From Aureimonas mangrovi (GTDB lineage: Bacteria > Pseudomonadota > Alphaproteobacteria > Rhizobiales > Rhizobiaceae): a DNA stretch of 64,000 bases. The notes beneath the pieces were generated by a model that searched no databases, had not been told where the DNA came from, and saw only the letters and a list, made by a program, of their open reading frames with translations. The translations under genes and the position numbers were made by a program. Each line of letters opens with the position of its first letter. Position 1 is the first letter of the stretch. Of the stretch, positions 1-64,000 are shown in pieces. The stretch lies in the NCBI RefSeq assembly GCF_014058705.1, contig NZ_CP059692.1, positions 2,175,001 through 2,239,000 of the forward strand, read 5' to 3'.

Positions 1-567
1 CTCAGCAGAAACGCCAACGGCTTTCTGGCCCCTATGGTGACGCTTCTGTTCGGTCAGGGCTGTCGCATGGGAGAGGCCGTCGTGCTGGACGGCACCGACG
101 TGTCTCTTGAGCATCGGTTCGCGATCTTTAGAGACACCAAGAACGGCGAGGAGCGGCGCGTCACGCTGATCCCGCGTGTGGTGGCAGCACTGTCGACCCT
201 GCCGACGATCGGCGTTCCTGGGCCCGTTTTCCGCCGACTGGACGGCCTCCCGTTCCATTCCGGGAAGAACAGCGGCGGGCAGATCAAAAGCGCCTTCAGG
301 ACAGCCGTAAAGGACGCCGGGCTAGACGATTCGCGCTTCACCCCGCACGTATGCCGTCATAGCTGGGCGACGTGGTTCTACGCCCAGACGAAGGATGTCC
401 GCCGCCTTCAGGACGAGGGTGGATGGAAGTCGGGAGAATGGCAACGCTACACGAAGCTCGGCACCGCCGATCTGGGCCGCAGCGCACAGACGAAGGGTTG
501 GGATTTCCGAGAAGTGGGGGAAAATCGGGGGAAAAAGAAGCGGAAAGCCCACGCCGCAGCGGCTTAG
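1..567 (+). CDS. Tyrosine recombinase/integrase, C-terminal part (5' end outside window)
   Basis: The reading frame is open from base 1, so the gene begins left of the window; 188 residues are visible. They form the catalytic domain of a phage-type tyrosine recombinase. The active-site residues can be placed: first Arg about residue 22 (GCRMGEA), Lys about 47, HxxR at 116-119 (HVCRH), Trp142 in the H/W position, and the nucleophile Tyr150 (QRYTK). The tail is basic (GKKKRK). The stop lies 11 bases before a 3' half-copy of tRNA-Val, so the gene sits at the right end of an integrated element and presumably catalyses its integration and excision. The element itself lies off the left edge. The catalytic part looks intact; whether the N-terminal domain is complete cannot be seen. 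Confidence 0.92.
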   Translation, partial: LSRNANGFLAPMVTLLFGQGCRMGEAVVLDGTDVSLEHRFAIFRDTKNGEERRVTLIPRVVAALSTLPTIGVPGPVFRRLDGLPFHSGKNSGGQIKSAFRTAVKDAGLDDSRFTPHVCRHSWATWFYAQTKDVRRLQDEGGWKSGEWQRYTKLGTADLGRSAQTKGWDFREVGENRGKKKRKAHAAAA

Positions 568-578
568 GCGTGGTTTTT

Positions 579-628
579 CTCCCTTCACACGGGAGGGGTC
601 ACAGGTTCAATCCCTGTCGCGCCCACCA
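579..628 (+). other. 3' half of tRNA-Val(CAC): attachment site (attR) of the integrated element
   Basis: The sequence folds as the 3' part of a tRNA. It has an anticodon arm CTCCC/GGGAG (579-583/591-595) with a 7-base loop carrying anticodon CAC, a GGGTC variable region, a T arm ACAGG-TTCAATC-CCTGT (601-617), the 3' acceptor strand CGCGCCC (618-624) and an encoded ACCA. No D arm or 5' acceptor strand precedes it; the integrase stop codon is 11 bases away. This is what remains at the distal junction when an element inserts in a tRNA gene. An intact tRNA-Val(CAC) would be expected to the left, at the other end of the element. Confidence 0.85.
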
Positions 629-744
629 TCATATCCAGCATTGGGGCGGAAGCGGCACGACAGCGCACGTCCTCGCCTGCTTGCCGCCTCACGCCCGCCA
701 TCCCCTTCCGGTCCCAGCGGATGGGCGGTGACCGCGTTCGCCCC

Positions 745-2202
745 CTATCGCGACTGGCGGTCCTTCAGCTCGGCAAGGTCCCTGCGCGTCTCGCGCAAGG
801 CTTCCCAAAGGAAGGCCGTCAGCTGGTCGGGCCGCAGCCACTGCCGGCTCTCGGCCTCTTCCGGCTCATCCAGCCCCCAGGCGCCGCAATCCAGCCCTTC
901 CGCCTCGAAGGCGGCACGCACGTCCTGCGCCAGCCAGCCCGCGTGGCGGCGCACGCCGGCGCGGGGCCGTTCCTCGGTCAGCGTGCGCTCGACGAACATC
1001 TCGTTGCCCTGCGCATCCTCTCCGTCCGGAACCTTCTCGACGCCTGTTTCGACAACCTCCATCCCACCGATCTTCCATCGATAGAGAATCGGCGCCACCG
1101 CATCCACGATCCGGGCAGCGCTCGCGCCGATGGGCCCCTCGACATTCTTGTCGCGCGCATCCGATGTGTTGATCGCTCCCGTCGCCGCATAGATCGTCGA
1201 CCAGCGGCGGGTCGCCGAGCCGACCGGATGGGCATTGTCCGTGGCCGGGCCGACGGCGCCGTCGGCGACCGTCAGCTTATGCACGGGTTCCGTCGTTCCG
1301 ATGCCGACGCGGTTTGTCTGGGTGTTCACGGCAAGGCCCCACCAACTCGAGGAACCATTGGTCAGGGCAATGCCCACGCCCGGACGCGCACGCAACTGCC
1401 CGACATATTCGGGAGCGGCCGAATTCGCACCAGCGGAGAGGACGATCGCCGCCTCGCCCGGTTGGCGATGAATGTGCATGACGCCTGGCGCGATACCGGA
1501 GGCGCCGCAGCTGACGGCTCCGTCGAAGCGCACCGAAGCGGGGATGTCCACCGTACCGCTCTGATGGTTGACCCCGAAGGCCGTGCGCCACGTGGCCCCG
1601 TCCGCCGAAACCTTCACTGAAAGGTCGTCGCTTCCCGTAAGCCCGATCTCGGCGCGCCCGGACCAGCCGCTCTGAAACAGAAGGCTTGCCGTGTTGGCGG
1701 ACGCTTCTTTGTTCATCACAAGGCGCAGATCGCCATCGCCGCCGTCGCTCGCGGCGCGCGCTGCCCAGAGCGCCTTGTTGAGGCGTGCGGAAAAGGGGTT
1801 CTGCGGGTCGGCGGCCGTCCCGATGCCGAGACGCTCCAGATGCTGAAGACCATCCACGGTCTCTGCGATCGGCGACCAGCCGCCATCGACGAAGCGGCAG
1901 AACAAATCCTCAGCCTCAACGAACGCAAGCCAGCCGATGCGCGGCCGAACGATGAGCCAGGCCCCGTCCCGCCACGTGGCGACCCCCCGCTCCTGCCCCG
2001 CCCAGACGCCGCTCGCACCGTCCGCGACGATGTGGCGCTCGCCCTCGGTCGGATGCTCCGGCGGTACGGTTCGATCGCGATCGATGACGGCAAGTTGCAC
2101 CAGCGCGTCGAGCGTCGCCAGCGCCTCGTTGTGTGTCACGTGCTTCTGGGCCTGCGAGGGCAGGATGTAGGGAAGATCGAGATTGGGCGTGGACTGTTCC
2201 AT
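745..2202 (-). CDS. DUF2793 / peptidase S74 tail-fibre-like protein
   Basis: 485 residues from the ATG at 2202, which has AAGGTGAG as ribosome binding site; a longer frame upstream is less likely. The N-terminal ~115 residues (LPYILPSQAQKHVTHNEAL) match the DUF2793 module of phage and gene-transfer-agent fibre proteins. The C-terminal ~140 residues are an intramolecular chaperone (peptidase S74) domain. It opens with a Ser-Lys pair at about 347 and 352 (SDARDK) and later has the typical AQDV helix; in this family the chaperone is released by self-cleavage in front of the Ser. No other virion genes are nearby. The gene lies just outside the attachment site, so it may belong to a second, degraded element or be a detached spike gene. 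Rhodobacter GTA head-spike proteins carry DUF2793, as far as I recall. Confidence 0.8.
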   Translation of the reverse strand: MEQSTPNLDLPYILPSQAQKHVTHNEALATLDALVQLAVIDRDRTVPPEHPTEGERHIVADGASGVWAGQERGVATWRDGAWLIVRPRIGWLAFVEAEDLFCRFVDGGWSPIAETVDGLQHLERLGIGTAADPQNPFSARLNKALWAARAASDGGDGDLRLVMNKEASANTASLLFQSGWSGRAEIGLTGSDDLSVKVSADGATWRTAFGVNHQSGTVDIPASVRFDGAVSCGASGIAPGVMHIHRQPGEAAIVLSAGANSAAPEYVGQLRARPGVGIALTNGSSSWWGLAVNTQTNRVGIGTTEPVHKLTVADGAVGPATDNAHPVGSATRRWSTIYAATGAINTSDARDKNVEGPIGASAARIVDAVAPILYRWKIGGMEVVETGVEKVPDGEDAQGNEMFVERTLTEERPRAGVRRHAGWLAQDVRAAFEAEGLDCGAWGLDEPEEAESRQWLRPDQLTAFLWEALRETRRDLAELKDRQSR

Positions 2203-2298
2203 GGCACTCACCTTCAAGGGACGATGCCCGAAGGTAACGGCGCCGCCGCAGGGCGGGGATAAGATCACCGGCCTTCGAGGCCGCGATCAGAAGAACTC

Positions 2299-4548
2299 TT
2301 ACTGTGCCGTCGAGATTGCGAGGTCGTGGATTCCCATGCCGATCGCGCGAGTGTCACTGTTGACTCCGGCCGATTGAGGCGTGGCCTCGGGCCGCGTCCG
2401 GAAACGGATCTCCAGCCGGCCGTCTTCGCCGACGGTGCCGGCGGCCAGGGCGATGTCCAGTCTTTGGGTCGCGGCCTGGGGCCCGTAGACGAACTCGCCG
2501 CAGACCACGCCGTTGCATTCCACCAGGAGAGAGCGTTCGGGAATGTTCGGGCCGAGGAGCATCCGGGTCTCCATCTCAAGGGATAGTGCGCCGCCGGTCG
2601 CGCCTGTCAGATGGAAGCGCAACGCCGCCTCGCCGCCCGACCATGTTCCCCAGCTCTCCGGCCGGTTCCACCCGCCGTCGAAGTGGAAGCTTCCGCTGGC
2701 CTCGTTGGAGAACCGGATCGGGCCGCTGCCGACGGCATAGGTGTAGACGTCCAGCCGCTCGCCCGGTCGGATCTGCGGGACCTCCCCGCCGCAACAGCCG
2801 GCGAGAGGGAACGTCCACCAACGCTGGTCCTCGCTGACGAAGGGTTCCTCGGGCAGGGCCTGCGTCAGTCCGGCCGTGAGTTGGCTGAGGTCTTCCGGCG
2901 TGTAGCCGAAGCCATCGATCAAGATCGCGCCAAAACCGGCCGCATGTGTGCTGGCGATCATCTCTGTAGGCGGCTGCTGTTCGACGAACCGACCCCAGTT
3001 GTACCCCTCGCGCCCGCGGCTGGCGCCAGCCGAGAACCGCAGCGTGTCCGTCAGGAGGAAGGGCTTGAGGTAGTCGTAGTCCACTGTTCGCTGGATCGGC
3101 GGATGCTCGGGATACCAGGTCACGGGCATCTGGAATACCGCGGCGCCCCCCCCGAGCCTGCCTTCCATCTCCGCGAAATAACGCTTCATCGCATCATAGC
3201 TGGCGATGGGTGCGTCACGCTCCTGCCGCGCCATGCCCAGCGGGACGGCGTCGAAGAGGAAGGCTGCTCCCAGCAGGACGGCGATACCGCGTCTCAGCCA
3301 GTCACGCCTGAAACGCCGCAATACGAGCTGGAGAGCCCATGCCGATCCGATCAGGCAGAGGAAGGCGAAGAACGGCAATGTCCGGTTGAGCGCGCGGATG
3401 CTCTGGGCGAAATAATAGGAGAAGATCGTCCCAAGCCCGGTCGAGATCGTGAAGACAAGAAGAGCCACCGCCAGCAACGCGGCAATGGCGACGGTCCGCT
3501 CTGTCGACAGGGGGGCAACATCCTTCGAGACACCCGACGAGCGCCGCGACAACGCTAGGAACAATGTGGCCAGACCGATGAGACCGAGCACGCCGATATA
3601 TTGATGGCGCACCTCGCTCTGCGGAACCTGCATCTCCTGATTGAAGATCCTGGCGCGCTCCCGAACCGGCGCGAGCCGATGTCGCTCGCTTGGAAGGACG
3701 ATCTGCGTCAGGTTCGTTGAATAGTACTGGACGTTGGAAGGCGATCGCGTGCCACTGTCGACCGTTCCGTTCTGGGCCTGGTGGATCAGACGCGGAACCT
3801 GTTCGGCCACGAATGTTCCCGCCGTTGCCATGAGGAGAGCGCAGACTACGCCGATGTTCCGTAACTTCGCGTGCGACGAGAAGGCGATGGCGGCCGCCAC
3901 GAGGCTGAGGATCGAGAAGAAGACCCCGTTATAGGGTGTCTGCAGGGTGATGAGGACGGCGACCAGAAGCGCGAACAGCAATCGCCTTCGCCCCTCTTTT
4001 GTCCCGAACCCCATCTGATCCCGGGCAGCCCAGAACAGGATGAGCACCGCGGGTGGGATCAGAAAGTATGTACCGTTCGTCAGGTGCGCCACCCCGCGAA
4101 AGAGGTGATAGGGCAGAAAGGCGAAGACCAGCGCGCAGATCACCGCGGGCGCAGTGTCGAACGTCAGCCGACGCAGCGTCCAGAACGCCGAGAAGGCGAT
4201 CAGGTAGAAGCTTGCGAGGTAATAAAGGTTCATCGCGAGGCCGGCTTCGCCGGTCACAGCCGCGATCGGGCCCATGATCGCGTAGTTCAGGGAATCGAAG
4301 CGCGGAAAGTCCAGACGGTCATACGCGAACGGGTAGCCGAGGCGGTCGTTGAAGAAGAGCCAGCCCGTCTCGGCGACATTCTTGATCTGGACCAGCTTGT
4401 CGACTGCGTCTCCGGAGAACGTGTAAGCGACATCCAGCCGGCTCAACGGCATCGGCAGCACGAAGAGGAACAGGATGCTGACCAGGATGGCGATCAAGAC
4501 GTATGATTGCGCTTCTGCGTTCTTCCGCGCGCCCGTGGCGTTCGCCAT
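2299..4548 (-). CDS. Polytopic membrane protein, probable GT-C type glycosyltransferase or sugar translocase
   Basis: 749 residues from the ATG at 4548, which has AGGGA eight bases upstream; an in-frame ATG at 4566 is the alternative. The N-terminal ~570 residues contain roughly a dozen hydrophobic segments. An acidic loop after the first of them (RLDVAYTFSGD) is where lipid-linked-sugar glycosyltransferases carry catalytic Asp. The C-terminal ~150 residues are soluble and beta-rich, probably periplasmic. It is the last gene of a minus-strand run with a GT2 enzyme, two methyltransferases and a YbhN-type protein, so a role in a surface polysaccharide or glycolipid is likely. The exact donor and acceptor cannot be read. 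An open frame continues upstream to 5019, but that stretch is a shadow of the methyltransferase gene. Confidence 0.6.
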   Translation of the reverse strand: MANATGARKNAEAQSYVLIAILVSILFLFVLPMPLSRLDVAYTFSGDAVDKLVQIKNVAETGWLFFNDRLGYPFAYDRLDFPRFDSLNYAIMGPIAAVTGEAGLAMNLYYLASFYLIAFSAFWTLRRLTFDTAPAVICALVFAFLPYHLFRGVAHLTNGTYFLIPPAVLILFWAARDQMGFGTKEGRRRLLFALLVAVLITLQTPYNGVFFSILSLVAAAIAFSSHAKLRNIGVVCALLMATAGTFVAEQVPRLIHQAQNGTVDSGTRSPSNVQYYSTNLTQIVLPSERHRLAPVRERARIFNQEMQVPQSEVRHQYIGVLGLIGLATLFLALSRRSSGVSKDVAPLSTERTVAIAALLAVALLVFTISTGLGTIFSYYFAQSIRALNRTLPFFAFLCLIGSAWALQLVLRRFRRDWLRRGIAVLLGAAFLFDAVPLGMARQERDAPIASYDAMKRYFAEMEGRLGGGAAVFQMPVTWYPEHPPIQRTVDYDYLKPFLLTDTLRFSAGASRGREGYNWGRFVEQQPPTEMIASTHAAGFGAILIDGFGYTPEDLSQLTAGLTQALPEEPFVSEDQRWWTFPLAGCCGGEVPQIRPGERLDVYTYAVGSGPIRFSNEASGSFHFDGGWNRPESWGTWSGGEAALRFHLTGATGGALSLEMETRMLLGPNIPERSLLVECNGVVCGEFVYGPQAATQRLDIALAAGTVGEDGRLEIRFRTRPEATPQSAGVNSDTRAIGMGIHDLAISTAQ

Positions 4549-4625
4549 CCCATAATTCCCTGCCATGACATCGATACCATCGGGCGACCCGCATCCGGCC
4601 GCCGCCCCGCGCCTTATTTTCCGTG

Positions 4626-5363
4626 CTACGCCTTCTGGCAGACGCAATAGACCGACAGGCCGAACGGCAGCCCGACATTGCGGTCGATCATGGAGACTTC
4701 TGCGCTCAGGACCTTGCGGAAGAGCCTGTCCACGGGACCCGGCATCAGGCCGCTCTGCTTGCGCGCCTTCCCGCCCTCGCCGTTGCCCTTCTTCAGAAAG
4801 CGGCTCGAAAGCCGCATGAGCGCCGCGACCGGGAACAGCACGCTGTTGAAGTATCCCGCTTTCACGACCCTCATCTCGGGCACCATGATCCGCGCGTAGT
4901 TCTTCGCCGTGTAGCGCCGGAAGTGGTGCAGCGCCACGTCGTGCTCGGAGAACAGGAACTGGTAGGCCGGCACGGTGGAGACGAAGAGGCCGCCCTCCTT
5001 CAGATGCTCGGCGATCCACCGCGCCGCCGCGCGATCATCCGGCAGGTGCTCGAGTACGTCGGTCGCCACGATCAGGTCGTAGCGCTGGTCGAGTTCCAGC
5101 GGAACGGGCTGGTCTATGATCCTGCGGACGCGGGCGATCTTGCGCAGCGAGCGAAGGCCCATCTCGTCGATCTCCAGCGCGTCCACCGTCCCGAACTTCA
5201 GGAGCGTGGGAATGTTCTGGCCGACCCCTGCGCCCAGATCGAGGATTTCGGCCGCCCGGCCCGGCACCCTCTCGGACAGCAGCGCTTCGAGGAGCTTGAT
5301 ACGGCCGAACTTCAACCAGTTCCGGCTTTCAGCCTCGTACTGGCTGTAGGCTTCGTCATCCAT
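4626..5363 (-). CDS. SAM-dependent methyltransferase (class I)
   Basis: 245 residues from the ATG at 5363. That start is preceded by AGAGGGA, and its ATGGATGA overlaps the stop codon of the upstream YbhN-type gene, so translation is probably coupled. Motif I is clear at residues 40-50 (ILDLGAGVGQN), the acidic residue that binds ribose follows in ALEIDEMG, and VATDVLEHLP matches the post-I region of type-11/12 methyltransferases. The C-terminal third, with hydrophobic and basic stretches, resembles methyltransferases encoded in glycan and glycolipid clusters. The substrate is unknown; from the neighbours, a sugar or lipid-linked intermediate is plausible. Confidence 0.85.
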   Translation of the reverse strand: MDDEAYSQYEAESRNWLKFGRIKLLEALLSERVPGRAAEILDLGAGVGQNIPTLLKFGTVDALEIDEMGLRSLRKIARVRRIIDQPVPLELDQRYDLIVATDVLEHLPDDRAAARWIAEHLKEGGLFVSTVPAYQFLFSEHDVALHHFRRYTAKNYARIMVPEMRVVKAGYFNSVLFPVAALMRLSSRFLKKGNGEGGKARKQSGLMPGPVDRLFRKVLSAEVSMIDRNVGLPFGLSVYCVCQKA

Positions 5364-6294
5364 GGTGGATCCCTCTTTGCGCGGCCCCATGCTTGCGCAG
5401 CATCGCGAACAGGAAGAACAGCGCGTCTCCGAAGACCGTGACGAGCCGCAAGAGAGCCGCGGTCAGGATCGCCCCGCTCGTCGGCATCGTCGCGGCCAGG
5501 CCGCCGACCACGACCAGTTCGCGAATCCCGATACCGGACGGCGCCCCCGGCGTGAGCGTCGAGACGATCCAAGCGACGGCGAAGAGCCCGACGAGCGCGG
5601 GCCAGCGCTCGGCCGGCACGGGCTGGTCGCTCACGACCTGTGCGACGCACACGAGGATCACCCCGCCGGCGAGGAAGAACAGCGCGTGATAGAGGCCGAC
5701 CGGCCAGAGGTCCCGCGCCCTCAGAGAGCCGATCTGGACGGCCGCGCCGGGCCACAGCCGCTTCAGAACGGGCGGGCCAAGGACCGGCAGGCAGACGACG
5801 GCCGCGAAGACGACCGCCATCGCCGCAAGGACCCAGCGCAGATCGACCGCCTGGTTCCCCGCCGCCGCAGCGCCCAAGGCAATCGTGCCCGCAACGAAGA
5901 CCAGCGAGGCGAGTTCGAAAACCGTCGAGAGCAGCAGGCTTGCATGCGACCAGCCGGCCTGTCGGCCGACCAGCTGGCGACCCGCGAACTGGGCGACATT
6001 GCCGGGAATGTATTTGGCGATCTGCGTGCGGGCGTAGATCGTGACGGCCTCGCTTCGCTCGACGCGCGGCTCGCCAGCCCAGGTCAGCAGGCGGCGCCAC
6101 GCAAGGGCCAGCACCACGCCGAGCGCGGCGTATAGCCCGACGCAAGCGAGGAGGATCGCCAGTCCCGAGGCGTCAGGCCGGAACGCGAGCAGCGGCTCTC
6201 GTTCACGCCACAGCAACGCGGCGACGAAGAGAAGCGAGACGACCGCAAGAACGGAGCCGGCCGCCTTTGCCCATTTGCCGGCCTCAGCGCGCAT
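5356..6294 (-). CDS. YbhN/AglD-like (UPF0104) flippase-type membrane protein
   Basis: 312 residues with about eight hydrophobic segments. Typical features of the lysylphosphatidylglycerol-synthase-TM/UPF0104 family are present: YARTQIAKYIPGNVAQF near residues 87-103 and the Pro/Gly-rich TPGAPSGIGIRELV near 250-263. Members are implicated in moving or attaching lipid-linked groups across the inner membrane. The ATG overlaps the end of the upstream methyltransferase gene by 11 bases, and the 3' end overlaps the next methyltransferase, so the three genes are translationally coupled. The function here is inferred from context: surface glycan or glycolipid export. Confidence 0.8.
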   Translation of the reverse strand: MRAEAGKWAKAAGSVLAVVSLLFVAALLWREREPLLAFRPDASGLAILLACVGLYAALGVVLALAWRRLLTWAGEPRVERSEAVTIYARTQIAKYIPGNVAQFAGRQLVGRQAGWSHASLLLSTVFELASLVFVAGTIALGAAAAGNQAVDLRWVLAAMAVVFAAVVCLPVLGPPVLKRLWPGAAVQIGSLRARDLWPVGLYHALFFLAGGVILVCVAQVVSDQPVPAERWPALVGLFAVAWIVSTLTPGAPSGIGIRELVVVGGLAATMPTSGAILTAALLRLVTVFGDALFFLFAMLRKHGAAQRGIHHG

Positions 6295-6913
6295 TCGGCC
6301 GGCAGAGGACGACCGTCCAGGGTATGGGCGAGCGCACCGCGACGGGCGTGAAATGCCGGCCGATGAAGCGCAGGAAGCCGCGCTTGCTCCAATGCTGGAA
6401 GTGACCGGGGCTGTTTCCCCACTCCTTCATGTAGACGCCGCGCGAAAAGTTCAGGACGCGCCACAGCGGTTCGCGCGGAACGCTCAGGAGATAATACTCG
6501 GCGTTCAGGGCGGCGAGCGCGTCCAGGCCGCGCTGCGGGGCGTCGAGATGCTCAAGCACCTCGCAGCAGACGACCATCTGCGGCGGAACTTCGGGCGGGG
6601 TCATCGTCATGACGTTCTGCGTCGCGAAGGTCACCCGGTCGGACGAGACATTTGCCTGCGCTTCGGCCACGCACGTCGCAGAAATGTCAGTGGCATGGAT
6701 GCGGGCACTGGTCGCCTGAAGCAGGAGTTCGACGATATGCCCCTCGCCGCAGCCGACCTCCAGCACCGTCTTCGGGTCGGCCTGACGGGCGAAGTCGGAC
6801 ACGGCGGCATCGAACTGGCCGACGAGCCAGCGCGCGAGCGGATTGCCGGAATCGTACTTGTCGCTCGCCGTTCCGATGACGAGACCGTCTTCGATCCTGA
6901 CCTTGCTCGACAT
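6284..6913 (-). CDS. SAM-dependent methyltransferase (type 11)
   Basis: 209 residues; the start has AAGGAAACAGG in front of it. Motif I VLEVGCGEGH spans residues 50-59, the acidic ribose-binding residue follows in HATDIS, and CCEVLEHLD (about 115-123) is the family's post-II motif. The C-terminal half has the SVPREPLWR and GHFQHWSKRGF stretches seen in methyltransferases next to glycosyltransferases and YbhN-type proteins. It is the second gene of the run, about 80 bases after the GT2 gene and overlapping the flippase-like gene. The substrate is unknown. Confidence 0.85.
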   Translation of the reverse strand: MSSKVRIEDGLVIGTASDKYDSGNPLARWLVGQFDAAVSDFARQADPKTVLEVGCGEGHIVELLLQATSARIHATDISATCVAEAQANVSSDRVTFATQNVMTMTPPEVPPQMVVCCEVLEHLDAPQRGLDALAALNAEYYLLSVPREPLWRVLNFSRGVYMKEWGNSPGHFQHWSKRGFLRFIGRHFTPVAVRSPIPWTVVLCRPNAR

Positions 6914-6995
6914 CCTGTTTCCTTCAAAGGCGGCTTGACGGTTCGACCGGCGCGCGCGCTGCCCACATGTTCGCAGGGGTTACGGACGTCCAGCG

Positions 6996-8021
6996 CTAGG
7001 ATGCGAATGCCACGTCCAGCTTCTTCGGTCGTTGAGCCGCTTCTGCGGTCACGTTCCCGACGATCAGGTCGCCGACATTTCGTGCCTTGGACAGGCGGAT
7101 CAGCAACTCGGCAATGACGCCGAGCGATATCATCTGCACCGAGAAGATCATCAGGAGGAAGCCGAGGAAGAAGAGCGGCCGATGACCGATCGGTTGTCCC
7201 GCCAGCCACAGGATGCTCAGATAGCCGAGGATCGCGGTGCCGATCAGGCCCAGGATGACGCCGAGCCCGCCGAACATGTGACCGGGGCGATGCAGATAAC
7301 GCGTGGTCGCCACGATCGTGATGAGGTCGAGGAAACCGCGGGCATAGCGCTCCAGTCCGTATTTCGTCTTGCCGTGGCGACGCGGATGATGCTCGACCTC
7401 GATCTCTCCGACGCGAAAACCGGCATCGTTGGCAAAGACGGGGATATAGCGGTGCAGTTCGCCATACAGACGCAGCTGCTCGATCACCTCACGGCGATAG
7501 GCCTTGAAACCGCAATTGAAATCGTTCAGCGGAACACCGCTCATCCAGGCGGTCGTCCGATTGAAGAGCTTCGACGGGACGGTCTTGGACGGCGGATCGT
7601 TGCGCTTGCGCTTCCAGCCGGAAACGAGGTCGTAGCCTTCGTCCAGCTTTTCGAGGAAACGCTGGATCTCCTTCGGATCGTCCTGCAGGTCGGCGTCCAT
7701 CGTGAAGATGACCTCACCCGTCGCCACCTTGAAGCCCGCCTCCAGTGCGACCGACTTGCCGAAATTGCGCCGCAGCTTCAGCGCCCGAACCCGACCGGGG
7801 TGAGTTTGCGCCAGCTCGCTCATCACCCCCCAGCTCCGGTCCGTGCTCCCGTCGTCCACGAAGATGATCTCCACCGACGAGACATGGTCTGCAGCCCCAT
7901 CGAAGATGCGCTCGGCGAGCGTGCGCAGGGTTTCCTCTTCGTCCTTCACGGGCACGACGACGCTGATGGCACGTTTTGCAATCGGTTGGGTCAAAAAGAC
8001 AGCCTCGAAGAGGAAGGGCAT
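6996..8021 (-). CDS. Glycosyltransferase family 2, dolichyl-phosphate-mannose-synthase/GtrB-like
   Basis: 341 residues from the ATG at 8021; an ATG at 8042 is possible, and neither has a good ribosome binding site. The N-terminal GT-A domain has SVVVPVKDEE, FVDDGSTD and the metal-binding DADLQDD. These are the signatures of DPM1/GtrB/ArnC enzymes that move a sugar from a nucleotide to polyprenyl phosphate on the cytoplasmic face. Two strong transmembrane segments near the C-terminus (about 235-295) anchor it, as in GtrB. It heads the minus-strand glycan run. The divergent neighbours manC and manB make GDP-mannose, so polyprenyl-phosphate-mannose is a reasonable guess for the product, but this is inference. 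Confidence 0.88.
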   Translation of the reverse strand: MPFLFEAVFLTQPIAKRAISVVVPVKDEEETLRTLAERIFDGAADHVSSVEIIFVDDGSTDRSWGVMSELAQTHPGRVRALKLRRNFGKSVALEAGFKVATGEVIFTMDADLQDDPKEIQRFLEKLDEGYDLVSGWKRKRNDPPSKTVPSKLFNRTTAWMSGVPLNDFNCGFKAYRREVIEQLRLYGELHRYIPVFANDAGFRVGEIEVEHHPRRHGKTKYGLERYARGFLDLITIVATTRYLHRPGHMFGGLGVILGLIGTAILGYLSILWLAGQPIGHRPLFFLGFLLMIFSVQMISLGVIAELLIRLSKARNVGDLIVGNVTAEAAQRPKKLDVAFAS

Positions 8022-8274
8022 CGACCGGCAGTTGCGAGCCACGGCCTGCCCGCTCCTCCGTCCTGATTTGAATGTCCTACGTCATTCATAGTCTTTGCAT
8101 AATTGCCGATTGTTTCGCGCACAAGTCATGACTTTACGATTATTGCGTGTATGTGAGGAACGTGTGGTGCCGCCCTCGCCGCCGTAGCGTTGTGCGCCAC
8201 CGGATGGACGGTTGCTTGCCGCCTTCCGGCGTGCCCTTTAACCAGACGAGAGAAGCAGGAGTGCGCGAGGAATC
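8022..8274. promoter_or_regulatory. Divergent promoter region between GT2 run and manC-manB
   Basis: About 250 bases between two divergently transcribed units. The middle (about 8080-8165) is clearly richer in A/T than the flanking genes, as expected for promoters. I could not assign confident -35/-10 pairs, and no convincing operator palindrome stands out. GAGGAATC just before 8275 is the manC ribosome binding site. Confidence 0.4.
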
Positions 8275-9705
8275 ATGAGCCAGCCGTCTGCAAGCTCGCC
8301 GATCATCCCGGTCATCATGGCGGGAGGGTCCGGTACGCGGCTCTGGCCGGTGTCTCGCGAGACGATGCCCAAGCAGTTCATCGCATTGATGGACGGCGGC
8401 GTATCCACCTTCCAAGAGACACTGAAGCGCGTCACCGGCCCCGGCTTCGCGCTCCCGATCGTCGTTACCGGCAACGACTTCCGCTTCGTCGTCGCCGAGC
8501 AGATGAAGGCCGCCGGCGTCGTCGGCGAGATCGTGCTGGAGCCCGAGCGACGTGATTCGGCCGCGGCTGTCGCGGTCGGTGCGCTTCTCGGCGAGGCGCG
8601 CGACCCGGACGCGGTGTGCCTCGTGCTTGCGGCCGACCACGTCGTTACCGGAGGGGAGGCTTTCGTCGCGGACTGCCTGAAGGCCGCGGAGGCCGCGCGC
8701 GGCGGGCATATCATGACGCTCGGCATCGTGCCGACGCATCCCTCCACCGCCTACGGCTATCTTGAACTCGGCGCGTCGCTCGGCTCGGAAGGCGCCTTCG
8801 TCCTCGAGAGCTTCGTTGAGAAGCCGGACCGCGCCCGCGCCGAGGGCTATGTGGAGCGCGGGCTCCTGTGGAACTGCGGCAACTTCCTTTTCAAGGCAGG
8901 CATCATGCTGGAGGAACTGGAGGCGAACGCGCCCGAAGTGCTGGCGGCGGCTCGCACCGCGCTCGTGGGCGGCGTCCGCGATCTCGACTTTCTTCGACTG
9001 GACGCGGTGGCGTTCGCGGCCGCCCCGAAAATCTCGATCGACTACGCAGTGATGGAAAAGACGCGGCGCGCTGGCGCGGTGCGCGCCTCCTTCGGCTGGT
9101 CGGACATCGGCTCGTGGGATTCCATCTACGACGTGAAGACCCCGGATGCCGACGGCAACGTGCTCGAAGGCCCGGTCTCCGTCCTCGGCACGAGCGGCAG
9201 CCTCGTGCGCTCGGACGGCCCGCTGACGACCGTCGTCGGCCTCAATGACGTCGTGGTGGTCGCGATGCCGGACGCTGTTCTCGTCGCCTCGAAGGACGAG
9301 GCGCCGAAGGTCAAGGACCTCGTCGCCAAGCTCGGCCGCGAGGGCTACGGCGAGGCGACTGACCACTTGCGCATCCACCGTCCCTGGGGCTGGTACCAGC
9401 GGATCGACATCGGAGACCGCTTTCAGGTGAAGCACATCTGTGTGCATCCGGGCGGCACCCTCTCACTGCAGCGCCACCATCACCGCGCCGAGCACTGGGT
9501 CGTCGTCCACGGCACCGCGGAGGTGACGATCGACGGCGTCGTCAAACATTATCACGAGAACGAAGCGGCCTATCTGCCGATCGGATGCACGCATCGCATG
9601 CGCAATCCTGGCAAGATTGATCTCAAGATCATCGAGGTGCAGGTCGGCTCCTATACGGGCGAGGACGACATCGTGCGCCTCGAGGATGTCTACGCGCGGA
9701 CCTAA
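8275..9705 (+). CDS. manC: Mannose-1-phosphate guanylyltransferase / mannose-6-phosphate isomerase (bifunctional)
   Basis: 476 residues, the normal length for the bifunctional ManC/AlgA/XanB family. The nucleotidyltransferase domain starts with PVIMAGGSGTRLWPVSR (about 12-28) and has PKQF and the FVEKP loop. The C-terminal ~115 residues are the type II isomerase cupin, with the metal-binding QRHHHRAEHW and later YLPIGCTHR. It converts mannose-1-P and GTP to GDP-mannose, and probably also interconverts fructose-6-P and mannose-6-P. It is followed 20 bases later by the phosphomannomutase gene, so the pair supplies GDP-mannose to the glycan genes on the other strand. Confidence 0.95.
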   Translation: MSQPSASSPIIPVIMAGGSGTRLWPVSRETMPKQFIALMDGGVSTFQETLKRVTGPGFALPIVVTGNDFRFVVAEQMKAAGVVGEIVLEPERRDSAAAVAVGALLGEARDPDAVCLVLAADHVVTGGEAFVADCLKAAEAARGGHIMTLGIVPTHPSTAYGYLELGASLGSEGAFVLESFVEKPDRARAEGYVERGLLWNCGNFLFKAGIMLEELEANAPEVLAAARTALVGGVRDLDFLRLDAVAFAAAPKISIDYAVMEKTRRAGAVRASFGWSDIGSWDSIYDVKTPDADGNVLEGPVSVLGTSGSLVRSDGPLTTVVGLNDVVVVAMPDAVLVASKDEAPKVKDLVAKLGREGYGEATDHLRIHRPWGWYQRIDIGDRFQVKHICVHPGGTLSLQRHHHRAEHWVVVHGTAEVTIDGVVKHYHENEAAYLPIGCTHRMRNPGKIDLKIIEVQVGSYTGEDDIVRLEDVYART

Positions 9706-9725
9706 GGAGCGGACCTAAGGAAACG

Positions 9726-11147
9726 ATGACCAGCCTCTCCTTCGGAACCAGCGGCCTGCGCGGCCTCGTCACAGACCTCTCGGGCGAGCCCGCGCAGCGA
9801 TGGACGGCTGCGTTTCTCGCCCACGCGGGCACACGGATCGCAAGCCGCACGCTTCTCGTGGGGCGCGATCTGCGCGCCTCCAGCCCGTCCATCGCGGCCG
9901 ACTGTCTTGGCGCGGCGAACGCGGCGGGCTGGGAAGCCGTCGACTGCGGCGCTCTTCCGACGCCTGCCCTCGCCCTCGAAGCTCTGCGCCGTGGTGCCGC
10001 GGCGGTCATGGTGACGGGCAGCCACATCCCGGACGATCGCAACGGGCTGAAATTCTACGCGCCGGGCGAGATCACCAAGGCCGATGAAGCTGAAATCCGC
10101 ACGGCCTTCGAAGCCCTGCCGGCGGACCTTCCCCCAGCGGGGGACACTCCCGGCGATTCCACAGCCTCAGCGCTGAACACCTATCGCTCGCGCTATCTCA
10201 ACGCCTTCGCTCCGGATGCACTCGCCGGTCTGACGATCGGCATCTACCAGCAGAGTTCCGTCGCGCGCGATCTTCTCGTCGATCTCCTCTCGTCCCTCGG
10301 CGCCGAGACCGTCGCCATCGGCCGCGCGGAGCGTTTCGTGCCGGTCGACACCGAGGCGCATCGCCCGGAGGACATCGCTCTCCTGCGTGAATCGGCGGCG
10401 GACGGACGCTTCGCGGCCATCGTCTCGACCGATGGAGACGCCGACCGGCCTCTCGTCGCGGACGGCGTCGGCGAGGTGCTGCGCGGCGATGTGGTCGGGC
10501 TCCTGACCGCGCTGCATCTCGGCGCGCGCACGATCGTCACGCCCGTCACCTCCAGCGGCGCGGCCGAAAGCTCGGGCGTCGCCGCAAAGGTGGTGCGCAC
10601 GCGCGTCGGCTCGCCCTTCGTCATCGAGGCGATGGAGCGTGAAGTCGCAGGCGGGTCCGAAGGCGTCCTCGGCTTCGAGGCGAACGGCGGCGTTCTCCTG
10701 GGTTCGCCCGTGTCGATCGACGGGCGATCCCTCGCCCCGCTGCCGACCCGCGACGCCATCCTGCCGATCCTCTGCACACTCGCCGGCTCCAAGGCGCGCG
10801 GCCTGTCCGTGGGCGCCTTTGCCGATACGCTCGGTGCGGGACAAGCCCTCGCCGACCGACTGAAGAACGTGCCGGCAAGCGCCAGCGGGCCGTTTCTGAC
10901 ACGGCTTGCCGAAGACGACGCCTATGCCGACGCGCTGATGGCGGAGGCCGGCCCGATTGCGAGTCGCGATCATCTCGACGGCGTGCGTTTCCGGCTGGAG
11001 GAAGGCTCGATCGTGCATTTTCGCGCGTCGGGCAACGCACCGGAACTGCGCGTTTATGTCGAGGCCGAAGACCCCGCGCGCGCCTCTACGCTTCTGCGCT
11101 GGGGCCTTGCGACAGCCGCCCGCGAGGTCGGCGCTTCGCCCACCTGA
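9726..11147 (+). CDS. manB: Phosphomannomutase/phosphoglucomutase family protein
   Basis: 473 residues of the alpha-D-phosphohexomutase family; AAGGA precedes the ATG. GTSGLRG opens the protein. The phosphoserine loop is MVTGSHIPDDRNGLKFY (Ser about 99), a variant of the usual TASHNP loop. STDGDADRP (about 237-245) is the metal-binding loop, and a C-terminal phosphate-binding RASGNAPELR is present. It should turn mannose-6-P into mannose-1-P for ManC. The gene follows manC closely and is surely cotranscribed. The Gly and Ile replacing Ala and Asn in the active-site loop suggest a distinct subfamily, so the sugar specificity is less certain than the reaction type. Confidence 0.9.
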   Translation: MTSLSFGTSGLRGLVTDLSGEPAQRWTAAFLAHAGTRIASRTLLVGRDLRASSPSIAADCLGAANAAGWEAVDCGALPTPALALEALRRGAAAVMVTGSHIPDDRNGLKFYAPGEITKADEAEIRTAFEALPADLPPAGDTPGDSTASALNTYRSRYLNAFAPDALAGLTIGIYQQSSVARDLLVDLLSSLGAETVAIGRAERFVPVDTEAHRPEDIALLRESAADGRFAAIVSTDGDADRPLVADGVGEVLRGDVVGLLTALHLGARTIVTPVTSSGAAESSGVAAKVVRTRVGSPFVIEAMEREVAGGSEGVLGFEANGGVLLGSPVSIDGRSLAPLPTRDAILPILCTLAGSKARGLSVGAFADTLGAGQALADRLKNVPASASGPFLTRLAEDDAYADALMAEAGPIASRDHLDGVRFRLEEGSIVHFRASGNAPELRVYVEAEDPARASTLLRWGLATAAREVGASPT

Positions 11148-11291
11148 TATCGCGGCCGCAGTGCAGCGAGCGCGATTCCGCGGTGCGGCGTGCCCTGCGG
11201 GTCACAGGCGCGCGTTAGGCTTGCGTTTATCATAGGGGCGCAACATCGGTTTAGCCGGCGGCCGTGCCGCCGGCTGGAGGAGGAAACCGCC

Positions 11292-11381
11292 ATGTCGACG
11301 ATCCCGACCTACTATCTCGTTCACGGACCCGACGGGTCCTCGACGCTCTTCTATGGAGCGGCTCCGGCCAAGCGGCGCTGA
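11292..11381 (+). CDS. Small protein of 29 residues, unknown function
   Basis: A 29-codon frame (MSTIPTYYLVHGPDGSS...) preceded by a very strong ribosome binding site (GGAGGAGGAAACCGCC before the ATG) and ending in basic AKRR. It sits alone in the gap between manB and the convergent amino-acid-binding-protein gene. The strong initiation site and non-random composition (Tyr pair, Gly/Pro-rich) support a real small protein. There is no signal peptide or membrane segment. It may be made from its own transcript or from manB read-through. Confidence 0.5.
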   Translation: MSTIPTYYLVHGPDGSSTLFYGAAPAKRR

Positions 11382-11408
11382 AGCACCGCCCGGCCCGCCA
11401 GACCGGCG

Positions 11409-12245
11409 TCACTGCCCGGCGTTGACCTCGATCTCTTCGAGCGCGTTGGCCTGAAGGCCGTAGCTCGCGAAGATCTCGGCGTAGCGCCCGCTCTCGACGA
11501 GGCGCTTCAGCGCGCCCTCGACCGCGTCGCGGATCTGCGCACCCTCTTCCGACTTCAACGTCGGAATGCCCGCGAGCGTGCGCGTGAACGGCTCGCCGAT
11601 AAGCACGTAGGTGCCGGGCTCCAGATCCTGGAAGTAGGGCAGCGTCTCGTTGCCCTGCACGGCCGCGTCGAGACGCTGGCTCTTGAGCTGTGTGCGCGCA
11701 TCGACCGAACCCTCGGTGCCGACGACCTCAATCGGGTCGAGGCCGTTCGCGACGCAGTTCTCCTCGCTCCACGCCGCGATGTCGTTCGGCCAGTTGGTGT
11801 TGCGCGAGGCGCCCACCGTTCGCCCGCACAGGTCACTCGGCTCCGAGACCTCACTCGCGAGCGAGGTCAGCGTGTAGAACTGGGCGCCGGAGTTCATGTA
11901 GTCGACGAAGTCGACCGTCTCGCGCCGCGAGGCGATGTCCGACATGCCGGCCATCGCCATGTCGACCCGGCCCGTCTGGAGCGAGGGCAGCATCTGAATG
12001 AACTCGGTCTCCTGCCACTCGATCTCGACGCCGAGCTCTTCGGCGATCGCCTCGCCGAGGTCGATGTCGAGGCCCATAAGTTCGGTCGTCGCCGGGTCCT
12101 TGTAGACGATCGGCGCGTAGTTCGGGTTGGTCGCGACGGCAATGCTGCCGGCATCGAGGATGCGCTGCGGCAGTTCCTGCGCGCGGGCGCCCGTAGCAAC
12201 CGTGAGAAGCGATACCGTGGCGGCGAGAAGTGCGATGCTTTTCAT
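11409..12245 (-). CDS. ABC transporter periplasmic substrate-binding protein, polar amino-acid family (SBP_bac_3)
   Basis: 278 residues with a clear signal peptide (MKSIALLAATVSLLTVATGARA-Q). The mature part has SBP family 3 motifs: LMGLDIDLGEAIAEELGV, DMAMAGMSDIASRRETVDFVDY and GRTVGASRNTN. Proteins of this kind bind amino acids, opines or related amines in the periplasm. The gene is followed by its ATPase, permease and an argininosuccinate-lyase-like enzyme in one operon order (lyase, permease, ATPase, binding protein on the minus strand). The ligand may therefore be a substrate of that lyase rather than a standard amino acid. Confidence 0.92.
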   Translation of the reverse strand: MKSIALLAATVSLLTVATGARAQELPQRILDAGSIAVATNPNYAPIVYKDPATTELMGLDIDLGEAIAEELGVEIEWQETEFIQMLPSLQTGRVDMAMAGMSDIASRRETVDFVDYMNSGAQFYTLTSLASEVSEPSDLCGRTVGASRNTNWPNDIAAWSEENCVANGLDPIEVVGTEGSVDARTQLKSQRLDAAVQGNETLPYFQDLEPGTYVLIGEPFTRTLAGIPTLKSEEGAQIRDAVEGALKRLVESGRYAEIFASYGLQANALEEIEVNAGQ

Positions 12246-12274
12246 TTCGGCTCTCCTTGGTGGGTCTTTCGATG

Positions 12275-13051
12275 TCAGGACAGGACGGCGGCGATAAAGT
12301 CGCGCGTGCGCTGCTCGCGCGGCTGGACGAGAATCGCGCTCGGCGCGCCCGTCTCCACGATTCGGCCCGCATCCATGAAGATGACGCGGTCTGCGACCTC
12401 GCGTGCGAAGCCGAGTTCGTGCGTGACGACGATCATCGTCATGCCGCTGGCTGCCAGATCGCGCATCACCGCAAGAACCTCGCCGACGAGTTCGGGGTCG
12501 AGCGCGGACGTCGGCTCATCGAAGAGCATCAGCTTGGGCTGCATCGCCAGAGCGCGGGCGATCGCCACGCGCTGCTGCTGGCCGCCCGAAAGCTGCGCCG
12601 GATAGGCGGACGCCTTCTCCGCGAGCCCGACCCGGCTCAGAAGCCGCAGCGCCTCGGCCTTCACCTCGGCCCGCTTGCGGCGCAGGACCGTGACCGGCCC
12701 TTCCATGACGTTCTGAAGGACCGTCATGTGATTGAAGAGGTTGAAGCGCTGGAAGACCATGCCGCACGAAAGACGCTGGCGGGCCACCGCGCGGTCGTCG
12801 AGCTCGTAAAGCGCGTCGCCCTTCTGACGGTAGCCGGCGAGATCGCCATCGATGCGGATCGCACCCGCGTCCGGCTTCTCGATCTGGTTGAGGCAGCGCA
12901 GGAGCGTCGACTTGCCCGAACCGGACGGGCCGATGATGCACAGGACCTCCCCGCGCGCAACGTCGAGGTCGATATCTGCGAGCGCCCGGTGCGAACCGAA
13001 GGACTTGGAGACGCCGCGCACGGTGACGATGGGCGAATGTGTGTCGCTCAT
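12275..13051 (-). CDS. ABC transporter ATP-binding protein, polar amino-acid family
   Basis: 258 residues from the ATG at 13051; an open frame continues much further upstream but is a shadow of the permease gene. Walker [10 protein letters not shown] (about 40-48), the Q-loop in MVFQRFNLF, signature LSGGQQQRV, Walker [15 protein letters not shown] and the switch His in VVTHE are all intact. The C-terminus resembles GlnQ/HisP/OccP. It starts two bases after the permease stop codon, so it is tightly coupled, and powers uptake with the permease at 13054-13917. Confidence 0.95.
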
Positions 13052-13053
13052 GA

Positions 13054-13913
13054 TCAGCGCCCTCCCCTGGCATAGCCGCGCGAGAAGCGACGTTCGAGGA
13101 AGAACTGGCCGATCGAGAGCACCGAGACGACCGCGATGTACCAGATGGCGGCGACGATCAGGAGCTCGATGACGCGGCCGTTGGCGAAGTAGACCGTCTG
13201 CGCGTTGCGCAGCATTTCGGAATACTGGATCACGGAGGCGAGCGAGGTGAGCTTCACCATCGAGATGAACTCGTTGCCGACGGGCGGGATGATGACGCGC
13301 ATTGCCTGTGGCAGCACGATGCGCCGCAGGATCGTCGGCCGCGCCATGCCGATCGCCTGGGCCGCCTCGCTCTGCCCGTGGTCGACCGAGAGGATGCCGG
13401 CGCGCACCACTTCGGCCGTGTAGGCGCCCTGATTGATGCCGAGGCCCAGAAGAGTCGCCACGAAGGGCGTGATGACGTCCACCGTGCGAAATTCGAAGAG
13501 GCCTGGGATGCCGAGCGTCGGGAAGACCAGCGCGAGATTGAACCACAACAGCAGCTGGAGGATCAGCGGCGTGCCCCGGAAGAACCAGATATAGCCGCGT
13601 GCCGAGTTCTGGAGGACGGGGTTCTTCGACATCACCATGACGGCGAAGAGGACGCCGAGGGTGATGCCGAGCGCCATCGCGGCCACTGCCATGACGATCG
13701 TGTTGACGAGCCCGTTCAGGATCGAGCGCGCCGTCAGGAACTGCCCGACGACCGACCATTCGATCTGGCCGACGGCGAAGGCGCGCACGAGGCCGATGAG
13801 CGCGAGCAGGATAAGGGCCGTTGCCAACCAGCGGCCGTAATGGCGCCGTGGGACGATACGCAGCCCGGCGAGCGCGGGATCGCCGCCCGCAGGCGATGGG
13901 GGCGCGATCGTGC

Positions 13914-13917
<4 letters not shown>
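13054..13917 (-). CDS. ABC transporter permease, polar amino-acid family (HEQR)
   Basis: 287 residues. After a ~30-residue cytoplasmic N-terminus come about six membrane segments. The family's ATPase-contact loop is present as [33 protein letters not shown]. The transporter appears to use a single permease gene, probably as a homodimer, since no second permease lies in the operon. Its ATGA overlaps the stop of the upstream argininosuccinate-lyase-like gene, evidence that lyase and transporter are made together. Confidence 0.93.
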
Positions 13918-15332
<1,415 letters not shown>

Positions 15333-15342
15333 TTCTGCCTCC

Positions 15343-15417
15343 AATTCCAACATGTCGCGATCGTAGGCAGCTACCCCTGCGGATTGGAAATGAAAGTTTT
15401 TCCGTGCGGAATTCCAA
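15343..15417. promoter_or_regulatory. Probable LysR operator region (repeated AATTCCAA boxes)
   Basis: The 107-base gap between the divergent lyase and lysR genes carries the octamer AATTCCAA twice (15343-15350 and 15410-15417). The second copy also forms an inverted repeat with TTGGAA at 15384-15389. LysR-type regulators bind such spaced dyads in the gap between their own gene and the target operon. The assignment rests on position and symmetry only. Confidence 0.5.
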
Positions 15418-15439
15418 AATGGCATAGGGTGATCTCAGT

Positions 15440-16345
15440 ATGACCGACAGCCTCGCCCGTGCCCCCTCTCTCGTTTCGCTGCGCGTTCTCCTCGCGCTGG
15501 CCGAACGCGGTTCGACCGTGGCGGCAGCGGAGGCCGCCAATCTTTCGCAAAGCGCCGTCAGCAAGCAGCTCGGCAAGCTGGAGGAGACGGTGGGGCACCG
15601 CCTCTTCGTGCGCCACCCGATGGGAATGCGGCTGAGCGAGGCGGGCGAGATCTATGTGCGGCAGGCGCGCGTGGCACTGAAGGCGATGGAGGATGCCGCG
15701 CTCGAGGTCGCCCGGCTCTCGGGCGACGAGAACGTCCTGCGCCTCCACACGCTGCCGATCTTCGGCGATCGCTGGCTGTTGCCACGCTTCGGGGCCTTTG
15801 CCGAAAGATACCCCGAGGTCGATGTCCAATTCACCAGCTTCCGCACCGCCGGCCAGGCCGAGCCTGATGCCGCCTTTCGCTACGGCGCGCCGCCCTTCGC
15901 GGGCGAGAGCGCCGACTACATCATCGGAACACGCGTCAGCCTCTACGGTGCGCCGGCCTATCTGGAGCGGATCGGTGCAGGCGCCGGCGGGCTTGACTGG
16001 CTGCGCGCAGCGACGATCCTCGAACATCCCGGCACGCCCAATCGGTGGAGCGATCTCGTCGCGTCCGGTACGCTAGCGGCGGACGCACCGGGCCCGCGCC
16101 ATATCGTGGAGTTCGGCTTCTTCACGCTGGTGATCCGTGCCGCCATCGCGGGCCAGGGTTTGGCGCTCATCCCCGATGACCTGCTGCGCGCGGAAGAGCG
16201 CGGTGTCATGCTCGCGCCTGCGGGCGGCCTCGGCTTCGAGAGCCCGAACGCCTACTGGTTCACCTGTCCGGCCGACCGGCCGCAGCGCCGCGCGTTGCGG
16301 CTCTTCCGCCAATGGCTGCTGGCCGAGGTCGCAGCCGGGTTCTGA
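15440..16345 (+). CDS. LysR-family transcriptional regulator
   Basis: 301 residues, GcvA-like. The winged-helix domain spans about 10-70 (LRVLLALAERGSTVAAAEAANLSQSAVSKQLGKLEE), followed by the linker helix and a LysR substrate-binding domain (from about 95). It ends in a Pro-Arg-rich region typical of the GcvA group. It is divergent from the lyase-transporter operon and most likely controls that operon in response to the transported compound or a product, repressing its own gene at the same time. A perfect hairpin 9 bases after the stop ends the transcript. Confidence 0.93.
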   Translation: MTDSLARAPSLVSLRVLLALAERGSTVAAAEAANLSQSAVSKQLGKLEETVGHRLFVRHPMGMRLSEAGEIYVRQARVALKAMEDAALEVARLSGDENVLRLHTLPIFGDRWLLPRFGAFAERYPEVDVQFTSFRTAGQAEPDAAFRYGAPPFAGESADYIIGTRVSLYGAPAYLERIGAGAGGLDWLRAATILEHPGTPNRWSDLVASGTLAADAPGPRHIVEFGFFTLVIRAAIAGQGLALIPDDLLRAEERGVMLAPAGGLGFESPNAYWFTCPADRPQRRALRLFRQWLLAEVAAGF

Positions 16346-16353
16346 AACGCGAG

Positions 16354-16384
16354 AGGTCCGAGGATCGGCTCGATCCTCGGACCT
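16354..16384. terminator. Bidirectional terminator between lysR and aapP
   Basis: A perfect 14-base-pair stem (16354-16367 with 16371-16384) with a 3-base loop lies between the convergent ends of the LysR gene and aapP. The flanking runs are short (TCGAAAAG on one side), so termination relies on the very stable stem. Confidence 0.8.
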
Positions 16385-16411
16385 TCGAAAAGACAGTGGC
16401 GGTCGCGCCGA

Positions 16412-17197
16412 TCAGTGCAGGATCTGCGAGAGGAAGAGCTTCGTGCGCTCGTGCTGCGGGTTAGCGAAGAACTCCTCGGGTACGTTCTCCTCGACGATCT
16501 GGCCGGCATCCATGAAGATGACGCGGTTGGCGACCTGGCGTGCGAAGCCCATTTCGTGGGTCACGCAGATCATCGTCATGCCCTCTTCGGCGAGCCCGAC
16601 CATGACGTCGAGCACCTCCTTGATCATCTCGGGATCGAGCGCGGAGGTCGGCTCGTCGAACAGCATGACCTTCGGGTTCATGCAGAGCGAGCGGGCGATC
16701 GCCACGCGCTGCTGCTGGCCCCCGGAGAGCTGGCCCGGATATTTGTTCGCCTGCTCGGGGATCTTGACGCGGGTGAGATAATGCATCGCGATCTCCTCCG
16801 CCTTCTTCTTCGGCATCTTGCGCACCCAGATCGGCGCCAACGTGCAGTTCTCGAGGATCGTCAGATGCGGGAAGAGGTTGAAGTGCTGGAACACCATGCC
16901 GACCTCGCGGCGCACGACATCGATCTTCTTCAGATCGCCCGTCAGCTCGATGCCGTCGACGACGATCTGGCCCTTCTGGTGCTCTTCCAGCCGGTTGATG
17001 CAACGGATCATCGTCGACTTGCCGGAGCCCGACGGGCCGCAGACGACGATGCGCTCGCCGCGGCGGACGCGCAGGTTGATGTCGCGCAGGACATGGAACT
17101 CGCCGTACCATTTGTTAACGTTGACGAGTTCGATCGCGACCTCGTTCGACATGGTGGACGCGGCGACGGGGCGCGCGGTGGTCTCAAGCTGGCTCAT
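16412..17197 (-). CDS. aapP: General L-amino-acid ABC transporter ATP-binding protein AapP
   Basis: 261 residues from the ATG at 17197, 10 bases after GGAG; a TTG at 17206 is too close to that site. Walker [21 protein letters not shown] and [14 protein letters not shown] are intact, and the protein is close to AapP/BztD in its Q-loop and C-terminal parts ([25 protein letters not shown]). It energises the AapQ-AapM permease. It is the last gene of aapJQMP, and the terminator at 16354 follows. Confidence 0.95.
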
Positions 17198-17272
17198 ATC
17201 TTTCAAGCTCCTGTCCGGGCCCGCTCACGCCGTGAGCGGTCGCCCGATTGAGGTGTTGGGCGCGATACGCGC

Positions 17273-18772
17273 TTAGTGTTTGTGGCCCCGCGACAGACGG
17301 CGCTCCATCGAGATGGAGTAGCGCGACATGCCGAAGCAGAAGAGCCAGAAGATGAAACCCGCGAAGATCAGGCCTGTGGCCGGCGTCGACGGCGTGATCC
17401 ATGTCGGATCCGAGAAGCCGCGGCGCACAGTGCCCAGAAGGTCCGCGAGGCCGATGATGTAGACGAGGCTCGTGTCCTTGAAGAGCCCGATGAAGGTGTT
17501 AACGATGCCCGGAATCACCAGCGTCAGCGCCTGCGGCAGAATGATCATGCGCATCTTCTGCCAGTAGGTCAGCGCCATCGCATCGGCGCCCTCGTACTGG
17601 CCGCGCGGGATGGCCTGCAGACCGCCGCGGATCACCTCGGCCATATAGGCCGCCGCAAAGAGCGACACGCCGACGAGAACGCGGAGGAGCTGGTTGAAGG
17701 ACATGCCGCTCGGCAGGAACAGCGGCAGCATGAAATTGGCCATGAAAAGGACCGTGATCAGCGGGACGCCGCGCCAGAACTCGATGAAGACCACGCACAG
17801 GAGCCGAACCGCCGGCATGCGCGACTGGCGCCCAAGCGCCAGGAGGATGCCAAGCGGCAGCGACGCCGTGATGCCGACCACCGCGACCACAAGCGTGATC
17901 AGGAGCCCGCCCCACAGGTTCGTGGGCACGTAGCTGACACCGAAGTTGGCCGAGAGCGCGACGACGACGCCGATGGCGCCGGCCAGGGGGACGAGAAGAA
18001 GAGCGGCGCCGGACTTGTTCTCAGCCGTCCGATAGACCGCGAAGGTCGCCATCAGGATCGCGAGGACCGACAGAAGGACCGATCCGACCGTCAGCGTGGT
18101 CAGACGCATGCCGAAGAGGTCAGCGCGCGTCGCGCCGAAGATGTTGTGCGTCATCCACATCAGAGCGGAGATGAAGACCACCCACGGAGCGGCCTTCATG
18201 GCCCAGTTGCGGCGCACGGTCGCGCTGCGCCCGCTCGCCAGGAACAGCGCGATGCCGGCCGCGGCGAGGAACAGGAACGCGACCCCGCCCGGCGCGAGGT
18301 TCAGGCGCCCGCCTGTGAGGAGGACGAAGGAGACCAGCGGAAACACGACCAGCAGGAGGATCGCGTTGAGCCGCTTGAACGGGGCCTTCGGCAACGCCAT
18401 CGGGATGAGCAGCGCCGCGAAGAGCGCGAAGACGATATCGACGCGCCAGCGCTCGTTCAGCGGATAGAGGCCATAGGTGAACTGCGACAGTCGCGCCTGT
18501 ACGAAGGCCCAGCAGGCGCCTACGCGCCCGCCCTCGGGCGCCAGGCACGCGGTGCGGTCCGTGCCCTCGAAGACGGCCGTGAAGACCGCCCAGTCGAGGA
18601 TGCCCCAGATGATCCAGACGCTCACGACCGCGAAGACGATCGTCAGGACGGCGTCGAGCGGCGTCGCGAAGAGGCTCTTGCGGAGCCGACCGGTGAAACC
18701 GACTTCGTCGGCCGGCGGCGGCAGCGCTTCCTTCTCTCCCCTGGCGACGAAACGGGCGACCTGTTCTTCCAT
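17273..18772 (-). CDS. aapM: General L-amino-acid ABC transporter permease AapM
   Basis: 499 residues from the ATG at 18772; the open frame upstream is a shadow of aapQ. The protein is long for a permease, as is usual for AapM/BztC. The N-terminal half holds about six extra hydrophobic segments and a periplasmic loop with two Cys ([17 protein letters not shown]). The C-terminal half is the HEQR permease domain with the loop [29 protein letters not shown]. It pairs with AapQ in the inner membrane for broad amino-acid uptake. It lies 41 bases after aapQ and 75 before aapP. Confidence 0.95.
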
Positions 18773-18813
18773 GCGATCCGATATCCGATTGGTGCAGAGC
18801 GTTCGAGCCGAGC

Positions 18814-20004
18814 TCAGCGCTCGACGAGCGCCATCTTGCGATTGAACAAGTTCATCAGGAACGAGACGGTCAGACTGATCCCGAGATAGACCGTCATCCA
18901 GATCACCACGACCTCGACGGACTGGCCCGACTGGTTGAGGACCGTCGAACCGACCGCGACCAACTCGGGATAGCCGATCGCCAGTCCCAGCGAAGAGTTC
19001 TTCGTGAGGTTCAGGAACTGGCTGGTCAGCGGCGGAATGATGACGCGGAAGGCCTGCGGCACGACGATGAGGCGCAGTGCGAGCCCGCGGCGCAAGCCGA
19101 GCGCGGCCGCCGCCTCGTTCTGCCCTTTGGAAACGGACAGGATGCCGGCGCGCACGATCTCGGCGATGAAGGACGCGGTGTAGACCGACAAGGCGAGGAA
19201 CAGCGCCAGGAATTCCGGCCGGACCTGGAAGCCGCCCGTCAGGTTGAACGTGCCGCGCTGCGGCAGCTCGAAGCTCATGGGCGAGCCCATCAGCACGAAG
19301 ACGATCAACGGCACGCCGACGATGAAGCCGAGGGCTGGAAGCAGGATCGAACGGCGCTCGCCCGTCGCCATCTGCCTGCGCCTGTTCATCCGCGACAGCG
19401 CGATCGTGGCGACGATGCCGATCAGCGCGACGACGCCGGCGACCCAGGCGCCCTGCTCGAAGACCGCGATCGGCGTCTGCAGCCCGCGATTGGAGATGTA
19501 AGAGGAGAACGGCAGCTCGATCGCGTTGCGCGGCAGGGGCAACACGGCGAGGACGCCGAAATACCAGAACAGGATGACGAGCAGCGGCGGCAGATTGCGG
19601 AAGACCTCGACATAGACAGTCGACACGCTGCGCACGAGCACATTGTGCGACAGGCGCCCGATGCCGACGATGAAGCCGAGGATCGTGGCGAAAGCGATGC
19701 CGGTGCCCGCGACGATCAGCGTGTTCGTCAGACCGACAAGGATGGCCCGGCCATAGGTGGAGTTGTTGGAATACTCGATCGGCAATTGCGCGATGTCGAA
19801 GCCGGCCCGCGCATCGAGGAAGCCGAATCCCGAGGAAATGTTCAACGCCGCAAGGTTGCGGGCGGTGTTCGAAACCAGCCACCAGCCGAAGGCGAAGATC
19901 GATACGACGAGGACGATCTGAATGACCGCACTGCGCACCGCGGGATTGTTCACCAGGGAATCGCGGGTCTCTTCCCGGGGCATGGGCGAAACATCTGCGG
20001 TCAT
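18814..20004 (-). CDS. aapQ: General L-amino-acid ABC transporter permease AapQ
   Basis: 396 residues from the ATG at 20004, which gives the usual AapQ length; the frame extends upstream to 20109 without support. The N-terminal ~45 residues are cytoplasmic, then a membrane segment and a periplasmic loop. The permease domain has the coupling loop [29 protein letters not shown] and the conserved [16 protein letters not shown] near the C-terminus. It partners AapM. A stable hairpin separates it from aapJ, which may set a lower expression level than that of the binding protein. Confidence 0.95.
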
Positions 20005-20133
20005 GGGGGCCTGTTCGTGTCCGGAGTGGCGGCGACCTCGGAAGATCGGCACGGCCTGCTCCAACTCATTGATATGTTGCATCGAAGATCGCGAGCCGAT
20101 CGCCCGCACCGCTCCGATGCTCCGGAGTGAAAC

Positions 20134-20163
20134 GACCGCCGCGACAGGTGAGCCGCGGCGGTC
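20134..20163 (-). terminator. Hairpin between aapJ and aapQ (attenuator or 3'-end stabiliser)
   Basis: A perfect 10-base-pair stem, GACCGCCGCG with CGCGGCGGTC, and a 10-base loop lie in the 193-base gap after aapJ. No long U tract follows on the transcribed strand (GTTTCAC). It is therefore more likely a partial terminator or an RNA-stabilising structure that keeps the binding protein in excess over the membrane parts. Confidence 0.65.
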
Positions 20164-20197
20164 CTGAATGAGTGGCCCGAAGGCCTAAACGCGGACC

Positions 20198-21217
20198 TTA
20201 ACGGACCGGCGGGGCGTACTGCAGACCACCGTTGGTCCACAGCGCGTTCTGGCCGCGCGCGATGCCCAGCGGGGTCTCGGAGCCGACGTTGCGCTCGAAG
20301 ATCTCGCCGTAGTTGCCCACGTGGCGGATGACCTTCACCGCCCAGTCGTTCTCGAGGCCGATGCTCTCGCCGAAGGTGCCGTCCAGGCCGAGGAGACGGC
20401 GGATGTCCGGGTTCTCCGACTCCAGCATCTCGTCGATATTGGCCTGCGTCACACCCAGTTCCTCGGCGTTCAGGAGCGCGAAGTGCACCCATTTGACGAG
20501 GTTGAACCACTGGAAGTCGCCCTGGCGCACGGCCGGGCCGAGCGGCTCCTTGGAGATGATTTCCGGCAGGACGATGTGCTCGTCGGCGTTGCCCATCTCC
20601 AGACGCGAGGCATAGAGGCCCGAGGCATCCGTCGTGAGCGCGTCGCAGCGGCCGCTGTCATAGGCGGCGTTGACGTCGGCCTGCGACTCGATGACGACCG
20701 GGTTGTACTCGAGATTGTTGCTGGCGAAGTAATCGGCCAGGTTCAGCTCGGTGGTGGTGCCGCTCTGTACGCAGATCGTTGCGCCCGACAGTTCGAGCGC
20801 GGAGGTGACGCCGAGGTCTTCCCGCACCATGAAACCCTGGCCATCGTAATAGTTGACGCCGGCGAAGGCGAGACCAAGCGCCGTGTCGCGGTCCATCGTC
20901 CAGGTCGTGTTGCGGGCCAGAATGTCGACCTCGTTGTTCTGAAGCGCAGGGAAGCGCTGAACTGCCGAGAGCGGCGAGAAGGTGACGGCGGAGGGATCGT
21001 CGAAGATCGCGGCGGCGACAGCGCGGCAGTAATCAACGTCGAGGCCGGCCCATTCGCCGGCATCGTCCTGGTAGCCGAAGCCGGGAAGGCCGGTGTTCAC
21101 GCCGCAACGAAGATTGCCACGGCTCTCCGTCTCCTGCAGCGTCTGCGCGGAGGCCACGCCGACCGTGCCGCTCGCGACCGTCAGACCGAGCACGGCGGTC
21201 AGAAGCTTCAATTTCAT
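20198..21217 (-). CDS. aapJ: General L-amino-acid-binding periplasmic protein AapJ
   Basis: 339 residues from the ATG at 21217 with GGAAGGTG upstream. The signal peptide is MKLKLLTAVLGLTVASGTVGVASA, cut before QTLQ. The mature protein is very close in pattern to AapJ/BztA: RGNLRCGVNTGLPGFG, AGLDVDYCRAVAAAIF, DILARNTTWTMDRD, and an end with NYGEIFERNVG. It binds a wide range of L-amino acids in the periplasm and delivers them to AapQM. It is first in the operon. Confidence 0.96.
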   Translation of the reverse strand: MKLKLLTAVLGLTVASGTVGVASAQTLQETESRGNLRCGVNTGLPGFGYQDDAGEWAGLDVDYCRAVAAAIFDDPSAVTFSPLSAVQRFPALQNNEVDILARNTTWTMDRDTALGLAFAGVNYYDGQGFMVREDLGVTSALELSGATICVQSGTTTELNLADYFASNNLEYNPVVIESQADVNAAYDSGRCDALTTDASGLYASRLEMGNADEHIVLPEIISKEPLGPAVRQGDFQWFNLVKWVHFALLNAEELGVTQANIDEMLESENPDIRRLLGLDGTFGESIGLENDWAVKVIRHVGNYGEIFERNVGSETPLGIARGQNALWTNGGLQYAPPVR

Positions 21218-21427
21218 AAGTTCACCTTCCCGAGTTGAGCTTTGCAAGACCATAAGTATCTTCGGTTCGCCCAGGGTGGCGACGTCAGAACCGCCCGGTC
21301 TTGGGACCTTGTCCTGACGCGACTTCATGCCATAAAAATTTGCAGGTCAAGCTTTTGACGATTTTTTCCCCGGCGCAAAACTGCTTTAGCCACATTGCGC
21401 CAAGGAGACATGCAAGAAGGTGAAAAA
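21218..21427. promoter_or_regulatory. Divergent promoter region aapJ / metC
   Basis: A 210-base A/T-rich gap. A CTTGAC box for aapJ (minus strand, 21346-21351) and TTGACG for metC (plus strand, 21355-21360) lie only 3 bases apart, so both promoters would compete for polymerase if these are the true -35 elements. Matching -10 boxes are weak on both sides. Confidence 0.4.
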
Positions 21428-22624
21428 GTGAGCATTGAAAAGGGCTTTGATGGTCTGCGGCCCCAGACGCGCGCGCTCCGGGCAGGGCACGATCCGGCCA
21501 GCCATCACGGCTTCGTCAATCCGGCGGTCGTTCACGCATCGACCGTCCTCTTCCCGAACACCGACACAATGCGCAAGCGGGCGCAGCTCTACACCTACGG
21601 ACTGCGCGGAACACCGACGACGGAGGCGCTCGAACGCGCGCTTGACGAGCTGGAGGGCTCTGCGGGCACCATCCTGGTCCCGTCGGGGCTCGCCGCGGTC
21701 TCGGTCCCGCTTCTCGCCTTCCTGTCCAGCGGCGATCATCTGCTGGTCGTCGATTCCGTCTATGGGCCGACGCGCCTGTTCTGCGATACGATGTTGAAGC
21801 GCATGGGCGTCGAGGTAGAGTATTTCGACCCGGCGCTCGGCGCCGGCATCGCCGCCCGGATGAAGGCGAACACGCGTGCGCTCTTCCTGGAGGCGCCCGG
21901 CTCCAACACGTTCGAGATGATCGATGTCCGCGCTATGTCGGACGCCGCCCACGCGGCCGGTGCGCTCGTGATGATGGACAACACCTGGGCGACGCCGCTT
22001 TTCTTCCGGCCGCTCGAGCACGGCGTCGACCTGTCGATCCATGCGCTGACGAAATATCCCGGGGGTCATTCGGACGTGATGCTCGGCTCGGTCTCGGCGA
22101 CGCGCGAAACCTATCAGCGCCTGCGCGCGGCTCAGATGCAGCTCGGCCTCAATGTCGGCGGTGACGACGCCTATCTCGTCTTCCGCGGCCTCAAGACGAT
22201 GGCCGTGCGGCTCGCGCATCACCAGGCGGCAGCGCTCGAAATTGCGCGCTGGATGGAGGCGCGGCCGGAAGTCTCGCGCGTTCTGCACCCCGCCCTGCCC
22301 TCCTTCCCCGGCCACGATCTGTGGAAGCGGCAGTTCTCGGGCGCGAGCGGGCTGTTCTCGGTCGTGATGGCGGGCGGCGGCACCCGCGAGGCGAGCGCCT
22401 TCCTCGATGCGCTGCAGATCTTCGGCCTCGGCTATTCCTGGGGCGGTTTCGAAAGCCTCGCGCTACAGCCTGACCTGTCCGACCGCACGGTCGCGCTCGC
22501 GCCGGAGGAAGGCCCGGTGCTCCGCTTCCAGATCGGTCTCGAGGACGTCGAGGATCTCAAGGACGACCTCCTGCGCGGCTTCGAGGCCTTGGCCGCGCCC
22601 GCATCGGCCCGGGACATGGCCTGA
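21428..22624 (+). CDS. metC: Cystathionine beta-lyase (Cys/Met metabolism PLP enzyme)
   Basis: 398 residues from the GTG at 21428 (AAGG seven bases upstream); an ATG at 21410 has its AGGAG only two bases away. The fold-type-I features are clear: YTYGLRGTPTTEALE, VPSGLAAVS, MDNTWATPLF, and the PLP lysine in HALTKYPGGHSDVMLG. The sequence pattern is that of alphaproteobacterial MetC, which cleaves cystathionine to homocysteine, pyruvate and ammonia. It stands alone, divergent from aapJ and convergent with the PAP2 gene. Confidence 0.92.
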   Translation: MSIEKGFDGLRPQTRALRAGHDPASHHGFVNPAVVHASTVLFPNTDTMRKRAQLYTYGLRGTPTTEALERALDELEGSAGTILVPSGLAAVSVPLLAFLSSGDHLLVVDSVYGPTRLFCDTMLKRMGVEVEYFDPALGAGIAARMKANTRALFLEAPGSNTFEMIDVRAMSDAAHAAGALVMMDNTWATPLFFRPLEHGVDLSIHALTKYPGGHSDVMLGSVSATRETYQRLRAAQMQLGLNVGGDDAYLVFRGLKTMAVRLAHHQAAALEIARWMEARPEVSRVLHPALPSFPGHDLWKRQFSGASGLFSVVMAGGGTREASAFLDALQIFGLGYSWGGFESLALQPDLSDRTVALAPEEGPVLRFQIGLEDVEDLKDDLLRGFEALAAPASARDMA

Positions 22625-22632
22625 CGTCAGGT

Positions 22633-23454
22633 TCAGCGCAGCGATCGCCGCCGCACCGGAACGAGGCCCGCAAGGCCTCGCCCCCCTGCCCGGAAGCCAT
22701 AGGCGACACCCCGCAGGGCCAGCCAGCGCGCAACGACGGTTGCCGTCAGGAAGCCGATCGTAAAGCCGATCACGACGTCGCTGGCAAAATGCGCTTCGAC
22801 GACGAAGCGGCTTGCGGCAAAACACAGGCCGATGACGAGGAGCGCAGGCCGGATCGTCGGGAAGAAGACCATCCCCACAGCCGCGACGGCCCCGGCCGTC
22901 GTCGCGTGGCCGGAAGGGAAGGACGAATAGTCCCAGCCGAAGCGTAGGAAGCTGAATCCGAGGTGCCCGTATTCGTCGAGGAACGGCGGGCGGGCGCGGC
23001 CGAAAAGCACCTTCAGTATGTTGGTGATGACGCCGGCCAAAGCTACGCTGGCAAAGAGATAGGCAGCATCCACGGCAAGCATGCGGGCTCGCCACCGACG
23101 CGCGCGCGGCAAGGCCCGAAGGTCGACGAAGCAGAGGGCGAGGAGGAGCGCGCCCGAGGGATAGAGATACCAGCGCACGAGAACGGCGTCGGTCGCATAG
23201 TGCAGGAAGCTGCGCACGCCGTCCGGTTCGCGCGTCATCGCTCTCGCGATCTCGTGGTCGAACGCGACGAGCATCAGAGCGAAGACGCTGGCCGCGACCG
23301 CAATCGCCGCCATCGGGCGGGTGAAGAGGGAGATGCCCGTCAGCCGCCGTGGTCGTCGCGCCGGCGCGACCCACGCCTTGGCCGCCTGCCGAAATCCTGC
23401 CTGCCCTTCAGCGTCCGCCTCCCTTCGAGACTGTGGCCTGTGTACTTCCGTCAT
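22633..23454 (-). CDS. PAP2-family membrane phosphatase
   Basis: 273 residues from the ATG at 23454. After a basic cytoplasmic stretch of about 45 residues come five or six membrane segments. The three PAP2 motifs are in order: KVLFGRARP, PSGHA, and SRFVVEAHFASD. Such enzymes dephosphorylate phosphatidic acid, undecaprenyl pyrophosphate or lipid A on the periplasmic side. Which of these applies cannot be told here. The gene is convergent with metC, with 8 bases between the ends. Confidence 0.88.
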   Translation of the reverse strand: MTEVHRPQSRREADAEGQAGFRQAAKAWVAPARRPRRLTGISLFTRPMAAIAVAASVFALMLVAFDHEIARAMTREPDGVRSFLHYATDAVLVRWYLYPSGALLLALCFVDLRALPRARRWRARMLAVDAAYLFASVALAGVITNILKVLFGRARPPFLDEYGHLGFSFLRFGWDYSSFPSGHATTAGAVAAVGMVFFPTIRPALLVIGLCFAASRFVVEAHFASDVVIGFTIGFLTATVVARWLALRGVAYGFRAGGRGLAGLVPVRRRSLR

Positions 23455-23496
23455 GCCAGCGCCGCATGCGTCTGTCGACCGCACGGAAACGACAAC

Positions 23497-23523
23497 GGGC
23501 CCGCTCCTTCTAGGAGCGAGCCC
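23497..23523 (-). terminator. Intrinsic terminator of the small exported-protein gene
   Basis: An 11-base-pair stem (23497-23507 with 23513-23523) with a 5-base loop. The one non-Watson-Crick position is a G-U pair only when read on the minus strand. It is followed by GTTGTCGTTT on that strand. It lies 30 bases after the stop at 23553. Confidence 0.7.
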
Positions 23524-23552
23524 GTCGTGGAAGAGTCCGTATCGCGGACGGA

Positions 23553-23864
23553 TCAGGAAGGCGGAGTGTCCTGCTGCGGAAGCTGCTCGATCACCGTGTT
23601 CTGTGCCATCACCAGCGCATCGATGCAGCCGCTCTCGTCACCGGCCGACTGCGCCGCTTCCGCCGAACCGACATGATCGCGCGCGGTCGCTACTTCCAGC
23701 CCGCCGGCCTCGGCCTGATCCACGAGCTGCACGATCTGAGGAAGCGCCTCGGCGCAGGTCGGCGTCGCGGCGGGCGCGGCTTCGGTGGCGGCAGGGGCAT
23801 CCTGCGCAAAGGCGGCAGCGGAGCTGGCGGAAAGGAATGCGAGAGCGAGAAGGGTCTTCTTCAA
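23553..23864 (-). CDS. Small exported protein, unknown function
   Basis: 103 residues starting at a TTG (23864) seven bases after GGAG. The first ~24 residues are a good signal peptide (KKTLLALAFLSASSAAAFA-Q). The mature part is short, begins with an Ala/Pro-rich stretch and has two Cys (TCAEAL and SGCIDAL) that could form a disulfide in the periplasm, plus a predicted helix between them. Own terminator downstream. No family recognised. Confidence 0.7.
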   Translation of the reverse strand: MKKTLLALAFLSASSAAAFAQDAPAATEAAPAATPTCAEALPQIVQLVDQAEAGGLEVATARDHVGSAEAAQSAGDESGCIDALVMAQNTVIEQLPQQDTPPS

Positions 23865-24208
23865 GGGTGGTCTCCGTTTCTGGTGTTGCCGCCACCCATG
23901 GCGGGCCGTTGCGGATGACCAAAAGCCTCGCCCCGTCATGCGGCGAAACCGCGTGGCGCAAAAGGTCGTTTGGTGGCCGTTTCGCGGTCCCTCAGGCGAC
24001 GTCAAGAGCGTCGCAGGGAAAATGATGAACGGCCTGACTGACTTGGGATGAGAGCACTTGTGGACGGGCGGTCGGCCTTCCGCCCCGCCTCAATTGTCGA
24101 TCACGAAAATGGGAGAAGTCGTGGCGACCTGGCCCTTCCCCGCCTCCATCCTTGCTCGTCGCGCGAGTCGCGTTTCACGTATGCTGCCGATGCGGTAGAT
24201 CGACGGGG

Positions 24209-24508
24209 ATGAACCGCTCGCTACCCTTCGACTGCCAGACCTGTGGCGCGTGCTGCGCGCATTCGGCCGACTGGCCGCGCTTCAGCACCGAACCGGAGGA
24301 ACGCCTTGACGCGCTGCCGCCTGCCTTCGTGTCTTCCGATCTTTCAGGAATGCGATGCGAGGACGACCGGTGCTCGGCACTTTCAGGCGTCGTGGGCGAG
24401 CGCACGAGCTGCCTCGTCTATGCGCTCCGCCCGGACGTCTGCCGCGCCTGCATGCCGGGAGATCCCGAATGCATTACGGCCCGGCGCGCCCGCGGGCTGC
24501 CCATCTGA
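24209..24508 (+). CDS. YkgJ-family cysteine-cluster protein
   Basis: 99 residues from the ATG at 24209. The cysteine pattern CQTCGACC near the start, followed by single Cys residues (MRCEDDRC, SCLVY, DVCRACMPGDPEC), is that of the YkgJ/CxxCxxCC zinc- or iron-chelating domain. The protein is cytoplasmic. Its biological role is not established for the family. It stands alone; a hairpin 18 bases downstream is better oriented for the other strand. Confidence 0.85.
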   Translation: MNRSLPFDCQTCGACCAHSADWPRFSTEPEERLDALPPAFVSSDLSGMRCEDDRCSALSGVVGERTSCLVYALRPDVCRACMPGDPECITARRARGLPI

Positions 24509-24525
24509 ATACGTTGAAATGCAAA

Positions 24526-24551
24526 AGCCGCCGAGGGTTAACCCGGCGGCT
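24526..24551 (-). terminator. Intrinsic terminator (minus strand)
   Basis: The outer stem AGCCGCC/GGCGGCT (24526-24532 with 24545-24551) encloses the palindrome GGGTTAACCC with a two-base bulge. On the minus strand it is followed by TTTTGCATTTC, so it terminates leftward transcription. The nearest annotated minus-strand gene, divK, ends about 450 bases upstream, which leaves room for an unannotated transcript. Confidence 0.65.
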
Positions 24552-25005
24552 CGCGTGCCTCTTTCGAGGAGTGCGGCCTCGCGAACCGCCCGCCAGTACA
24601 TCCGTGGTCGAGCGAAGCGAAGCCTTTGGCGCATCGACCCGCTATGTTCGGCGGGGACGCGTTGCACCATACCTAAATGGGTACGCACTGAGGCTTGTGC
24701 AAGACTTGTGGAGAAACAGGCGCATGGGGAGGAGATGACCGGCCGGTCGCCCGATCGCGGTACGAGGACACCGCTGGTGATCGAGGACCGGCCGGCCGCC
24801 CCACGGGACCCAGGAGATGCGGCGGACCTGAGCATTCCATGGGGAAAGCGCGCGAACGAACCGTCCGCGAAAAGGCGCTCCGCCCGGACAAACCATTGCG
24901 GAGATTCATGTGGAAAAGCAACGGTCATTGCGACGCTCGCCGCGCGCCGTCTTCACGAATGGTTAAGGACGCCGCAAAGTTCTGAACCCGTCGGGCCAGG
25001 AGCGT
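24552..25005. other. 454-base stretch without a convincing gene
   Basis: Frames are open on both strands, but none has a plausible start site, motif or composition. A palindromic TACC-CATTTA-GGTA at about 24670-24683 and a TTGCAC box upstream of it on the minus strand could belong to a promoter. Together with the terminator at 24526 this would give an RNA of about 130-150 bases. In many rhizobia pleD follows divK; it is not here. Confidence 0.4.
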
Positions 25006-25377
25006 TCAGGCGTCGCCAAGGAACGCCTTGATCGTCTCGATAAACCGCGTGACCGAAATCGGCTTGGAAATATAGGCTTCGCAGCCGCCTTCGCGGATCC
25101 GCTCCTCGTCGCCCTTCATCGCGAAGGCGGTGACCGCGATCACGGGAATTGCCTTCAGCTCCTCGTCGGCCTTCAGTTTGCGGGTCACGTCCAGCCCGGA
25201 AATCTCGGGGAGCTGGATGTCCATCAGGATCAGGTCCGGCCGATGCTCGCGCGCAAGATCCATCGCGGCCAGGCCGCTGCGGGTCTGGACCGTCTGATAG
25301 CCATGTGCCTCGATCAGGTCGCGGAAGAGCTTCATGTTGAGCTCGTTGTCCTCGACGATCATCACGGTCTTCGACAT
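25006..25377 (-). CDS. divK: Single-domain response regulator DivK
   Basis: 123 residues from the ATG at 25377. It is a lone receiver domain: acidic pair ED at 9-10, phosphorylated Asp53 in [10 protein letters not shown], Thr in VTAFAMKGD, Lys in YISKPI. Length, the D53 position and the pattern match DivK, the essential cell-fate regulator that is phosphorylated by DivJ, dephosphorylated by PleC and acts on DivL/CckA in alphaproteobacteria. The neighbourhood (DUF3572 gene divergent, dinB near) is that of rhizobial divK. The usual downstream pleD is missing here. Confidence 0.92.
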
Positions 25378-25508
25378 GGTTCGCGATACTCCAACACTCG
25401 AACTCGCGATGCAGGGCGGCCGATGGTTGCAGCCCCGCATGGGCAGGTTCTACACCCGTTTCGTTTAAGAAATGGGAACCGTGCCCTGCGCGGGAAAAGG
25501 AGCGCTCG

Positions 25509-25814
25509 ATGCTGAAGGCGGACATGACCTCGAACCGGGGCGACGACGGGCTCGCCACCGGCGTCGCCGCGCTGCAGTTCCTGGCAGGCGATCCGGACCT
25601 GACGAACCGCTTTCTCTCGCTTTCGGGCCTTGAGGCGCACGAGCTGCGCGAGGCCGCCACGCAGCCCGCCTTCTTCGCCGGCCTTCTGGACTTCATGCTG
25701 GCCGACGAGCGCACGCTGCTCTCCTTTTGCGAAAGCGCGCAGTTGCGGCCCGACGCTGTCGTTTCGGCGCGGACCCACCTTTCGCGCAGCTACGGCGCGG
25801 CCGACCCGGCATGA
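25509..25814 (+). CDS. DUF3572 family protein
   Basis: 101 residues; AAGGAG lies six bases before the ATG. The sequence (ATGVAALQFLAGDPDLTNRFLSLSGL..., all helical, soluble) matches the small DUF3572 family that commonly lies next to divK in Rhizobiales. No catalytic or metal-binding residues stand out and the function is unknown. Its last codons overlap the start of the HAD-like gene (ATGA), so the two are translated together. Confidence 0.8.
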   Translation: MLKADMTSNRGDDGLATGVAALQFLAGDPDLTNRFLSLSGLEAHELREAATQPAFFAGLLDFMLADERTLLSFCESAQLRPDAVVSARTHLSRSYGAADPA

Positions 25815-26464
25815 CGGGGGCGACGACCGTCGGCCCCGCTCCCGCCGACATCGCGAAGCACCGCGAAGCGCTCCTCGTCCTCGACGTCGACGAGGTGGTC
25901 CTCCATTTCGTCGAACCCTTCTGCGCACTCCTCGAGGAGAATGGCGCGCGGATGCATTTCGACAGTTTCGCTCTCACCGGCAATGTCCGATCGCTGGCGA
26001 CGGGCGCGGCTGTCTCGGGGCAGGCCGTCGGCGGTTTCACGCGCAGGCTCTACGAGGAGCAGGAAACGCGCCAGCGCCCGGTCGACGGCGTCGCCCCAGC
26101 GCTCGAGCGCCTCTCGCGCATCGCCGACATCGTTTTCCTGACCGCAATGACGCCGAGCTTCCACACCCATCGCCGCAGACTTCTGGATGCGGCGGGCCTT
26201 CGTTACCCGATGATCGCGACGGAGCGCTCAAAGGGCGGCATCGTTGCCGAACTCGCCGAGCGGTGGCACGGGCCGATCGTCTTCGTGGACGATCTGCCGC
26301 CCAATCTCGCCGGTGTGCGCCGCAGCCTCGCGCGGACGCGGCTCCTGCATCTGATGGCAAATGACGGGCTGCGCCCGCATCTGCCGCCGCTGCCGGAGGG
26401 CGCGGAGCAGGCGCGCAACTGGGCGGAGGCGGAACCGCTGCTGGAGACGATGCTGCGCGGCTGA
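25811..26464 (+). CDS. HAD-like hydrolase
   Basis: 217 residues starting at the ATGA overlap with the DUF3572 gene. HAD motif I is present as [12 protein letters not shown] (Asp at about 24 and 26), motif II as FLTAMTP, and motif IV as VFVDDLPPN; a Lys precedes the last (ERSKGG). This suggests a cytoplasmic phosphatase of unknown substrate. The coupling to DUF3572 and the position before dinB are the only functional hints. Confidence 0.75.
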
Positions 26465-26529
26465 GCGCGCTTGCCGCAGAGGGCGGCGGGCGCGATAATC
26501 GCGCCTGTTCCGTCACCCGCAGGCCCACC

Positions 26530-27876
26530 ATGCCGGACCAGCCCGCCCTTTGCCGCGACTGCCTGCGCGCCCAGCCCGCGGGCGCCCGCCGCTGCACGGC
26601 CTGCGGCAGCCCGCGCGTGCTCGCCCATCCGGAGCTGCACGACCTATCGATCGCGCATCTGGATTGCGACGCCTTCTATGCCGCCGTGGAGAAGCGCGAC
26701 CGGCCGGACCTTGCGGATCGCCCCCTGATCATCGGCGGCGGGCGCCGCGGCGTCGTCCTCACCGCCTGCTACAATGCGCGCATCAAGGGCGTGCGCTCCG
26801 CCATGCCCATGTTCAAGGCGCTGCAACTCTGCCCGGAGGCGACGATCATCCGGCCCGACATGGCGCGCTACGCCGAAGTCGGCCGGCAGGTGCGCGAGAT
26901 GATGCGCTCGATCACCCCGCTCGTCGAACCGCTCTCGATCGACGAGGCCTTCCTCGACCTCTCGGGGACCGAGCGGCTTCACCGGCAGTCTCCAGCCGTC
27001 ACGCTCGCGCACCTCGCGCGCGCGGTGGAGGATGAGTTGCGCATCAGCGTCTCGGTCGGCCTCTCGCACAACAAGTTCCTCGCCAAGATCGCCTCGGATC
27101 TCGACAAGCCGCGCGGCTTTTCGGTGATCGGCCGCGCCGAGACGCTCGCCTTCCTCGCGGCGCGGCCGATCGGCGCCATATGGGGCGTCGGCGAGGCGAC
27201 GCGGACCCGGCTCGCACATGACGGTCTGACCTCGATCGCCCAGCTCCAGACGATGGACGAAGGCGATCTCATGAAGCGCTACGGCGCGATGGGGCAGAAG
27301 CTCTTCCGCCTTTCACGCGGGCTCGACCGGCGCGCCGTCCAGCCACGGGCCGAGGCCAAGAGCATTTCGGCCGAAACGACCTTCGAGGGCGACCTGTCGC
27401 GCGAGGATCAGCTGGTTCCGATCTTGCGCACGCTCTGCGAGAAGGTCGCGCGGCGCCTGAAGACGACGGAGCTCGCCGCCGACACCATCGTTCTGAAGCT
27501 CAAGGGCAGCGATTTCCGCATCCGCACGCGCAACCGGCGCCTCGCTCAGCCGACGCGCCTGGCCGGCACCATCTTCGAGACGGCGCGCGCCATGCTGCGG
27601 CACGAGCTCGACGGCACGCGCTACCGCCTGATCGGCGTCGGCTGCTCTGAGTTCTCGCCCGCCAACGCCGCCGACCCGGTCGACCTCGTCGATGCGGGTG
27701 CGGCACGCCGCGCGCAGGCCGAAGGCGCCGTCGACGCGCTGCGCGAACGCTTCGGCCTCGAGGCGATCGAGACCGGCTACACGTTCCGGCCCGCCGCCGC
27801 CCGCGAACCGGAAGCGGCGCGCCGCGCGGCGCGCCCGCGCGAGATCAACCCAGGCGACCGCGACCGGCGAGGCTGA
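26530..27876 (+). CDS. dinB: DNA polymerase IV (DinB) with N-terminal zinc ribbon
   Basis: 448 residues. The Y-family core starts at about 38 with [14 protein letters not shown], followed by [11 protein letters not shown] (catalytic acidic pair) and [21 protein letters not shown]; the little-finger domain follows. Ahead of the core is an extra ~35-residue module with two CxxC pairs (CRDC and CTAC), a likely zinc ribbon seen in rhizobial DinB proteins. It performs low-fidelity bypass synthesis. The C-terminal ~40 residues are Ala/Arg-rich and probably disordered. No LexA box was seen in the 65-base gap upstream. Confidence 0.93.
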
Positions 27877-27888
27877 AGCTCCCGCGCG

Positions 27889-30800
27889 TCAGGCCAGTTC
27901 GACGTCGAGAATGCCGGGCGCCGCACGGATCGCGCTCGCCATCTGGGGCGAGACGCGGTAGCGTCCGGGCATGGCGATCTCCACCTCCCGCTCGCCCCCG
28001 TCCTGCACGATCACCAGAGAGACGGCACTGTCGCCATCGGTCTTCAGATGCGCCCGCAGGGCTGCCAGCGGCGAGGCGTCGCGCATGAAGACGCGCATCG
28101 AGCTCTGCATCCGCTCCGCCTCCCGCTCCAGCGACTGGACCGACTGAACCCGCAGGGAGATGCCCTCCGGCCTGTCTTCCGCCGAAACCGTGACGATGAC
28201 CGAGCTGCCCGGCTCCAGCATCTCGCGATAGGCGACGAGCGTCTCGGTGAAGAGCACCACCTCGTACTGTCCGGTCGCGTCGGAGAGCTGGACGATGCCG
28301 ATCTTGCCGCCGGTGCGTGTCTTTCGCTCCTGGCGCGAAGTGACCGTGCCGGCCACCCGGCCCGCCGTCGCGCCCTTGCGCACGCTCGCCACCACCTCCT
28401 TGTAGGACTGCACGTTCAGGCGCTTCAGCGCCTTGGCATATTCGTCGAGCGGGTGAGCGGAAAGGTAGAAGCCGATCGACTGATGCTCGCGCATCAGCTT
28501 CTCGGCGCTCGTCCAGATGCCAGGCTGCGTGAAGCGCAGTTTCTCCGGCTCGGCGCCGGCCCCGCCGAACATGTCGTGCTGGTTCGAGGTGCGCCCCTCG
28601 TGCGCCGTCAGCGCATAACCGGCCATGCGCTCCAGATTGGCGCACAGGAGCGCGCGGTCGTGTCCGAAACAATCGAGCGCACCGGCGCAGATCAGATGCT
28701 CCAGCGTGCGCTTGTTGACGATCTTTGGATCGATGCGCGCGCAGAAGTCCTCGAGACTCGCGAAACGGCCGCCCTCTTCGCGCAGCGCCACGATATGATC
28801 CACTGCATGTTCGCCGACGCCCTTGATGGCCGCGAGCGAATAGAGGATGCGCCCCTCCTCCACCTCGAAGGGCCGATACGATGTCTGCACCGAAGGCGCG
28901 ACGATCTCGATGCCGAGGCGCATCGCATCGACGCGGAAATCGTTGAGCTTGTCCGTGTTGCCGCTGTCGAGCGTCATCGAGGCGGCGAGGAACTCGGTGG
29001 CGTGGTTCGCCTTCAGATAAGCCGTCTGGTAGGCGACGAGCGCGTAGGCTGCCGCGTGGCTCTTGTTGAAGCCGTAGTCGGCGAACTTGGCCAGAAGGTC
29101 GAAGATCGTGTTCGCCTGCGCCTTCGCGATGCCGCCCTCCAGCGCGCCTTCGACGAAGCGCACGCGCTGCTTGTCCATCTCCGCGCGAATCTTCTTGCCC
29201 ATCGCGCGGCGCAGGAGATCGGCCTCGCCGAGCGTGTAGCCCGACAGGACCTGGGCGATCTGCATCACCTGTTCCTGATAGACGATCACGCCCTGGGTCT
29301 CGCGCAGGATCGGCTCCATCTTGGGATGGATGATCTCGACATCCTCCTCGCCGTGCTTGCGCGCGTTGTAGACCGGGATGTTTTCCATCGGGCCGGGGCG
29401 GTAGAGCGCCACCAGCGCGATGATGTCCTCGAAACAGTCCGGTCGCATCCCGATCAGCGCCTTGCGCATGCCGACCGATTCCACCTGGAACACGCCGACG
29501 GTCTCGCCGCGCGTCATCATCTCGTAGGTCTTGGCATCGTCGAGCGGCAGCGCACCGAGGTCGAGGGACACGCCCTTTCTAGCGATCAGCGCCACCGCCG
29601 TCTGCAGTGTCGTCAGCGTTTTCAGGCCGAGGAAGTCGAACTTCACGAGCCCGGCCTGCTCGACCCACTTCATGTTGTACTGCGTGACCGGCATGTCGGA
29701 GCGCGGATCGCGGTACATCGGCACGAGCTTGGAGAGCGGACGGTCCCCGATGACGATGCCGGCCGCGTGCGTGGACGCGTGGCGGTAGAGCCCTTCGAGC
29801 TTCAACGCGATCGACAGGAGGCGATCGACGATCTCCTCCTTCTCGCGCGCCTCCTGCAGGCGCGGCTCCTCCTCGATCGCCTGCGCGAGCGTGACGGGGT
29901 TGGCGGGGTTGGCCGGCACCAGCTTGCAGAGCTTGTCGACATGGCCGTAGCTCATCTCGAGCACGCGCCCGACGTCACGCAGGACGGCGCGCGCCTGCAT
30001 CGACCCGAAGGTGATGATCTGCGCCACCTGCTCTCGGCCGTACTTGGCCTGGACGTAGCGGATCACCTCCTCGCGCCGGTCCTGACAGAAGTCGATGTCG
30101 AAGTCGGGCATCGACACGCGGTCCGGGTTGAGGAAGCGCTCGAACAGCAGAGAGAAGCGGAGCGGATCGAGGTCGGTGATGGTCAGCGACCACGCGACGA
30201 GCGAGCCGGCGCCCGAACCGCGGCCCGGGCCCACCGGTATCCCTTGCGCCTTCGCCCATTTGATGAAGTCGGCAACGATCAGGAAGTAGCCGGGAAAGCC
30301 CATCCGCTCGATGACCGAGAGCTCGAAGGCCAGACGCTCGCGATAGTCGTCCTCGCTCTGTCCCGGCGCCGTCCCGTGATAGGAGAGGCGCGCGGCCAGC
30401 CCCTCCTCCGCCTGACGCCGCAACTCGGCGACCTCGGCCCGCTGCGCTTCTTCCGGATCGGCGTCGGCGCCCGCGAAACGCGGCAGGATCGGCTTGCGAG
30501 TGCGCGGACGGAACGAGCAGCGCCGCGCGATCTCGACCGTGTTCGACAGCGCCTCGGGCAGATCGGCGAAGAGCTCGCCCATCTCCTCGGCCGACTTCAG
30601 ACAATGGTCGGGCGTCAGGCGACGGCGATCCTCGTGACTGACGAGACGGTTCTCGGCGACCGCGATCAGCGCGTCATGGGCATCGAAATCTTCGCGTGCG
30701 AAAAAATAGGGCTCGTTGGTCGCCACGAGCGGCAGCTCGAACTCGTAGGCGAGATCGACGATGTCGGCCTCCAGCCGCTGCCAGCGATCGCCGTGACGCT

Positions 30801-31365
30801 GGAGTTCGACATACAGTCTGTCCGCAAATAGCGCCTTCAGCCGCTCCAGCCGCGCGCGCGCCACCGGTTCGCGGCCGGCGTCCAGCGCCGCGTCCACCGG
30901 GCCGAGCGGCCCGCCGGTCAGCGCGATGACGCCTTCGCAGCGTCCTTCCAGCCATTCGGCGAGGATGTGGGGACGCGCGTCGCCGCCATGGGCGAGATAG
31001 GCCATGGAGACGATTTCGACGAGATTGGCGTAGCCCTCTTCCGTCGCGGCGATGAAGGCCATCGGCGCCATGGAAGAGAACGCGTTACGCTCGCGCCCCT
31101 GCCCCGACGGCTCGCCCGCGTCCGAAAAGTCGACGTCGAGCTGGCAGCCGACGATGGGCTGGATCCCGGCCTTGGCCGCCTTCTCCGAGAATTCGAGGGC
31201 CCCGAAGAGATTGTTGGTATCGGCGATACCGATCGCCGGCGCCCCGTCCGCCTTGGCGAACTTGACGATCTGGTCGATGCGCAGCGCGCCTTCCAGAAGA
31301 GAGAAGGCGCTGTGGATGCGCAGATGGATGAAGCCTGGCCCGTTCGCCGCCGTCGCCTCGCCCAT
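27889..31365 (-). CDS. dnaE: DNA polymerase III alpha subunit
   Basis: 1158 residues from the ATG at 31365, which has AAGGG eight bases upstream; the ATG at 31371 is too close. The PHP domain comes first (HLRIHSAFSLLEGALR, IADTNNLFG), then the polymerase core with the active-site motif MPDFDIDFC, the tandem helix-hairpin-helix region (FNKSHAAAYALVAY upstream of it) and an OB fold (AGTVTSRQERKTRTGGKIGIV). The length and N-terminus match replicative DnaE1 rather than the shorter SOS polymerase DnaE2, and no imuA/imuB genes flank it. It ends head to head with dinB, 12 bases apart. Confidence 0.94.
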   Translation of the reverse strand: MGEATAANGPGFIHLRIHSAFSLLEGALRIDQIVKFAKADGAPAIGIADTNNLFGALEFSEKAAKAGIQPIVGCQLDVDFSDAGEPSGQGRERNAFSSMAPMAFIAATEEGYANLVEIVSMAYLAHGGDARPHILAEWLEGRCEGVIALTGGPLGPVDAALDAGREPVARARLERLKALFADRLYVELQRHGDRWQRLEADIVDLAYEFELPLVATNEPYFFAREDFDAHDALIAVAENRLVSHEDRRRLTPDHCLKSAEEMGELFADLPEALSNTVEIARRCSFRPRTRKPILPRFAGADADPEEAQRAEVAELRRQAEEGLAARLSYHGTAPGQSEDDYRERLAFELSVIERMGFPGYFLIVADFIKWAKAQGIPVGPGRGSGAGSLVAWSLTITDLDPLRFSLLFERFLNPDRVSMPDFDIDFCQDRREEVIRYVQAKYGREQVAQIITFGSMQARAVLRDVGRVLEMSYGHVDKLCKLVPANPANPVTLAQAIEEEPRLQEAREKEEIVDRLLSIALKLEGLYRHASTHAAGIVIGDRPLSKLVPMYRDPRSDMPVTQYNMKWVEQAGLVKFDFLGLKTLTTLQTAVALIARKGVSLDLGALPLDDAKTYEMMTRGETVGVFQVESVGMRKALIGMRPDCFEDIIALVALYRPGPMENIPVYNARKHGEEDVEIIHPKMEPILRETQGVIVYQEQVMQIAQVLSGYTLGEADLLRRAMGKKIRAEMDKQRVRFVEGALEGGIAKAQANTIFDLLAKFADYGFNKSHAAAYALVAYQTAYLKANHATEFLAASMTLDSGNTDKLNDFRVDAMRLGIEIVAPSVQTSYRPFEVEEGRILYSLAAIKGVGEHAVDHIVALREEGGRFASLEDFCARIDPKIVNKRTLEHLICAGALDCFGHDRALLCANLERMAGYALTAHEGRTSNQHDMFGGAGAEPEKLRFTQPGIWTSAEKLMREHQSIGFYLSAHPLDEYAKALKRLNVQSYKEVVASVRKGATAGRVAGTVTSRQERKTRTGGKIGIVQLSDATGQYEVVLFTETLVAYREMLEPGSSVIVTVSAEDRPEGISLRVQSVQSLEREAERMQSSMRVFMRDASPLAALRAHLKTDGDSAVSLVIVQDGGEREVEIAMPGRYRVSPQMASAIRAAPGILDVELA

Positions 31366-31537
31366 CGCCATCACCCTTCGCACACATCCAGATACCGGTA
31401 GAGAACTCGACTCGCCACGCCGGCAGACGATCACCCTGCCCGACCGAGATGCATTTGTCGTGCCACCGCGCCGCGTGGTCCACGCATTCCACAGCGCGCG
31501 ACCTGCATCGAGACCGGGTACGCAACCGTGAAAATGA

Positions 31538-31621
31538 TTAGACGACGGTCGCGAAAAGGCTGAAGCAGAGGACGAAGGCCGAGATCGCGGCGAGAGAGGC
31601 GCATTCCTTGACGAGCAGCAT
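31538..31621 (-). CDS. Very small single-span membrane peptide under LexA control
   Basis: 27 residues (MLLVKECASLAAISAFVLCF...) from the ATG at 31621, which has GGAG nine bases upstream. An in-frame ATG at 31651 would give 37 residues (MNIDKPENSP added), but it has no ribosome binding site and overlaps the LexA box. Most of the peptide is one hydrophobic segment, starting with charged KE. It lies between the DNA polymerase III gene and the LexA box. Size, membrane segment and SOS control are like SidA of Caulobacter (29 residues, blocks division through FtsW/FtsN). Whether it has that role, or any sequence relation, cannot be judged from this window. Confidence 0.6.
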   Translation of the reverse strand: MLLVKECASLAAISAFVLCFSLFATVV

Positions 31622-31645
31622 CGGACTGTTCTCCGGTTTGTCGAT

Positions 31646-31660
31646 GTTCATGTTTTGTTC
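31646..31660 (-). promoter_or_regulatory. LexA box (GTTC-N7-GTTC), perfect match
   Basis: GTTC at 31646-31649 and GTTC at 31657-31660, seven bases apart (GAAC-N7-GAAC on the transcribed strand). This is exactly the direct repeat bound by LexA in rhizobia and other alphaproteobacteria. A TTGACT box lies on the minus strand at about 31670-31675, so the LexA box falls on the -10/+1 region, as expected for repression of the small peptide gene. Confidence 0.75.
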
Positions 31661-31676
31661 TAGTGCGACTGAAGAG

Positions 31677-31922
31677 TCAACCCTCGTCGTCCTCGTCCCC
31701 GCCGTTTGCCTCCAAGCCCCCTGTCTCCCTGCTTTCCAGCGCCTTGTCGCGCCGGGCCTCTGCGCGCTCCAGGAGTTTCGCGAGTGACGATCCGCTGCTC
31801 CCAGCGGCACGGCTCTCGAGGCGCCTGAGCACCAGCAGTTCGAATGCATGACGGGCGCGTACCGCCTCCACCGCCCTGCGCTGGGCGGCGATGCGGCGGG
31901 CGAGCGGGTCGCCCTCCGTCAC
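31677..31922 (-). CDS. Possible small charged protein, uncertain
   Basis: 81 codons from a GTG at 31922 (GGGGA five bases upstream). The translation is strongly helical and charged (ARRIAAQRRAVEAVRARHAF) and ends in GGDEDDEG. Its codons end mostly in G or C, but with more rare choices (AGG, ACA, TTG) than neighbouring genes. The stop codon overlaps the TTGACT box of the LexA-controlled promoter. It may be a real small gene or only an open frame; the frame also stays open further upstream. Confidence 0.3.
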   Translation of the reverse strand: MTEGDPLARRIAAQRRAVEAVRARHAFELLVLRRLESRAAGSSGSSLAKLLERAEARRDKALESRETGGLEANGGDEDDEG

Positions 31923-32093
31923 GGTCGTCCCCGCCCAGCGGAGACGCGCGATACGGTGTCGTTCAAGAAAAGACTGGCCTTGTCTGCGCGGAATGTCGTA
32001 GCGACCGCACGAGAACGCGCGATCGATGTCGGCCGGAAAGGTCGGCGGCTGGCCCATCCCGAAGGGCGCGACGCGCCCAATGCGGAGGAAATG

Positions 32094-32633
32094 ATGGGAG
32101 CGCTGCTCTTGTTCAGCCGGTCCGTGGATCGGCTGAACGCCGGATTTGCGGTCATCGCGGAATACATGGTCCTTGCTGCGGTGCTGATCAGCGGCGGAAA
32201 CGCGCTCCTGCGCTACACGCTCAATATCAGTTCGAACGGCGCGATCGAGATCCAGTGGTATCTTCTCGCCGGCATGGTGCTTCTGGGCTCGGCCTATACG
32301 CTGCGCATGAACGAACATGTGCGCGTGGACCTCATCTATTCCACGCTCGCGCCGCGCACGCGTCTCTATGTCGACATCATCGGCTTCGCCGTCCTGTTCC
32401 TCCCAGTCGTCGGATACCTGTTCAGCCTGTGCTGGCCGTTCTTCTGGCGCTCGTTCATCTCGGGGGAAACGTCGATGAACGCGGGCGGGCTGATCCTGTG
32501 GCCGGCGAAGGCGGCGCTGCCGCTCGGCTTCGGCCTCCTGTTCCTGCAGGGCCTTTCGGAGCTCATCAAGCGCTTTGCCGCGCTCGCCGGGCTGATCGAG
32601 CTCGAAACGAAGTACGAAAAGCCTCTTCAGTAG
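32094..32633 (+). CDS. TRAP transporter small permease subunit (DctQ type)
   Basis: 179 residues from the ATG at 32094, five bases after GGAGG; a frame open since 31848 is not supported. There are four membrane segments, as usual for DctQ, and the family's conserved region EIQWYLLAGMVLLGSAYTLRMNEHVRVDLIY between the second and third. The protein works with DctM in sodium-driven uptake of organic acids or similar anions. It is followed 23 bases later by the dctM-type gene. The long second loop (PFFWRSFISGETSMNAGG) fits the mannitol/chloroaromatic subgroup. Confidence 0.9.
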   Translation: MGALLLFSRSVDRLNAGFAVIAEYMVLAAVLISGGNALLRYTLNISSNGAIEIQWYLLAGMVLLGSAYTLRMNEHVRVDLIYSTLAPRTRLYVDIIGFAVLFLPVVGYLFSLCWPFFWRSFISGETSMNAGGLILWPAKAALPLGFGLLFLQGLSELIKRFAALAGLIELETKYEKPLQ

Positions 32634-32656
32634 GCCGCAGACCGGAGGGGTCGCTC

Positions 32657-34198
<1,542 letters not shown>

Positions 34199-34212
34199 CG
34201 CGCCCAAAAGAA

Positions 34213-34240
34213 GAGGCCGGCGGATCGCTCCGCCGGCCTC
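34213..34240. terminator. Bidirectional terminator, dctM / dctP type genes
   Basis: A 12-base-pair perfect stem (34213-34224 with 34229-34240) with a TCGC loop is flanked by AAAAGAA on the left and TTTTCTT on the right. It ends both the dctM-type gene (plus) and the dctP-type gene (minus). Confidence 0.93.
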
Positions 34241-34269
34241 TTTTCTTGTGCCTCGATGCTGCCCGCCGC

Positions 34270-35373
34270 CTAGCGTCCGGCAGCCTGCTGCGCATAGGCG
34301 TAGCTGTCGTTGGTGAACTCGGCGACGCGGAACCATTCGTAGCTCTGCGTGCGGAACTCGTTCCACGGGTCGAAGATCTTCTTCCAGTTCTCGTTGGTCT
34401 CGTCGAGTTGCCGATAGAGGTTCTGCGCCGAATCGTAGGCGGCGTCGAGAACGTCGCGCGGCAGGGGGCGAAGCTGGGCGCCCTTGCCGACGAGCGAGCG
34501 GATCGCGCGCATGTTCTTCACGTCGTAATCGGCGGTCATGTCGAGGTTCGCGGCCATGGAAGCCGTCTCCAGCGCGGCCTTGTATGAGTCCGGCAGGCCA
34601 TCGAACTGCTCGCGGTTGAAGATGTAGTGGACCGTCGGCCCGGCCTCCCAGAAGGCGGGGTAATAGTAGTAGGGCGCAACCTGATAGAAGCCGAGCTTCT
34701 CGTCATCGTAGGGGCCGACGAACTCGGTCGCGTCCAGCGTGCCGCGCTCCAGCGCCGGATAGACGTCGCCGCCGGCAAGCTGCTGGCCGACGACGCCGAG
34801 CGGCTGGAGCACCTGTCCCGCGATGCCCGCGATGCGCATCTTCAGGCCCTGCAGGTCGGCGACCGAGTTGATTTCGTTGCGGAACCAGCCGCCCATCTGC
34901 GTGCCGGTGTTGCCGCCGGGGCGCGCCGTCACGTTGTAGGACTGCAGGAACTCGTCGATCAGTTCGTTGCCGCCACCGTGATAAAGCCAGGCGTTCTGCT
35001 GGCGCGCGTTCAGGCCGAAGGGAATCGCCGAGCCGATGGCGAAGGTCGGATCCTTGCCGACATAGTAGTAGAGGACGGAGTGCGCGGCCTCGACCGTGCC
35101 GTCCTGCACCGCGTCGAGCGCGGAAAGGCCCGGCACCAGTTCACCCGCCGGGAAGAGCTGGATGGTGAACTGCCCCTCCGTGATGTCCGAAACCATCTGG
35201 GCGAAGCGCTGCGAGGCGCCGAAGAGCGTGTCGAGCGTGTTCGGGAAACTCGAGGTCATGCGCCAGCGGATGCGCGGGCGCTCCTGGGCGATCGCCGGAG
35301 CGGCAAGTGCGACGCTGGCCGCCGCGCCGCCCGAGACAATGCCGGCCTGCTTGAAGAATTGGCGACGATCCAC
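34270..35373 (-). CDS. TRAP transporter substrate-binding protein (DctP family) with Tat signal
   Basis: 367 residues from the GTG at 35373, eight bases after GGAGG. The N-terminus VDRRQFFKQAG is a twin-arginine signal followed by a hydrophobic segment cut after AIAQ, so the protein is exported folded. The mature part has the DctP pattern (FAQMVSDITEGQFTIQLFPAGEL, GTQMGGWFRNEI, LKMRIAGIAGQVLQPLGV). Proteins of this group often bind 2-oxo acids. It delivers the ligand to the permease encoded convergently next to it. Confidence 0.92.
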   Translation of the reverse strand: MDRRQFFKQAGIVSGGAAASVALAAPAIAQERPRIRWRMTSSFPNTLDTLFGASQRFAQMVSDITEGQFTIQLFPAGELVPGLSALDAVQDGTVEAAHSVLYYYVGKDPTFAIGSAIPFGLNARQQNAWLYHGGGNELIDEFLQSYNVTARPGGNTGTQMGGWFRNEINSVADLQGLKMRIAGIAGQVLQPLGVVGQQLAGGDVYPALERGTLDATEFVGPYDDEKLGFYQVAPYYYYPAFWEAGPTVHYIFNREQFDGLPDSYKAALETASMAANLDMTADYDVKNMRAIRSLVGKGAQLRPLPRDVLDAAYDSAQNLYRQLDETNENWKKIFDPWNEFRTQSYEWFRVAEFTNDSYAYAQQAAGR

Positions 35374-35579
35374 CTGGATTTCCTCCCATGCTGGGCCGAT
35401 CTCGCGCCGGCCGTGAAACGGCCGGATACAAGCGGAAGCGGCCCTGCCGCACAAGTGGACGGATCGCATTTTCGCCGTTCTTTCGATCCGAGGAGCTCGC
35501 CAGACGATTCCGAAGGGTTTCCACCACTTTGCGAGATCTCTATCGTTTTCGCGGCGAGAGAGAAGAAAGGCATTCCCGG

Positions 35580-36026
35580 ATGGGCGAGATCAGGGCGCTG
35601 GAGCGTGGGGACAAGCAGAACTGGCAGAAGCTCTGGCAAGGCTATCAGGCCTTTTACGAGGTTTCGATCTCTCCCGAGGTGAGCGAGGAGACGTTCGAAC
35701 GTCTGCTTGCCCCGGACGAGCCGATGCACTGCGCCCTCGCGGTCGAGGATGGCGAGCCCGTCGGCCTCGTCCACTACATCTTCCATCGCTCCACATGGAC
35801 GCGCGGCGACTACTGCTACCTGCAGGACCTCTTCGTCGATGCGGCTGTGCGAGGCCGCGGCACCGGCCGCGCGCTGATCGAGCATGTGCGCGAAAAAGCG
35901 GAGGCGGCCGGCGCCTCGCGGGTCTACTGGCTCACGCAGGAGGCCAATCATGACGCGCGCGCCCTCTACGACAAGGTCGCCGAGCGCAGCGGATTCATCC
36001 AGTACCGCCAGGTTCTGGGTACATGA
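35580..36026 (+). CDS. GNAT family N-acetyltransferase
   Basis: 148 residues from the ATG at 35580; the frame runs further upstream, and longer starts are possible. The acetyl-CoA loop is RGRGTGRALIEHV (about 98-110), preceded by the LQDLFVDAAVRG strand, and followed by the YWLTQEANHDARALYDKVAERSGFIQY end typical of GCN5-related enzymes. It acts in the cytoplasm on an amine not identifiable here. It is divergent from the TRAP binding protein and followed by a cold-shock gene. Confidence 0.88.
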   Translation: MGEIRALERGDKQNWQKLWQGYQAFYEVSISPEVSEETFERLLAPDEPMHCALAVEDGEPVGLVHYIFHRSTWTRGDYCYLQDLFVDAAVRGRGTGRALIEHVREKAEAAGASRVYWLTQEANHDARALYDKVAERSGFIQYRQVLGT

Positions 36027-36158
36027 AAACCTCGCCCCGCCTGTCTCCAAACTGTCTTAATATGGCCGGCGAGGACTTTTCGTTTGCCGAGAGGCCTCGC
36101 GTCAGTCATGGTCTGCGCGCGCACGATGCGCTCGACTTGGAACGAACAGGTTTTTTCA

Positions 36159-36368
36159 ATGGCTACTGGTACCGTTAAGTTCTTCAACGCTGACAAGGGC
36201 TTCGGCTTCATTACCCCCGATGACGGCGGAAAGGATCTGTTCGTGCACATCTCCGACGTCGAGCGTTCGGGCATGTCCTCGCTCACCGACGGTCAGAAGG
36301 TTTCTTTCGACAGCGCGCCGGATACGCGCGGCAAGGGTCCGAAGGCCGTGAACCTTCAGAGCGCCTGA
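36159..36368 (+). CDS. cspA: Cold-shock protein (CspA family)
   Basis: 69 residues, the standard size. The RNA-binding motifs RNP1 (KGFGFI) and RNP2 (LFVHIS) and the usual start TGTVKFFN are present. It is an RNA/ssDNA chaperone. The leader of about 100 bases upstream is GC-rich, with repeated GCGCGC runs, and the ATG has no good ribosome binding site (AACAGG then a T run). That fits the structured, temperature-sensitive leaders of csp mRNAs. A strong terminator follows. Confidence 0.95.
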
Positions 36369-36407
36369 TTGCGCTTCAGATCGCGCAACCCGCGATCCAA
36401 GCATTGG

Positions 36408-36434
36408 AAGGGCGCCTCGGGCGCCCTTTTTTTT
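36408..36434 (+). terminator. Intrinsic terminator of cspA
   Basis: A 9-base-pair stem (36408-36416 with 36420-36428) with a TCG loop, followed by six more T residues, 40 bases after the cspA stop. Confidence 0.93.
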
Positions 36435-36496
36435 ATCGCGACGTGCGGTCGCGCGGCACACATATTCCTTAAGCTATAAGACGTATCCTCGCAGTG

Positions 36497-37630
36497 ATGA
36501 CGCGCCGCTCTTTCGCCATCTGGCATACGCTCTTCGGCGAAGATGCCGTCGATCCGCAGACGCGGGACGAGCTCGGCCGCCTCCTCTTCACCACCATCGT
36601 GCCGAAGACGATCGTCGGCATCTCGCTCGTCGCCTTCTCCGCCCTCCTGCACATGAAGACCGGCGACAACGCGATGATCGCCATCGGCATTGCGGGCCTT
36701 CTCGCCACGACCTACCGCATCGCCTGCGTGCTCCTGTTCCGCCGCTACGAAGCGACCGCCCGCGTCGTGACATGGGAGCGTGCCTACGGCATCGGCAATT
36801 TCTGGTTCGCGCTCGTTCTGGCGGTCTTCTCCTTCGTTGCGGTCCCGATGGAAGGCGCCTCGGCTAAGCTGATGGCGGCGATCCTCGTCGTCGGCTTCTG
36901 CGCCGGCATCGTCGGGCGGGCCTCTGTAAGGCCGTGGATCGCGATCCCCACCGTGCTGATCTCCGGGGGCGCGCTAGCGCTGGCAACAGCGCTGCATCCC
37001 GGGCCCGAGCATCTCGTCATCGCAGCCGTCCTCGTTGCGATGACGGCCGGAAGCTTCGACATGATCATCAACACCTACAACATCACGCTGGAGCATCTGA
37101 CAACACGTCAGCGCTTTGCGGAAATGGCGGGGGAGGATTCGCTGACGCGGCTGCCGAACCGCTCGATGCTGCACGAAAGACTCGACGCGCTGTTCGCGCA
37201 CAAGGAGCCGCAGCTGATCGCGATCCACTTCGTTGACCTCGATCACTTCAAGGCGATCAACGACACCTACGGGCACGCAGCCGGCGACACCATTCTCGTG
37301 GAGGTCGCCAAGCGCATGCGGGCCGTTCTGACACGCGGCGCCTTCGCCGCGCGCCTCGGCGGAGACGAATTCGTCATCGTCCAGCCGAATATCGACGACG
37401 AGGCCCAGGCCCAGGCGCTCAGCCGCGACGTCGTGAAAGCGATCAGTTGGCCGATCTTCCTGCCGCATGGCGCGGTCAATATTCAGGTCAGCGATGGCTG
37501 CTGCATCGTGGAAACAACGGCGGCGACCGGGGCGGAGGCAATGGCCGCCGCCGATGCCGCCCTCTACGAGGCGAAGCGCGACGGGCGCGGAAGGGCCATC
37601 GTGCGCGGCTACCGGCCGGACGCGGCCTGA
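36497..37630 (+). CDS. Membrane-bound diguanylate cyclase (GGDEF)
   Basis: 377 residues from the ATG at 36497; a GTG one codon earlier is also possible. The N-terminal half has about six membrane segments (residues 30-195), a sensor region with no recognised motif. The GGDEF domain follows, with DSLTRLPNRSMLHERL, the intact active loop RLGGDEFV and the DxLMYxAK-type end (ADAALYEAKRDGRGR). No RxxD inhibitory site is seen five residues before GGDEF. It should make cyclic di-GMP from two GTP. There is no EAL domain. It is convergent with pqqE, 15 bases apart. Confidence 0.92.
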   Translation: MTRRSFAIWHTLFGEDAVDPQTRDELGRLLFTTIVPKTIVGISLVAFSALLHMKTGDNAMIAIGIAGLLATTYRIACVLLFRRYEATARVVTWERAYGIGNFWFALVLAVFSFVAVPMEGASAKLMAAILVVGFCAGIVGRASVRPWIAIPTVLISGGALALATALHPGPEHLVIAAVLVAMTAGSFDMIINTYNITLEHLTTRQRFAEMAGEDSLTRLPNRSMLHERLDALFAHKEPQLIAIHFVDLDHFKAINDTYGHAAGDTILVEVAKRMRAVLTRGAFAARLGGDEFVIVQPNIDDEAQAQALSRDVVKAISWPIFLPHGAVNIQVSDGCCIVETTAATGAEAMAAADAALYEAKRDGRGRAIVRGYRPDAA

Positions 37631-37645
37631 GGCGTCTGCCTTCGC

Positions 37646-38752
37646 TCAGGCGTGAACGCCAATCCTTCGGTACGACATTTCTTCGACCCCGCTCGCGGCA
37701 TCGCCTTCGGCCAGTGCCAGCACCTGCCCATGCAAGGGCGAGAGCGAGCAGGCCGGATCCGTCGCCGCGGCGTCGCCCGCAAGCTTCATCGCCTGGCAGC
37801 GACACCCGCCGAAATCGATGTCCCTGCGCTCGCAGCTTCGGCACGGGTCCTTCATCCATGCCGTGCCTCGATAGGCCTTGAACGCCGAGGAATGCGCCCA
37901 GATCTCGCCGAGCGGCGTCTTGGCCGCATTGTCGAAGACGAGATGGGGAATCTCGTGGGCGCCATGACAGGGCATCGCCGTGCCGTCCGGCGTGATCATG
38001 AAGGCGTCGCTCGCCCAGCCGCCCATGCAGGCCTTGGGGTAGCGCGCATAGTAGTCGGGCGCCACGAAATCGATCGCGAGCACACCGCGCAGCGCGGCCT
38101 GCGCCTGTGCCACCGTCTCGGCGAGCTCAAGCACGGCGTCACGCGGCGGCATCAGGGCCGCTCGGTTGAAGAGCGCCCAGCCGTGATACTGCACGTTGGC
38201 GATCTCCAGCCGCTCCGCCCCCAGCTCCAGCGCAAGGTCGATGAAGGCCTGCGCCTCGCCGATGTTGCGGCGGTGGATGGGGGCGTTGATCGTCAACGGC
38301 AGGCCCGCCTCGCGCACACGGCGCGCGGTCTGAAGCTTGGTCTCGTGTGCCCCGCGCCGCCCGCCGATCAGTTCGGTCGTCTCCGGCCGAGCTCCCTGGA
38401 AGGAGAGCTGGACGTGGTCGAGCCCCGCCTTCGCCAGGGCCTCGAACGCGCCCTCCTTCACCCCGACGCCGGCCGTGATGAGGTTGGAATAGACGCCGCG
38501 CCGGGCGAGCGTTTCCACGAGCCTCGCCAGATCCTGCCGAAGCGTCGGCTCGCCGCCCGACAGATGCACCTGCAAAACGCCGAGATCGGCCGCCTGCTCG
38601 AAGATCGAGATCCAGCCGTCAGTGTCGAGCTCCCGGTTCGCCTTCATCAGCGCGAGAGGATTGGAGCAGTATGGGCATTGAAGCGGGCAGCGATGCGTCA
38701 GTTCGGCGAGGATGCCGATCGGAGCCTGCAACGTAGATTCTGCAGCGCTCAC
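37646..38752 (-). CDS. pqqE: PqqA peptide cyclase (radical SAM)
   Basis: 368 residues from a GTG at 38752 whose GTGA overlaps the pqqD stop. The radical-SAM cluster motif CPLQCPYC lies near residue 25. Further Cys in the C-terminal SPASM region (MGGWASD with a preceding Cys, PCHGAHE, PCRSCERRDIDFGGCRC) should bind the auxiliary clusters. The enzyme links Glu and Tyr of the PqqA peptide by a C-C bond, with PqqD presenting the peptide. Length is as in other PqqE proteins. It is the last gene of pqqABCDE. Confidence 0.96.
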   Translation of the reverse strand: MSAAESTLQAPIGILAELTHRCPLQCPYCSNPLALMKANRELDTDGWISIFEQAADLGVLQVHLSGGEPTLRQDLARLVETLARRGVYSNLITAGVGVKEGAFEALAKAGLDHVQLSFQGARPETTELIGGRRGAHETKLQTARRVREAGLPLTINAPIHRRNIGEAQAFIDLALELGAERLEIANVQYHGWALFNRAALMPPRDAVLELAETVAQAQAALRGVLAIDFVAPDYYARYPKACMGGWASDAFMITPDGTAMPCHGAHEIPHLVFDNAAKTPLGEIWAHSSAFKAYRGTAWMKDPCRSCERRDIDFGGCRCQAMKLAGDAAATDPACSLSPLHGQVLALAEGDAASGVEEMSYRRIGVHA

Positions 38753-39042
38753 AGCCGCACCACCATGCGATCCGACCAGTCCTGCAGAAACTCCGTCACG
38801 TCGCGCCGGACCTCCGCCTCGTCGGCCTCGTACTCGGCGGCAAGCGCGCCGGCGATCGACGCGACGTCCGTGAGCCCGTCGCATCGGCGCAGGATCGCAA
38901 GGCTCACCTCATCCGGCCACAAGACCTTCTCCGGCGATAGAAGCGCCCAGGCCCCTCGCACAGGATCATGCCGCAGGCGCACGTGCCGCGGCAGGCTCGG
39001 CCTGGAAGCGTCCGCGACGATCGGGCGATCGCGGGCCGTCAC
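38749..39042 (-). CDS. pqqD: PQQ biosynthesis peptide chaperone PqqD
   Basis: 97 residues from a GTG at 39042, in GTGA overlap with the pqqC stop; earlier starts in the frame lie inside pqqC. The pattern LRHDPVRGAWALLSPEKVLWPDEVSLAILRRCDGLTDVASIAGALAAEY is that of the RiPP-recognition-element fold of PqqD. It binds the precursor peptide PqqA and hands it to PqqE. Confidence 0.95.
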   Translation of the reverse strand: MTARDRPIVADASRPSLPRHVRLRHDPVRGAWALLSPEKVLWPDEVSLAILRRCDGLTDVASIAGALAAEYEADEAEVRRDVTEFLQDWSDRMVVRL

Positions 39043-39800
39043 GGCCCGTCCTCCGCAATCGGTACGAAGCAGCCGGGCGGCGTGAAGGCCGGCTCTACAT
39101 AGGAGAAGTGCAGCGCGTCGAGCATCGCCCAGAGGATGTCGCACTTGGTAAGGAGCGCATCGACGCAGGCCTGCTGCTCCTCGCGCGTCCTCGCGTGCTC
39201 CTTCACATAGGCCAGCGCGAAGTCCGCATCGCGCGGCGCCTGCGTCAGGCGCGGCTTAAAATAAGACAACGTTTCCTCGTCCACGTAAGGGTAGCGCGCG
39301 AGGATCGCCGGCACGCGCTCGCCGATCGCCAGCGGCGAGAACATCTCGGTCAGGGACGAGGCGATCGCCTCCAGCACCGACCGCTTTTCGACCAGCGTCA
39401 GATAAGCGTTCACCGCAAAGCGCGTAGCAGGGAGCGCGAGGCGTTGCGAGGCGACGTCCTGCGCGTCGAGCCCCAGCCCCGTCGCCAGGCGCATCCAGCG
39501 CTCGATCCCGCCCGGCTCGCCCGCCGCGCCGTCATGATCGATCACCCGCTCACGCCATTCAATGCGCAGCGCACGGTCATCGAGACGCGAAAGGATCATC
39601 GCATCCTTCCGCGGAATGGCGGCCTGGTAACAGTAACGGTTGAGCGCCCAGGCCTGCATCTGGCCGCGGGTCAGATCACCGGCCACCATCCGGTGGTGGA
39701 AGGGGTGGCGGTTGTGGTAGCGCGCGTCTCCCACGCTGCGCAGGAGCGCCTCCAGATCGGTCGGCGACAACACACTCTCGATGCGGAAGGGTTGCCTCAT
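39039..39800 (-). CDS. pqqC: Pyrroloquinoline-quinone synthase PqqC
   Basis: 253 residues, the usual length. It is the all-helical oxidase that performs the last, eight-electron ring closure to PQQ without a metal. Recognisable conserved parts are YHNRHPFHHRM (active-site His), the RYCYQAAIPRKDA helix, RWMRLATGLGL and the C-terminal LDALHFSYVEPAF. Its ATG overlaps the pqqB stop (ATGA), and its own stop overlaps the pqqD start. Confidence 0.96.
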   Translation of the reverse strand: MRQPFRIESVLSPTDLEALLRSVGDARYHNRHPFHHRMVAGDLTRGQMQAWALNRYCYQAAIPRKDAMILSRLDDRALRIEWRERVIDHDGAAGEPGGIERWMRLATGLGLDAQDVASQRLALPATRFAVNAYLTLVEKRSVLEAIASSLTEMFSPLAIGERVPAILARYPYVDEETLSYFKPRLTQAPRDADFALAYVKEHARTREEQQACVDALLTKCDILWAMLDALHFSYVEPAFTPPGCFVPIAEDGP

Positions 39801-40729
39801 ACGTGAAGCTCCAATCCATCTTCGGCAACGCTCCAGCCAGCGTCCGTTACGCGGCGTCTTTCTTCCGACGCCTCTTCAAGGATCGGGTTGGTGTTGTTGA
39901 TATGGATGTAGATTTTCCGTTCGACGGAAAGGTTGTCGAAGGCGTCGATCGAGCCTCCGTCACCGGTGATGGGAACATGACCCATCCGACGACCGGTCTT
40001 GGTTCCGACGCCAGCCTCCGCCATCTCGGCATCGGTGAAGACCGTCCCGTCGAACAAAAGCGCATGTGCACCGCGCACTCTTTCGCGCAACCGGTCGTCG
40101 ACCCGTGCACAGCCCGGAACGTAGTGGACGATGCCGTCGCTTTCGCCGCGGATCTGCACGCCGACAGTGTCGCCACCATCCGCCTCGAAATCGTTCGCCG
40201 CGTCGCCCGTCTCCATGAACAGCGCGACCTTGCCGGGCACAGGATACAGCCGAATCGTGATACCGAGCGGCCCTGCCGGCCCTTCCAGCGCGACGTCCTT
40301 CTCGATCGGCAGCGTTATGCGTCGCACATAGTCCGGGTCGAGAACGCGGAAGATCGGGTTGGCCTCCAAAACGGCCAGCACCCGGTCGGTCGCGTAGAGA
40401 TTGAACGCCTGGCGCTCGCGCAGCGAGAGAAGCCCCGCGAGGTGATCGACGTCGGCGTTCGTCAGCACCACGGCGGCAATCGGGCTCGAGCGCAACTCGG
40501 CGTCCGCATGAGGCTGCAAGGCCTGGGTCTCGTTGATCTGCTGGCGGATATCGGGTGATGCGTTGAACAGCACCCATCCGCGGCCTTCGCTGCCCTGCGC
40601 GGCTATGCTGGACTGGAGGCGCGGCCTCACTTCGCCCTTGCCTTCACGCGCCCTGCGGCTGATGCGGTAGTTACAGTTCCATTGCGGCACGCCGCCGCCG
40701 GCGGCCGAGCCGAGCACCCTGATGATCAC
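39797..40729 (-). CDS. pqqB: PQQ biosynthesis protein PqqB (metallo-beta-lactamase fold)
   Basis: 310 residues. The N-terminus IIRVLGSAAGGGVPQWNCNY is diagnostic. The variant metal-site motif TNADVDHLAGLLSLRE (about 93-108) replaces the classic HxHxDH. The end has HINNTNPIL. PqqB is thought to hydroxylate the cross-linked Tyr of the processed peptide. It is the second gene, about 90 bases after pqqA and overlapping pqqC. Confidence 0.96.
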   Translation of the reverse strand: MIIRVLGSAAGGGVPQWNCNYRISRRAREGKGEVRPRLQSSIAAQGSEGRGWVLFNASPDIRQQINETQALQPHADAELRSSPIAAVVLTNADVDHLAGLLSLRERQAFNLYATDRVLAVLEANPIFRVLDPDYVRRITLPIEKDVALEGPAGPLGITIRLYPVPGKVALFMETGDAANDFEADGGDTVGVQIRGESDGIVHYVPGCARVDDRLRERVRGAHALLFDGTVFTDAEMAEAGVGTKTGRRMGHVPITGDGGSIDAFDNLSVERKIYIHINNTNPILEEASEERRRVTDAGWSVAEDGLELHV

Positions 40730-40818
40730 GGGGCTTCACTTTCTTCGATGCGAGATATCGCGCCCGTCACGCGACGGGCTGGTGATGGGCGAGGCTCTCG
40801 CCCCGCCCATACCGAAGG

Positions 40819-40914
40819 CTACTTGCGGAGTTCAAGCTCCGACGATGCGTAGCGCGAGATCTCGAATCCCGTCGCCACCTGACACATCTGCGGCTTCGTC
40901 CAGACCTTCTTCAT
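40819..40914 (-). CDS. pqqA: PQQ precursor peptide PqqA
   Basis: 31 residues: MKKVWTKPQMCQVATGF, then EISRY with the cross-linked Glu18 and Tyr22 (E-x3-Y), then a short charged tail ending RK. The start has AGGAG nine bases upstream. PqqE joins Glu18 to Tyr22, and the peptide is then cut out and converted to the cofactor. The gap of about 90 bases to pqqB is usual for pqqA, which is made in excess. The gene is too short for most gene finders. Confidence 0.96.
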   Translation of the reverse strand: MKKVWTKPQMCQVATGFEISRYASSELELRK

Positions 40915-41140
40915 GTCCAGGCTCCTCTACTGCGGCGCGGCGTCTGCCCCGCCATCACGCCGAAAGAATAGGGCCTGCGCCGCAATCCGCCATGCCGAGC
41001 GCCCTCAAAGCTTTTTGACCGGATCGGCGGACTATCGGCATTTTTCTGCCGGTTTCACGGAAAATTCTTCTGTTAAGTGGTTGGAATCAGACGCCGGCTC
41101 ATGCCACGCTGGTTGTGACGAAAAAGTGGCAGGACGTCCC

Positions 41141-41503
41141 ATGCAAAGGACCGCAGAACGCCCCTCGCCGTTCCAACGTTGGCTGATCGAGGAAAACTCC
41201 TGGGACCAGCGGCATGACGATCGCGAATACGTTCCCGAAGTGAGCGCCTATCGCTCCGACGAAGAGCCATGGCGACTGGAACGGCTGCAGCGGGTCTACT
41301 CGACGGCACGCGCGCTCTTCCTCATCACCGAGCAGCGCCCGCTGCCGGCGACTGTCGTCGTCTCGCTGCAAGACGAGCGCGGCACGCTGACCGTCACTGC
41401 GACGTCGGACGAGTGGTGGGCCTATCTCGAGCTGATCTTCCGCCTCGCCTGGCGCTCGGAGAACGAGGACGCGACGAAGGTGAAGGGCGTCTTCCCCGCC
41501 TAG
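41141..41503 (+). CDS. Hypothetical protein
   Basis: 120 residues from the ATG at 41141, six bases after AGGA. The protein is soluble, with no signal peptide or membrane segment. The N-terminal part is rich in charged residues (ENSWDQRHDDREY), followed by a predicted helix (RLERLQRVYSTARALFL) and a beta-type stretch ending in WWAYLELIFRLAWRSENED. No family recognised. It is convergent with the penicillin-acylase gene (4 bases apart) and divergent from pqqA. Confidence 0.65.
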   Translation: MQRTAERPSPFQRWLIEENSWDQRHDDREYVPEVSAYRSDEEPWRLERLQRVYSTARALFLITEQRPLPATVVVSLQDERGTLTVTATSDEWWAYLELIFRLAWRSENEDATKVKGVFPA

Positions 41504-41507
41504 ACCT

Positions 41508-43841
41508 TCAACCATCCGGCGACAGGACGATCGTGGACGCCGTCACCGCATCGACAGCTTCCAACGAATAGGCCAGCGGATGATGGTGCCCCTCAAGCCA
41601 GACGGGCGCGAGGTCGCGGTAGTGCGTCGATGCCGGATCGCCGGACTGGCCAGGCATGTTGATGAAGACGCTTTCGTCCCACGCGCCCACATCGACGATC
41701 ATGCGCACCGACGCGCCGACGGTGATCTCGAAATCGGACGGACGATAGACCGCGCACATCGGCGTCGAGCCGCTGCCGCCGAGGGGCATCGACGGCACCG
41801 ACAATTCGCCTGCCGCCTCCGGCGCAACTCCTGCAAGCGGGTGATCCAGCGTCAGGCGGTGCAGATCGCCCCAGCGCCAGCCCGCCGGATCGGGCCCGAG
41901 CCGCGCGGCGATGTCCGCCCAGGCGGCGGCGAGCGTCCGAGAGACCAGGACGGCGACCTGCTGCTCTTCTCCATCCAACGCGTCCATGACCCCATCGACG
42001 TCACCGGGCAGCATGATCGCCTGCAGCGCGGTATCGTGCGTCGCGCGTGCGAACAGCGCCGGCTTCAGATGCCTGGTGAACCAGAGCTCGAAGAGCGCAG
42101 CGGGCGCCGAATCCGCCTCCAGCCGCCCGTCCCAATCGGCCAAAAGCTCGGCGGCGGGGCGCGCGCCCTCCTCCAGCGCCATTGCGGCGATCGCAGCCTT
42201 CGCGCGGCGCGCGACCAGGGACAGGACGTCGGTCTGCAGCTTTCGCGAATCCTCGAACGTATGCCGATCCTGCGTGTCGAGCACCTCGTGGATGCGGCGC
42301 GAGCGGCTCGCTTCGATCCACTCGAAACCGATCGGCGGATTCGTCGCGAGCCATTCGGCCGCGATGTTCATCTCGTTGGCCGTGGCGATGAAGCCTCGCT
42401 CGGGATCGACGACATGCGGCAGATCGAGCGGATCGACATGCCCGGCCCATTCGTGCCGCCCGTCGCCCGCCACCGGCAGGAGCCCGCTCCAGTTCGGCCG
42501 GATGGGCGTCTTGCCGACGACCTGCCAGCCGATCGTGCCGCTCGCATCGGCGTAGACATGGTTGGTGGCTGGCGTGCCCCAGCCCGTCAGCGCCTCGCGC
42601 CAGCTTTCGACGGACCGAGCGCGCATCACCGAAAGGCTCGCCATGTAGGGCGCCGAGCCGGGCTGGCTCCACACGGTGCGCAGCGCATAAGCGCGCTTCG
42701 CGGCCTTGTCCTCGAGAAGCACCGGGCCGTGCCGCGTGAAGCGCAGTTCCTGCGTTACCGCGTCGTGGCCTTTCACCTCGAAGCTCTCGCGCACGACCTC
42801 CATTGCCTCGAAACCCTCGCCATAGCGATACGACGCGCTATCGCCCTCAGCCGTATCGTAGACGTAGACGTCTTCCTGATCGGCACCCGAAATGGTGATG
42901 GCGAACGCACTGTGGCCGTTGTGGCCGAAGGTGATGCCCGGCACGGCGGGCTCACCCGCCCCGATGACGTCGAAGCCCGGCATCGAGAGATGCACGACAT
43001 AGCGAAGCGAGGGCACGGCGTGCGCGCGGTGCGGGTCCATCGCCAGGATCGGGCGGCCGCTCCCGGTCCGCGAACCGCTGACGGCCCAGTTGTTCGAGCC
43101 CTCCGCCTCCGCTCGCGCAATCACCTTGCCGATCGGGTCGACCACCGCCCAGCGCTCTGCGTCCTCCAGGCGCGCGTCCAGTCGCTCGCGGGAGAATGAC
43201 ACACCCGCCGTTCCGAGCTTGAAGACGTCCGCGACGGCGAGCGGCACCGGGCCGACGCCGGTGGCGAGCTCCTCGGAGAGATCGACGGCTGGCTCCAGCG
43301 AGCGCCGCAGGCGCTCGGCCTCTTCGCCGGCCCTGCCCAGGACATTCGATCGCAGAACCTCCGAAAGCGCGTTGCGCGTCAGCGCATGGCTGCGGATGCG
43401 TACGACATCGCTCGCGGCCCATTTCGCCGGCCGCGTGCCCATCAGCTCGAATTCGCGCGGCAGCGCGGCCTCGCCGCATTGCGTGCTCTCCACATAGGCG
43501 TTGATGCCGGCGACGAAGGCTTCGCAGATTTCCTCCGCATCCGGTGCGTAGGCTCTCCACTCCGGCGCCATCTCGCCGCGATAGAGGAACAGGCGAGAGG
43601 CGCGATCCTGCGCGAGATAGCCGGGGCCGAGGTCCGCCGCGAGCAGCCCGAGCCCGCGCTTTCGCCACAGGTCGATCTGCCACAGCCTGTCACGTGCCAC
43701 GTTCCAGCCTTGCGCGAAGAACAGATCGTCCCGGTTCTGCGCGCGGATATGCGAGACGCCGAACCGGTCCACCGCGATCTCGACGTCTGCGACGAGCTCC
43801 TTCAGGCGGCGCATCTCCTGCGAACGTAGCATCTCGGTCAT
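41508..43841 (-). CDS. Penicillin-acylase-family Ntn hydrolase
   Basis: 777 residues. The precursor should cut itself at Gly248-Ser249 in AEGSNNWAVSG, making Ser249 the N-terminal nucleophile of the large chain. FGHNGHSAFAIT and the Asn/Arg-rich region after it fit the family. It begins directly with the folded domain (IAVDRFGVSHIRA), with no signal peptide, so it is probably cytoplasmic. Such enzymes cleave side-chain amide bonds of beta-lactams, acyl-homoserine lactones or N-acyl amino acids. It follows the IclR gene on the same strand and probably belongs with the divergent transporter and peptidases. Confidence 0.9.
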   Translation of the reverse strand: MTEMLRSQEMRRLKELVADVEIAVDRFGVSHIRAQNRDDLFFAQGWNVARDRLWQIDLWRKRGLGLLAADLGPGYLAQDRASRLFLYRGEMAPEWRAYAPDAEEICEAFVAGINAYVESTQCGEAALPREFELMGTRPAKWAASDVVRIRSHALTRNALSEVLRSNVLGRAGEEAERLRRSLEPAVDLSEELATGVGPVPLAVADVFKLGTAGVSFSRERLDARLEDAERWAVVDPIGKVIARAEAEGSNNWAVSGSRTGSGRPILAMDPHRAHAVPSLRYVVHLSMPGFDVIGAGEPAVPGITFGHNGHSAFAITISGADQEDVYVYDTAEGDSASYRYGEGFEAMEVVRESFEVKGHDAVTQELRFTRHGPVLLEDKAAKRAYALRTVWSQPGSAPYMASLSVMRARSVESWREALTGWGTPATNHVYADASGTIGWQVVGKTPIRPNWSGLLPVAGDGRHEWAGHVDPLDLPHVVDPERGFIATANEMNIAAEWLATNPPIGFEWIEASRSRRIHEVLDTQDRHTFEDSRKLQTDVLSLVARRAKAAIAAMALEEGARPAAELLADWDGRLEADSAPAALFELWFTRHLKPALFARATHDTALQAIMLPGDVDGVMDALDGEEQQVAVLVSRTLAAAWADIAARLGPDPAGWRWGDLHRLTLDHPLAGVAPEAAGELSVPSMPLGGSGSTPMCAVYRPSDFEITVGASVRMIVDVGAWDESVFINMPGQSGDPASTHYRDLAPVWLEGHHHPLAYSLEAVDAVTASTIVLSPDG

Positions 43842-43880
43842 GAAACTGGGGCCTTTCGGTTCGATGGTAGCCAGAGTCGG

Positions 43881-44663
43881 TCAGCCGATGGCGTTGGCCG
43901 CATCCTGCAGGCGCGGGACGATCCTGTCCGTCACCGCCTCGTCGGTCCAGTCCGTCGGGGTGACGGAACAGTGCAGCGCACCGAACCCGCCATCGCGCGC
44001 GCGGATGGCAACGGCTACGCCGATCTCGTTCATCATCAGCTCGTTGCGCGTGATGCAGAAGCGCTTGCGTGCCGCCGTCTCCACGCTGGCGAGGACGCGG
44101 GCGCGGTCCATCTCCGTCTCGGGTGTGAAGCGGCGCATCGGCCATTCCTCGACGCAGCGTGCGCGCTCCTCCTTCGGGCGCAGACCGACCATCGCTCGTC
44201 CGCTGGCGGTATTCAGCGCGGGCACACGCCGGCCGATGATCATCGCGGCATAGTTCGTGCGCACATTGGGCAGGCGCACGACGTAGACGATGTCTGAACC
44301 GTCGAGGCGCGAGAAGTTGATCGTCTCTCCGAGCGTTTGCCGAAGCTCGATGAGCTTGGGCATGGCCACACGCACCAGCTCGTCCGCCCACAGGTAGGCA
44401 TTGGCGAGTTCGCTCATGCGCAGTGAAGGGCGGAAGCGCCGCGTGGCCACGTCCTTCTCCAGATATCCGAGCTGGTGGAAGGTATTGAGAATGCGCTGGA
44501 CCGCGCTTCGATCAAGACGCACGGCGCTCGCGATCTCCGTCAGCCCAACCTCCGGGCGCGCCTCGCCGAAAACCTCCAAGACGCGCATCGCCTTTTCGAG
44601 GGAGAGGATCTTGCCAACCTGTCCCGTCCTCGACCTCTCATGAGCGACGTCCGTAGCCTGCAT
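43881..44663 (-). CDS. IclR-family transcriptional regulator
   Basis: 260 residues. The winged helix-turn-helix (about 18-80) has SLEKAMRVLEVF, LTEIASAVRLDRSAVQRILNTFHQLGYLEKD. The effector domain contains the family's GRAMVGL and the end VAIRARDG. It is divergent from the transporter-peptidase operon and upstream of the acylase gene, so it most likely controls both. The perfect palindrome at 44734-44750 in the gap is the probable operator. Confidence 0.93.
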   Translation of the reverse strand: MQATDVAHERSRTGQVGKILSLEKAMRVLEVFGEARPEVGLTEIASAVRLDRSAVQRILNTFHQLGYLEKDVATRRFRPSLRMSELANAYLWADELVRVAMPKLIELRQTLGETINFSRLDGSDIVYVVRLPNVRTNYAAMIIGRRVPALNTASGRAMVGLRPKEERARCVEEWPMRRFTPETEMDRARVLASVETAARKRFCITRNELMMNEIGVAVAIRARDGGFGALHCSVTPTDWTDEAVTDRIVPRLQDAANAIG

Positions 44664-44684
44664 ATTTTTTGCTCGTTTCCCGCG

Positions 44685-44714
44685 CTTGACTATTTCATGA
44701 ACGTCTACCTAAAC
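44685..44714 (+). promoter_or_regulatory. Promoter of the peptide ABC transporter operon
   Basis: CTTGACT (44685-44691), then 17 bases to CTAAAC (44709-44714), close to the rhizobial sigma-70 pattern CTTGAC-N17-CTATAT. Transcription would start near 44721, about 80 bases before the ATG at 44802 and just ahead of the palindrome. Confidence 0.55.
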
Positions 44715-44733
44715 TCTCTCATTCTGCCAAGCA

Positions 44734-44750
44734 GTATCGCAATGCGATAC
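44734..44750. promoter_or_regulatory. Probable IclR operator, perfect palindrome
   Basis: GTATCGCA-A-TGCGATAC, a perfect inverted repeat of 8 bases on each side of a single central A. It lies in the gap between iclR and the transporter operon, just after the predicted start of transcription, where a bound repressor would block RNA polymerase. Confidence 0.65.
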
Positions 44751-44801
44751 TTTGCCGTCGTCGATTTCCAGCCCGTCCTTACTCGAACGGAGACGCACAG
44801 A

Positions 44802-46409
44802 ATGACCTTCCACTTCGAACATCCCGGATGCTCTCTTCCCCGTGCGCTGCGAGCGGCCCTGCTGTCCGCAACCGTTCTGACGGGCGCAGCCCTGCCCGCC
44901 GGCGCGCAGGAGATTCGCGCAGTGATGCATTCCGGCATTCGTGTGCTCGATCCGGTGATCACCACCGCACACATCACGCGCAATCACGGCTACATGATCT
45001 ATGACACGCTGATCGCTATGGACGAGAACCAGCAGCCGCAGCCCCAGATGGCGGACTGGACGATCTCCGACGACGGCCTGATCTACACTTTTACGCTGCG
45101 CGACGGGCTGACCTGGCACGACGGTGAACCCGTGACGGCGGCCGACTGCGTCGCCTCGCTCAATCGCTGGGCGGAGCGCGACGGCGGCGCACAGCTGATG
45201 ATGGACTATGTCGAGAGCCTCGAAGCCACCGACGACAAGACCATCACGCTGACGCTGTCCGAGCCTTTCACCTATGTGATCGAGCTGATGGCCAAGCCCT
45301 CCGGCCTGCCGACCTTCATGATGCCCGAGCGTGTCGCGCAGACGCCGTCCACCGAAAGCATCAGCGACTACACCGGCTCCGGCCCCTTCCGTTTCGTCGA
45401 GAGCGAGTACCAGCCGGGCGTCCAGGCCGTGTACGAAAAGTTCGAGGAGTACGTCCCGCGCGACGAGCCGCCGAGCTGGACGGCAGGCGGCAAGGTCGTG
45501 AACGTCGACACCGTTCGCTGGATCGCAATGCCGGACGCGCAGACCGCGATGAACGCCGTCAACAGCGGCGAGATCGACTATCTGGAGGCCGCGCCCGTCG
45601 ACCTTCTGCCGATCCTCCAGGCCAATCCGGAGCTGACGGTCGATCTCTTCAACGAACTCGGCTCGCAGACGATGGGCCGGATGAACTTCTTGCACCCGCC
45701 CTTCGACAATATCGAGATCCGGCGCGCAGCTCTCGCAGCGTTGGGCCAGGAGCCGGTGCTTTCAGCACTCATCGGCAATCCGGAATACTATTCCGTCTGC
45801 GGCTCGATGTACGGCTGCGGTTCGCCGCTGGCGACGGACGCCGGCGACGATCTCATCATGAACGGGCCGGACGCGGCGACGGCCCGCCAGATGCTCGAGG
45901 AGGCCGGCTACGACGGCACACCTGTCGTCATCATGCAGCCGACCGACGTCGTCACAACCTCGGCGCAGCCGGTGGTCGCCGCGCAGCAGCTTCGCGAAGC
46001 CGGCTTCACTGTCGATCTCCAGCCGATGGACTGGCAGACGCTCGTTACCCGCCGTGCCAGCCAGGCCGCGCCCGCCGATGGCGGCTGGAACATGTTCTTT
46101 ACAAACTGGGTGATCCCAGAGGTGTGGAGCCCCCTCAACAACCCGATGCTGAACGGCGGCGGTCCGGAAGGTGCATGGTTCGGCTGGCCGACCGATCCCG
46201 AGCTCGACGAGATGCGCGTCTCCTTCGCGATGGCCGAGACCGACGAGGAACGCGCCTCGATCGCCGCTGAAATCCAGGAACACGCTTACGAGCAGGTCAC
46301 CTACGTGCCGCTCGGCGACTACTTCACCCCGTCCGCCTGGACCAGCCAGATCACCGGTTTTCTGAAGGCACCGGTCCCGGTCTTCTGGGCGGTGGAAAAG
46401 GCCGAGTAG
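44802..46409 (+). CDS. ABC transporter substrate-binding protein, peptide/nickel family (SBP_bac_5)
   Basis: 535 residues from the ATG at 44802; an upstream frame back to 44475 overlaps iclR and is not supported. The signal peptide ends AGA-Q at about residue 35. Family 5 motifs are present: LRDGLTWHDGEPVTAADCVASLNRW, GSGPFRFVE and the C-terminal VPLGDYFTPSAW. It has an extra Cys pair, SVCGSMYGCGSP. It should bind peptides or a related amide compound in the periplasm and deliver it to the DppBC-type permease that follows. Confidence 0.92.
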   Translation: MTFHFEHPGCSLPRALRAALLSATVLTGAALPAGAQEIRAVMHSGIRVLDPVITTAHITRNHGYMIYDTLIAMDENQQPQPQMADWTISDDGLIYTFTLRDGLTWHDGEPVTAADCVASLNRWAERDGGAQLMMDYVESLEATDDKTITLTLSEPFTYVIELMAKPSGLPTFMMPERVAQTPSTESISDYTGSGPFRFVESEYQPGVQAVYEKFEEYVPRDEPPSWTAGGKVVNVDTVRWIAMPDAQTAMNAVNSGEIDYLEAAPVDLLPILQANPELTVDLFNELGSQTMGRMNFLHPPFDNIEIRRAALAALGQEPVLSALIGNPEYYSVCGSMYGCGSPLATDAGDDLIMNGPDAATARQMLEEAGYDGTPVVIMQPTDVVTTSAQPVVAAQQLREAGFTVDLQPMDWQTLVTRRASQAAPADGGWNMFFTNWVIPEVWSPLNNPMLNGGGPEGAWFGWPTDPELDEMRVSFAMAETDEERASIAAEIQEHAYEQVTYVPLGDYFTPSAWTSQITGFLKAPVPVFWAVEKAE

Positions 46410-46488
46410 CGCATCCGCGCCGAACATGCGGCCCCGCCGGATGCGGCGGGGCCGACCCTCCCCGCATCCCTGATCCGAGGACCAAGCG

Positions 46489-47430
46489 ATGATCGGCTAC
46501 CTCGTGCGCCGCGTGCTCGCCGCGATCCCCGTGATGATCGTCGTCGCGCTGTTCGTGTTCCTGCTCCTGCGGCTGACGCCTGGAGACCCGGCGGCCGTCA
46601 TTGCCGGCGACATGGCGACCCCGCAGCAGCTCGCCGACATCCGCGCCAGCCTCGGCCTCGACCAGCCGATCTACAACCAGTTCGTCACTTGGGCCGGTCA
46701 ACTCCTGACCGGTGACTTCGGCACCTCGCTGATCTCGCGCACGCCCGTCCTCACCCTCATCGATCAGCGTCTTGAGCCGACGATCAGCCTCGCGCTCGTG
46801 ACGATCGTGCTCACCGTTCTCATCGCGGTTCCGATGGGCGTCATCGCGGCCTGGCGGCACGGCAGCTTCATCGACAATCTGGTGATGAGCGCCTCGGTTC
46901 TCGGCTTCTCGATTCCGGTCTTCGTGATCGGCTACATCCTGATCCAGGTCTTCGCCATCAATCTGCGCCTCGTTCCGGTGCAGGGCTTCGCCAGTATCTC
47001 GGACGGCATTGGTCCGTTCACGCAGCGCATCATCCTTCCGGCGCTGACGCTCTCCTCCATCTACATCGCCCTCATCGCCCGCATGACACGTGCCTCGATG
47101 CTGAACGTCCTCGGCGAGGACTACGTGCGCACCGCCCGCGCAAAAGGCCTGAGCGAGCGGCTCGTCCTGTTCCGCCACGCGCTGCGCAATGCCGCCGTGC
47201 CAATCCTCACCGTCATCGGCACGGGTTTCGCACTGATGATCTCGGGCGTCGTCGTTACCGAAAGCGTCTTCAACATTCCCGGTCTCGGGCGTCTCACCGT
47301 CGATGCGATCCTGGCCCGCGACTATCCGGTGATCCAGGCGCTAATCCTTCTGACAAGCGGCGTCTACGTCCTCATCAACCTCCTGATCGACCTTTCCTAT
47401 GCCCTGATGGACCCGAGGATCCGTTACTGA
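46489..47430 (+). CDS. ABC transporter permease (DppB type)
   Basis: 313 residues with six membrane segments. The N-terminus MIGYLVRRVLAAIPVMIVVALFVFLLL and the coupling loop DYVRTARAKGLSERLVLFRHALRNA are classic for the first permease of peptide/nickel transporters. The stop TGA shares a base with the ATG of the next gene (TGATG), so synthesis of the two permeases is coupled. Confidence 0.94.
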   Translation: MIGYLVRRVLAAIPVMIVVALFVFLLLRLTPGDPAAVIAGDMATPQQLADIRASLGLDQPIYNQFVTWAGQLLTGDFGTSLISRTPVLTLIDQRLEPTISLALVTIVLTVLIAVPMGVIAAWRHGSFIDNLVMSASVLGFSIPVFVIGYILIQVFAINLRLVPVQGFASISDGIGPFTQRIILPALTLSSIYIALIARMTRASMLNVLGEDYVRTARAKGLSERLVLFRHALRNAAVPILTVIGTGFALMISGVVVTESVFNIPGLGRLTVDAILARDYPVIQALILLTSGVYVLINLLIDLSYALMDPRIRY

Positions 47431-48316
47431 TGACGAGCCAGGTGGACCGGGGCGCAGAGCCCGTCGTCAAACGCCGAATCCTGCCGCGCGTGGATTGGAA
47501 AGGGCTCGGCATCGCGCCGCCGATCGCGGCCCTGTGCCTCGCGGTGATCGTGATCGCGGCGTTCCTCGCGCCGTGGATCGCGCCGCACGATCCGATTGCG
47601 ATGAACCCGACCGCACGCCTTGCCGAATCCAGCGCCGCGCACCCCTTCGGCACGGATGCCTATGGCCGTGACGTCTTCTCGCGCACGCTGCACGGTGCGC
47701 GCATCTCGCTGATCGTCGGCCTCGGCGCCGCGCTCGTCGCCGTGCTCATCGGCCTGCCGCTCGGCATCCTCGCGGGCTTCTTCCGCTGGCTCGACGCCGT
47801 CCTGATGCGCATCATGGACGGTCTGATGGCCATCCCGAGCGTGCTCCTTGCCATCGCCATCGTCGCACTCGCGGGGTCCAGCCTCTGGACCGTGATGATC
47901 GCCATCACCATTCCCGAGATCCCACGTGTGGTGCGCCTCGTGCGCTCGGTCATCCTCTCGGCGCGGGAGGAGCCCTATGTGGAGGCCGCGATCGCGGTCG
48001 GCTCGGGGCTGCCGAAGATCATGTGGCGGCACCTCCTGCCCAACACCATCGCGCCGATGATCGTTCAGGGCACCTATGTCTGCGCCTCGGCGATCCTGAC
48101 CGAGGCGATCCTCTCGTTCCTCGGCGCGGGCATCGGCACCGAGACGCCCTCCTGGGGCAACATCATGTCGGAGGGCCGGCTCTATTTCCAGATCAAGCCC
48201 TCGCTGATCTTCTGGCCGGGCCTCTTCCTCTCGATCTGCATCCTGTCGATCAACATCCTCGGCGACACCGCCCGCGATCTTCTTGATCCACGCATGGCGA
48301 AGAAGGGAGGACTGCG

Positions 48317-48320
<4 letters not shown>
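47430..48320 (+). CDS. ABC transporter permease (DppC type)
   Basis: 296 residues. The N-terminal cytoplasmic part of about 35 residues precedes the first membrane segment, then comes HPFGTDAYGRDVFSRTLHGARISL, the hallmark of DppC/OppC. The coupling loop EEPYVEAAIAVGSGLPKIMWRHLLPN contacts the ATPase. It forms a heterodimer with the DppB-type permease. Its end overlaps the ATPase gene by 4 bases. Confidence 0.94.
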
Positions 48321-49993
<1,673 letters not shown>

Positions 49994-50010
49994 ATTCCGG
50001 AAAGATGATC

Positions 50011-51498
50011 ATGACCCCTCCCCGCATCGCCATCGGCGGCTTCATGCACGAGACCAACACCTTCGCGCCGAGCAAGGCAGGCCTCCAGGCTTTCGTCGAG
50101 GGCGGCGGCTTCCCGGCGATGAGCGAAGGCCCGGCGATGATCGAGGCGCTGCGCAACGTCAACATGGGCACATGCGGCTTCGTCGAGGAGGCCGAGCGGC
50201 GCGGCTGGGAGCTCGTGCCGACCATGTGGTGCCATGCAAGCCCCTCGGCCCACGTCACCGAAGAGGCGTTCGAGACTGTGGCGGGCAAGATCGTGGCCGC
50301 GATCGAGGCGGCGGGGCAGCTCGACGGCGTCTATCTCGATCTTCACGGCGCGATGGTCGCCGAGCACGCAGACGATGGCGAGGGGGAGATCATCGCGCGC
50401 GTTCGCGCGGTCGTCGGGCCGGACGTGCCGATCGTCGCCAGCCTCGACCTCCACGCCAACGTCTCGCCGCGCATGGTCGCGGAAGCCTCGGCCCTCGTCG
50501 CCTACCGCACCTATCCGCATGTCGACATGGCCGAAACCGGTCGCCGCGCGGCCGTCCACCTCGCCCGGCTCGTCGGCGGTGCGGCCGAGTTCAAGGCGTT
50601 CCGCCAGATCCCCTTCCTCATCCCCATCGCCTGGCAATGCACCGACATGGAGCCCGCTGGGAGCATCTACGCGCTGGTCGCCCGGCTGGAAGACGGCCCC
50701 GTCACCTCCACGTCCTTCCTCTGCGGCTTTCCGGCTGCGGACTTCGCCGATTGCGGCCCCTCGGTCGTCGGCTACGGCGCCACGCAGGAGGCGGCGGACG
50801 CTGCGGCGGACGCGATCGTCGAAGCCGTCTTCGCCGCGCGCAACGCCTTTGCCGGCAAGGCCTTCGACCCGCTTGACGGTGTGCGCGAGGCCATGCGCCT
50901 CGCGGATGGCGCCACGAAGCCGGTGGTCATCTCCGACACGCAGGACAACCCCGGCGCGGGCGGCGATTCCGACACCACAGGCATGCTCCGCGCGCTGGTG
51001 GAGGCCGGTGCAACGCGCGCCGCGATCGGCGTGATCGTCGATCCGGCGGCGGCTCGAACCGTCCACGAGGCGGGCGTCGGGGCGACGGTGAAGCTCTCGC
51101 TCGGCGGCAAGTCGAACATTCCCGGCGACGCGCCCTTCGAGGGCGAATTCGAGATCGTCTCGCTTTCGGACGGGCACCTCGTCGCGGACGGCCCGTTCTA
51201 CGGCGGCGCGCGGATGCGGCTCGGCCCCTCCGCGTGCCTGCGCATCGGCGGGGTTCAGGTGGTGCTCGGCTCGCGCAAGGCGCAGATGGCCGACCAGGAG
51301 ATGTACCGTTTCGTCGGCATCGAGCCGAAGGATCAGGCGATCCTCGTCAACAAGAGCTCGGTGCATTTTCGTGCCGACTTCGCGCCGATCGCCGAGACCA
51401 TCCTCGTCTGCACCGCGCCTGGCCCGATGCCGCTCGATCCGGCTTCCCTTCCCTTCACCAAGCTGCGGCCGGGCGTTGCCCTTTCGCCGGCCGCCTGA
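50011..51498 (+). CDS. M81-family metallopeptidase (MlrC-like)
   Basis: 495 residues from the ATG at 50011, six bases after GGAAAG; a TTG at 49990 overlapping the previous stop is less likely. The N-terminal domain has the metal-site motifs of microcystinase C: GGFMHETNTF, YLDLHGAMV and SLDLHANVSPRM. The C-terminal MlrC domain follows (from about 300, ISDTQDNPGAGGDSDTTGM). MlrC cuts linear microcystin and Adda-linked peptides; most relatives have unknown substrates. Here it is encoded with a peptide-type transporter and two M20 amidases. Confidence 0.9.
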   Translation: MTPPRIAIGGFMHETNTFAPSKAGLQAFVEGGGFPAMSEGPAMIEALRNVNMGTCGFVEEAERRGWELVPTMWCHASPSAHVTEEAFETVAGKIVAAIEAAGQLDGVYLDLHGAMVAEHADDGEGEIIARVRAVVGPDVPIVASLDLHANVSPRMVAEASALVAYRTYPHVDMAETGRRAAVHLARLVGGAAEFKAFRQIPFLIPIAWQCTDMEPAGSIYALVARLEDGPVTSTSFLCGFPAADFADCGPSVVGYGATQEAADAAADAIVEAVFAARNAFAGKAFDPLDGVREAMRLADGATKPVVISDTQDNPGAGGDSDTTGMLRALVEAGATRAAIGVIVDPAAARTVHEAGVGATVKLSLGGKSNIPGDAPFEGEFEIVSLSDGHLVADGPFYGGARMRLGPSACLRIGGVQVVLGSRKAQMADQEMYRFVGIEPKDQAILVNKSSVHFRADFAPIAETILVCTAPGPMPLDPASLPFTKLRPGVALSPAA

Positions 51499-51522
51499 CC
51501 AAGACCATCGAAGGACCGTTCC

Positions 51523-52683
51523 ATGACCGTCATTCCGCGCATCGAGAGCTTCGCCGAAGACCTCACCGCCATCCGCCGCGATCTGCATGCTCATCCCGAG
51601 ATCGGCTTCGAGGAGAAGCGCACCGCCGGCATCGTCGCGGAGGCGCTGCGCTCATTCGGGATGGAGGTGCATGAGGGCATCGGCGGCACGGGCGTCGTCG
51701 GCGTTCTTAAGGGGACCGGGGGCGCCGGGCGCACCATCGGGCTTCGCGCCGACATGGACGCGCTGCCGATGGAGGAATTCACAAACCTGCCCTATCGCTC
51801 GACGATCCCCGGCCGGTTCCACGGCTGCGGCCATGACGGGCACACGACGATGCTGCTCGGAGCGGCACGCTATCTCGCCGAGGCGAAGGATTTCGCCGGC
51901 ACCGTCGTCTTCATCTTCCAACCGGCCGAGGAAGGGCTCGGCGGCGCGCGCGCCATGCTCGCCGACAAGCTCTTCGAGCGCTTCCCCTGCGACGAAATCT
52001 ACGGTCTGCACAACACGCCCGAGCTCGGCCTCGGCGAGATCGCGGTGTTCCCCGGCAAGGCAATGGCGGGCGCCAGTTTCTTCGACATCCGCATCAAGGC
52101 GCGCGGCAGCCACGGCGCGATGCCGCACAATTCCAAGGACCCGGTCGTCATCGCGACGACGCTCGCCCAGAGCCTGCAGAGCATCGTCAGCCGCAACGTC
52201 ACGCCGATGAAGCCCGCCGTCCTGTCGATCACGCAGATCCACGCGGGCTCGGCCTACAACGTCATCCCCGAGGAGGCCTTGCTCGCCGGCACGATCCGCT
52301 ACTTCCACGACGAGGTGGGCGAACTCGTGCGCGAGCGCATCCGCACGATCTGCGCCGGGCTCGCCACGAGCTTCGAATGCGAGATCGAGATCGACATCCG
52401 CGACATCTTCTCCGTCCTCGAGAACCATCCCGCCGAGACCGAGGCGCTGCGCGAGGCGGCGGCGGAGATCGTCGGTCCGGAGAACGTCATCGGCGATCCG
52501 CGCCCGACGATGGGCTCGGAGGATTTTGCCGACATGCTGCACGCCGTGCCCGGCTCCTATTGCTGGGTCGGCCACGGCGGCACGGTGCCGCTCCACAATC
52601 CGAGCTTCGTCCTGGACGACGCGATCCTGCCGATCGGGGCGAGCCTTCTGGCACGGATCGTGGAAAAGCGCACCGCCGCCTGA
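51523..52683 (+). CDS. M20-family amidohydrolase (hippurate hydrolase/AbgB-like)
   Basis: 386 residues, with GAAGGA before the ATG. Typical M20D motifs: IRRDLHAHPEIGFEE, RADMDALPMEE, HGCGHDGHTTMLLGAAR (metal ligands), PAEEGLGGARAML, and PTMGSEDFADM near the end. Enzymes of this group hydrolyse N-acyl amino acids, hippurate or aminobenzoyl-glutamate. It should be cytoplasmic. Together with the MlrC-like and second M20 enzymes it probably completes breakdown of the imported substrate. Confidence 0.93.
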   Translation: MTVIPRIESFAEDLTAIRRDLHAHPEIGFEEKRTAGIVAEALRSFGMEVHEGIGGTGVVGVLKGTGGAGRTIGLRADMDALPMEEFTNLPYRSTIPGRFHGCGHDGHTTMLLGAARYLAEAKDFAGTVVFIFQPAEEGLGGARAMLADKLFERFPCDEIYGLHNTPELGLGEIAVFPGKAMAGASFFDIRIKARGSHGAMPHNSKDPVVIATTLAQSLQSIVSRNVTPMKPAVLSITQIHAGSAYNVIPEEALLAGTIRYFHDEVGELVRERIRTICAGLATSFECEIEIDIRDIFSVLENHPAETEALREAAAEIVGPENVIGDPRPTMGSEDFADMLHAVPGSYCWVGHGGTVPLHNPSFVLDDAILPIGASLLARIVEKRTAA

Positions 52684-52693
52684 GCTTGCGACA

Positions 52694-52737
52694 GCATCGG
52701 CCCGAAAACCGTGTTCGGTTTTCGGAAAGCCTGATGC
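52694..52737. repeat. Palindromic intergenic element (RIME/REP-like)
   Basis: The inner stem CCGAAAACCG/CGGTTTTCGG (52702-52711 with 52716-52725) is perfect with a 4-base loop, and an outer pair GCATC/GATGC (52694-52698 with 52733-52737) embraces it. Elements with this look (a CCGAAAA palindrome ending near GATGCG) are dispersed in rhizobial genomes. Only one copy was noticed in the window. As RNA it would form a stable hairpin between the two M20 genes. Confidence 0.6.
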
Positions 52738-52770
52738 GTGGATTCAATGGCGCTCTAGGAGGAGACGAAG

Positions 52771-53910
52771 ATGATCGACACGACCAGGCTGCCGCTCGAT
52801 GCCGAGACGATGCTGGCCGCGCTGAAACCCTGGATCGAGTGCGAAAGCCCGACCTTCGACAAGGCGGCCGTCTCTCGGATGGTGCGTCTCGCTGCCGCCG
52901 ACATGGAGGCGGCCGGCGCGAGCGTCGAGATCATCCCCGGCCCTGATGGGCTCGGCGACTGCGCGCTCGCCTCCTTCCCGCATCCGCGCGCGGGCGAGCC
53001 GGGCATCCTCGTGATGGCACATCTCGACACCGTCCATCCGGTCGGCACGCTCGAGAAGCTGCCCTTCCGGCTAGACGGCGAGCGCTGCTACGGGCCGGGT
53101 ATCTGCGACATGAAGGGCGGAACGCTCGCCGCGTTCCACGCGATCAAGGCACTGGCCGATGCCGGCATCGAGACACTGCTGCCGGTCTATTTTCTTCTCA
53201 CCAGCGACGAGGAAATCGGCAGCCCCGGAACGCGCCCGCTCATCGAGGAGACCGCGCGCCGGCACCGTTACATCCTCGTGCCGGAACCGGCCTTCATGCG
53301 CGAGGGAGTCGTCACGGGGCGCTATGCGATCGCCCGCTTCCACTTGACGGCGCATGGCCGCCCCAGCCATGCGGGCGCTGCGCTGAAGGAGGGCCGCTCG
53401 GCCGTCTCGGAGATGGCCCGGCAGATCCTCGCCATCGAGGCGATGACCGACGAGGACTGCACCTTCAGCGTCGGCGTGGTCCACGGCGGCCAGTGGGTGA
53501 ATTGCGTGCCGACCGAATGCCGCGCCGAGGTCCTGAGCATGGCCAAGCGCCAGAGCGATCTCGACCGGGGCACGGAAAGGCTGATGGCGCTGAACCGCGC
53601 GGAGGCGGACGGCATCGGCTTCACCGTGGAGAAGAGCGTGGTCCGGCCCGTCTGGGAGCCCTCGCCCGGAACGATGGAGCTTTACGAGCGCGCCAAGCGC
53701 ATCGCCGACACCCTCTCCCTGCCTTTGACGCACGGAAGTTCCGGCGGCGGCTCGGACGGCAACTTCACCGGCGCGCTCGGCTTGCCAACCCTCGACGGGC
53801 TTGGCCTGGAGGGCGCCGGCATCCACCGGCTCGACGAGCACATCATCGTCTCAAGCCTCGTCGACCGGGCGCGGCTGATGGCGGGGCTTCTGGCCAAACT
53901 CGGCGACTGA
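52771..53910 (+). CDS. M20-family metallopeptidase (glutamate carboxypeptidase-like)
   Basis: 379 residues, with a very strong ribosome binding site (GGAGGAGA). Metal-site motifs: LVMAHLDTVHPVG, GPGICDMKGG, LLTSDEEIGSPG and, near the C-terminus, HGSSGGGSDGNF. The pattern is that of CPG2/ArgE-DapE-type carboxypeptidases, which cleave C-terminal Glu from folate-like or peptide substrates. It is the last gene of the operon, and a hairpin follows. Confidence 0.92.
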   Translation: MIDTTRLPLDAETMLAALKPWIECESPTFDKAAVSRMVRLAAADMEAAGASVEIIPGPDGLGDCALASFPHPRAGEPGILVMAHLDTVHPVGTLEKLPFRLDGERCYGPGICDMKGGTLAAFHAIKALADAGIETLLPVYFLLTSDEEIGSPGTRPLIEETARRHRYILVPEPAFMREGVVTGRYAIARFHLTAHGRPSHAGAALKEGRSAVSEMARQILAIEAMTDEDCTFSVGVVHGGQWVNCVPTECRAEVLSMAKRQSDLDRGTERLMALNRAEADGIGFTVEKSVVRPVWEPSPGTMELYERAKRIADTLSLPLTHGSSGGGSDGNFTGALGLPTLDGLGLEGAGIHRLDEHIIVSSLVDRARLMAGLLAKLGD

Positions 53911-53959
53911 CCTGCCCGCCATCCGGAAACGAAACTACCGGGCGCACGGCGCTTCAACG

Positions 53960-53999
53960 CGAAAGGGAGGCCTCACCGGACGGCGGGACCTCCCTTTCG
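53960..53999. terminator. Hairpin between the M20 gene and hupB
   Basis: An 11-base-pair perfect stem CGAAAGGGAGG/CCTCCCTTTCG (53960-53970 with 53989-53999) encloses an 18-base GC-rich loop. It lies between convergent genes, so it may end both transcripts, although no clear U tract flanks it. Confidence 0.55.
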
Positions 54000-54029
54000 A
54001 TGGACTGGGCCGACGAGCAGCCCGTCAAA

Positions 54030-54311
54030 TCACTTGGAGCCGTTGACGGCGTCCTTCAGGCCCTTGCCCGGCGCGAACTTGGCGACGTTGCGGGCCGGGA
54101 TGTCGACCTCGGCGCCCGTCGACGGGTTGCGGCCCTTGGAGGCGGCGCGGTGGGACACGGAGAAGGTGCCGAAGCCGACGAGACGGATGTCGTCGCCCTT
54201 GGCAAGCGCCGAGCTGATCGAATCGAAGACCGAGTCGACGGCAGCCGTCGCCTGCTGCTTGGAGAGTTCTGCCTTGTCCGCGACCGCGGCAACCAGTTCA
54301 TTCTTGTTCAT
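54030..54311 (-). CDS. hupB: DNA-binding protein HU
   Basis: 93 residues. The start MNKNELVAAVADKAELSKQQA and the DNA-binding arm GRNPSTGAEVDIPARNVAKFAPGK are unmistakable. It bends and packages DNA as a dimer. A near-perfect ribosome binding site (AGGAGGTGG) suggests high expression. The gene lies directly downstream of lon on the same strand, as is common in proteobacteria, but a terminator separates the two. Confidence 0.97.
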   Translation of the reverse strand: MNKNELVAAVADKAELSKQQATAAVDSVFDSISSALAKGDDIRLVGFGTFSVSHRAASKGRNPSTGAEVDIPARNVAKFAPGKGLKDAVNGSK

Positions 54312-54430
54312 TATACCACCTCCTGAGGACGGCGCCCGAGGGCACCAAATCGGCGACGACGATGGTCAAATAACCGCGATCATTCAAGCCGCCAAAGCCG
54401 AAAAAGGCCAGAATTCCGGGCTTTTCACAA

Positions 54431-54456
54431 AAAATGCCGCCCGAGGGCGGCATTTT
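54431..54456 (-). terminator. Terminator of lon
   Basis: The stem AAATGCCGCC with GGCGGCATTT, a 4-base CGAG loop and flanking A and T runs on both sides lie 25 bases after the lon stop and before hupB. Confidence 0.9.
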
Positions 54457-54481
54457 TCTCGTCCGGATGGCCGAACCGGCC

Positions 54482-56902
54482 TCAGTGGGCGACGGCCGCG
54501 ACGCCTTCCTCCGCCCGATCGGGCGTGGGAAGCGGATTGCGCGCCTCGTCCCATTCGATCGGCTCCGGCTGACGCACGAGGGCGTGCTTGAGCACGTCCC
54601 CGATGTGGCTGACGGGTACGATCTCGAGGGCGTTCTTCACGCTCTCGGGGATGTCGACGAGGTCCTTCGCGTTCTCCTCCGGGATCATCACCTTCTTGAT
54701 GCCGCCGCGAAGCGCCGCGAGAAGCTTCTCCTTCAGACCGCCGATCGGCAGCACCCGACCGCGCAGCGTGATCTCACCCGTCATCGCGATGTCGCGGCGC
54801 ACCGGAATGCCCGTCATCACCGAGATGATGGCTGTCGCCATCGCCGTGCCGGCCGAAGGACCGTCCTTCGGGGTCGCGCCTTCCGGAACGTGGACGTGGA
54901 TGTCGCGCTTCTCGAAGAGAGGCGGCTCGATCCCGAAATCGGTCGCGCGCGAGCGGACGTAGGACGCCGCCGCCGAAATCGATTCCTTCATCACGTCCTT
55001 CAGATTGCCCGTCACCGTCATGCGGCCTTTGCCAGGCATCATGACGCCTTCGATCGTCAGGAGTTCGCCGCCGACTTCCGTCCACGCCAGACCCGTAACC
55101 ACACCCACCTGATCGGCCAGTTCCGCCTCGCCGTAGCGATAGCGCGGCACGCCGAGGAAATCGGCGAGATTGGCCGCCGTCACCTCGACCGACGTCGCCT
55201 CCCCCTTGAGGATGCGCGTCACGGCCTTGCGGGCGAGCTTGGTCAGCTCTCGCTCGAAGGACCGCACGCCCGCCTCGCGGGTGTAGCGGCGCGCGATCTC
55301 GCGCAGCGCGTCGTCACCGACGGAGAACTCCTCGGCCTTGAGGGCGTGGTCCTTGATCGCCTTCGGCAGGAGGTGCCGCTTGGCGATCTCGACCTTCTCG
55401 TCCTCGGTGTAGCCGGCGATCCGGATGATCTCCATCCGGTCCATCAGCGGGCCCGGGATGTTCAGCGTGTTGGCCGTCGTCACGAACATGGTGGACGAGA
55501 GATCGTACTCGACCTCCAGATAGTGGTCCATGAACGTGGCGTTCTGCTCCGGGTCCAGCACCTCCAAAAGCGCCGACGACGGATCGCCCCGATAGTCCTG
55601 TCCGAGCTTGTCGATCTCGTCGAGCAGGAAGAGCGGATTCGACTTCTTCGCCTTCTTCATCGACTGGATGACCTTGCCGGGCATCGAGCCGATATAGGTG
55701 CGCCGGTGGCCACGGATCTCGGCCTCGTCACGCACGCCGCCGAGCGCCATGCGCACATATTCGCGGCCGGTCGCCTTGGCGATCGACTTGGCGAGCGAGG
55801 TTTTGCCGACGCCCGGAGGACCGACGAGGCACAGGATCGGTCCCTTGAGCTTCGACTGGCGGCTCTGCACCGCCAGATACTCGATGATCCGCTCCTTGAC
55901 CTTCTCCAGTCCGAAGTGATCCTGCTCGAGGATCTCCTCGGCCTTCTTCAGGTCGACCTTGGCGCGCGAGGGCTTGCCCCAGGGCAGCCCGAGCAGCCAG
56001 TCCAGATAGTTGCGCACGACGGTGGCCTCGGCCGACATCGGGCTCATCTGCTTGAGCTTCTTGAACTCGGCGTTCGCCTTCTCGCGGCCCTCCTTCGAGA
56101 GCTTGGTCTTCTTGATGCGCTCCTCCAGCTCGGCCATCTCGTCGCGGCCTTCCTCGCCGTCGCCGAGCTCCTTCTGGATCGCCTTCATCTGCTCGTTCAG
56201 GTAGTACTCGCGCTGGGTCTTCTCCATCTGGCGCTTGACGCGCGAGCGGATGCGCTTCTCCACCTGAAGGACCGAAATCTCGGCCTCCATGAAGGACAGC
56301 GCCTTTTCCAGCCGATCGCGCACCGAGACGAGCGCGAGCATCTCCTGCTTCTCGGGGATCTTGATCGCGAGGTGCGAGGCCACCGTGTCGGCAAGCTTGG
56401 AATAGTCGTCGATCTGCCCGGTCGCGCCCACGACCTCTGGCGAGATCTTCTTGTTCAGCTTGACGTAATTCTCGAACTCGGCGACCACCGAACGGGCCAG
56501 AGCTTCGATCTCGACACGGTCCTCGTCCTCGGCCTCGATCTCGACCGCCTCCGCCTCATGCCACTCGGTGCGATCGGTGAAGCGCTCGATGCGCGCACGA
56601 GATACACCCTCGACAAGCACCTTCACGGTGCCGTCGGGCAGCTTGAGGAGTTGCAGGACGTTGGCGAGCGTACCGAGATCGTAGATCGCGTCCGGGGCCG
56701 GATCCTCGTCGCCGGCATTCTTCTGCGTGGCGAGCAGGATCTGCTTGTCAGCGCCCATCACCTCCTCGAGCGCCTTGATAGACTTCTCGCGGCCGACGAA
56801 GAGCGGCACGATCATGTGCGGGAACACCACGATGTCGCGCAGCGGAAGCACCGGGTATTGCGCCGGAGCCCCCGCTCCGGCCGTGTCGTTGAGATTCGAC
56901 AT
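54482..56902 (-). CDS. lon: ATP-dependent protease Lon
   Basis: 806 residues from the ATG at 56902. The LON substrate-binding domain starts at about 16 ([24 protein letters not shown]). The AAA+ domain has Walker [16 protein letters not shown], and the protease domain has the catalytic Ser (about 683, in PKDGPSAG) and Lys (about 726, in GGLKEK). The soluble hexamer degrades damaged and regulatory proteins (CcrM and DnaA in related alphaproteobacteria). A possible heat-shock promoter lies upstream. Confidence 0.97.
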
Positions 56903-56991
56903 GGAAGGTCCTTTCTGCGGCAGAGCCGCCTGAGGCCGCCCGCCCCGAACCTTCCAGGAAGCGTTCGAAAGGGCGCCTTTTCGATTTCTGC

Positions 56992-57021
56992 AATGTGGGC
57001 CCATGCGGCAGCGCATTCAAG
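56992..57021 (-). promoter_or_regulatory. Possible RpoH (heat-shock) promoter of lon
   Basis: On the minus strand CTTGAA (57016-57021) is followed after 16 bases by CCCACATT (56992-56999), close to the sigma-32 pattern CTTGAA-N(13-17)-CCCCATnT. The start of transcription would lie about 85 bases before the lon ATG. Confidence 0.5.
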
Positions 57022-57063
57022 CGGCTTGTCGCCGGGGCGCACAGGCTGGCGCATGCAAGAGAA

Positions 57064-57092
57064 AACCCGCCCCGGCAGGGCCAGAGCGGGTT
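57064..57092 (-). terminator. Terminator of clpX
   Basis: AACCCGC/GCGGGTT (57064-57070 with 57086-57092) encloses a GC-rich loop and is followed on the minus strand by TTTTC. It lies about 35 bases after the clpX stop. Confidence 0.7.
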
Positions 57093-57128
57093 ATCGAGAA
57101 ACGCGCGATTGGGAGAATCGCCAGGCCA

Positions 57129-58397
<1,269 letters not shown>

Positions 58398-58628
58398 TCT
58401 CTCGTTCCTTCCAGTCCCGGCACCGGTGAGGCGCCGTCGCATCGCGGCTCCGACGCACCGCGCTTTACGGACAGTCTATGCCGCGACGCATCCAACGCAA
58501 GCGCTCGAATGTCGCCGACGATCCAGTCATGGAGGATCGCCGGGCTGGCTTGAGCGACGCTGAAGCGATCGTGGAGACGGCTTGAGCCGTATCTACGGTG
58601 CCCGCGTGCCGACATCAAGGAAGCGGCG

Positions 58629-59264
58629 TCACGAGGTCGCGAGCGACGCCTCCAGCGCTTCGCGGGACGAATAGACCTTATCGATCAGTCCGAAGGCCTG
58701 CGATTCCTCGGCCGTCATGAAGTGATCGCGGTCGAGCGTCTTCTCGATCGTCTCGTAGTCCTGCCCCGTGTGCTGGACATAGACCTCGTTGAGACGGCGC
58801 TTCAGCTTGATGATGTCCTGCGCGTGGCGCTCGATGTCCGAGGCCTGGCCGGAGAAGCCGCCCGAAGGCTGGTGGACCATGATCCGCGCGTTGGGCGTGG
58901 CGAATCGCATGTCCTTATGGCCGGCGCACAGGAGCAGCGAACCCATCGAGGCCGCCTGCCCGACGCAGAGCGTGGAGACCGCCGGCTTGATGAACTGCAT
59001 GGTGTCGTAAATCGCCATGCCGCTCGTCACCACGCCACCGGGCGAGTTGATGTAGAGGGCGATCTCCTTCTTCGGGTTCTCCGCCTCGAGGAAGAGCAGC
59101 TGGGCGCAGACGAGCGTCGCCATCCCGTCCTCGATCGGCCCGGTGATGAAGATGATGCGCTCCTTCAGGAGGCGCGAGAAGATGTCGTATGCGCGCTCGC
59201 CGCGATTGGTCTGCTCGACCACCATCGGCACAAGGTTCATCGCGGTTTCGACGGGATGCTTCAT
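58629..59264 (-). CDS. clpP: ATP-dependent Clp protease proteolytic subunit
   Basis: 211 residues from the ATG at 59264. The catalytic triad can be read as Ser106 (VGQAASMGS), His131 (IMVHQPSGG) and Asp180 (KTLDRDHFM). Residues 1-12 resemble the short propeptide that is cut off in many ClpP proteins. Fourteen copies form the barrel that ClpX or ClpA caps. It is the first gene before clpX and lon. Confidence 0.97.
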
Positions 59265-59334
59265 GGGTCCGGGACTTTCGGGCTTGCGATCGGGCGCCGT
59301 GACGCACCCGAATCGGTGGCGAGTTGAGCACCAC

Positions 59335-59363
59335 AGATAGGATGGGCCTGCCCGGCCATGCAA
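59335..59363 (-). promoter_or_regulatory. Promoter of clpP
   Basis: TTGCAT (59358-59363), 17 bases, CTATCT (59335-59340) on the minus strand, matching both the rhizobial sigma-70 pattern and, with its leading C (CTTGCAT), loosely the heat-shock pattern. It lies about 70 bases ahead of the clpP ATG. Confidence 0.55.
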
Positions 59364-59399
59364 GGCGGGCGCACGAGGCGGCCCGTTGAAGGCGCCCGG

Positions 59400-61796
59400 T
59401 CAGATTCGCCGGGTCTCTTCCTCGTCCTGCGAACGCTCCTCTTCGGCCTTCTCGGCTGCTTCCTCCCGGTCCGCGCCCTCGGCGTCGTCGACCGATGTCG
59501 CGGCAGCGCTGGCGATCTTCGGCTTCGGAACCGAACGCGCGATCTCGGCATGCTGGGCATCCTCGGAGGCCTGCAGCATACGCAGCGGCGGAGCCGAGCC
59601 ATCCTTGCCCGTACCGAACCAGATGGTCGTCTGCGGGAACGGGATCTCGATGCGTCGCTCGTCCAGGACTTTCTTGATCAGCGCCTTGTACACGCGCCCG
59701 ACGCCCCACTGCTTGCCCGGCAGGGTGCGGACGCGCCCGCGCACGAGTATCGAGGAAGCGCCCAGCGTCTCGACCCCCAGGAACTCGAAATCGCCGAGTA
59801 TGTTCTCGCCCTGATCGGTGGCGCGCAGGCGATCGTACGCCTCTTCCATCGCGGCGCGAACCTCGTCGGTATCCTCGCGGTAGGCGACCTCCACGTCCGC
59901 GACGTAGTTCGAGAAATCCTTCGTCATGTTGGAGACCTGATCGACCGACGAAAACGGGATCAGATGATAGGTACCGTCCAGCGAGCGCAGCGAGACGGAG
60001 CGGATCGTAAGCTTCTCGACGACGCCCGAGGTCGCGCCGACCTGCACCACATCGCCCTCGTTCATGACGTTCTCGACCTGGATGAAGGCGCCTGTGATGA
60101 TGTCCTGGACAAGCTTCTGCGCGCCGAAACCGACGGCGAGACCCACGACACCGGCACCAGCGAGGAGCGGAGCGATGTCGATGCCGATCTGCGACAGGAC
60201 GAGCATCATGACGATGACGCCTAGAATGACCGTGAAGGCGTTGCGAAACAGCGAGAGGAGCGTGCGCTCGCGCGCCGCCGGCACCGTCCCGAAGTTCGGA
60301 TTCAGCCGATACTCGACCCAGGACGAGACGAGGACGTAGAGTGTGAAGCCGACGACGAGGATCACGAAGGCGCTGAAGGCCCCGCCCAGCATCCGCTGGC
60401 CGTTCTGCGACAAAATCCACTGGCCGTAGTCGAAGATCGACCAGGCGGCCAAAAGCTCCATGAAGACGCAGACGATGACGATCGTGCGCAGTGCGAAAAG
60501 CAGCCGGGGCACGAAGCCGTTGATACGCCGCTCCAGCAGCGGCAGGCGCTCGCGCGTCTTCGCCGGCACCTTGATGCCTCGCGCAATGAGGCGGGTCAGG
60601 AGGGTTATGATGAGCCCGCCGACGACGATGGCGGCCAGCGAATGCAGGCTCGCGACCAGCATGAAGCGAAAGCCGTCCTGCGGACTGGAGAGCCAGAGCC
60701 CGTAGAGCGCCGTGACGAACGCAAAGGCGAGCGGCGCCCAGACGGCGCCGAGCAGCGCGTTGACACGTGCCTGGAAACCGTCTTCGCCAGCCTTGTGGCG
60801 CCGCTGGAGCCGCTCGGCCACGCGTTTGCGGTTGAAGATAATGTAGAAGACGAGGGTCAGATAGGCGATCGTCACCGCAACGAAGCGCACGGCGTTGGCC
60901 GCTCCTTCGCTTGAGGCGGTTTCCACGATCGGCGCGATGAACAGGAACGAGTAGCCGAGAAGAATGATGATGAAGGCGAGGCGCCCGTACCAGTAGCGCG
61001 CCTGGTTATCTCCGAAGGGCGTCATGCGCAGCGCAGGATGATAGGGCGCGACGAAAGCCGACAGCGTGATCTGGATCATCGAGGTGATGAAGAAGGCGTT
61101 CAGAAACAGCGCCTGCTCGAAATTCGGCGGCCCGGCATAGAAGACGATCGCGGCGATGTGGCCAGCGATCGCGCAAATAAAGATCTTCACCACGCTGACG
61201 AGCGTTGCCAGGATCAGAAGGCCGAGACGACGCAACGGCATGCCGGGCCTCGCCCGCCCGGCGATCCAGTCAAGCAGGGGGCGCTGCAAAAAGGCTAGCG
61301 CGAAATAGACCGCGAAGACGGCGACTGCGACGGAGAAGACGGGAAGGATCGCGTCGTATACGCGCGGGACGTTGATCGTTCCCGCCCCCGAAAGCAGATC
61401 CGCGCCATCTTCCACGACGCCGACCCCCTGCTCGACGAGCGAGGTGACGGCACCGATGGTGGCTCTCGTGGAGGCTGCGAGAGCGGCCGGGACGGACTCC
61501 CCGATCTCCATCTCCACGGAGGCGCCCGCTTCCCCTCCCGCCTCGGAGGCGGAGGGCTGATAGGCCAGCGAGCGCAGCGACTCGATCAGCCGGTCGCGCG
61601 TCTCCGGCGTCTCCAGGATCCGAATAAGATCGTCGAGGGTGGATCGCTCCTCCGCGCTCGGCGCCGCCGGCTCCTCGGCCGCGGGGACCGAACTCCCGGC
61701 CCCGGGAAGCCCCGGCACCTGCGCCATCGCCGGGGCGGCAAAAAGCACGGTGAAGAGGACGGCGGCGAGGAAGCGGAGCGGAGCCTTGAAAGTCAT
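59400..61796 (-). CDS. MscS-family mechanosensitive channel
   Basis: 798 residues from the ATG at 61796. The signal peptide ends AMA-Q at residue 25. A periplasmic region of about 115 residues follows, then about ten membrane segments, and the MscS core near residue 550-580 with the pore helix GAGVVGLAVGFGAQKLVQDIITGAFI and the beta domain FSSVDQVSNMTKDF. The C-terminal ~45 residues are Glu/Asp-rich and likely disordered. The length puts it in the large MscS/YjeP-like group. It should open under membrane tension on osmotic downshock. It lies between clpP and tig, probably as a single unit. Confidence 0.9.
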   Translation of the reverse strand: MTFKAPLRFLAAVLFTVLFAAPAMAQVPGLPGAGSSVPAAEEPAAPSAEERSTLDDLIRILETPETRDRLIESLRSLAYQPSASEAGGEAGASVEMEIGESVPAALAASTRATIGAVTSLVEQGVGVVEDGADLLSGAGTINVPRVYDAILPVFSVAVAVFAVYFALAFLQRPLLDWIAGRARPGMPLRRLGLLILATLVSVVKIFICAIAGHIAAIVFYAGPPNFEQALFLNAFFITSMIQITLSAFVAPYHPALRMTPFGDNQARYWYGRLAFIIILLGYSFLFIAPIVETASSEGAANAVRFVAVTIAYLTLVFYIIFNRKRVAERLQRRHKAGEDGFQARVNALLGAVWAPLAFAFVTALYGLWLSSPQDGFRFMLVASLHSLAAIVVGGLIITLLTRLIARGIKVPAKTRERLPLLERRINGFVPRLLFALRTIVIVCVFMELLAAWSIFDYGQWILSQNGQRMLGGAFSAFVILVVGFTLYVLVSSWVEYRLNPNFGTVPAARERTLLSLFRNAFTVILGVIVMMLVLSQIGIDIAPLLAGAGVVGLAVGFGAQKLVQDIITGAFIQVENVMNEGDVVQVGATSGVVEKLTIRSVSLRSLDGTYHLIPFSSVDQVSNMTKDFSNYVADVEVAYREDTDEVRAAMEEAYDRLRATDQGENILGDFEFLGVETLGASSILVRGRVRTLPGKQWGVGRVYKALIKKVLDERRIEIPFPQTTIWFGTGKDGSAPPLRMLQASEDAQHAEIARSVPKPKIASAAATSVDDAEGADREEAAEKAEEERSQDEEETRRI

Positions 61797-61917
61797 TCTT
61801 GCGGAGATCTCTCGGCGATCGGTTCTCGGGTTCTCGGTCGCGCTCGCAGCCTGCGAGCGGAGTGGCCATGCGCGAATCGTGCGGCAAAGGTTTGACTGAG
61901 CGCACCCGCAAACGCAA

Positions 61918-61940
61918 AGCCCGGCCGCAGGGGCCGGGCT
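61918..61940 (-). terminator. Terminator of tig
   Basis: A perfect 9-base-pair stem AGCCCGGCC/GGCCGGGCT with a 5-base loop lies 25 bases after the tig stop. Only TTTG follows on the minus strand, so the U tract is weak. Confidence 0.7.
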
Positions 61941-61965
61941 CTTCATACAGGACGGTGGTGAAGCG

Positions 61966-63324
61966 TCAGCTGGCGGCCAGCGCGTCCTCCTCGTCTTCCT
62001 TCATCAGCTCTTCCTTCGTCACCGTCTTGTCGGTGACGTCGACCGTGGCGAGGAGGTGGTCGACGACCTTCTCCTCGTAGATCGGAGCGCGCAGGCTCTG
62101 CACGGCTTCCGGCGTATTGCGGAAGTAGTCGTAGATCTGCTGCTCCTGGCCTGGGAACTGGCGGACCTGCGCCAGGACCGCGCGCTGCAGCTCCTCGTCG
62201 GAGATGGTGACGCCGGCCTTCTCGCCGATTTCGGAGAGGACGAGCCCCAGGCGCACGCGGCGCTCGGCGAGCTTGCGATAGTCCGTGCGCGCCTTCTCCT
62301 CGGTGGTGTCCTCGTCCTCGAAGGACTTGCCGGACTGCTCGAGCTCGCGCGACACCTGGGTCCAGATGTTGTTGAACTCGGCCTCGACCAGCTTCTCGGG
62401 CAGGACGAAGTCATAGTCCTTGTCGAGCGCGTCCAGGAGCTGGCGCTTCACCTTCTGGCGCGTCTGCTGACCGAACTGGCTCTCGATCTGCTCGCGAACG
62501 ACGGTGCGCAGGCGCTCCATCGATTCGAGGCCCATCTTCTTGGCCAGTTCGTCGTCGAGCTCGAGCTCGCCCGGTGCCGCGACCTCCTTGACCGTGACGT
62601 CGAAGACAGCTGACTTGCCGGCGAGATGCGCCGCGCCGTAGTCCTCGGGAAAGTCGACATTGACCTTGATCTCGTCACCAGCCTTCACGCCGATGAGCTG
62701 GTCCTCGAAGCCCGGGATGAACTGGCCCGAGCCGAGCACGAGGTTGGAATCGGTCGCGGAGCCGCCCTGGAACGGCTCGTCGTCGATCTTGCCGACGAAG
62801 TCCATCGTGACGCGGTCGCCCTCGGCGGCCTTGCCCTTCTTGGTCTCGTACTCGCGGGCGTTCTCTGCGATCCGCCGGACCTGCTCTTCCACCTCCTCGT
62901 CGGCGATCTCGACGACGGGACGCTCGATCTTGATGTCCTTGGTCTCCTTCAGCTCGAAGGAGGGCAGCGTCTCGTAGGCAAGCGTGAACTTGAAGTCGCC
63001 CTCGCCCCGCAGAACCTTGTCGGCCTCGGCCTCGTCTTCCGTCATCTGGATTTCGGGCTGCATCGCGGAGCGCTCGTTGCGCTCGGCGATGACGTTGCGC
63101 GGCGTCTCGTTGATGATCTGGTTCACGATCTCGGCCATGAACTGCCGGCCATACGTCTTGCGCATGTGCGACATGGGCACCTTGCCCGGCCGGAAGCCCT
63201 TCAACTGGACGCGATCCTTCGTCTCGAAGAGACGCGTCTGCAGCCGAGCCTCAAGATCCGAAGCCGGCACGACGATCTCGATCTCGCGCTTCAGGCCCTC
63301 GGCCTTGGTTTCCGTTACCTGCAT
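61966..63324 (-). CDS. tig: Trigger factor
   Basis: 452 residues from the second of two adjacent ATGs (63324), six bases after AAAGGG. The ribosome-binding signature (GFRPGKVPM, about 44-52) lies in the N-terminal domain. The FKBP-type isomerase domain spans about 160-245 ([20 protein letters not shown]), and the helical chaperone arms follow. It binds at the ribosome exit tunnel and shelters new chains. The C-terminus is acidic (KEDEED-like). It stands near clpP as in many bacteria, with a tRNA gene just upstream. Confidence 0.96.
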
Positions 63325-63402
63325 CATGCACCCTTTAGCTCTGACCGGGGCCGACGGCCCGCAGATGGTCGTTCCGTGTCGCGTTCGCGATGAATGTTCT
63401 TC

Positions 63403-63487
63403 TGGTGCGGGTGGAGGGACTCGAACCCCCACGCTGTTAGGCGCTTGGACCTAAACCAAGTGCGTCTACCAATTCCGCCACACCCGC
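63403..63487 (-). tRNA. tRNA-Leu (anticodon UAG)
   Basis: On the minus strand the acceptor GCGGGTG pairs with CACCCGC. The anticodon arm CTTGG-TTTAGGT-CCAAG carries UAG (reads CUA/CUN). The long variable arm of class II and the T arm GGGGGTTCGAGTCCCTC follow, and CCA is encoded. It is intact, 85 bases. Confidence 0.97.
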
Positions 63488-63737
63488 TCGGCCATGAAGA
63501 CAGCCGTCGCGCGGCGCGCGTTCTATATCACCGGCGTTTTCAGCGTCAAACCGCAAAGTGGGCCTCTGTGCGATCCCTCGGATGCGGACCTTCCCTACCG
63601 CAATGCACAAAGCGCAGACCTGCCATGCGGAACGAACGCTGGTGAGAAAACCACCTCCCGCCTATCTCTCAACCATCGAAGCGGGGCGACAAACTCCGGT
63701 TCAAACGATTAGATCAGGAAAGGGAAAGGGCGCAGAC

Positions 63738-63881
63738 ATGAACCTCGTTCGTTCCTACGGCAACTGGCGGCGTTACCGCGAGACCTGCAGCGAGCTGAAC
63801 AAGCTGACGTCTCGCGAACTCTCCGACCTCGGTATCGCGCGCTCGGACATCCCGCGTCTTGCACGCGAGGCGACGCGCTGA
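63738..63881 (+). CDS. DUF1127 small protein
   Basis: 47 residues. After a basic start (MNLVRSYGNWRRYRET) it shows the DUF1127 core, LNKLTSRELSDLGIARSDIPRLAREA, with conserved Leu, Asp and Gly. Such small Arg-rich proteins act as RNA-binding regulators; CcaF1 of Rhodobacter, also DUF1127, affects maturation of the small RNAs encoded behind it. Here too it is followed within 20 bases by hairpins with the same CCTCCTCCC loop, so the two probably form a stress-response unit. Confidence 0.92.
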   Translation: MNLVRSYGNWRRYRETCSELNKLTSRELSDLGIARSDIPRLAREATR

Positions 63882-63898
63882 CAGTCAAGGGTTTCGCC

Positions 63899-64000
63899 AC
63901 GGTCCATCCTCCTCCCAGGACCGTAGCGGATGAGCCTCTCGCATCCTCCTCCCAGCGAGAGGCACCTAACGGTGCCCGTCGGTCCTCCCCCGACGGGCAC
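63899..64000 (+). ncRNA. CcsR-like small RNA (tandem hairpins with CCTCCTCCC loops), runs to window end
   Basis: Three hairpins in a row. ACGGTCC/GGACCGT (63899-63905 with 63918-63924) and GCCTCTCGC/GCGAGAGGC (63934-63942 with 63955-63963) have identical 12-base loops, ATCCTCCTCCCA. GTGCCCGTCG/CGACGGGCAC (63972-63981 with 63991-64000) has the shorter loop GTCCTCCCC. The loops are anti-Shine-Dalgarno sequences. The Rhodobacter CcsR RNAs behind a DUF1127 gene have the same motif. The third hairpin may be the terminator of the transcript or a further RNA copy; its 3' side ends exactly at the window edge. Confidence 0.8.

Follow-up and report, generated by a model that had tools for sequence, protein, structure and literature searches.

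SidA of Caulobacter crescentus is described as a 29-residue inner-membrane peptide that is induced in the SOS response and inhibits cell division through interaction with FtsW (PMC4211646). Constitutive expression of sidA is reported to underlie the filamentation of delta-lexA cells (PMC12700426), and its annotated start codon is among those listed as corrected via ribosome profiling (PMC4117421). Caulobacter has a further small, single-pass, damage-induced division inhibitor, DidA, which is likewise described as acting via the FtsW/I/N complex; by that description it is set apart from the peptide studied here, having 71 residues and being SOS-independent, and the ftsW allele A246T is reported to suppress it (PMC4211646). 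In Escherichia coli, TisB and DinQ are SOS-induced small membrane peptides, although by their descriptions they act as toxic or depolarising peptides. The SOS-induced division inhibitors of Gram-positive bacteria, YneA and SosA, are larger proteins. The box described for Bacillus subtilis and Staphylococcus aureus, CGAACN4GTTCG, also differs from the one considered below (PMC9578287). Closest in position is sORF25 of Sinorhizobium meliloti, a new small frame in the dnaE1 5' UTR reported from Ribo-seq and proteogenomics (PMC10117765), and our guess is that it belongs to a SidA-like family. Among the literature matches listed, titles and abstract openings named no inhibitor of division under SOS control in rhizobia or related bacteria, reported no SidA relatives beyond Caulobacter, and described no small gene with a LexA box on one side and dnaE on the other, prior mention of the last two being possible. 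The SidA kind is already known; what appears to be new is how far it reaches, how much it has diverged, and that the site ahead of dnaE is reassigned.

In this study, we examine a small frame within a 64,000-nucleotide stretch of the Aureimonas mangrovi genome, the whole of which is called the window. Its product, of 27 residues against the 29 of SidA (NCBIfam NF033228), shares with SidA the slot before dnaE, a GAAC-N7-GAAC box, one membrane segment, and a core motif. The window peptide differs in its diverged C-terminal half and in having no NF033228 match listed. We hold it quite probable, from the sequence comparisons and by analogy with SidA, that the frame is a LexA-repressed gene encoding an inner-membrane SidA homologue that would inhibit FtsW-dependent division.

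The frame occupies 31538..31621 on the minus strand, where ATG 31621 opens 27 codons, encoding MLLVKECASLAAISAFVLCFSLFATVV, that end at a TAA stop (31540-31538); it is called from the open frame, its conservation, codon constraint, and profile matches. A Shine-Dalgarno-like GGAG at 31631..31634, on the same strand, is separated from the ATG by 9 nt. After K5-E6 the peptide is hydrophobic and makes up one membrane segment, as read from the sequence itself rather than from a dedicated membrane predictor, and by eye it contains one K and one E and hence no strong net charge. Its length and single segment place it within the size and membrane range of a broad SidA-like family (about 29 residues). 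The earlier note on this DNA had described an ATG frame with a good GGAG site that was nearly all hydrophobic, which is what we find, and had allowed a length of 27 or 37 residues, of which the shorter stands. The alternative ATG of the 37-residue reading (31649..31651, minus strand) was rejected because it is not conserved, an in-frame ATG 30 nt ahead of the conserved start being present in 0 of 19 same-genus loci, because it falls within the LexA box, and because the transcription start inferred from a TTGACT element, expected near 31645, comes after ATG 31651.

The next gene downstream is dnaE, for the DNA polymerase III alpha subunit (27889..31371, minus strand), whose product matches TIGR00594 at 1180 bits; its start at ATG 31371 is our choice, and the listed open reading frame begins at GTG 31434. 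The peptide frame lies about 170 nt ahead of it on the same strand. Divergent plus-strand frames begin near 31844, and those at 31848-35469, the first of which are divergent from the peptide, presumably encode TRAP transporter membrane and binding proteins, which they resemble.

Conservation within the genus bears directly on whether the frame is a gene. The 37-residue query matched 24 of 61 genomes at E<=1, its own genome counted, and these included 19 of the 20 other same-genus genomes, G008 being the exception. At all 19 of these loci a dnaE N-terminal match lay within the fetched flank, and the conserved start was the second methionine of the 37-residue reading. An exact GAAC-N7-GAAC preceded the frame in 18 of the 19 (all except L006), with two copies in 10. 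Among the 20 genus frames, all but one of the 190 pairs (189) had a pN lower than their pS (mean pS 0.58, mean pN 0.27), and differences at codon positions 1, 2, and 3 numbered 2029, 840, and 2600; the 190 pairs share ancestry and are therefore not independent. Between the window and its nearest relative, L002, pS was 0.55 and pN 0.16. When substitutions were placed at random in six close pairs, amino acid changes as few as those observed arose in 0, 0, 1, 0, 9, and 78 of 2000 trials. The earlier note had staked its reading on frame and box being conserved in sister genomes with changes biased to synonymous ones, and both are borne out. At the level of sequence, these comparisons establish the frame as a gene under amino acid constraint with an operator-type site ahead of it.

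That site, GAACAAAACATGAAC, is an exact direct repeat GAAC-N7-GAAC at 31646..31660 on the minus strand, 24 nt ahead of the peptide ATG; read on the plus strand it is the perfect GTTC-N7-GTTC directly upstream of the frame to which the earlier note had pointed. By itself a loose box proves nothing, since the window holds 2 where 1.63 are expected by chance. The other, GTTCGCCTCCAGTTC, at 8914-8928 on the minus strand, is probably a chance occurrence, its spacer lacking the A-rich consensus. Genome-wide, the loose box occurs at 110 sites, as compared to 35 for the same pattern read backwards. A stricter consensus, GAACAWAANNNGAAC, which was defined after the family boxes had been inspected, has 2 sites in the 3.49 Mb genome and 0 in the control: the peptide box and one about 100 nt ahead of a UvrA-like frame, which we take to be UvrA by the look of its translation. 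The latter site is GAACATAAAGAGAAC, at 1501-1515 of locus L313, where frames on the opposite strand are presumably VOC-like and Ssb-like, again judging from their translations. A LexA match in the genome also exceeds the cut-off of TIGR00498, and 48 nt ahead of it stands an exact loose box, GAACACAAACAGAAC. From the strict-consensus scan and the box ahead of lexA, the window box is likely of the organism's own SOS type.

A likely -35 element, TTGACT, lies at 31675..31680 on the minus strand, its TTGAC beginning 20 nt before the box starts, a spacing that recurs in the family; a possible, weak -10, CAAAAC, would fall inside the box at 31652..31657 (minus strand), 17 nt from the -35. Across 97 exact-box regions, TTGAC occurred within 60 nt ahead of the box in 65, as compared to 10 hits in control stretches; 43 hits had a spacing of 9-10 nt, and 9 had the 20 nt seen in the window. 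From these positions, LexA bound at the box would overlap the promoter. A scan of 31300-31760 for E. coli-type promoters and terminators found none, and a search of the genome for TTG-N12-box returned 0 sites, the chosen spacing being one that does not fit the peptide site. By its sequence, the box is probably the LexA operator of the peptide gene, which LexA would bind.

To reach the sidA slot of Caulobacter, we used Caulobacter ParB, read from a PDB alignment, because MipZ matches in the A. mangrovi genome looked ParA-like. This gave 22 named loci and 20 genomes searched for dnaE, which was present in 19. The Caulobacter-type set comprised 16 loci, leaving out L218, which is cut short, and L222 and L232, which are not of Caulobacter type; L222 (Chenggangzhangella) has both a box and a family-like frame, and L232 (Neomegalonema) has neither ahead of dnaE. 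In 15 of the 16 an ATG frame precedes dnaE and the last 29 residues are alike, L225 having no ATG frame. The exact box, GAACATCTTGTGAAC, is present in 13 of 16; at L229, L230, and L231 a SidA frame is present with no exact LexA box upstream. The gene in this slot was recognised as sidA through the NCBIfam model NF033228, "cell division inhibitor SidA", which the C. vibrioides peptide (L228) matches end to end with 72.4 bits and E 2e-20. The window peptide occupies the same slot, in the order LexA box, small membrane peptide, and dnaE. NF033228 was not among the matches listed for it or for 5 further relatives, within a limit of E 10 and with matches above about 0.1 mostly filtered, and Pfam listed no family for the 8 peptides tested. 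The window peptide thus falls outside the SidA equivalog as defined by the curated cut-off of 35 bits, and for lack of this match we call it a homologue and not a SidA equivalog.

The connection between the two is made by a family spread over the order. Up to 900 nt upstream of dnaE were taken from 100 order genomes, picked from the roughly 150 dnaE places listed, dnaE having matched in 292 of 297 order genomes; a few regions are shortened by contig ends, and the set leans to closer relatives because it was taken down the dnaE-similarity ranking with some entries skipped by hand. A second set of 106 regions, from the class outside the order, consists of the higher-ranked dnaE places of the 271 genomes, out of 289, that matched. 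The exact GAAC-N7-GAAC stood on the dnaE strand in 65 of 100 order regions and in the opposite orientation in 9, and spacers of 3-6 and 8-12 on the same strand occurred in 1-9 regions, as against 65 for spacer 7. The corresponding figures in the class set were 13 of 106 for spacer 7, 5 for the opposite orientation, and 0-5 for other spacings.

An order profile was built from 57 peptides chosen for having a box upstream, with Caulobacter and the window genus left out and one wrong frame (G154) kept in. Run against 225 small hydrophobic frames, the training frames included, it found SidA at E 7.9e-6 and the window peptide at E 1.4e-3, while the first unrelated-looking frame came at E 0.13 and shuffled SidA at E 8.5. 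At E<=0.05, 61 of the 100 order regions contained a family frame reading in the dnaE direction and 0 contained one on the opposite strand, the 61 being a lower bound since frames that exceed 80 residues through an upstream open frame are missed by the scan. Between 70 and 250 nt before the stop of these 61 frames, 52 carried an exact box and 9 a one-mismatch box, as compared to 0 exact and 4 one-mismatch boxes when the stretch 320-500 nt upstream of the stop was taken as control; the 52 are partly circular, the profile peptides having been chosen by their box, a circularity that does not touch the class set or the 9 cases with one mismatch. The same scan left 13 order regions with an exact box and no family frame, and 26 with neither. 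In the class set, on which the profile was not trained, 10 of 106 regions had a family frame, all 10 with an exact box and a control count of 0, and 3 had the box alone and 93 neither; with the database size set to 10000, three of these ten frames gave weak matches, at E 0.028, 0.028, and 0.048. Alignment of profiles by hhalign linked genus to order (E 1e-8, probability 96%) and order to Caulobacter (E 2.7e-5, probability 74%), and linked genus to Caulobacter directly only weakly (E 0.0037, probability 9%). As judged by these profiles, the link from the genus peptide to Caulobacter SidA runs through the order-wide family.

A loose core, [RKQ][DE]x3[LFVMIAG]x2[LVIM]x2[FLV], was present in 89 of 104 profile-called family frames and 0 of 117 other small hydrophobic frames, and a strict core, [KR]E-x3-[LF]-x2-[IV]-x2-F, in 74 and 0, respectively; the strict form is matched by the window peptide as well as by SidA of C. 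vibrioides. Conservation along the peptide was periodic, with a peak at 105 degrees per residue that fits one helical face and that 71 of 5000 shuffles reached; because the core was derived from the family, anchoring on it makes the periodicity partly circular. A W common in the order peptides is absent from the window peptide, and the C-terminal half differs from that of SidA.

Three smaller profiles were also made: A1 from 18 genus peptides plus one from G059, A2 from 10 Caulobacter-type peptides, and A3 from 35 hand-picked order peptides. At E<=0.1, A1 had matches in 31 of the 297 order genomes, many of them weak. In a whole-genome search at E<=0.01, A3 matched 148 of 297 order genomes, in 63 of 123 genera, and left 149 without a match; the search is less than fully sensitive, since the A. 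mangrovi genome and G059 carry the peptide and went unmatched. Nine genomes gave two A3 matches each (G120, G122, G151, G211, G218, G292, G299, G309, and G328), four of them from family f44, and these second matches are possibly paralogues or weak second hits. The SidA-like character proposed in the earlier note is supported by the shared sidA slot and by the profiles, mostly via the order-wide family. Its description of a peptide of the organism's own was too narrow, as relatives are spread over the order and are present in Caulobacter.

Where the peptide has moved away from dnaE, one can ask whose operator the box is. Among 102 order genomes with both places listed, the A3 match lay within 1.2 kb of dnaE in 91 and elsewhere in 11; 43 further A3-matched genomes have no listed dnaE place and stand outside this count. 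Seven of the 11 are all seven sampled genomes of one genus, g43, in which the peptide and dnaE lie on different contigs or 0.7 Mb apart, and which represents a natural relocation of the box-peptide unit. The exact box is retained at 7 of 7 relocated loci (L347-L353), and the four dnaE upstream regions examined, of seven (G141, G172, G265, and G301), have no exact box within 900 nt. The peptide in this genus is of the type MTDLVQDVVSLVCMSTFLISMAIWIGAM, and 4 of the 7 loci carry two overlapping boxes 11 nt apart. Of 20 fetched loci not paired with a listed dnaE, 18 have an exact box within 170 nt (the exceptions being L355 and L361), and at least 6 of the 20 show a dnaE-like frame downstream by eye. 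Since g43 kept the box at the relocated peptide and shows none in the four dnaE regions looked at, the operator follows the peptide, and we reject the view that the box serves dnaE alone. The SOS site that has been reported for dnaE would then belong to the small intervening gene, and we infer that a sidA-type operator was taken for a dnaE operator. Co-regulation of dnaE by read-through is possible.

The same relocation weighs on a related explanation, in which the frame is an upstream leader whose translation regulates dnaE, with the LexA box as the dnaE operator. The frame does precede dnaE with no terminator-like site found between them in the scan of 31300-31760, and the small Sinorhizobium frame in the dnaE1 5' UTR is discussed as a possible uORF (PMC10117765). 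However, the relocated g43 peptides keep their boxes while the dnaE regions examined lack them, the distance from stop to dnaE varies from 61 to 643 nt within the family, and the amino acid sequence is constrained and profile-linked to SidA, all of which make a leader role very improbable. That a chance frame happens to sit beside a chance box is next to inconceivable: the loose box is indeed no rarer than expected in the window and common in the genome, but frame and box are conserved together, the codons are constrained, and the spacing and strand controls and the family profile speak against chance.

The frame could instead encode a membrane peptide of this family that is under LexA control but acts on a target other than FtsW, such as the membrane potential or another envelope enzyme. 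The hhalign match to SidA covers only some 18-20 N-terminal columns, the C-terminal halves differ among clades, and DinQ and TisB are described as small SOS membrane peptides with other actions; we consider this reading unlikely, though more probable than the leader. Against it are the homology and slot held in common with SidA, the strict core that fits both the window peptide and C. vibrioides SidA, and the single K and E, which by eye give no strong net charge.

Under the preferred reading, that of a SidA homologue directed at FtsW, LexA at the box would block the promoter of the peptide gene. Upon damage, RecA would become active and LexA would undergo self-cleavage, and the promoter with its operator at 31646-31660 would open. 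The peptide would then insert into the inner membrane, placing K5-E6, a basic-acidic pair, at the cytoplasmic rim, and its conserved helical face may bind the FtsW/FtsI/FtsN complex, as SidA does, such that septum synthesis would be held until repair. The first half of this scheme draws on the sequence and on the known LexA system, and the second half, including topology, target, and division arrest, on the analogy with SidA.

Taken over the whole family, we consider it rather likely that SidA is no peculiarity of Caulobacter but one branch of a checkpoint peptide that is old and widespread in alphaproteobacteria and has gone largely unrecognised, and that the LexA site which surveys of alphaproteobacteria gave to dnaE is the operator of this hidden gene. 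A gene of 27-33 codons, mostly before dnaE, would provide a concrete candidate for an SOS division inhibitor in many species, and about 85 distinct natural variants are now at hand of what may be an FtsW-directed helix. If this is true, rhizobia and their kin would stop division after DNA damage by means of a shared FtsW-directed transmembrane helix.
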